A model generated the notes under the pieces. It had not been told where the DNA came from. It saw nothing but the letters and a program-made list of their open reading frames with translations, and did no database searches. This document shows positions 1 through 23,663 of a stretch of DNA of 23,663 nucleotides, in pieces. Origin of the DNA: a virus; the IMG/VR virus record IMGVR_UViG_3300010157_000255, positions 1-23,663 of that record. The stretch is one strand, 5' to 3'. A program made the position numbers and the translations under genes. Position 1 is the first letter of the stretch. Each line of letters begins with the position of its first letter.

Positions 1-45
1 CAACCAGAAAAAACAGAAATTGTTTCAAATCATTTCAAATGCACA

Positions 46-366
46 TCAACGATCCTTCTTGGATGAGTTGCAACTTCTGCACATCGAAACCAAATTTGAT
101 TTTTCAAGGCGCTGCCCTCCTCGGCGGAGTGAAATGATGTGGTCAACGGTGGCATCGGAGCCAACAAGTATCTTGTTGCATCTCACACACACCCAACCAT
201 CTCGGCGGAGGACTTGAATTCTTATTCGTTGCCACTCTGAGTCATAGCCTCTGGCTGTGGATGACGGGCGTTGTGGTTCTCTTGCTTGCTTCAAAGCCAA
301 ACAGTTATCACATCGCGATGTTGTTGTTACAACGCCACAATCAAGGCACGATAATTTGGGAGACAT
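46..366 (-). CDS. HNH endonuclease with N-terminal zinc ribbon
   Basis: This is a 106-aa HNH nuclease expected to nick or cut double-stranded DNA with a metal-bound beta-beta-alpha active site. The N-terminus has a zinc ribbon (C7, C10, C19, C22). The HNH core follows: a GYDSEW segment near residue 40, C60/C63, the D75-H76 catalytic pair, N91, then C96/C99 and a CNSSK end. In many actinophages such a gene lies directly before the terminase genes and helps genome packaging. The terminase would lie beyond the left edge, so that role is inference. The ATG has no clear Shine-Dalgarno sequence, which is unusual in this window. A 71-nt gap separates it from the proteasome-like gene. Two partial copies of the CACAACGC repeat lie inside the coding sequence. 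Confidence 0.88.
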   Translation of the reverse strand: MSPKLSCLDCGVVTTTSRCDNCLALKQAREPQRPSSTARGYDSEWQRIRIQVLRRDGWVCVRCNKILVGSDATVDHIISLRRGGQRLEKSNLVSMCRSCNSSKKDR

Positions 367-437
367 GGGCGGGGATTATTTCTTATTCAATGAATGTTGC
401 TGAATGAATGCTATTGAGCCAGCCAATAGGGGCGGCA

Positions 438-974
438 TCATTTGTGTTGTTGCAATGTGATGAATGGTGCATGTGTGTTGACATCTAACAATGCAGCAAC
501 TTCCATTGCTTCAATTGCTGATGCACCAACAGTCAATGCTCCCAATGCGTAATCACTACCACTGCCGATTGCATAGACACCGGACTCACGCCTTGCCACT
601 GAATAGTCTTGATCTATCTCAAAGACATTGCCGTTGATTGCAATCAAGATGCTGAACAAATCAGCATCTTCATCTTCTTTGTCTTTGTCTGTGAATAGTT
701 TTGAATCATCAATGAATGACTTGAGTGATGGAATCACTTTGGTGATGATGAAGTTGTATAGCGTACCTTTGAATGAACCCATCGCTGGCGGGTTCCATGA
801 ATTTTGAATTGCTTGCAATGCAACAATTCTTCCTGCAACACCGATGAGATACTTTCCTCGCTCAACAATCTTGACCATATCTGCATGGAAGTAGGGTTGA
901 CCATTTGCATTGATTTGTGAATCTGCAATCATGTCAACGCCGTCATCATGTTGAATTGCAATCACTGTTGTCAT
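438..974 (-). CDS. Proteasome beta / HslV-like Ntn-hydrolase
   Basis: This 178-aa protein resembles the self-compartmentalising threonine peptidases (20S proteasome beta and HslV). After Met removal the N-terminus would be a free Thr (T1). D17 in the IADSQ motif and K34 in the MVKIV motif sit almost exactly where proteasome D17 and K33 sit. A GSGSDYALGA motif in the C-terminal third matches the GSGS/A region around proteasome Ser129. The length fits HslV (about 175 aa). No propeptide is visible. No HslU or other AAA+ unfoldase is in the window, so it may use a host ATPase, act alone, or have another role such as processing a virion protein. The start overlaps the upstream small gene by ATGA, implying translational coupling. 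The fold call is fairly firm. The substrate is unknown. Confidence 0.75.
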   Translation of the reverse strand: MTTVIAIQHDDGVDMIADSQINANGQPYFHADMVKIVERGKYLIGVAGRIVALQAIQNSWNPPAMGSFKGTLYNFIITKVIPSLKSFIDDSKLFTDKDKEDEDADLFSILIAINGNVFEIDQDYSVARRESGVYAIGSGSDYALGALTVGASAIEAMEVAALLDVNTHAPFITLQQHK

Positions 975-1120
975 TGATTCATCTCCAGCTTTGCATCAAG
1001 CAAACCATCAGCCAAATCCATAAGATGTCGCTTGCGAAAATCACCAGCGTGACGAATTCCATCAGCGAGGTACGAAAGCGCCTCATTGATTTCCTCATTC
1101 GTTTCATTTTGGATTTGCAT
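971..1120 (-). CDS. Small acidic helical protein (49 aa), coupled to the proteasome-like gene
   Basis: I do not recognise a family. The 49-aa product is rich in Glu, Asp, Ala and Leu, and should be largely helical. Its stop codon overlaps the ATG of the proteasome-like peptidase (ATGA), so the two are probably co-translated. No convincing Shine-Dalgarno precedes the ATG, but the frame is open with sensible composition and fills the gap between two genes. It ends in Asn-Gln. Pup, the actinobacterial proteasome tag, ends in Gly-Gly-Gln or Gly-Gly-Glu, so this is not a canonical Pup. It could be a partner or substrate of the peptidase, which is speculation. Confidence 0.6.
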   Translation of the reverse strand: MQIQNETNEEINEALSYLADGIRHAGDFRKRHLMDLADGLLDAKLEMNQ

Positions 1121-1181
1121 ATTGCAAGGATACTGGTTGGAATGTCAATTGGTGTCGGGAGATACGAAACGCCGACACGCT

Positions 1182-1214
1182 AGTGTAGCAAAGTGTGTGG
1201 ACACGATTTGTCAA
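1182..1214 (-). promoter_or_regulatory. Candidate promoter upstream of the small protein/peptidase pair
   Basis: On the minus strand an extended -10 element TGCTACACT lies at 1190-1182. A TTGACA hexamer lies at 1214-1209, just after the stop codon of the HTH protein. The 21-nt spacing between them is too long for a standard sigma-70 promoter, so the extended -10 may act alone or the match may be chance. It would give a leader of roughly 55 nt before the ATG at 1120. Confidence 0.3.
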
Positions 1215-1215
1215 A

Positions 1216-1980
1216 TCAAGCGTGTTGTGCATGGGCTTCAATCATGGCGTGGGCTTCATACAATTCGCCTCGCTTTGGCAGTTTATATTTCTGAGCCAAT
1301 CGCCTGATGTGCCTCTCGCTGAGACCCATCCATTTCGCCAAGGCTTCGGCATCGAGCCAAATCGCTTTCTTCCCACTCATCGCCACTGCCATGAGGCGAA
1401 GGGTTGTCCACTGCGTTTTGCACTTTCGGCATTGGAAGATGTCGAGTGGATCATCGGCGTTGATTTTCAACATAACCCCACAACTGCCATCTTCCATTTC
1501 AGCTGGGCAGGGGACTTTGCTGGTCTTCTCGACAAACGCCCTTGCCGCATTCATTCCTTGGGAATGAATCTCTCGCAATTCCTTGGCAAAGTCTGCAATC
1601 CATTCCTGCTGCCCTGACCACGCCAAATGCACTTGAGCAAAGCCGACTGCATCGCGAATTTCACTTTCCAGAGAATCCGGCTTTGCCACTAGCGCTGGCG
1701 GAGTCAAATGGCGTTCATCGCGGATGAGTTTCTCCCACTCATGCAAGAATCCCAGAATGTCGTGACCGGCGATGAAGGAAAGAGCTGCAACATTCAAGCC
1801 AATGGTTCGCTCGCTGCTTCGCCCGCCGTTTCCTGACTTGCCGGGAAGAAGTTCATCGTGAGCGCCGACCCAGAATTCAATGAGATCATCGAGATTGCGG
1901 TGAAGCCGAGATTGGCATCGTTGGCAGATTCCGGCAATGTTGGTTTCATAATTGCAAAGGGTGCAAATGGTCATTTCCAT
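1216..1980 (-). CDS. Zinc-finger and helix-turn-helix DNA-binding protein
   Basis: The 254-aa protein belongs by appearance to a common actinophage family annotated as HTH DNA-binding proteins. It starts with a zinc ribbon (CTLCNYE then CQRC, residues about 6-22) and continues with a helical middle containing a GGRSSERT stretch. A second metal site follows (CPAEMEDGSCG then CRKC), and the protein ends in a MerR/HTH_17-like segment, AKWMGLSERHIRRLAQKY. The start chosen is the ATG at 1980, which overlaps the previous stop as TGATG. The frame runs open upstream but would overlap the preceding gene heavily. It probably binds DNA. Its nearness to the CACAACGC inverted repeats makes them a possible target (inference). 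Confidence 0.8.
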   Translation of the reverse strand: MEMTICTLCNYETNIAGICQRCQSRLHRNLDDLIEFWVGAHDELLPGKSGNGGRSSERTIGLNVAALSFIAGHDILGFLHEWEKLIRDERHLTPPALVAKPDSLESEIRDAVGFAQVHLAWSGQQEWIADFAKELREIHSQGMNAARAFVEKTSKVPCPAEMEDGSCGVMLKINADDPLDIFQCRKCKTQWTTLRLMAVAMSGKKAIWLDAEALAKWMGLSERHIRRLAQKYKLPKRGELYEAHAMIEAHAQHA

Positions 1981-2306
1981 CAAAATCTCATTTCCTTGAT
2001 TGTCGGTTTGTCGAAAAGTGGGATTGGCTCGAAAATGGCGGGTGTCTGGCAATCGTGACTGGCAAGAACTTTGTTTTCCCCGACTTGGGCAATATGCCAC
2101 GCCGTTCTCTTGACGAGAATTGGCTCGGCTGTGCCAAGGGTCTGGAAGATGGTTCGACCTTCAATCCTCATCGCCAACTCCTCGGCAAAGTTGAGTGGAG
2201 TCGGCTCAACTCTTGTCTTCCAGCCATTGACATGGCATTCATAAATCCAACCCTTGCATCGGCGGCATTGGGTCAAAGTCAATGGCGAGGAAATGAATGA
2301 GGTCAT
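1980..2306 (-). CDS. Conserved actinophage protein with CRRC zinc knuckle
   Basis: A 108-aa protein of the type often found just before the HTH protein in actinophages. It has an N-terminal CRRCKGWIYEC cluster, a PTPLNFAEELAMRIEGRTIF central motif, and a C-terminal WHI...LASHDC segment, so Cys and His residues at both ends could share a zinc ion. The function is unknown. The ATG at 2306 has an AGGA Shine-Dalgarno about seven bases upstream. It is the first gene after the repeat-rich gap at 2307-2443, so its expression may be controlled there, and it overlaps the HTH gene by TGATG. Confidence 0.75.
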   Translation of the reverse strand: MTSFISSPLTLTQCRRCKGWIYECHVNGWKTRVEPTPLNFAEELAMRIEGRTIFQTLGTAEPILVKRTAWHIAQVGENKVLASHDCQTPAIFEPIPLFDKPTIKEMRF

Positions 2307-2331
2307 TTCATTGTCCTAGTCGGCATCCGTT

Positions 2332-2376
2332 GCGTTGTGCGTTGTGGTACTAAAGTACCCCACAACGCCACAACGC
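2332..2376. repeat. Inverted repeat 1 of CACAACGC unit
   Basis: The left arm GCGTTGTGCGTTGTGG (2332-2347) pairs with CCACAACGCCACAACGC (2360-2376), with one bulged C. The centre is TAC-TAAA-GTA. The right arm is part of a 17-nt sequence (2361-2377) repeated exactly at 2426-2442 in the second inverted repeat. It lies in the 137-nt gap between the primase-helicase and the zinc-knuckle gene. Confidence 0.85.
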
Positions 2377-2396
2377 CAAACTGAGCGTGATGGGCG

Positions 2397-2443
2397 AGGC
2401 GTTGTGGCGTTGTGCAACAACGATTCACAACGCCACAACGCCT
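2397..2443. repeat. Inverted repeat 2: 18-bp perfect stem of CACAACGC units
   Basis: GGCGTTGTGGCGTTGTG (2398-2414) and CACAACGCCACAACGCC (2426-2442) are perfect complements, and A2397/T2443 extends the stem to 18 bp around an 11-nt loop. Each arm holds two tandem ACAACGCC units. The stem abuts the stop codon of the primase-helicase gene. No U-tract follows on the minus strand, so a simple terminator is less likely than an origin iteron cluster, an operator, or an RNA-stability element. Confidence 0.88.
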
Positions 2444-4561
2444 TCACTTGGAACTCCCAAGATGCAAAACCATCGCTTCGACAAGGTTGAACTTGGTCTT
2501 TCCGGCACTGCTGACATGGAGCGAATAGCCTTTGGAGGTTCCATGATTCTCCAAAATGCCTTCCATGATCAGTTCATCAACCCTTGCCAAAAGGGTCTTG
2601 TCATCGCCTTCGACTCCCCTGATGACTCTGGATTTCGTGGCTCCGGCATTGGCATGGATGAAAGTGACAATTCCAGAATCTAGCTTCTCTGATTTCAGCG
2701 CCAAAGCCTCTTCTTCCATCATTGGAGGTGAAATGATGAATTCAATATGACTTGAGCGAGTCGAGTCAACTGTGACAATTGCTGCCTCTTGGGTTCTATC
2801 GCTCTTGCGATACATTCCGGCAATCTTACGAATCGCCCCTAGGCGGTCTTTGGTGACTCTGACAGTCAATGTGCCTGTTCTTCCCGGTGCTAGGACTTCA
2901 AGTGGCTCTATGAGGAAGGCAGCGCCGTCTATGGTTGCAAGTTTGGCTTGCCCTCCAATGGCAAATCTGCCTCGTGTTTCCTTGTCTTTGGTCACATGGT
3001 CAATTTGAACAACGCAAGCGCCCGATTGCTCAGCGATTGCCCTTGGAAAGAGTCTCATCCAACGGGTTATTGCATCATTGTCTTTTGTCTCCCCGCCCCA
3101 CATTGTCAAGGCTTCAGTCACGCCATCGATGATGACCAATTCAGCTGAACCGGGCTTGAGGATTCCTAGCCAATAAGGATCAGAATGGTCTCTGGCTGAA
3201 TCAGGTTTGATGTAGGTGAAATTCTGCAAGATTTCCGCTTGGGTCACTTGGAGCAGTTGAAGGCGGTTCACTAAGTCTGATGCCTCTGACTCAAAATCGA
3301 TGTAGATGACTTTGCGAAACATCTTGAGTTGCTGGGCAACGACTATTTGTGCCAGCCACGACTTTCCGGATTCGGATTCGCCATAGAAGCTGTGAACGCG
3401 CCCCGGATACAACAGCCCTTGGTCATCGCTTCGAAGGAACAGCGTTGCCTTGGGTTTGACATAAGAGCCGTCAAAGAATGGGGTCAAATCTACCGGCTTC
3501 CAACTTGATTCCTCTTCGCTGTCAGCGATGATTGGCGCAATCTTCATCAGTGGCTCAAGTGGCGTTGCAATGGCGCTAAGTGGATTCAGGGTGCTAGGTA
3601 AGGAAGAAGAACCAAAACCTTCTGACCTCAATTGCCTTGCAGCTGCCGAGTAGTCACCTTGATGATGGAGGTGCGTGTAAGCAGCGAATTTGGAATATGG
3701 CTTTTCTTGCTCGAAAGTTGTTGATGTTGTGAAAACATAAAGGTTGTCACCATCGTTTCGCCCTGTCGTTGCACTGATACCTTCAGACTTGCCCGGTCTG
3801 CGCCAATAGGTAACTCCCCCGGCAGTAAAGACCAAACTCCATCCAACAAGGATGTCGCGCCAATCGGCTTTTGCATTGTAGTCATCTCCCGGCTTGTCGA
3901 GGTTCTCTGATTTTGTTTGTAATGAATGAGCGATTGTTTCCTTCTCTGGCATTTCATCAAGTGCGTAGAAAATGTCATGCAGAGCTTCTCGTTCTTCGGC
4001 AGTGATTGTTGGAATTGTCGCTGGCGAGCCGGAGATGATTTCCCACGCTCGACCCGATGGATGCACTGATCCATGCGAAGGCGCGGTGATAATGAAGCCG
4101 CCAGTTCCTCGTGTTTCCACAAGAACTTCGGCGTTGCCATTCTCGCCGGGTCGCGATGCAATCTTGGTGTTGCCGGGAATTTCATCCATTCCTGTGACTC
4201 GATAGAGCCAGTGAATTCCACCAGATGGCGATTGCTCGACATAGCCGGAATTTATTTTCTCCCACAATTCACCCAAGCCTGATGCCTCGGCAATTTCCTT
4301 GGCGGTAATGTGCAATTTGCTGGCAACTGCCCTGCCTTCAACTTCAAGGCATTCAACATTGTTGAAACCAGTGACAATGCCAATTCCTTCATGACCATCT
4401 TTGAACCAGACAATCACTTCTTCCAGTGATGGTTGCCGGGTGCAATAAGTTTTCCATGATCCAACCGGAGATTTGCTTCCATTGGTGCTTGCTCTAATAA
4501 CTGAATATCCAGCAGCATGAAACTCGATTGCTGCCTTCAGCATTGGATTCATTTCAATCAT
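2444..4561 (-). CDS. Bifunctional primase-polymerase / RepA-like helicase
   Basis: The 705-aa replication protein has an N-terminal archaeo-eukaryotic Prim-Pol domain (about residues 5-200). It carries GIVTG, then LEVEG (E73-x-E75 in place of the usual D-x-D; an E-x-E variant is known in actinophage primases), SPSGGIHW (111-118) and a GTGGFIITAP loop. The middle links to a RecA-fold hexameric helicase domain (about 375-620) with Walker A GESESGKS (394-401), YIDFESE and Walker B LVIIDG (475-480), followed by QIDHVTKD. The C-terminus looks like a winged helix. It should prime and unwind phage DNA. The start is the ATG at 4561, overlapping the previous stop (ATGA) with AAGGGGG upstream. A TTG further upstream is less likely. 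Confidence 0.93.
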   Translation of the reverse strand: MIEMNPMLKAAIEFHAAGYSVIRASTNGSKSPVGSWKTYCTRQPSLEEVIVWFKDGHEGIGIVTGFNNVECLEVEGRAVASKLHITAKEIAEASGLGELWEKINSGYVEQSPSGGIHWLYRVTGMDEIPGNTKIASRPGENGNAEVLVETRGTGGFIITAPSHGSVHPSGRAWEIISGSPATIPTITAEEREALHDIFYALDEMPEKETIAHSLQTKSENLDKPGDDYNAKADWRDILVGWSLVFTAGGVTYWRRPGKSEGISATTGRNDGDNLYVFTTSTTFEQEKPYSKFAAYTHLHHQGDYSAAARQLRSEGFGSSSLPSTLNPLSAIATPLEPLMKIAPIIADSEEESSWKPVDLTPFFDGSYVKPKATLFLRSDDQGLLYPGRVHSFYGESESGKSWLAQIVVAQQLKMFRKVIYIDFESEASDLVNRLQLLQVTQAEILQNFTYIKPDSARDHSDPYWLGILKPGSAELVIIDGVTEALTMWGGETKDNDAITRWMRLFPRAIAEQSGACVVQIDHVTKDKETRGRFAIGGQAKLATIDGAAFLIEPLEVLAPGRTGTLTVRVTKDRLGAIRKIAGMYRKSDRTQEAAIVTVDSTRSSHIEFIISPPMMEEEALALKSEKLDSGIVTFIHANAGATKSRVIRGVEGDDKTLLARVDELIMEGILENHGTSKGYSLHVSSAGKTKFNLVEAMVLHLGSSK

Positions 4562-4737
4562 TTGACCAACCCCCTTGCAATTGCAGCGCAAACCATAACA
4601 ATTCGATTTGTGACAAGAAAAGCATCTGAGCCAATGTGTCGAGCTTCAGCCTTCATCTCAATTCCAGCCTTCTCAATGTCTTGAGCAATTTGCTCTCGAA
4701 TTTCTGCTTCAATCATTTTCTCAATGTCATCGCTCAT
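4558..4737 (-). CDS. Small helical protein (59 aa) upstream of the primase-helicase
   Basis: I do not recognise a family. The 59-aa product is amphipathic and charged in its first half (many Glu, Ile and Ala), and ends in a hydrophobic stretch IVMVCAAIARGLVK. It has a good Shine-Dalgarno (GGGGGAG three bases before the ATG) and overlaps genes at both ends by ATGA, so it sits inside a translationally coupled chain. A replication-complex accessory role is plausible from position only. Confidence 0.7.
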   Translation of the reverse strand: MSDDIEKMIEAEIREQIAQDIEKAGIEMKAEARHIGSDAFLVTNRIVMVCAAIARGLVK

Positions 4738-4940
4738 TCCACTCCCCCTCGCCAGAGGCTCTCTTGGTAGATGGTGTGGAAAAGGCAGAGACTCACCATT
4801 TTCACTCTCTTGTTATCTCCGAAATAAATTCCATGTTCGGCTTCTGCTTCACATGGTTCAAGTTCGCCCTCACCAGTGTCCATGATGAAATCACAATGCT
4901 GGTGAAAACGCGTGGTGCGCTTTATTCGTGGCGGTGTCAT
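4734..4940 (-). CDS. Small Cys/His-containing protein (68 aa)
   Basis: The family is unknown. The 68-aa protein has Cys and His residues in two clusters (FHQHCDF and LEPCEAEAEHG near the front, SLCLFH near the end) that could bind a metal. The ATG at 4940 is chosen because AGGGG lies five bases upstream. Upstream in-frame codons would run through the structured RNA at 4966-5017. It is the first gene after the widest gap in the early operon, and the structured leader may control it. It overlaps the next gene by ATGA. Confidence 0.72.
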   Translation of the reverse strand: MTPPRIKRTTRFHQHCDFIMDTGEGELEPCEAEAEHGIYFGDNKRVKMVSLCLFHTIYQESLWRGGVE

Positions 4941-4965
4941 TCCATCCCCTAACTGTTGAACTTGT

Positions 4966-5017
4966 CCGTTGCTCGGAATCGAACCGAGTTGCTTCCCCAC
5001 AAGCACCATGCCAACGG
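4966..5017 (-). ncRNA. tRNA-like three-way junction with canonical T-arm
   Basis: Read on the minus strand, an outer stem CCGTTG/CAACGG (6 bp) encloses two hairpins. One is TGCTT-GTGGGG-AAGCA (5 bp, 6-nt loop). The other is CTCGG-TTCGATT-CCGAG, a perfect T-arm with the tRNA consensus loop. Only one other arm is present, the total is about 52 nt, and there is no CCA, so it is not a normal tRNA. It could be a degenerate tRNA, a tRNA-mimic decoy, or a cis-regulatory leader for the gene starting at 4940, about 25 nt downstream. The stems are seen directly. The role is inference. Confidence 0.6.
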
Positions 5018-5018
5018 G

Positions 5019-5048
5019 TTTCCTGATCCCCTGTCCCCTATCAGGAAA
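5019..5048 (-). repeat. 9-bp hairpin with G-rich loop
   Basis: TTTCCTGAT and ATCAGGAAA are perfect complements around a 12-nt loop reading AGGGGACAGGGG on the minus strand. It starts just after the SSB-like gene and one base before the T-arm element. The G-runs resemble a Shine-Dalgarno decoy. No U-tract follows, so intrinsic termination is unlikely. Confidence 0.65.
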
Positions 5049-5056
5049 GTTTTACA

Positions 5057-5524
5057 CTAGAACGGCGCTGCGCCTAGCTTCTTCATCAACTCTGCAACTT
5101 CCGGTGTCACTTCAACGCCGTTGACAACTTGATTGCCGGCTGGCTTTGGCGCTGGTGCTGAGATTGACCCAGCGAGATAGGCAGTTGCTTTTGCCACTGC
5201 ATCAGCATCGGCAGTTGCATCGATGAGAATCCAAGGAGCCGACTTGCCCGGCTTTGCCACGCCTTGCCCAATACGCGCCAAAACCGACTTGCCGATTTGT
5301 GGCTTGAGTGATGAACGAAGAGCGACATTGAAGAACAACACTGATGTGTGTTCGGAATTGGTATCAAGGTCAACCAAGTCAACCTCAATTGCTTCAGCCT
5401 CGCCGAGACTTGTTTGAATGCCAGTCTTGTATTCCACTGGCTTGATGATCAGCAGATGACCTTGCAAATCTGCTGGCTTTACTGCTTCCCCGGCGGTTGC
5501 CGGAGAGCTGAATGGACTTGTCAT
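5057..5524 (-). CDS. SSB-like single-stranded-DNA-binding candidate
   Basis: The 155-aa protein resembles a conserved actinophage family with an OB-fold-like pattern (LQGHLLIIKPVEYKTGI, AIEVDLVDLD, SVLFFNVALRSSLKP, VLARIGQG, PWILIDATAD). Such proteins sit in replication operons and are predicted to coat single-stranded DNA. The N-terminus is Ala/Pro-rich, the core spans about residues 18-115, and an Ala/Pro linker leads to a short helical tail ending in KKLGAAPF. The ATG at 5524 has AAGGAG six bases upstream. The SSB role is inferred from family resemblance and context, as no catalytic signature exists. The stop precedes the structured gap at 4941-5056. Confidence 0.65.
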   Translation of the reverse strand: MTSPFSSPATAGEAVKPADLQGHLLIIKPVEYKTGIQTSLGEAEAIEVDLVDLDTNSEHTSVLFFNVALRSSLKPQIGKSVLARIGQGVAKPGKSAPWILIDATADADAVAKATAYLAGSISAPAPKPAGNQVVNGVEVTPEVAELMKKLGAAPF

Positions 5525-5525
5525 C

Positions 5526-5651
5526 TCATTCTCCTTTTGTTGGTGTTTGGGGTTGTGCATCGACTTCGAATGAAGCCAATTCTGTTTTGAGCCAAGCGAT
5601 GTCGCTTTCGGCTGAGGAAATCATCTGTTCGATAAATTCTTTCGTTGTCAT
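5526..5651 (-). CDS. Small acidic helical protein (41 aa)
   Basis: The 41-aa product looks like one amphipathic or coiled-coil helix (EFIEQMISSAESDIAWLKTE) followed by a Pro/Gln/Thr-rich tail. I do not know a family. A strong Shine-Dalgarno AAGGAG stands five bases before its ATG. The ATG overlaps the previous stop (ATGA), and the stop is one base from the SSB-like start codon, so it fits the coupled operon exactly. Confidence 0.68.
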   Translation of the reverse strand: MTTKEFIEQMISSAESDIAWLKTELASFEVDAQPQTPTKGE

Positions 5652-5869
5652 CCCAACTCCTTCTCAATCGCTTGGATAGTGGAACAGGGATAAACATCTC
5701 CGTCAATAGGACAAGCCTCGACTGCATCGTGTAGTCCATAAGGGATTTCTGACTTATGCAACTCCACTACTGCGCGAAGGGCGTTGAGTATCGGTATTGC
5801 GCCAAATTTTGCATTAGGGGAGTAAGTAAGAGTTGGTTTTATCTTTGCCAGCAATTCATCGTGTGTCAT
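5648..5869 (-). CDS. Conserved small actinophage protein (73 aa)
   Basis: The 73-aa product begins MTHDELLAKIKPTL and carries ALRAVVELH in the middle and CPIDGDVYPCSTIQAIEKEL at the end. The pattern of a short helix, AVVELHK, a Cys pair and a YPCxTIQAIE ending recurs in many actinophage replication regions. The function is unknown. The two Cys residues (in EACPID and VYPCST) may bind metal or form part of a partner interface. It overlaps neighbours on both sides by ATGA. Confidence 0.75.
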   Translation of the reverse strand: MTHDELLAKIKPTLTYSPNAKFGAIPILNALRAVVELHKSEIPYGLHDAVEACPIDGDVYPCSTIQAIEKELG

Positions 5870-5985
5870 TTGATTTTGACAATCTTTGCATAACAGTCAG
5901 AGCAATAGGCTTCTTGACCGATAATGTTTTGAATCTTCTTTGTTTGCTTACAATGAAAACATTCTGTTTCCCATGTAAATGTCAT
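5866..5985 (-). CDS. Zinc-ribbon micro-protein (39 aa)
   Basis: The 39-aa product has two CxxC-type knuckles, CFHC at residues 9-12 and CSDC at 28-31. They are spaced as in a minimal zinc ribbon and followed by a basic tail. Start and stop both overlap neighbours by ATGA, and AAGGGA lies upstream of the ATG. It likely folds around one zinc and binds nucleic acid or a protein. No specific function can be assigned. Confidence 0.75.
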   Translation of the reverse strand: MTFTWETECFHCKQTKKIQNIIGQEAYCSDCYAKIVKIK

Positions 5986-6149
5986 TTGATTCCCTTTTCG
6001 ATGACTCTGATTGCAGCGCCGATTGCTTGGTTGTAGATCAACGGATTGATTGGCAATCGCATTGCTTTCAATTCTTCAATAACATTTGCACGAATTTCTG
6101 ATTCGATTGTGTCTGGATTGATGGAATAAGCCTTGCCAACAAATTTCAT
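5982..6149 (-). CDS. Small hypothetical protein (55 aa)
   Basis: I do not recognise the 55-aa product. It starts MKFVGKAYSINPDTIESEI and appears mostly helical, ending with AIGAAIRVIEKGIK. The ATG at 6149 overlaps the FmdB-like stop (ATGA) and has AGGGG six bases upstream. The frame is open further upstream, but that part runs inside the FmdB-like gene. It sits in a run of micro-genes before the SSB-like gene. Confidence 0.68.
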   Translation of the reverse strand: MKFVGKAYSINPDTIESEIRANVIEELKAMRLPINPLIYNQAIGAAIRVIEKGIK

Positions 6150-6334
6150 CGTTGCCCCTTGTCCGTTGAATAAAATCCCCGACCCTTGAAATGAACTGGG
6201 GTTGAACCGTACACCTTCTCCATACCAATGCAACAGTCTCCGCACATGGGAGCCGGGGCATCTTCGTCAAAAGCTCGTGTCTGCTCAACGCTGATTTGAC
6301 AGCGTGGGCATTTGTATTCATAGCGAGGACTCAT
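6146..6334 (-). CDS. FmdB-family zinc ribbon protein
   Basis: The 62-aa protein fits the FmdB regulatory-protein family: MSPRYEYKCPRC, then CGDCC, then MEKVYGSTPVHFKGRGFYSTD. The paired knuckles (C9/C12 and C31/C34) make one zinc ribbon, and the VHFKGxGFYxTD ending is the family hallmark. Phage copies are common, but their role is unknown; transcriptional or nucleic-acid binding is assumed. The start is fixed by AAAGGAG five bases before the ATG at 6334. It overlaps the membrane micro-gene upstream by 17 nt and the next gene by ATGA. Confidence 0.87.
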   Translation of the reverse strand: MSPRYEYKCPRCQISVEQTRAFDEDAPAPMCGDCCIGMEKVYGSTPVHFKGRGFYSTDKGQR

Positions 6335-6434
6335 AGTGACTCCTTTTGGCATCAATGTAGAGATAGGCAACCAATGACCATCCAATGATGGTTGTTATGG
6401 AAAGCAAACAAGCAAGAAGGAAAAGAATCATCAT
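6318..6434 (-). CDS. Single-pass membrane micro-protein (38 aa)
   Basis: The 38-aa product is a hydrophobic helix from about residue 2 to 27 (ILFLLACLLSITTIIGW continuing to AYLYI) with a short basic tail. It starts at the ATG overlapping the Cas4-like stop (ATGATG, so residue 1 or 2 could be the start) and fills the gap to the FmdB-like gene. The function is unknown. Small membrane proteins in early blocks can act in superinfection exclusion, but nothing here proves it. Confidence 0.62.
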   Translation of the reverse strand: MMILFLLACLLSITTIIGWSLVAYLYIDAKRSHYESSL

Positions 6435-7189
6435 GCGACACCTACTTCACCGGGGCATCCTTTGGAGCCGTCTTTGGAAAATGGCAGGAACCATGAGCAA
6501 TAGGAACATGATTGGCTTGGCGTAGTCGGTATCAAATCCCAGTTGCGTGGGTTCTCCTCCGGGTCAAGCTGCCAAAGTAGGACTTGGGTATCTTCCAAAC
6601 GAGCGATGGCATCGAGCGCCAGTTGACGGTTGAAAGGTTCAACGATGGTGTAAAGCCCATCTAGTCTGCCACCGAGAGGATAGAAGGCGAGCGCAACCTT
6701 CTCAACTGAGCCGACACCGAATTCATTCTCAAAGCCAAGCGCATACAAATTTATTTGAACCCTTTGCTGGTGTGTCATTCCACTTTGCTTGCGGCTCTTC
6801 ATTGCTGTTGCGCCAACGCATTTGTGGTCAATGACCATTTTGTTGGTAATGTCAAAAAGGTCGGCAGTCCCGCCCAAAGTGTCATTGACCTTGACTGCAT
6901 GCTCGACTAGATAAACCTTGTTTTCTTCGCCGTCATAAACATCATCAAATGCTTCAGCAAGCCACGCATGGATTGCGGTTCCTGAAATGCTTGCCCAAGG
7001 GTCAGTCGATGGATTGGTCTTCTCCCAATCGAGCAGCTTGTAAGCAGTTTTCCTCACGCATACTTCGCCAACTTCACTGAGTCCAATGCGCTTTTGCTGA
7101 GAGCGTGGAGCATTGGCAGAGCGATTGTTGACAACTGCCTTGATGCGATCAGCGAGATTGCTGGAATCATCCCCCAGTGGTGTAAACAT
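6431..7189 (-). CDS. Cas4-like RecB-family nuclease with Fe-S cluster
   Basis: The 252-aa protein has the full Cas4/RecB nuclease motif set. C44 lies near the front and GTAIHAW around H74. D110 is in GTADLFD, and D121-H-K123 in VIDHKC is the (D/E)xK motif. Q145/Y149 are in QINLYALGF, and a C-terminal triad C228, C231, C245 would join C44 in a [4Fe-4S] cluster. The family makes or trims single-stranded DNA ends. No CRISPR array or Cas1 is present, so it most likely serves phage recombination or replication. The ATG at 7189 overlaps the previous stop (TGATG) and is preferred over a TTG one codon upstream. Confidence 0.87.
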   Translation of the reverse strand: MFTPLGDDSSNLADRIKAVVNNRSANAPRSQQKRIGLSEVGEVCVRKTAYKLLDWEKTNPSTDPWASISGTAIHAWLAEAFDDVYDGEENKVYLVEHAVKVNDTLGGTADLFDITNKMVIDHKCVGATAMKSRKQSGMTHQQRVQINLYALGFENEFGVGSVEKVALAFYPLGGRLDGLYTIVEPFNRQLALDAIARLEDTQVLLWQLDPEENPRNWDLIPTTPSQSCSYCSWFLPFSKDGSKGCPGEVGVA

Positions 7190-7503
7190 CAAATCTCATC
7201 CACAATCGAGAATCGCTTGGAAATGGTAACTGTCTCCAGCTTCTCGACCATTTCTGGTGGAAGTAATTCGCGAATTTTCTTGGTATCAATGCGGTGAGTT
7301 TCCACTGTTGTCCAGCGAACCGATTCCCGACCATTGACCAATCCAATTTCAGCATCGCCCATCGCCGCTTTGACTTGCTCGGCGTAGATGTCTGCCTTCT
7401 CATTCCATTCTTTTGCTTTGGTTTTTGCCTCGATGTAGGCGGCGAGCATTGCACTCGCCACCGGGTCGAGGTCAACCATGTGCAGATTGATTCCTGTTGA
7501 CAT
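7189..7503 (-). CDS. Accessory protein resembling a YqaJ-type C-terminal domain
   Basis: The 104-aa product has a helical front (LAAYIEAKTKAKEWNEKADI) and then a beta-rich part (GLVNGRESVRWTTVETHRID, ending in TVTISKRFSI). This resembles the C-terminal accessory segment of YqaJ-type phage recombinases, found here as a separate gene directly before the Cas4-like nuclease, which suggests the two work as one complex. The ATG at 7503 is chosen over an upstream start that would overlap the transglycosylase. GGAAACAGGGGA lies in the 16-nt gap before it. The pairing is inference from sequence pattern and order. Confidence 0.6.
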   Translation of the reverse strand: MSTGINLHMVDLDPVASAMLAAYIEAKTKAKEWNEKADIYAEQVKAAMGDAEIGLVNGRESVRWTTVETHRIDTKKIRELLPPEMVEKLETVTISKRFSIVDEI

Positions 7504-7519
7504 TCCCCTGTTTCCTTTT

Positions 7520-7954
7520 CTAGTAGTACGAGTGACGAAGCCAGAAGGCTTTGGCGGCGCAAGCGCCATCGCTTCCATAATGGCGGCTGATGTAGGCAAT
7601 CGATGCGACTACCTGAGCAATCGGATCAGCACTGTGCTTGAGTCCAATTGTTTTGTAAGTTGAATCCAACAATTGCCCAATCCCCTTTGCCGAAGAACTA
7701 GGATTCTTGGCGTTGGGATTGATGTGGCTTTCCTTGGTGAAAATCCACAAGAGGCAATTGGCTTGGCGCTTTGTCATAAGTTCATTGACGAAAGCCTCAA
7801 CCTTTTGCTGATTTGTTCCAACCATCGGAACTTGCACTGTGATGATTTTGATTGACTGAACATTGTGTCCAATCAATCCATTGGTGATGCTGATGACCAA
7901 GAGAAGAGCTGCGGTTGCAGCGCTCATCAAGACAAGTGAAACTGAACGACTCAT
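7520..7954 (-). CDS. Membrane-anchored lytic transglycosylase (SLT-like)
   Basis: The 144-aa protein starts with a hydrophobic segment (residues about 5-28) that could be a signal anchor. A lysozyme-like domain follows: FTKESHINP with catalytic Glu75, SSSAKGIGQLLDSTY (88-100) and YISRHYGS (121-128), ending in CAAKAFWLRHSYY. C67 and C132 could form a disulfide outside the membrane. The enzyme should cleave peptidoglycan glycan strands. It lies in the early block between WhiB and the recombination genes, far from the late lysis cassette, so its job may be local wall remodelling or superinfection control rather than final lysis. The ATG overlaps the WhiB stop (ATGA). Confidence 0.83.
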   Translation of the reverse strand: MSRSVSLVLMSAATAALLLVISITNGLIGHNVQSIKIITVQVPMVGTNQQKVEAFVNELMTKRQANCLLWIFTKESHINPNAKNPSSSAKGIGQLLDSTYKTIGLKHSADPIAQVVASIAYISRHYGSDGACAAKAFWLRHSYY

Positions 7955-8346
7955 TGAATAAGTCCTTTCCTTTTGGCTCTGTCAAGCGTTCTTTCGATGG
8001 AGTCCACTTGGATGTTCAAAATCCTTGCGACCTCCGGCTTGGTGTAGCCCTGTGATAGAAATTCCTCGATTTCCCTGAACCTTCTGGTTCCAACCTCCTT
8101 CTTTTTTTCGAAATAAACCCTTTGATCTGGAGTCATTCCTCCCCAGAAGCCATCTATCTCATGATTGTCAATTGCGAATGAAAGGCAAGCAGTTTTGTGA
8201 ATACAACTGCCGCAAAGTTCTTGAAGGCGCGGAAGGCGCTGGTCTAATTCTACCTGAGAGTTGGGAAAGAAGAAATCCAAGTCTGGTTCCTTGGCGCATT
8301 GCGCTTCTGGAAATGATGGAGTGTTGAGCAATGCCAGCAAAGTCAT
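7951..8346 (-). CDS. WhiB-family Fe-S regulator fused to a C-terminal HTH
   Basis: The first 75 residues are a WhiB (Wbl) domain: C17, C45, C48 and C54 for a [4Fe-4S] cluster and the GFWGG turn (66-70). WhiB proteins bind the primary sigma factor and modulate promoters. They occur only in Actinobacteria and their phages, which is the best host clue here. Unlike most Wbl proteins (about 80-100 aa), this one continues with a charged linker and a helix-turn-helix segment (about 92-128, EEFLSQGYTKPEVARILNI), which would give independent DNA binding. A role in redirecting host transcription is likely. Overlaps with both neighbours are ATGA. Confidence 0.93.
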   Translation of the reverse strand: MTLLALLNTPSFPEAQCAKEPDLDFFFPNSQVELDQRLPRLQELCGSCIHKTACLSFAIDNHEIDGFWGGMTPDQRVYFEKKKEVGTRRFREIEEFLSQGYTKPEVARILNIQVDSIERTLDRAKRKGLIQ

Positions 8347-8711
8347 CGTGGATCACCATAGCCAGCATCTCGAAGCAAATTCATCATTTCTTGCATTGGC
8401 ATAATTGCCCACCATTGTCCGACTTTGTCCGGAGTCATCCCAATCCCATTGGGTTTGACTACGAGAATTCCAAAATCGGCTTTTGCATTCTCGGTTTCAA
8501 TTTCAGTCTCTCGAAGCCAAGCCGGGATTTTGTAGGTTGCATGATTCTTTACTTCCATGCAAAGAGCTGGAATCCCAGTGATGTCACCGAGGTCTTCGCC
8601 AGCCCCGCCGCCTCCGAGCGCCCTTCTTTCCGCGCCGGGGAAACCCTGCCCCTGCAAGAATCGAACGAGCGCTGTTTCGGCAGCAGTTCCCTTTTGCTTG
8701 GCTTTTGACAC
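8343..8711 (-). CDS. Holliday-junction-resolvase-like PD-(D/E)XK nuclease
   Basis: The 122-aa product matches an actinophage resolvase/endonuclease family: KQKGTAAET with E12, GDITGIP with D43, then MEVKNH with E53-x-K55, completing the PD-(D/E)XK site. FPGAERRALGG is typical of the family. It probably resolves branched DNA made in replication and recombination, or debranches DNA before packaging. The start is GTG at 8711, overlapping the previous stop as TAGTG. The Shine-Dalgarno is weak, so translation may depend on coupling to the upstream membrane protein. The stop overlaps WhiB by ATGA. Confidence 0.85.
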   Translation of the reverse strand: MSKAKQKGTAAETALVRFLQGQGFPGAERRALGGGGAGEDLGDITGIPALCMEVKNHATYKIPAWLRETEIETENAKADFGILVVKPNGIGMTPDKVGQWWAIMPMQEMMNLLRDAGYGDPR

Positions 8712-8911
8712 TATCCACGCGCCTGACGGATTGGCAAGGAATTGTTGTGGATGTGTTCACGAAGTTCTTCAGCTTCACGATAAGCAAGTTGTAAATCTCG
8801 GCGAAGTTCTTTGTTCACTGGATAGTGCTTGTCCCATTCCATAAATCCACCAACAAGGAATCCAATGAGGAATCCAAGAACAATGGAAAGCAAGAAAACT
8901 TGAATCAACAT
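8711..8911 (-). CDS. Membrane protein with coiled-coil tail (66 aa)
   Basis: The 66-aa product has one N-terminal transmembrane helix (about residues 2-24) followed by a charged helical region rich in Glu, Arg and Leu that looks like a coiled coil. It has the strongest ribosome binding site nearby, AGGAGG six bases before the ATG. The function is unknown. Membrane-anchored coiled coils in phages include spanin-like and exclusion proteins, but it lies away from the lysis genes. The stop overlaps the resolvase GTG. Confidence 0.75.
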   Translation of the reverse strand: MLIQVFLLSIVLGFLIGFLVGGFMEWDKHYPVNKELRRDLQLAYREAEELREHIHNNSLPIRQARG

Positions 8912-8979
8912 TTATTTCCTCCTGAATGAATTGCGCCAACGAGTGTGATGGAAAGTCCGATGATCAAGAAAATTGCCAT
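8905..8979 (-). CDS. Membrane micro-peptide (24 aa)
   Basis: The 24-aa product is almost entirely one hydrophobic helix (AIFLIIGLSITLVGAI) with a short polar end. AGGGGG lies upstream of the ATG, it starts one base after the previous stop, and it overlaps the next gene by 7 nt. It is too short for a family call. Support comes from composition, ribosome binding site and tiling with its neighbours. Confidence 0.5.
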   Translation of the reverse strand: MAIFLIIGLSITLVGAIHSGGNKC

Positions 8980-8980
8980 G

Positions 8981-9133
8981 TTACTTTTTCCCCCTGCTGT
9001 CAAATGATTGTTGAAATTTCTCAAATTGTCCGATTGTTGTTGCATCGTCATTCTTGTTGAGTGTGAAATCCAACCAAATGACAAGTCCGACAAATGCAAT
9101 TGTTGCAATAACCAGTGGAAGGATAAGTGACAT
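8981..9133 (-). CDS. Small membrane protein (50 aa)
   Basis: The 50-aa product has a transmembrane helix at about residues 2-22 (LILPLVIATIAFVGLVIW) and a polar tail rich in Asp, Gln and Lys. GGAG stands five bases before the ATG, which overlaps the preceding stop (TGATG). It is the first of three consecutive small membrane proteins (50, 24 and 66 aa). No family is recognised. Confidence 0.68.
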   Translation of the reverse strand: MSLILPLVIATIAFVGLVIWLDFTLNKNDDATTIGQFEKFQQSFDSRGKK

Positions 9134-9240
9134 CAGAACTCCAAATTGCAAAGGATGACATAAGGGTCAATTCCTTCTGCATTGTCGAGCAGAATTTGAA
9201 ACTCTGCATTGATGGATGAAAGATAAGTGCGGAAGACCAT
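9133..9240 (-). CDS. Small ORF (35 aa), possibly the distal half of a TAG-interrupted gene
   Basis: The 35-aa product starts MVFRTYLSSINAEFQILLDN and ends in YVILCNLEF. No ribosome binding site precedes it. It lies in exactly the same frame as the 52-aa gene just upstream, separated only by TAG and three sense codons. The two may therefore be one gene of about 91 codons broken by an amber stop or read through. Alternatively it is an independent micro-gene coupled to the next one by TGATG. Confidence 0.45.
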   Translation of the reverse strand: MVFRTYLSSINAEFQILLDNAEGIDPYVILCNLEF

Positions 9241-9249
9241 GACTGAATT

Positions 9250-9408
9250 CTAATCAGGCAACCAGTAAGCAATGCCAAGTGACCAGTTGATGTCTTCGCC
9301 TTTGACAGCTTCAAAACGATCTGATTGATTCGACCAACCAAAATCCCATGCCATCTTTGCGGTATATAAGAATGAAAGGTCTTCGACTATAATTTCAAGG
9401 TTTGCCAT
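9250..9408 (-). CDS. Small hypothetical protein (52 aa), in frame with the next ORF across TAG
   Basis: The 52-aa product has several Trp and acidic residues (MAWDFGWSNQSDRF, EDINWSLGIAYWLPD) and no known family. Its ATG overlaps the previous stop as TAATG, so translation is probably coupled. It ends in TAG, and the same frame stays open for another 38 codons (see the following ORF). A complete small protein, an amber-truncated gene and a read-through product are all possible. Confidence 0.58.
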   Translation of the reverse strand: MANLEIIVEDLSFLYTAKMAWDFGWSNQSDRFEAVKGEDINWSLGIAYWLPD

Positions 9409-9737
9409 TATGCACCGACCTTTTGCTCATTGTGATTGGCAATGTAGTGCTTTATATTTTTGCCCATTGCTTCAAGAAGTGATCCGCTAAATTTCCAATC
9501 GCAATCTGTGCAACTATAAATTTCAATTGCTTCAACCCAATTCATCGCCTCGCGAAGTGATGTGTGATAAACCTTTGAAAATTCATCTGCAATTTCCCAA
9601 CCAAAACGAGTTGATTGTTCTGCATCTATTTTTGCACTGAACCAACAACGATCTGCCCCAGTGTGAGAAATCATGAATTGATTGTCGCGAGTTTTGTACG
9701 ACCAACCATTGATTCGAATGAAGTTTGATTTTGCCAT
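9408..9737 (-). CDS. Hypothetical protein with C2H2-like finger (109 aa)
   Basis: This is the first gene of the early block. I do not know a family for the N-terminal two thirds (several Trp and aromatic residues, SHTGADRCWFSAKID). The C-terminal third has CTDCDWKF followed by HYIANHNE, a C-x2-C...H-x4-H arrangement that resembles a single zinc finger. The ATG at 9737 has a strong AGGAG site. Position directly after a candidate promoter suggests very early expression, and it could be a regulator or host-takeover protein. That is inference. Confidence 0.7.
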   Translation of the reverse strand: MAKSNFIRINGWSYKTRDNQFMISHTGADRCWFSAKIDAEQSTRFGWEIADEFSKVYHTSLREAMNWVEAIEIYSCTDCDWKFSGSLLEAMGKNIKHYIANHNEQKVGA

Positions 9738-9778
9738 GTCCTGCTCCTCGCCTTGGTGAAGGATTCTTGTTCCTTCTC

Positions 9779-9807
9779 TTGGTAGAAGCCTAACACCGAC
9801 AAGTCAA
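9779..9807 (-). promoter_or_regulatory. Candidate early promoter
   Basis: On the minus strand, TTGACT (9807-9802) is followed after 17 nt by TACCAA (9784-9779). The -35 and the spacing are good and the -10 is weak. It sits between the late terminator and the first early gene, where a promoter would be needed, leaving a leader of roughly 35 nt. Confidence 0.38.
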
Positions 9808-9866
9808 ATTTGACCCCATCTGCAACAACTATTTTTGGCGTGTCGTTCCTCACATTTTGAGCATAC

Positions 9867-9903
9867 GAAAAGACCCCCACCGACAAGCGGCAGGGGTCTT
9901 TTC
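9867..9903 (-). terminator. Rho-independent terminator of the late operon (possibly bidirectional)
   Basis: GAAAAGACCCC (9867-9877) pairs perfectly with GGGGTCTTTTC (9893-9903), an 11-bp stem, with a further CCG/CGG pairing near the apex. The stem base carries an A-tract on one side and a T-tract on the other, so it could terminate in both directions. It lies about 30 nt after the epimerase stop and separates the late and early blocks. Confidence 0.9.
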
Positions 9904-9933
9904 TCTCAACTGGCGAGTCGCGGCGAGGTGCGA

Positions 9934-10800
9934 CTACAAGCCAGCAAAGGCTCTTTCTATGCCTTGAATCAGGCTTATTTGGGGCGTATAGAAGGTTTTC
10001 ATGTAGTTAGTGTCACCGACACGATACTGCACTCCCACTGGCTCTGAGGGCAAATGTCGAACCGATGGCGAGTATCCGGCAATTTGGGCAACTAGCACCG
10101 CCAAATCGTTGAATGAGGTCGGAATTCCTGAGCAAAGGTTGGCAACTTCGATATCGGCTTTGCAACCCGCCTCCGCCCCTTCGACAATGTCATCGATGTG
10201 GATGAAATCTCGGACTTGGTTCCCGTCACCCCAAATTTCAAATGGATCATCTTTGTGAAGTCCACGCTGAATGAATGATGGGAATGGATAGTCCAAGGCT
10301 TGGTCGGAGCCATAGCCAGAAAACGGGCGATAGACATGGACAGTTAGCCCTTTGGCTCTGGCGTGTTGCGCCAGCATTTCGCCTGTCAATTTTGCCCAGC
10401 CATAGGAAAGGTCAGGAGTTCCAATTGCTTGAAGGTCGATGTCAGATTCATGCAAGGAATGTGTTGAACCCTTTGTCTGTAAATCAATGGGATAAGCAGC
10501 TGATGATGAGAAGTAAGTGATGCAACCGGGTTCGGTTCGAAGCGCCCATCCAAACATTTCTGCATCAATCGAGAGATCGACAGCGAGCGCAAGTGGTGAC
10601 CCCTCAATCATCTTGCGCCCGCCCACTACTGCGGCAAGATGAATCACCTTGTCGAAGTAAGTGTTGTCAAACCTGAAGAAATCTCTGGCATCTTTGCCGT
10701 TGACAATATCCACGCCAACAACTTGATGACCTTGCGCTTCAAACTTCTTGCGAAAATGTCTGCCTACAAATCCGGCATCGCCGGTGATAAGGATTTTCAT
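9934..10800 (-). CDS. NAD-dependent sugar epimerase/dehydratase (extended SDR)
   Basis: The 288-aa enzyme is an extended short-chain dehydrogenase acting on nucleotide sugars. GDAGFVG (7-13) is the Rossmann G-x-x-G-x-x-G motif, and D31 ends the second strand and favours NAD. HLAA (54-57), Ser98-100 and Y133-x3-K137 (YGWAK) form the catalytic site, and a C-terminal VRDFIHIDDIV segment is typical of GDP-mannose/fucose and UDP-sugar epimerases. The exact substrate cannot be read. It is the last gene of the late operon and overlaps a glycosyltransferase gene by ATGA, so the pair probably makes and attaches a modified sugar to a virion protein, DNA or host surface. It is just before the terminator. 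Confidence 0.92.
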   Translation of the reverse strand: MKILITGDAGFVGRHFRKKFEAQGHQVVGVDIVNGKDARDFFRFDNTYFDKVIHLAAVVGGRKMIEGSPLALAVDLSIDAEMFGWALRTEPGCITYFSSSAAYPIDLQTKGSTHSLHESDIDLQAIGTPDLSYGWAKLTGEMLAQHARAKGLTVHVYRPFSGYGSDQALDYPFPSFIQRGLHKDDPFEIWGDGNQVRDFIHIDDIVEGAEAGCKADIEVANLCSGIPTSFNDLAVLVAQIAGYSPSVRHLPSEPVGVQYRVGDTNYMKTFYTPQISLIQGIERAFAGL

Positions 10801-11465
10801 AATCTCAACGCATTCAAAAGTTGTGGGTAAGCATCGCTCGCCAAATAGTCATCGAGCGCCTTCTTGTCAGCTGAATAGACTTCTTCGGCGTTGACTTCTC
10901 GATACCCTTCATCCCATTGAGCTTTGCCGGCAATTGGGTGCATATGTTCAAGAATGACATCATCAAGATAAGTCATTGCGTTCAAATCTTGTCCTAATTG
11001 CATCCAGAAATTGTCGAGATACAAATGAATCATGTCGGGCGGAACCATTCCGCCAAGCGCTCTGACAATGTCACCAGTCATGGCAATAGCAGTGGCGAGA
11101 TTCTTGCCTTGCAAGAGATCATTGCCATAAACCAAGCCGGTTCCTAATTCATCCAAAGCATTGATGAAATGCACATCCCAATTCTTGGTGCGCGGTCTGT
11201 GGTCATCGCCAAGGAATGCAAAATGGCGATATTTGTTGGCAAAATGGCGAGCAGCAAAGTTCAATGGCTTTGCCATTCCTTTGCCATTCTTCTCGACCAT
11301 CAAAACATCGCAACCGAGCTGAAGATAAGCATCTTGTTGTGGCTCATCGTCATCAATGATGACAATCAAATCTGATTCAGTTTCCGTCTCATCCAATGAC
11401 TTGATGAGTTCGGCAATATTCTCTGGTCTGTTCCTACTTGGAACAAGAACAACGAGATTCCGCAT
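10797..11465 (-). CDS. Family 2-like (GT-A) glycosyltransferase
   Basis: The 222-aa protein has a GT-A nucleotide-sugar fold: VLVPSRNRPENI at the front, IIDDDE (36-41), KGMAKPLNFAAR, then FLGDDHRPRTKNWD with the metal-binding DDH (87-89). It is shorter than most family 2 enzymes and lacks membrane helices, so it is probably a soluble cytoplasmic transferase. The ATG at 11465 is chosen because GGGGGAAAG precedes it; the upstream part of the frame lies in the DUF6378 gene. It is coupled to the epimerase. The acceptor is unknown. Confidence 0.85.
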   Translation of the reverse strand: MRNLVVLVPSRNRPENIAELIKSLDETETESDLIVIIDDDEPQQDAYLQLGCDVLMVEKNGKGMAKPLNFAARHFANKYRHFAFLGDDHRPRTKNWDVHFINALDELGTGLVYGNDLLQGKNLATAIAMTGDIVRALGGMVPPDMIHLYLDNFWMQLGQDLNAMTYLDDVILEHMHPIAGKAQWDEGYREVNAEEVYSADKKALDDYLASDAYPQLLNALRL

Positions 11466-11733
11466 TGCTTTCCCCCTTGTTGACAATTTCCCCGGCAATT
11501 GCAAGATAAGCAGCACCATCGATGAATGAATCTTCGAGTGGATTGAATGCAAGGCGAGCAACTTTCAAGCCAGCCATGCAGAGTGCAACTTGGTAAGGCT
11601 CAACCTCGATGCCGAGAATGACCGACCAAATCTTTGAAATTCTCAAATGGTTTTCATATGGATCACCATTTTGTTCATTGCGATTTCCCATTGTGAGGTC
11701 AATCGCTGTTTGAAGTATTTCCTCGCGCTTCAT
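11434..11733 (-). CDS. DUF6378 family protein
   Basis: The 99-aa product matches the DUF6378 pattern: KREEILQTAIDLTMGNRNEQ, GDPYENHLRISKIWSVIL, VALCMAGLKVARLAFNP and SFIDGAAYLAIAGEI. The family is widespread in phages and all-helical, and its biochemical role is unknown. The ATG at 11733 fits the family start, and a TTG seven codons upstream is less likely. It overlaps the nuclease stop by 35 nt and the glycosyltransferase start by 32 nt. Confidence 0.85.
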   Translation of the reverse strand: MKREEILQTAIDLTMGNRNEQNGDPYENHLRISKIWSVILGIEVEPYQVALCMAGLKVARLAFNPLEDSFIDGAAYLAIAGEIVNKGESNAESRCSCSK

Positions 11734-12262
11734 GTAATTTTTCCATTTCTTCAACTGGTTTCAGTTGGGAATGGTCGAGCTGATAATTCCGAACAGAACG
11801 CCCGGCATCACCAGTCATGATGGGAGACATCCCCTCGAAGATGCCAACCTCACACCAACCCCTGAATGAAACTTTTGGTGTCGCGGATTCTACTTCATCA
11901 ACTGAGAGCCAGAAGATGAAATCTGCTTTCCGCTTGATGGAAGCATACTGGGAAACTGACACGCAACGCCCCCATTTGTCCCAATATCTTTCCGACCAAG
12001 TTTTGACCTCGATGCGCCCAATGTTGGTTGAGATGTCGCATTCCTTGTCTTTGTTTGGATCAGAGAAGGTTGCCTCTGGCTCGAATCCGTTATCTCGAAG
12101 CCAAATGAATGCAGCAAACTCGCCGAGATGACCAACGAGATGGCTGTTCGCTGTGTTCCGGTAATGACCCGGATTGTTGCGATAGCGCTCGAAAGTCTTC
12201 TCGGCGAGAAAAGAAGCTGCTTGCTTTGTTTCAGGATTGAGAGTCAATCCTTGAATGTTCAA
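11699..12262 (-). CDS. PD-(D/E)XK nuclease-like protein
   Basis: The product (about 187 aa) has a restriction-endonuclease-like core: HLVGHLGEFAAF with E48, KECDI with D76, then IEVKTW with E85-x-K87, followed by KADFIFWLSVDE. It probably cuts or nicks DNA; a packaging, host-DNA degradation or anti-competitor role is open. The start is uncertain. TTG at 12262, one base after the holin stop with AGGA close by, gives the least overlap. ATG codons at 12328 and 12319 would overlap the holin gene by about 60 nt. Confidence 0.72.
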   Translation of the reverse strand: MNIQGLTLNPETKQAASFLAEKTFERYRNNPGHYRNTANSHLVGHLGEFAAFIWLRDNGFEPEATFSDPNKDKECDISTNIGRIEVKTWSERYWDKWGRCVSVSQYASIKRKADFIFWLSVDEVESATPKVSFRGWCEVGIFEGMSPIMTGDAGRSVRNYQLDHSQLKPVEEMEKLHEARGNTSNSD

Positions 12263-12263
12263 G

Positions 12264-12566
12264 TTATCCTGCTGGAGTTTCTGTTGTCGAAACTTCCTTG
12301 ATAGTTGTCTGAATGTCATTGTTTCCATCGCCAGCCTTGGCTGCGGCAGTGCGGAAAGCCTCTTGGATGTCATTAGGAGTCCATTTGCCATACCAAGTAA
12401 GAGCAACGCCGAGATAGACAACAACAGTTGCCAAGCCAGCGCCAAAGGCTATTTCTCCGCCTTTGAGCCAATCTTTGGAAATAACTGCGCCAATGCCCAT
12501 GCCGGGAATGAATGTCATCAAGAAAAGTCCGACTGTGCGAACGATGATTTGCAGTGCATTTTTCAT
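12264..12566 (-). CDS. Holin, two transmembrane helices
   Basis: The 100-aa protein has two hydrophobic segments (about residues 8-30 and 38-58), a short charged N-terminus and a polar C-terminal tail. Size and topology fit a class II-type actinophage holin that opens the membrane for the endolysin. It directly follows the amidase with an ATGA overlap, the classic endolysin-holin order. The assignment rests on topology and position. Confidence 0.78.
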   Translation of the reverse strand: MKNALQIIVRTVGLFLMTFIPGMGIGAVISKDWLKGGEIAFGAGLATVVVYLGVALTWYGKWTPNDIQEAFRTAAAKAGDGNNDIQTTIKEVSTTETPAG

Positions 12567-13102
12567 TTATTTCCTCCAACGAGTTTGAGGTAAGAATCCC
12601 AAGGAAAGTTCACGCCGGGATCAGTGTGACCACCAGCAATTTTCTTCGCCTTTGTAATGTCAATATGACCAGCGAATCCTGCTTTGCCCGCAAGAATATC
12701 ATCTGGAGTCAATTTCACGAGTGGAATGCGCCAGCGTTTTGCAATATCTGCTGAAAGTTTTGCACTCAAAGAAAGTTCGGCGGTTGAATAAGCATCTGCC
12801 CATTGCGCCGGTGTTTGAGAAGCTGAACCAGCATGTTCAATTGAAATGGACACTTGATTCAATTCCCAATCATCACAAGCCCAAGCGGTGTCGGCTTCCA
12901 GTACGGATTGAACAATTTGCTTGTCATCGACCATGTAATGCGCGGATGCTTGTGGCGCTGTTTTGCCATTGAACCATGTTGCCACTTGCTTGGCGCGACC
13001 TACTGATTCGGGAGTTTCCATCGTGTGAATGATGATAAGGCGAGGGTTGTGGTTTGACCTGCCTTTGGTGAAATTCTTTGCTTGGTAGAACGGATAAGTC
13101 AT
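12563..13102 (-). CDS. Endolysin: N-acetylmuramoyl-L-alanine amidase
   Basis: The 179-aa enzyme is an Amidase_2/PGRP-type zinc amidase that cuts the bond between muramic acid and the stem peptide. LIIIHTME gives zinc ligand H26, AGHIDIT gives H146 and GGHTDPG gives D161, aligning with AmpD H34, H154 and D164. SIEHAG (87-92) is the usual central strand. It has one catalytic domain and no obvious wall-binding domain, so it is short for an endolysin. There is no signal peptide, so export needs the holin. It overlaps the zincin-like gene by ATGA. Confidence 0.93.
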   Translation of the reverse strand: MTYPFYQAKNFTKGRSNHNPRLIIIHTMETPESVGRAKQVATWFNGKTAPQASAHYMVDDKQIVQSVLEADTAWACDDWELNQVSISIEHAGSASQTPAQWADAYSTAELSLSAKLSADIAKRWRIPLVKLTPDDILAGKAGFAGHIDITKAKKIAGGHTDPGVNFPWDSYLKLVGGNK

Positions 13103-13749
13103 ATCTTCACCAATTTCCCTGTTGCATCTTTGAAGTAGGCATAACCTTTTGGAGTAAGAGTGAACGGAGCAGTTGCCCCTCCAAGAATTGAAAATGGTGC
13201 TTTGCCATTGACATCATAGAAGGCTGGAGTTGTCACATCTGGCAAAATACAATCCACGCCATCGACTGTGTAAATGGTAAAGAATCCAAAACAATGGTCG
13301 CACACTTCGACAAGCCAATTGCGATTCAACTTGTCCACTGGCGAAAGCGTTGCAATTTGTGGATCGCATAACATCTCGGCAATTTCGTGGGCAAGAGTTG
13401 TCACAAGACCGCCAGCGTATTTGGCTGGGAAAAGAATCTTCTTCAATCGAGCTGAGAAAACTGGCTTGGAATATTTGCCAAAGATTGTTCCAGAAGCCTT
13501 GAGAGAGCAATACGCGATGGGAACGCCAGCCTGAGTTTTGTGATACCCGGCAGCCCCGACAGCGCGATTCTTCTCGGTAGCATAAACAAGCCAATCGCCA
13601 GCAACGGGAGTTCCCCCGCCGATAAGGCTGACATCCTTGATGTTCCACGCTTTTGTTACCAGAGGCACGAAGTATTGAAGCGCCTTGGTAAGAGTGTCGA
13701 AATCCTTTTGTGCCATTCCTTCATCATTGATGAGGCGAATTGTTGTCAT
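13099..13749 (-). CDS. Zincin-like protein with HEIAE motif
   Basis: The 216-aa protein carries TLAHEIAEMLCDP near the middle, followed about 30 residues later by NWLVEVCDHCFG. This resembles phage proteins with H-E-x-x-E and a downstream E-V-x-D that look like a metalloprotease fold, but the second His of the usual HExxH is Glu, so peptidase activity is not certain. Both ends are beta-rich, with a GYAYFKDATGKLVKI tail. It sits immediately before the endolysin and may act at the cell wall, in virion maturation, or as a tail-associated enzyme. The start overlaps the previous stop as TAATG. Confidence 0.6.
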   Translation of the reverse strand: MTTIRLINDEGMAQKDFDTLTKALQYFVPLVTKAWNIKDVSLIGGGTPVAGDWLVYATEKNRAVGAAGYHKTQAGVPIAYCSLKASGTIFGKYSKPVFSARLKKILFPAKYAGGLVTTLAHEIAEMLCDPQIATLSPVDKLNRNWLVEVCDHCFGFFTIYTVDGVDCILPDVTTPAFYDVNGKAPFSILGGATAPFTLTPKGYAYFKDATGKLVKI

Positions 13750-14027
13750 TACTTGCTCCTTGACCTTGTTGGCTTGGCATCGTATTTGGCTTTCATGATT
13801 TCAACATCTATTTTGATTGCTTGTTGATTTTCAATCAACTGATCCACTTTATTGATGAGACCAGTTTGTCCATCGTTGTACAGGGCATAAGTAATTTTCG
13901 ATAATTGGTCTTTCAATTCATCAGTGTGCTTGGCAATGGTGTGCTTTGCAATAATTCCAATTCCGGCAAGAAGGGTGATTCCAACGAAGAAATAGGAATA
14001 TACGATGGTCGCGATGTCTGAGGTCAT
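13749..14027 (-). CDS. Membrane protein with coiled coil (92 aa), possible second lysis protein
   Basis: The 92-aa product has a transmembrane helix at about residues 6-27 (IVYSYFFVGITLLAGIGIIA), then a long polar coiled coil (DELKDQLSKI to IKIDVEIMKA) and a basic end (TRSRSK). Such proteins next to actinophage endolysins are often called membrane or holin-like, and a spanin-like role is less likely for a Gram-positive host. It overlaps neighbours by ATGA and TAATG. Confidence 0.68.
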   Translation of the reverse strand: MTSDIATIVYSYFFVGITLLAGIGIIAKHTIAKHTDELKDQLSKITYALYNDGQTGLINKVDQLIENQQAIKIDVEIMKAKYDAKPTRSRSK

Positions 14028-14275
14028 TTTGTCAAAACCAAAACTTTCACAACTGTTGTTCCGCTAGATGTGCAAGCATAGATTGCTGATTCATGGGTTG
14101 AAAGAGTCAACTTGTCACCAGTGTCCATTTGATAACCAGTTGTTGGGGTCACATCAGATGCCCCAAGAAAACAAGTTCCCGAAGAACTGTGAAGATAGAC
14201 ATTTGTTGCCCCATTGCCGAGGAAAACCTGACTTGGTGTTGTTGTGATTGTGTAGTTTGCCGATGAAATTGCCAT
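14024..14275 (-). CDS. Small beta-rich structural candidate (83 aa)
   Basis: The 83-aa product is Thr/Ser/Gly-rich with alternating hydrophobic residues and no charged helices, as in small virion decoration or tail-associated proteins. I know no specific family. AGGAGAG precedes the ATG, and the stop overlaps the membrane protein by ATGA. The virion role is inferred from composition and from its place at the end of the tail genes. Confidence 0.6.
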   Translation of the reverse strand: MAISSANYTITTTPSQVFLGNGATNVYLHSSSGTCFLGASDVTPTTGYQMDTGDKLTLSTHESAIYACTSSGTTVVKVLVLTK

Positions 14276-14307
14276 GTGGCTCTCCTAGGGGTGAAAAGGG
14301 TGAGGAA

Positions 14308-14568
14308 TTATGAAGCAGGGGTTGGATCAGCAGACGCTACAAACTCATCCAAGGTTGCATCGTAAGTCATACCGATACCGGCATATCTGCCACGAAATTT
14401 TGCATTGTAGGAAGTTTGCTTCCACTCTGTATTTGAGCCATAGAGCGATTGACAAAAGGCAACGCCGATTGCTTCGCTCTCTGGAAATTCTTTATTGTCT
14501 AAGACTTCGTTGTTGACAACAATCACGCTTGCGACTGAGCCGTTTTCCATTTGTGCGAAATGTGCCAT
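14308..14568 (-). CDS. MAHFAQ-type conserved small phage protein (86 aa)
   Basis: The 86-aa protein begins MAHFAQMENGSVASVIVVNN and continues EAIGVAFCQSLYG, WKQTSYNAKFRGRYAGIGMTYD. This pattern recurs in many tailed phages of aquatic bacteria near tail-fibre genes, as a small uncharacterised virion-associated protein. The ATG at 14568 fits the family start and has GGGAGA eight bases upstream; an upstream ATG is not needed. A fibre or baseplate accessory role is inference. Confidence 0.8.
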   Translation of the reverse strand: MAHFAQMENGSVASVIVVNNEVLDNKEFPESEAIGVAFCQSLYGSNTEWKQTSYNAKFRGRYAGIGMTYDATLDEFVASADPTPAS

Positions 14569-14581
14569 TGTATTTTCTCCC

Positions 14582-15418
14582 TTATCCAATCACGATCACA
14601 ACAAATCCTGATGCGCCAGCACCAGAGTTTGCAGATGATGAGTTTGCTCCTGCTGCACCACCGCCGCCACCTGAGTTTGCTGGCGATGCGCTTGTTCCGG
14701 GATTGCCAACACCAGCCCCGGCTCCGCCACCGCCAGTTCCACCGGCTCCTCCTGTTGTAAATCCTCCACCTCCGCCACCTCCGGCATAAGAAACTGCCGA
14801 GCCTGTGATTGAAATTGAAGTACCTGCACCACCCGCGCCACCAGTTGCCGAAGTTCCAGCAGAACCAACTGCTGCAAATCCACCACCACCTCCGCCGGCT
14901 GATGTTGCCGCCGAACCAAATGCTGCTCCGCCAATTTTTCCTTGTCCATTGGCAACAAGTTGAGTTCCAACCATACTGCCGCCGCCAGAACCAAAAGCAT
15001 AAACACTGTTATTTCCACCAGTACCGCCAAGTGCCAAATAATTGTTGGCGATTCCACTCCAAGTTCCGGCAGTTCCTTGAGTGCTAGTTGAAATTGCACC
15101 ACCACCGCCAACTGTAACTGTCAAAGTTCCTGCATCAAGGGCTGCTGTTGCACTATAGAACAAACCACCAGCGCCTCCGCCTCCCGGTTGACCGGCTGGC
15201 GAAACAACAGATGCTCCACTGCCTCCTCCGCCGACAACCAATACTTCACAAGTTCCTGCAACACCAATCGTGATGGAACCAGAGCCAGTGAATTTGATGA
15301 TTGTCTTACCAGCGCGAGTGGCTGAGTCAATCGTTGGTGAGCCGGTAGTTGCTGTATATGTAGCCTTCGCAACTCCAGTCGAACCGCCAAATGGAAAACC
15401 TGTGAGTAGTGGACTCAT
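14582..15418 (-). CDS. Glycine-rich tail/fibre protein
   Basis: The 278-aa protein has a short N-terminal region (to about residue 60), then long Gly/Ala/Ser repeats (VGGGGSGASVVSPAG, GGGAGGLFYSATAAL, SAGGGGGGFAAVGSAG). These resemble Gly-rich adhesin-like phage tail tips that form polyglycine helices. Such domains bind host receptors and vary quickly. The start is the ATG at 15418, which overlaps the previous stop (ATGA). The frame runs upstream inside the neighbour without being needed. The C-terminus ends in SGFVVIVIG, the usual closing strand of this class. The shadow frame on the same strand is low-complexity noise. Confidence 0.8.
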   Translation of the reverse strand: MSPLLTGFPFGGSTGVAKATYTATTGSPTIDSATRAGKTIIKFTGSGSITIGVAGTCEVLVVGGGGSGASVVSPAGQPGGGGAGGLFYSATAALDAGTLTVTVGGGGAISTSTQGTAGTWSGIANNYLALGGTGGNNSVYAFGSGGGSMVGTQLVANGQGKIGGAAFGSAATSAGGGGGGFAAVGSAGTSATGGAGGAGTSISITGSAVSYAGGGGGGGFTTGGAGGTGGGGAGAGVGNPGTSASPANSGGGGGAAGANSSSANSGAGASGFVVIVIG

Positions 15419-16194
15419 GCGAATTTCACCGCGCCTCCTGCTAGGATCGTATAAGTTGGCGTTGCCGCCGTTTTGATGATGGTGAATGTATAAGCATCGA
15501 CTGCTGATGCGTTTCCGGCTGCTGGCGCTGTTCCGCCCGACCACTTGACTGTCACACCAGTTGCAGTTCCATCAACTTGGAAAACATTGGGAATGAATGG
15601 CGATGCGCCATTGGTGTTGAGGAATACTGCCGACCACGCATCGCCGGTGTTCATGATGGAGTTGAGAGTTGTTCCAGAGTTGCCTCGGAAGTTCAATGTC
15701 CAGTTGGCAGAAGCGTTGGTTGTGTAATAGAGAATTCCTTGCGTGAGAACATCAAAGTTTACTGTTCCCGTTGCAGCTGTTGCTGAAACTGTGGTCAATT
15801 CCTTTGGGCTGGTGAGATACCCGTTATTGACTGCCGGAGATGTCAAAGTTTTGTTGGTCAATGTATCTGTTGTTGTTCTTGCAACCAAAGTGTCAGTTGC
15901 AGCTGGAAGAGTCAAAGTTCCTGATGCTGCTGCCGTTGCTTGAACCAGTGTGGAACCAGATGATGATCCACTGAAAGTGTGGTCGAAATTGACCCATGCG
16001 CTTCCGGTGTAATACTGCAAACCAGTTCCAGTGACATAAGAGACCATTCCTTCTGCAAGAACGCTGGTGAGAGCAGAAGTTCTTGCCGTTGTATTGGCGA
16101 AAACCATCACTGTTTGCTGGTTGACATAAGTATTCAAATCAGATGCGGAAAGTGTGCTTCCGTTGACGAATAATTTGTATCCGGTTCCTGCCAT
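15415..16194 (-). CDS. Ser/Thr-rich tail fibre-like protein
   Basis: The 259-aa product has an N-terminal SALTSVLAEGMVSYVTGTGLQYYTGSAW style segment and a TDTLTNKTLTSPAVN motif, a phrase repeated in many phage tail fibre and receptor-binding proteins. A beta-rich C-terminal region follows. Ser, Thr, Ala and Gly dominate, so it could also be a target for O-glycosylation by the nearby transferases (inference). It sits between the minor tail protein and the Gly-rich protein, where the host-recognition end of the tail would be. Confidence 0.8.
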   Translation of the reverse strand: MAGTGYKLFVNGSTLSASDLNTYVNQQTVMVFANTTARTSALTSVLAEGMVSYVTGTGLQYYTGSAWVNFDHTFSGSSSGSTLVQATAAASGTLTLPAATDTLVARTTTDTLTNKTLTSPAVNNGYLTSPKELTTVSATAATGTVNFDVLTQGILYYTTNASANWTLNFRGNSGTTLNSIMNTGDAWSAVFLNTNGASPFIPNVFQVDGTATGVTVKWSGGTAPAAGNASAVDAYTFTIIKTAATPTYTILAGGAVKFA

Positions 16195-16204
16195 TTGTTA
16201 TCTC

Positions 16205-17440
16205 CTAGACATAGAGGATGTCAGTTCCACCAAGAACTGATGTTCCGATTGTAAAGTACGCCACCGATGCTGCTGGTGATAAATCCATTCCAACACGCCA
16301 GTTGTCTGGCGTAAAATCATATTCAATTGATTCAACCAAAGAGTTGAAAATTCGTGTGCGAAAATCGACTGTTGTTCTTTGAACAACGCAATTGTCTCCA
16401 AGATCAGTTTGAAGCAAAGAAATCCAAACCGATGAATCAAGCCCAACAGCATCAAATTCAACCCTATCAATACGAGTCACTGGCAAGGAATATCGAGCAG
16501 CAATGATTGCTGCAAGAGCGCCGGCAGTTGTATTGTCCAACAATGGAGTGTCATAAGATTTTTGATATATGCCAAATCTTGCTTGAGAAGTGGTGTCATT
16601 ATAACTTTGGGAAAGACTCGTTGTTTGGTTGACTGTCACTGAATTGACGAGATATTTTGCTCCCGGATTGGTCACAATTGTGTCATATTCGACAGTTCCA
16701 GTTGCTCTGGTGTCGGAAAAGGTCATTCTTGAAGGCGTGGTGAAAAGTGATTCATATGGCAAGAGAGTGAGATTTCCTTGCCTGTCGGCGTAGAAACGCC
16801 CAAATTCGCATCTGGCAACTTGGTCGCTCAATGAAAGAGCGCTATCTCCCAAAGTTGTTGGTTGCATTGTTCTTGCCCCAGCGATGGAACGAAGAGATGA
16901 ACTCCATCCAATCGCATCAAGAATGCGACCAAGGCGAGTGGAAGTTGTGTCTCCAGAATAAGAACTGGAAATTGCAGCGATTGATCTGCGACCTACCCAA
17001 GCAAGAGCATCGGTGAATTGGAATGTGGCAACTGGATCAAGTGATTCATCAACATCAAGCTGTTCCAAGTAGCCTCTGAATATCACATAAGAAGTTGATG
17101 CCCAAGTTGCGGAAACCCTGACTCCCAATCCAGAAGTGAGGATTGTGTAGCCATTCCAATAATACGAAGAAGCAGTATTGTCAGGATCATAATTTGAAGT
17201 TCTATTTTCCAAAACCAATGAAACTGTTCCCGGATTGACTGCTTGGTCTTCGCGAGTTCTTCCTCGGCGAATAGAAAGTGAGCGAATATCTGTTGATGGA
17301 ATTGCTGACCAGACAGTTGCTCCACCACCAAGAACATCTGTTCCACCAAGAGTTGAAACTCCAAGAGTAAATGTTCCAAGATTGGAGGTGTCGAACTCGA
17401 CAGTGATTGTCGGGGCATTGGTTCCGTCATAGAGAGCCAT
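16205..17440 (-). CDS. Minor tail protein
   Basis: The 411-aa protein directly follows the tape measure gene, where distal tail and baseplate proteins lie in siphophages. Features include LRVRRGRT-like RSLSIRRGRTREDQA, GTVSLVLENRTSNYDPDN and FRGYLEQLDVDESLDP, all common in actinophage minor tail proteins. A TLGGTDVLGG sequence near the N-terminus is echoed by VLGGTDILYV at the C-terminus, suggesting a repeated interface element at both ends. There are no catalytic motifs. It probably forms the tail-tip ring joining the tube to the fibres. Confidence 0.82.
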   Translation of the reverse strand: MALYDGTNAPTITVEFDTSNLGTFTLGVSTLGGTDVLGGGATVWSAIPSTDIRSLSIRRGRTREDQAVNPGTVSLVLENRTSNYDPDNTASSYYWNGYTILTSGLGVRVSATWASTSYVIFRGYLEQLDVDESLDPVATFQFTDALAWVGRRSIAAISSSYSGDTTSTRLGRILDAIGWSSSLRSIAGARTMQPTTLGDSALSLSDQVARCEFGRFYADRQGNLTLLPYESLFTTPSRMTFSDTRATGTVEYDTIVTNPGAKYLVNSVTVNQTTSLSQSYNDTTSQARFGIYQKSYDTPLLDNTTAGALAAIIAARYSLPVTRIDRVEFDAVGLDSSVWISLLQTDLGDNCVVQRTTVDFRTRIFNSLVESIEYDFTPDNWRVGMDLSPAASVAYFTIGTSVLGGTDILYV

Positions 17441-17443
17441 TCA

Positions 17444-19231
17444 TCACACCCCTAGAATTGAAGGATTGAGTCCTCTGCGGCGCATCAATTGTGCAATTTG
17501 ATCGCGAACCGATATTGCCAAATCATGCTCCTGAACAACTGAACCTTGAACATTGATGACAATGTTCATCCCGCCCATACCCATTCCCCCCATTTTGGAA
17601 AGAGGAATGATTGCTTCGGTTCCTGCTTCACCAATCATTGCAAGAGTTGGCTTTGTAACAATTCCGCCTTCTGCAAGCATTGGGATTTCTGGAATATTGA
17701 ATCCGATGGTTCCCATTCCAAATGGAAGATTGACATGGATGGCATCAATGGCATGAATGACTTTATTGACCAATGAAATCAAAACATTGATTTCATTTTT
17801 GACAACGCCAAGCATTCCTCTGATTCCACCAACAATGGCATTGACAATTCCTTCAATGAAATTCCATGCACCTTGAACAACATCTTGCATCCCATTCCAA
17901 AGAGCATGCCAATTGTCGGCAAGCCATTTGATGGCAATTCCAAGTGGGGAAGTGGTTGTGAAAAGGTTCCAAACCAAATCAACTTTTTCCTTGATCCATT
18001 CCCATGCAACCTTGATAACATCTTGAATTCCTGCCCACACTTCTTTCCAATGGGTTGCAAGATAGAGAACGGCGGCAGCAACCAAGCCAATGGCAATGGT
18101 CATTCCACCAGTGGCAACGCCAATTTCAGCGCCAGCGACAGTGGCTTCAGTGCCAGCAGTTGTTGCAGCCTCACCAAGTCCAACCCATGAGCCAATCATC
18201 TTGGCAAAGGCGATGACTGATTCAATAGCGGCTTTGGCAAGAGTTGCAAGATAAGCGCCAATTGCTGCGACAAGAACAGTGCCAATAGTAATGGCAATCG
18301 CCTCGGCAATAGCTTTGTGCTTGGTGAACCAATCGACAACATCTTTGATTCCGCTAACTAACTTTTCAAGGATGGGAATCAAAGCCATGCCAATGTTTTT
18401 GGCAACATCTTCGGATTGAGCCTTGAGAGCAAGCATTTTGCCTGAGAATGTTTCAGCTGAAGCTGCTGCTTGTCCCCCGATGGCATCGGAAAGACCCTTC
18501 ATGATTTCCTTGCCAGCAGAAGATTGGTCATTGACCTTTGTTTGAGCTGCTTCTACTTTTCCAAGAAGTGCTTCATAAGCGGCATGACTTTTGCTTGATG
18601 CATCAATTGCATCGGAGTGAAGTTTCAAATAAGCGCTTGCGGTATCTGTTGCCTTGGTCAAACTTTCATGTGCTTGTTGTAATTTCAAAGCACTGGAAGC
18701 AGCAATTGGAAGGTCAATTCCAAGTTGCTTGAGAGGTCGGAGATTTCCTTCTTGAGCCTTGGCGAGCGCGATGGATGCTTCAGCCAAATCAACATGTTTG
18801 AATTTCGCTAGATCAGCAGCAAGTCCAAGACTGTCCAACGCCTTTTGTGGGTCTTTGAGAGCAGTGGTGAGATTTGCCAATGCTTCCTGAGTCTGAGCAT
18901 TGGTGTAGCCATATTGCTCCATCGACTTTTGGGCAGTGCCAATTTTGTCTTTGTATTGGTCAAAACTTCCGCCAGCATTCTTGAGCGCTTGCTCCAATTT
19001 GGCATGAGATTGTTCAAATTTGTCAGCCATTTCAACGCTGAGTGTTCCGATACCAACGGCGGCAGCGCCTAATCCAAAGAGCGCGGCTTTTCCAAAACTA
19101 GCAAGTTTGTCAAATGACGAAATTCCTTGCGCTTCAACTGAAGACATTTCTCCGCGAGCAGTACCCATCGCGGCTGTAAATTCTGAAACATTTGCTTTGA
19201 GTTCAACATAAACTGGAGGAAGCATACCCAT
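17444..19231 (-). CDS. Tape measure protein
   Basis: The 595-aa protein sets tail length. The N-terminal third is coiled coil-prone (FTAAMGTARGEMSSVEAQ onward). The middle has hydrophobic stretches (roughly residues 310-395) that may enter the host membrane. The C-terminus has AEGGIVTKPTLAMIGEAGTE (about 535-555), a hallmark of tape measure proteins. It is short, so a short tail is expected. The ATG at 19231 overlaps the previous stop (TGATG), with GGGAGG upstream. A second ATG two codons on is possible. Confidence 0.95.
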   Translation of the reverse strand: MGMLPPVYVELKANVSEFTAAMGTARGEMSSVEAQGISSFDKLASFGKAALFGLGAAAVGIGTLSVEMADKFEQSHAKLEQALKNAGGSFDQYKDKIGTAQKSMEQYGYTNAQTQEALANLTTALKDPQKALDSLGLAADLAKFKHVDLAEASIALAKAQEGNLRPLKQLGIDLPIAASSALKLQQAHESLTKATDTASAYLKLHSDAIDASSKSHAAYEALLGKVEAAQTKVNDQSSAGKEIMKGLSDAIGGQAAASAETFSGKMLALKAQSEDVAKNIGMALIPILEKLVSGIKDVVDWFTKHKAIAEAIAITIGTVLVAAIGAYLATLAKAAIESVIAFAKMIGSWVGLGEAATTAGTEATVAGAEIGVATGGMTIAIGLVAAAVLYLATHWKEVWAGIQDVIKVAWEWIKEKVDLVWNLFTTTSPLGIAIKWLADNWHALWNGMQDVVQGAWNFIEGIVNAIVGGIRGMLGVVKNEINVLISLVNKVIHAIDAIHVNLPFGMGTIGFNIPEIPMLAEGGIVTKPTLAMIGEAGTEAIIPLSKMGGMGMGGMNIVINVQGSVVQEHDLAISVRDQIAQLMRRRGLNPSILGV

Positions 19232-19722
19232 CAGAGAATTCCTCCCATTCGACTAATTGCTGAATCCCAGCCTTTTTCATAATTGGCAAGCATTGTTGGT
19301 TCAACTGATTCGACTGCTGGTTTGAAATAAGGAAATTTTGCTTCCAATGGGCGCTTTTTGACATTGTTCGGATTTGCACCAATTCCAACGCCACCGACCC
19401 AAGTATTGCCAACAATTTTTGGCTTTGCTGATCCAACGCCAGCATAAAGAACGCCAGTCATTTTTCCGGGATTGCCAGAACGCGGGGAATTGTGTTGCCC
19501 CGTAGTTCCCGGCACTTGGTAATTTTTGCCAGTGATTTTGTTGGCTCCCTTTTGAGTCCAACGAGGAGTGCCGCGAAGATTCTTGCGAATAGCAGTTTTC
19601 AATTTGTTTTGATTGACTCGAAGAGCTGCCAAAGTTGCTTTGTCCACTCTGGCTTCAATGTCTTTGGTGACATCATTGAATTTTTTGACTCCAGAAAAGA
19701 TTGCGCTGATTGCTGTTGGCAT
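19231..19722 (-). CDS. HK97 gp10-like tail completion candidate
   Basis: The 163-aa protein starts with an amphipathic helix (KKFNDVTKDIEARVDKATLAA), has a basic KLKTAIRKNLRGTPRW region, and ends in PYFKPAVESVEPTMLANY, which resembles the C-terminus of HK97 gp10-like neck/tail proteins. It lies between the chaperone and the tape measure, which is later than usual for gp10, so the call is tentative. The ATG at 19722 shares a base with the stop of the frameshifted chaperone (TGATG). GGAGAGG precedes it, and a TTG one codon up is too close to that site. Confidence 0.6.
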   Translation of the reverse strand: MPTAISAIFSGVKKFNDVTKDIEARVDKATLAALRVNQNKLKTAIRKNLRGTPRWTQKGANKITGKNYQVPGTTGQHNSPRSGNPGKMTGVLYAGVGSAKPKIVGNTWVGGVGIGANPNNVKKRPLEAKFPYFKPAVESVEPTMLANYEKGWDSAISRMGGIL

Positions 19723-20308
19723 CAAGCCTCTCCATTCCGAATTTTGTTCTCGGTTGTGATGAAAACTTCGTCAATTGCAAGAAGCCAGTCTAGCGTTGCC
19801 GCCGACTCCTCTTCGAGTTGAGAAGGAGTGCAAGCAAGCATTTTGCAAAGTCGATAGATTTTCAGTTGATCCGGAAGCGGTTCCCTGACTGTGCCACCCT
19901 CAAGCGCTCTCCCTATGCGCCGGAGGGCAGCGTGGGGGAACTTGGGTCATTGCTCAATCCAAAGTTTGGAACCATAGAGGTAACATTTTCGGCAGCAATT
20001 TTTTGAAGAACAACATAATCCTCTTGAACCAAATCGCCCAATGAATCAACGCTGATGGGCAAATCAAATGACCATGATTCCACGCGAGCAACAATGAGCA
20101 AGTCATTGAGTTCATAGAACTGATCAACAATCGCCGGGTCTAATTCCGAACCTGCTGTTGCTGGGTCTTGGTTGAGAGCTGCTTTTGCTTGCCCTCTTCC
20201 AATTGCCATCAAGACCTTTTCAACTGGTCTGCGATTTTTGACTGAAACGGCGGCAGGATCGCGAAGGATTGCCCAACCGCCGTTTGAGAGTTCAACTTTT
20301 TGTGACAT
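19722..20308 (-). CDS. Tail assembly chaperone, -1 frameshift product
   Basis: The zero-frame ORF (19913-20308, 131 aa) is followed by a -1 frame that stays open to a TGA at 19724-19722. Shifting on the run TTCCCCC (19940-19934, slip at codon CCC) would give a protein of about 195 aa. The extension contains PDQLKIYRLCKMLACTPSQL and LDWLLAIDEVFITTE, typical of the T-part of G/GT chaperones. Frameshifted chaperones between tail tube and tape measure are the rule in siphophages, and the position is exact. The slip codon is inferred. Other slippery sites upstream cannot be excluded. Confidence 0.78.
19913..20308 (-). CDS. Tail assembly chaperone, zero-frame product
   Basis: The 131-aa product is helical and acidic in its second half (VDQFYELNDLLIVARVESW, DLVQEDYVVLQKIAAENV), ending in PSSPTLPSGA. 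Its place directly after the tail tube gene and before the tape measure marks it as the short (G-like) tail assembly chaperone that coats the tape measure while the tail polymerises. The ratio of this form to the longer form would be set by frameshift efficiency. Confidence 0.82.
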   Translation of the reverse strand: MSQKVELSNGGWAILRDPAAVSVKNRRPVEKVLMAIGRGQAKAALNQDPATAGSELDPAIVDQFYELNDLLIVARVESWSFDLPISVDSLGDLVQEDYVVLQKIAAENVTSMVPNFGLSNDPSSPTLPSGA

Positions 20309-20328
20309 GTATTTCCCCTGTTCTTAGA

Positions 20329-21306
20329 TTAGAGAGCTGAATCTGCTGTCTGATAAACAATTGTCAATGGTTGGTTTGTGCCATCATCATAACCTTCAAA
20401 TGTCATTCCAAGATCGACAACGCCGGGTCCCGGAACATTTGGAGTGTCAGCATCAAATTTTGCAGCAGGAATTGTGATAGTCAATTTTTCATTTTGACCG
20501 CCAGCAATAACAGCACCAGTGAATGTGAGAACAATCGCTGTTGTTGTATCAGCAAGATAAGCGCTGAGAAGAGTTGTATCTGTGAACTCTGCTGTCATCT
20601 TTCCTGAAATCTTGCGAAATCCATTGATGACTTGTTCTGCTTTTGTACCAGAAGCTCCAAGGTTGTAACGATCACCCTTGAGAGTGTTTCCAACTGTCAA
20701 TGTGAAATCTTTGATGTTGGCAACGGAAGAGCCAGCAACAGTGATTGCGCCTTGAGCAAAGTGGAACAAATTGGAAATTGTTGAATAAGAAGCAGTTGCA
20801 AGTGAAGTTCCTGTTGTCAGCGAAGCAGCATCAACTGTGAATTTTCCAGTTGCGATTCCACCAACAGCGACTCCAAGTTCAAAACCTTGAATCTTTGCTC
20901 CAGCAATTGTCTTTGGTGTAACTGTTCCGCCGTATTGAGGAACGCCAACTTGTGCCGTGAATGAGCGACCATAGGTATCGCCTAGGGTGAATGTGTAAGA
21001 ATAAACGCCCGTTGTTGTTGTTACAACCGAAGGCGATGTTCCCATTGCTTGAGCAAGAAGTAATCCAAGACCGCGAGTTGGAAGGTCAAGAACAATGTCA
21101 CCGGTGACATCTGTTGTGGTCACAACTCTGCGCTGTGAGCGAGGAAGTTGTCCACCGGCACGAAGACCCATGCCGACTGCAACCTTCTTGTTGTAATTGA
21201 GATTCTCTGAAGTGAATTCATAGAATCGAGTGACTGTTGCTGCTGTGTTGAAAGTTGTTTCGGTTGCAATCCCTAGTTGCGAGCCAATACCTGAACCGAT
21301 TGCCAT
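20329..21306 (-). CDS. Major tail tube protein
   Basis: The 325-aa protein begins MAIGSGIGSQLGIATETTFN and includes VTRFYEFTSENL, TTDVTGDIVLDLPTRGLGLL, then strongly beta-patterned repeats with Gly and Thr. This is the pattern of actinophage tail tube (major tail) proteins, which stack as hexamer rings. Position before the chaperone pair supports it. A ribosome binding site lies a few bases upstream of the ATG. No extra Ig domain is obvious, although the C-terminal part is long enough for a decoration. Confidence 0.88.
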   Translation of the reverse strand: MAIGSGIGSQLGIATETTFNTAATVTRFYEFTSENLNYNKKVAVGMGLRAGGQLPRSQRRVVTTTDVTGDIVLDLPTRGLGLLLAQAMGTSPSVVTTTTGVYSYTFTLGDTYGRSFTAQVGVPQYGGTVTPKTIAGAKIQGFELGVAVGGIATGKFTVDAASLTTGTSLATASYSTISNLFHFAQGAITVAGSSVANIKDFTLTVGNTLKGDRYNLGASGTKAEQVINGFRKISGKMTAEFTDTTLLSAYLADTTTAIVLTFTGAVIAGGQNEKLTITIPAAKFDADTPNVPGPGVVDLGMTFEGYDDGTNQPLTIVYQTADSAL

Positions 21307-21316
21307 TTATATTCTC

Positions 21317-21529
21317 CTAGTTCTGTGCAGCCGGAGAATCCGGCGCGGTTGGTGTGGTTGGTGCTGCTGCAACCTTTGCATCAGAAGATGCCCAATTGTC
21401 AGCTTGTTCCAAAAGAGATGCTGCTGCCTCGTCTGAGACAACTGCACTCTCGCCAGCCTTTACGACAAGATTGCCGAGGGCTGGAATAACGAGATCGCCA
21501 AGCGGCGAGATGTTTGTGATTGTTGGCAT
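21317..21529 (-). CDS. Small Ala-rich protein (70 aa) before the tail tube
   Basis: The 70-aa product starts MPTITNISPLGDLVIPALG and ends in an Ala/Pro/Thr-rich tail. It resembles short proteins (sometimes called head-tail or capsid accessory) found between tail-completion and tube genes in actinophages. The ATG at 21529 has GGGAGC upstream. A longer open frame runs further upstream through the neighbour in a different frame and is rejected as a shadow. The function is unknown. Confidence 0.7.
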   Translation of the reverse strand: MPTITNISPLGDLVIPALGNLVVKAGESAVVSDEAAASLLEQADNWASSDAKVAAAPTTPTAPDSPAAQN

Positions 21530-21539
21530 TGCTTGCTCC

Positions 21540-22001
21540 CTAGATTCTGCTTTGATAGGTAATTGTAAAGAGAATTCCGACACCGGCTCCATTGACTGTC
21601 TGGCGGTAGCGAATCTCACCTGTTTCCATTGCTGAAAATTGAACAAGTCCAGCAAAAGAAACATCTGCTCTGATGACTGCTTCAACATCGCCAAGCAAAG
21701 CAAAAGCGCGAGCGCGGCGGCTGGCAAGATCAGTTGTTCCATTGGCTGACCAAAGAAAGCAACTGAGTGAACCATGTTCAAATTTGCTGATTGCTCCGAG
21801 TGGGCGGTATTCCTGACGAATGGAAGAAGCTGAGACTTCATCTCCGTCAAGGTTTCCGTCATGTCCAACAGCAATGGCATCGCCGGGATAAGACATGTCA
21901 ATTTCAATTCCATCGAAAATTCGAACTCCTGAAAGAGAAGTCGCTCCTTGAAAAGCTGCCACCACTGCTGTGGTGAATGCTGGCATCGTTGAAGTTGCCA
22001 T
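21540..22001 (-). CDS. Tail terminator/completion candidate
   Basis: The 153-aa protein has MPAFTTAVVAAFQGATSL, GVRIFDGIEIDMSYPGDAIAVG, a central charged loop and a beta-rich C-terminus (VNGAGVGILFTITYQSRI). The pattern of a front helix, a strand with DG, a long loop and a closing strand resembles phage tail-completion (terminator) proteins. It lies between the head-tail connector and the tube gene, the expected place. The identification is by pattern and order. Confidence 0.62.
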   Translation of the reverse strand: MATSTMPAFTTAVVAAFQGATSLSGVRIFDGIEIDMSYPGDAIAVGHDGNLDGDEVSASSIRQEYRPLGAISKFEHGSLSCFLWSANGTTDLASRRARAFALLGDVEAVIRADVSFAGLVQFSAMETGEIRYRQTVNGAGVGILFTITYQSRI

Positions 22002-22004
22002 GAA

Positions 22005-22856
22005 TTATGCCAATCCGGGAAATGAAGTTGGATCAAGAAGTTCCATTGCTCGGCGAGGGAGAGAATAAGTCGGTGATGAATAAAGTTCATCGCCAGAGTT
22101 GGTGCGACTCATCACATTGATTGCGCCACGCTGGGTTTGCCATAAATGGCGAATGATTTCCAAAACACCTTGCTTGGCGCTCATTGGAGGATTCACATAA
22201 CCGGCAACATAAGTGACGGAAATGTTATTCATGCCCTGAGTCCAATACCCATAAGAATTGGTTGCATAAAGCGTTCCTGAGCCGATGCGGTAGAGGCGTT
22301 GTCCAGTGTAATCAAGAACATAATTCGATGCCGAAACAGCCAAGCCGTTTTCGGTGACGGAAGTGATGCTGATTGCTTTGGGATTGCGGATGCGAATAAA
22401 TTCTGTTCCGCCATCATAAAGTTCATTGGTGAAAGTTCTGCGACCTAAAACTTGCCCAACATAAGTTTCAGCTAAATCGGTTGAAGCATCGATGAAGCGG
22501 CGAATTTCATTTTCATTTGCGCTCGCTGTTGGAATGTTGAGAAATTCAAGGCATTCGTCATAACCAACAATGCCAATGTCGGCAATGTCGCGAACTTCAA
22601 AAATGTCTGAAAATGCTTGAGGATAAGCCCCGGTTGCTGACCACGCCAAAATGTGCCGACCAACCTGAGTTGGAAGATATGAAGCCGTATAAGTTCCCGT
22701 CACTGCCGTTGCAGTTGTGACTGAAACAGTTGTTGCATCTGGAAGAGTAATGTTTAGCGTTACGGTTCCGGGATTGACTGCTGCACCGGATGAATCAACG
22801 GTGTTCCAAGTCAAATAAACCTTGTCTCCGAGATCATAAGAGCCTGAAAGCGCCAT
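22005..22856 (-). CDS. Head-tail connector with N-terminal Ig-like domain
   Basis: The 283-aa protein has two parts. Residues about 1-100 form an Ig-like beta fold (GDKVYLTWNTVDSSGAAV, TGTYTASYLPTQVGRHIL). The rest (YDECLEFLNIPTASANEN, AETYVGQVLGRRTFTNELY, then LEIIRHLWQTQRGA) matches gp6-type head-tail connectors that attach under the portal. An Ig-like domain joined to a connector is less common than on tail or capsid proteins. The ribosome binding site AAGGAG lies just upstream of the ATG, below a hairpin. Confidence 0.8.
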   Translation of the reverse strand: MALSGSYDLGDKVYLTWNTVDSSGAAVNPGTVTLNITLPDATTVSVTTATAVTGTYTASYLPTQVGRHILAWSATGAYPQAFSDIFEVRDIADIGIVGYDECLEFLNIPTASANENEIRRFIDASTDLAETYVGQVLGRRTFTNELYDGGTEFIRIRNPKAISITSVTENGLAVSASNYVLDYTGQRLYRIGSGTLYATNSYGYWTQGMNNISVTYVAGYVNPPMSAKQGVLEIIRHLWQTQRGAINVMSRTNSGDELYSSPTYSLPRRAMELLDPTSFPGLA

Positions 22857-22877
22857 GAATTACTCCTTGAAGTTAGG

Positions 22878-22918
22878 GCATCAGAGTTGACTTGCAGGGG
22901 TCAAGCCTACTCTGATGC
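22878..22918. repeat. 10-bp inverted repeat across the glycosyltransferase stop codon
   Basis: GCATCAGAGT (22878-22887) and ACTCTGATGC (22909-22918) are perfect complements. Inner TTGAC/GTCAA pairing (22887-22891 with 22900-22904) would extend the hairpin. It spans the end of the glycosyltransferase gene and the 50-nt gap before the connector. No U-tract follows, so it may modulate mRNA stability or processing rather than terminate. Confidence 0.7.
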
Positions 22919-23620
22919 TTTGTTTTGTTGAATTGCATGATCGCGCATTGGTGTGTGGTGGCGTTCATCCAACCAAAATTGTTTGTGATGCGGAAGAATT
23001 GCACCAGTGTGAGCATGGATTTTGTAACCCATAGATTTCAAGCGCTTGGAGAACAATAAATCCTCGCCAAAATAAGTTCCATTGATTGCGCCTTCAACGA
23101 ACCAAGCCCAATCTTTGCCTTGGTTTTCCGTTGCTTGCTTTTGCATGTCAAGAAGAACGCTGCGATGTATGAGAAGGCAACCAGTTCCAACAGCATCAAC
23201 TTCAATTACTGTGTCGATGGGATAAGCATCAATTGGTTGCAAACCCTTTTCCTCATCCATTGCATAAATGGTGGGAACTGGGCGAAGCGCATCATCATTG
23301 TCAAAGAATGCTGCAAAGACTAGACCGGAAACGATTGGTCGGTCTTTGTCGTGAGCTGCGTTGACCAATTTCTTGAAAGTTTCAAGTGAAATTCGCTCAT
23401 CGGAATCAATCATCAAAAGCCAAGCGGCTTGCGTTGTTTCCAAGAATGTTTTGACCATCACATTTCTTGAACGCGTGGTCAATCCGATGTTTGCAATTTG
23501 AACAAGATTGTGAAATCGCTGTTCTGGGTCAATAGCAATATGAATCAAATCTTGAGCGAGCAAGGAATCAATGGTTCCATTGTTGACCATTCCGATGCAG
23601 ATTTTGTCTTTGCTTCTCAT
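22907..23620 (-). CDS. GT-A glycosyltransferase between capsid-side and connector genes
   Basis: The 237-aa protein is GT-A-like: TTRSRNVMVKTFL, then LLMIDSDERISLETF with the DSD metal-binding motif (72-74). VGTGCLLIHRSVL and GEDLLFSKRLKSMGYKIHAH, ending in PHH, are typical of the acceptor half. It lacks membrane helices. A transferase inside the virion gene order suggests it glycosylates capsid or tail proteins, perhaps with sugars made with the help of the epimerase at 9934-10800. That link is inference. The ATG at 23620 overlaps the previous stop (ATGA), and its ribosome binding site is weak. Confidence 0.85.
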   Translation of the reverse strand: MRSKDKICIGMVNNGTIDSLLAQDLIHIAIDPEQRFHNLVQIANIGLTTRSRNVMVKTFLETTQAAWLLMIDSDERISLETFKKLVNAAHDKDRPIVSGLVFAAFFDNDDALRPVPTIYAMDEEKGLQPIDAYPIDTVIEVDAVGTGCLLIHRSVLLDMQKQATENQGKDWAWFVEGAINGTYFGEDLLFSKRLKSMGYKIHAHTGAILPHHKQFWLDERHHTPMRDHAIQQNKASE

Positions 23621-23663
23621 CGGGTTTCCATTGTTGGAGCGAGCGCTGTTGTTTCAATAGAAC
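23617..23663 (-). CDS. 3' end of an upstream gene, cut by the window edge
   Basis: A minus-strand frame is open from the right edge to TGA at 23619-23617, giving a C-terminus SIETTALAPTMETR. The stop overlaps the glycosyltransferase ATG as ATGA, the commonest junction in this window, so it is likely real. Order suggests a capsid-side gene such as the major capsid protein, but the fragment is too short to tell. Confidence 0.55.
   Translation of the reverse strand, partial: SIETTALAPTMETR

Follow-up and report, generated by a model that had tools for sequence, protein, structure and literature searches.

A probable iteron-array replication origin beside the PrimPol-helicase gene of an actinobacterial phage and its putative recognition by a C-terminal winged helix

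What is the function of the palindromic repeats that adjoin a primase-helicase gene in the virus record analysed here? The window, i.e. the entire stretch of DNA under study, is a linear record of 23,663 bp, in which the helicase stop (2444) and the start of the next gene (2306), both on the minus strand, are separated by a 137-nt gap that is filled by the repeat element. An initial annotation had described these repeats as a double cruciform, and had offered two roles for them, either as an iteron origin or as the operator of the helix-turn-helix (HTH) gene that lies downstream. The gene on the upstream side (2444..4591, minus strand) encodes the proposed initiator, which combines a PrimPol domain (PF09250), a RecA-like helicase (PF13481; AAA_25) and a C-terminal winged helix; its true start is probably a later ATG, and the residue numbers used here are counted from the listed TTG, giving 715 residues. 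Downstream, and also on the minus strand, lie a gene whose 108-aa product carries a CxxC motif (phrog_10480; 1980..2306) and which is outside the origin module, and the HTH-like gene (phrog_1467; 1216..1980); neither tracks the repeat word described below. Elsewhere in the window, the phage gene at 438–974 falls in the HslV/proteasome-like peptidase family (phrog_1040), for which the Pfam proteasome match is weak, and the WhiB-like gene at 7951–8346, which has an HTH tail, points to an actinobacterial host.

The element is built from the word CACAACGC, which occurs nine times in the window, where shuffles expect 0.94 copies. Eight of the nine lie within 2332–2441: 2332–2339 and 2339–2346 on the minus strand, 2361–2368 and 2369–2376 on the plus strand, 2399–2406 and 2407–2414 on the minus strand, and 2426–2433 and 2434–2441 on the plus strand. 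The exact 17-nt arm noted in the initial annotation, CACAACGCCACAACGCC, is indeed present at 2361–2377 and 2426–2442 on the plus strand, and there is also a third, inverted site at 2398–2414. Likewise, the 18-bp perfect stem was found as described: in hairpin H1 (2397..2443, minus strand), positions 2397–2414 pair with 2426–2443 with 100% complementarity around an 11-nt loop, each arm comprising two tandem words. Folding places a second hairpin, H2 (2332..2376, minus strand), next to it, with arms at 2332–2347 and 2360–2376, a single bulge and the apex GGTAC-TTTA-GTACC; the z-scores for folding are −7.2 (DNA) and −6.2 (RNA). Three perfect inverted pairs with 17-nt arms and a spacer of at most 60 nt are present in the window, compared with none in 200 dinucleotide shuffles. 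The two adjacent hairpins are thus reproduced by folding, but the segment 2361–2377 is also perfectly complementary to 2398–2414, and can pair either with this or with 2332–2347, so that the ‘two cruciforms’ are one of several foldings. Between the hairpins, the spacer carries the motif TGAGCGTGAT (2382..2391, plus strand), which has the opposite orientation in the clades that use GTTCC or GTACC; likewise, the spacer motif TGAGCGTG (window 2382–2391; L010, L014 and L076) points one way in the CACAACGC clade and the other way in the GTTCC/GTACC clades, and in L044, L047 and L049 this motif adjoins the downstream start codon. A DNA search of the region against annotated phages returned no match, and the exact 17-mer CACAACGCCACAACGCC, when searched in viral contigs, has matches outside the family too.

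Helicase relatives were collected from IMG/VR (45–100% identity) and from bacterial genomes, and a similar word array follows the helicase stop in all of the ∼80 viral loci that are long enough to judge. The usual layout begins with three to five tandem words and an inverted one; past a spacer, two more tandem copies lead to a palindrome at the apex, and inverted copies follow. The word itself differs by clade: in the phages it is CACAACGC, CGTTTCCC, GTTCC, GTACC, CCCTTTCCCA, CCTCGTCCCA, ATCCTGC, GGTGGTG, CGTGCCG, CGTGC or CGTACC, and in actinobacterial genomes CTGCACC, CTGCGCC, CTACGCC, GGGAACT, AACCCGG, CTCGCCC, GCGTCCC, CCAGGGT and GGCCGCA are found, among others. The initial annotation had asked whether relatives with both flanking genes might lack the repeats; the relatives do have the repeats, in a different spelling. 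Within a given locus the word is rare elsewhere (for CACAACGC, eight copies inside the element versus zero to one outside), and in a blind scan the array gives the highest single 7-mer count of any 200-bp segment in 65 of 105 loci; in many of the remainder this count is insensitive, because the word is only 5–6 bp long. Of the 23 actinobacterial chromosomal loci, 19 carry five or more copies of a single 7-mer at the gene end, three (L114, L121 and L130) show no array there, and L112 has a weak one. Arthrobacter phages, which have a related PrimPol with a different C-terminus, have no array at that place. In L016 and L081 an extra gene separates the helicase from an intact element, and in the GC-rich loci L113, L115, L119, L129 and L131 the helicase ORF itself contains the element, at its 3′ end, arrangements that argue for a function at the DNA level. 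The inserted gene (L016:5855–6703, and its equivalent in L081) resembles, by eye, a PAPS-reductase family protein. In L046 (3363–3440), the word ACCCTTTCCC also occurs within the start of the downstream gene. Many relatives have a second TGAGCGTGA at a distance of ∼4–5 kb; it was set aside, having turned out to be coding (MCERDG).

The word and the C-terminus of the helicase change together. AlphaFold models predict a winged-helix domain at residues 626–693 (2513..2716, minus strand), comprising α1 (626–647), α2 (653–659), α3 (664–676) and wing strands at 680–682 and 691–693, with pLDDT values near 90; Foldseek relates it to the winged helices of MarR, TubR, AspA and F93 with a probability of 1.0, at E-values of only about 0.005–0.02. 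The predicted recognition helix, residues 664–676 (2564..2602, minus strand), holds residue 665, and it is this residue that emerges as the top helicase column for association with the word (AMI 0.72 over all words) from an alignment of 85 helicases, thinned to 43 with a core-identity cut-off of 95% applied within each word. When GTTCC is compared with GTACC, residue 665 is again at the top (AMI 0.80), being Asp in 13 of 13 GTACC and Glu in 12 of 13 GTTCC helicases, and 10 of the top 11 columns fall within residues 631–672; in nine other gene families, no column exceeds an AMI of 0.42, the value of the best one. The exceptions to this rule are L018 and L021 (GTTCC with Asp665) and L045 (GTACC with Glu665). 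Among helicases that share 90–96% core identity, the helices are 88% identical where the word is the same and 50% identical where the words differ. In the CACAACGC clade, the helix DDKTLLARxDxLI is kept in L006, L007 and L009, the C-termini of which are otherwise 34–50% identical to that of the window; L008 is no less similar overall, but has another word, and its helix reads KSTTVLTRIDELI.

Near-identical pairs of loci that have switched words (L044/L049, L094/L103, L013/L017 and L019/L015) lose identity in the element and in the final ∼300 nt of the helicase gene: for L044/L049, the DNA identity is 78–83% at the helicase end, 53% in the element and 90–94% in the next gene, and for L094/L103 it is back to 96–98% in the next gene. 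On a tree of the helicase core, from which the winged helix was left out, the word changes 18 times, eight of these being changes between GTTCC and GTACC. A strict phylogenetic test retains five independent GTTCC/GTACC pairs on well-supported branches, with residue 665 as expected in 4.5 of them on average; the corresponding sign test, over about five switches, gives p = 0.06–0.125. The array and the winged helix are best read as a single exchangeable specificity cassette, in which the winged helix would be the reader of the word.

Across 43 loci, 35 perfect DnaA boxes (TTATCCACA) lie between −300 and +500 of the helicase stop, compared with three in the other 358 kb, and 21 of the 43 relatives have such boxes clustered around the array; none of 1000 permuted 9-mers reaches 35 near the helicase stop. 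These boxes occupy about a dozen offsets, point either way and fall in different genes and reading frames, which coding constraint on its own does not explain. Neither the window nor its CACAACGC clade has a perfect box near the array. The same gene–array pair is also found on small plasmids: pKRAD02 from Kineococcus (12.9 kb) has nine copies of GGGAACC at the end of its rep gene, together with ParA and a resolvase and no further recognized replication gene, whereas p-XQ-29-C from Streptomyces (7.9 kb) has eight copies of CCTGCCC directly 3′ of an AAA_25 helicase and no other recognized Rep. Similar arrays are present in a 34-kb Streptomyces plasmid and in Microbacterium phage Hendrix. GC skew, a check that had been proposed for the origin, shows no change at the element in eight records; the detrended skew of pKRAD02 has its minimum ∼1.3 kb from the array, which lends weak support, and the minimum in p-XQ-29-C is not near the array. 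A search of 17 viral records, which are possibly fragments, revealed no DNA polymerase A, and use of the host polymerase is assumed on this basis.

In our judgement, the element at 2332–2443 is very probably an iteron-array replication origin of an actinobacterial phage, to which the C-terminal winged helix of its PrimPol-helicase would bind. Many copies of one short word lie beside the putative initiator gene, and the origin reading of the initial annotation draws separate support from the conservation of the layout with concerted turnover of the word, from the co-variation of the winged helix, from the clustering of DnaA boxes in relatives, and from the small plasmids that carry the same pair. 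Replication would then start at the element: the PrimPol-helicase would bind the array word via its winged helix, assemble on the array as a helicase, open or exploit the hairpin-forming DNA, presumably upon hairpin extrusion, and prime synthesis, with the replicative polymerase supplied by the host; in the relatives with flanking DnaA boxes, the host would probably also supply DnaA.

The hairpins show compensatory changes and might function as RNA, in which case the two hairpins of the helicase-operon transcript would act as an attenuator, an antiterminator or a processing site before the downstream gene. Across 40 distinct GTTCC/GTACC elements, the 29 pairs hold in 99.0% of cells, and 95 cells are changed on both sides, as against 33 after shuffling (0 of 500 shuffles reach 95) and at most four when the pairing is slid. 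The change of word accounts for part of this covariation, but not for that of the apical palindrome and the outer H2 stem, whose variation is independent of the word. Besides a few unpaired cells, the non-Watson–Crick exceptions on the gene strand are G-U/G-T and never A-C, hinting that the gene strand folds, either as single-stranded DNA or as RNA. Nevertheless, additional tandem words sit outside the stems, the word tracks a predicted DNA-binding helix, the element may lie inside an ORF or behind an inserted gene, and the DnaA boxes of relatives cluster around the array. Moreover, a search for terminators or promoters at the element found none, no terminator-like U-run was found, and no Rfam family matched at threshold, the sub-threshold hairpin matches being mostly to eukaryotic microRNA models. 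We regard a role as an RNA element as very unlikely.

A centromere-like site for partition or packaging, recognized by the winged helix but not serving as an origin, would fit both the presence of centromere-binding TubR and AspA among the Foldseek neighbours and the end of the contig ∼2.4 kb from the element, but it is very unlikely given that the predicted binding domain is fused to a primase-helicase, that pKRAD02 has a separate ParA system elsewhere, that the element is not at the contig ends, and that it is where the DnaA boxes of relatives cluster. The operator proposed in the initial annotation, acting on the HTH gene or its operon, is highly improbable. The inverted and tandem sites upstream of the gene speak for it, yet the word does not co-vary with the HTH protein: this protein is 76–79% identical between the window and L044/L047 despite their different words, none of its columns tracks the word, and in the word-switching near-isogenic pairs its gene is mostly 80–97% identical, compared with ∼50% for the array. 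In addition, no promoter-like site was found, and in some loci the element is inside the helicase ORF. Finally, a mobile or selfish hairpin repeat of the REP/MITE type, which the palindromic repeated words might recall, is scarcely credible for an element with one site per genome, always by the helicase gene, and with a word that is rare elsewhere in the loci.

As an iteron origin, the element has its closest precedent in the Sulfolobus plasmid pRN1, where a stem-loop of ∼100 nt, placed directly downstream of the gene for a PrimPol-helicase-winged helix protein (orf904), is essential for replication (PMC4234260; PMC3869888); stem-loops of this type are conserved in structure and divergent in sequence, and a similar one has been proposed for phage BIP-1 (PMC4234260). 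The window likewise has a PrimPol-helicase-winged helix gene directly upstream of its hairpins, and its family likewise keeps the hairpin structure while the sequence diverges. In contrast, the pRN1 helicase belongs to SF3, whereas that of the window is RecA-like AAA_25 (PF13481), and for pRN1 no tandem word array has been described and no specific binding detected, whereas the window has two hairpins composed of words that co-vary with the protein. In SaPI Rep and SCCmec Cch2, the C-terminal domain of the helicase is reported to recognize short iterons that immediately follow the gene or operon encoding it (PMC7581432). SaPI Rep and its ori share with the window the position of the origin directly downstream of the helicase gene; a similar reading of the word by the C-terminus would, judging by co-variation, take place in the window family. 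SaPI Rep is not fused to a PrimPol and belongs to a different helicase family. We know of no mapping of specificity residues across many words in the SaPI or SCCmec systems.

In the PLE satellites of Vibrio, the DNA-binding domain of the initiator RepA varies in step with the origin, the two being exchanged as one module, and origin swaps have proved the specificity (PMC8263062). DNA-binding domain and origin appear to be exchanged together in the window family too, although PLE has a RepA_N initiator, three ∼30-bp iterons and two replicon types, and the window family a primase-helicase, words of 5–10 bp and at least 12 kinds of word. Iteron plasmid origins combine iterons and DnaA boxes in one short region (PMC4980987). 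Their initiators are without a primase or helicase domain, unlike that of the window. Plasmid iterons are usually about 20 bp long. We found no description of this type of origin in actinophages in the open-licence literature; the elements of the window family unite traits of pRN1, SaPI and PLE around a RecA-like PrimPol-helicase, with a broad set of words and a candidate specificity residue in addition.

More tentatively, and with slightly less than even confidence, we suggest that these loci represent a large class of replicons, hitherto undescribed, in actinobacterial phages and plasmids, in which the winged helix and its 5–10-bp word would be re-programmable by both point change and cassette swap, forming a natural recognition code. 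The driver of word change may be co-infecting replicons that compete with one another, or attackers aimed at the origin, such as Odn. For most environmental phages the origin is unknown, since it does not show in the sequence; a rule as simple as a word array at the 3′ end of a PrimPol-helicase gene singles out a probable origin for roughly 100 phages, prophage-like loci and plasmids. The natural word–helix pairs are also a data set on how initiators change their DNA specificity and offer a direct test of origin exclusivity between co-infecting phages as the driver, and named plasmids, such as pKRAD02, make a laboratory test possible.

Some further observations concern the records themselves. 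In L044, L047 and L049, the helicase is 45% identical to that of the window and most neighbouring genes are 62–87% identical, a sign that the replication module has been replaced. Approximately 30 contigs (e.g. L021, L072, L075, L084 and L103) end 2.35–2.50 kb past the helicase stop, as does the window, at 2,443 nt, which suggests a fixed physical genome end; the start of the record holding L084 (G010) resembles an Illumina adapter. In the 35,299-bp record that holds L133 and L134 (G003), the first 50 bases are repeated near the other end, and this record may represent a complete genome.
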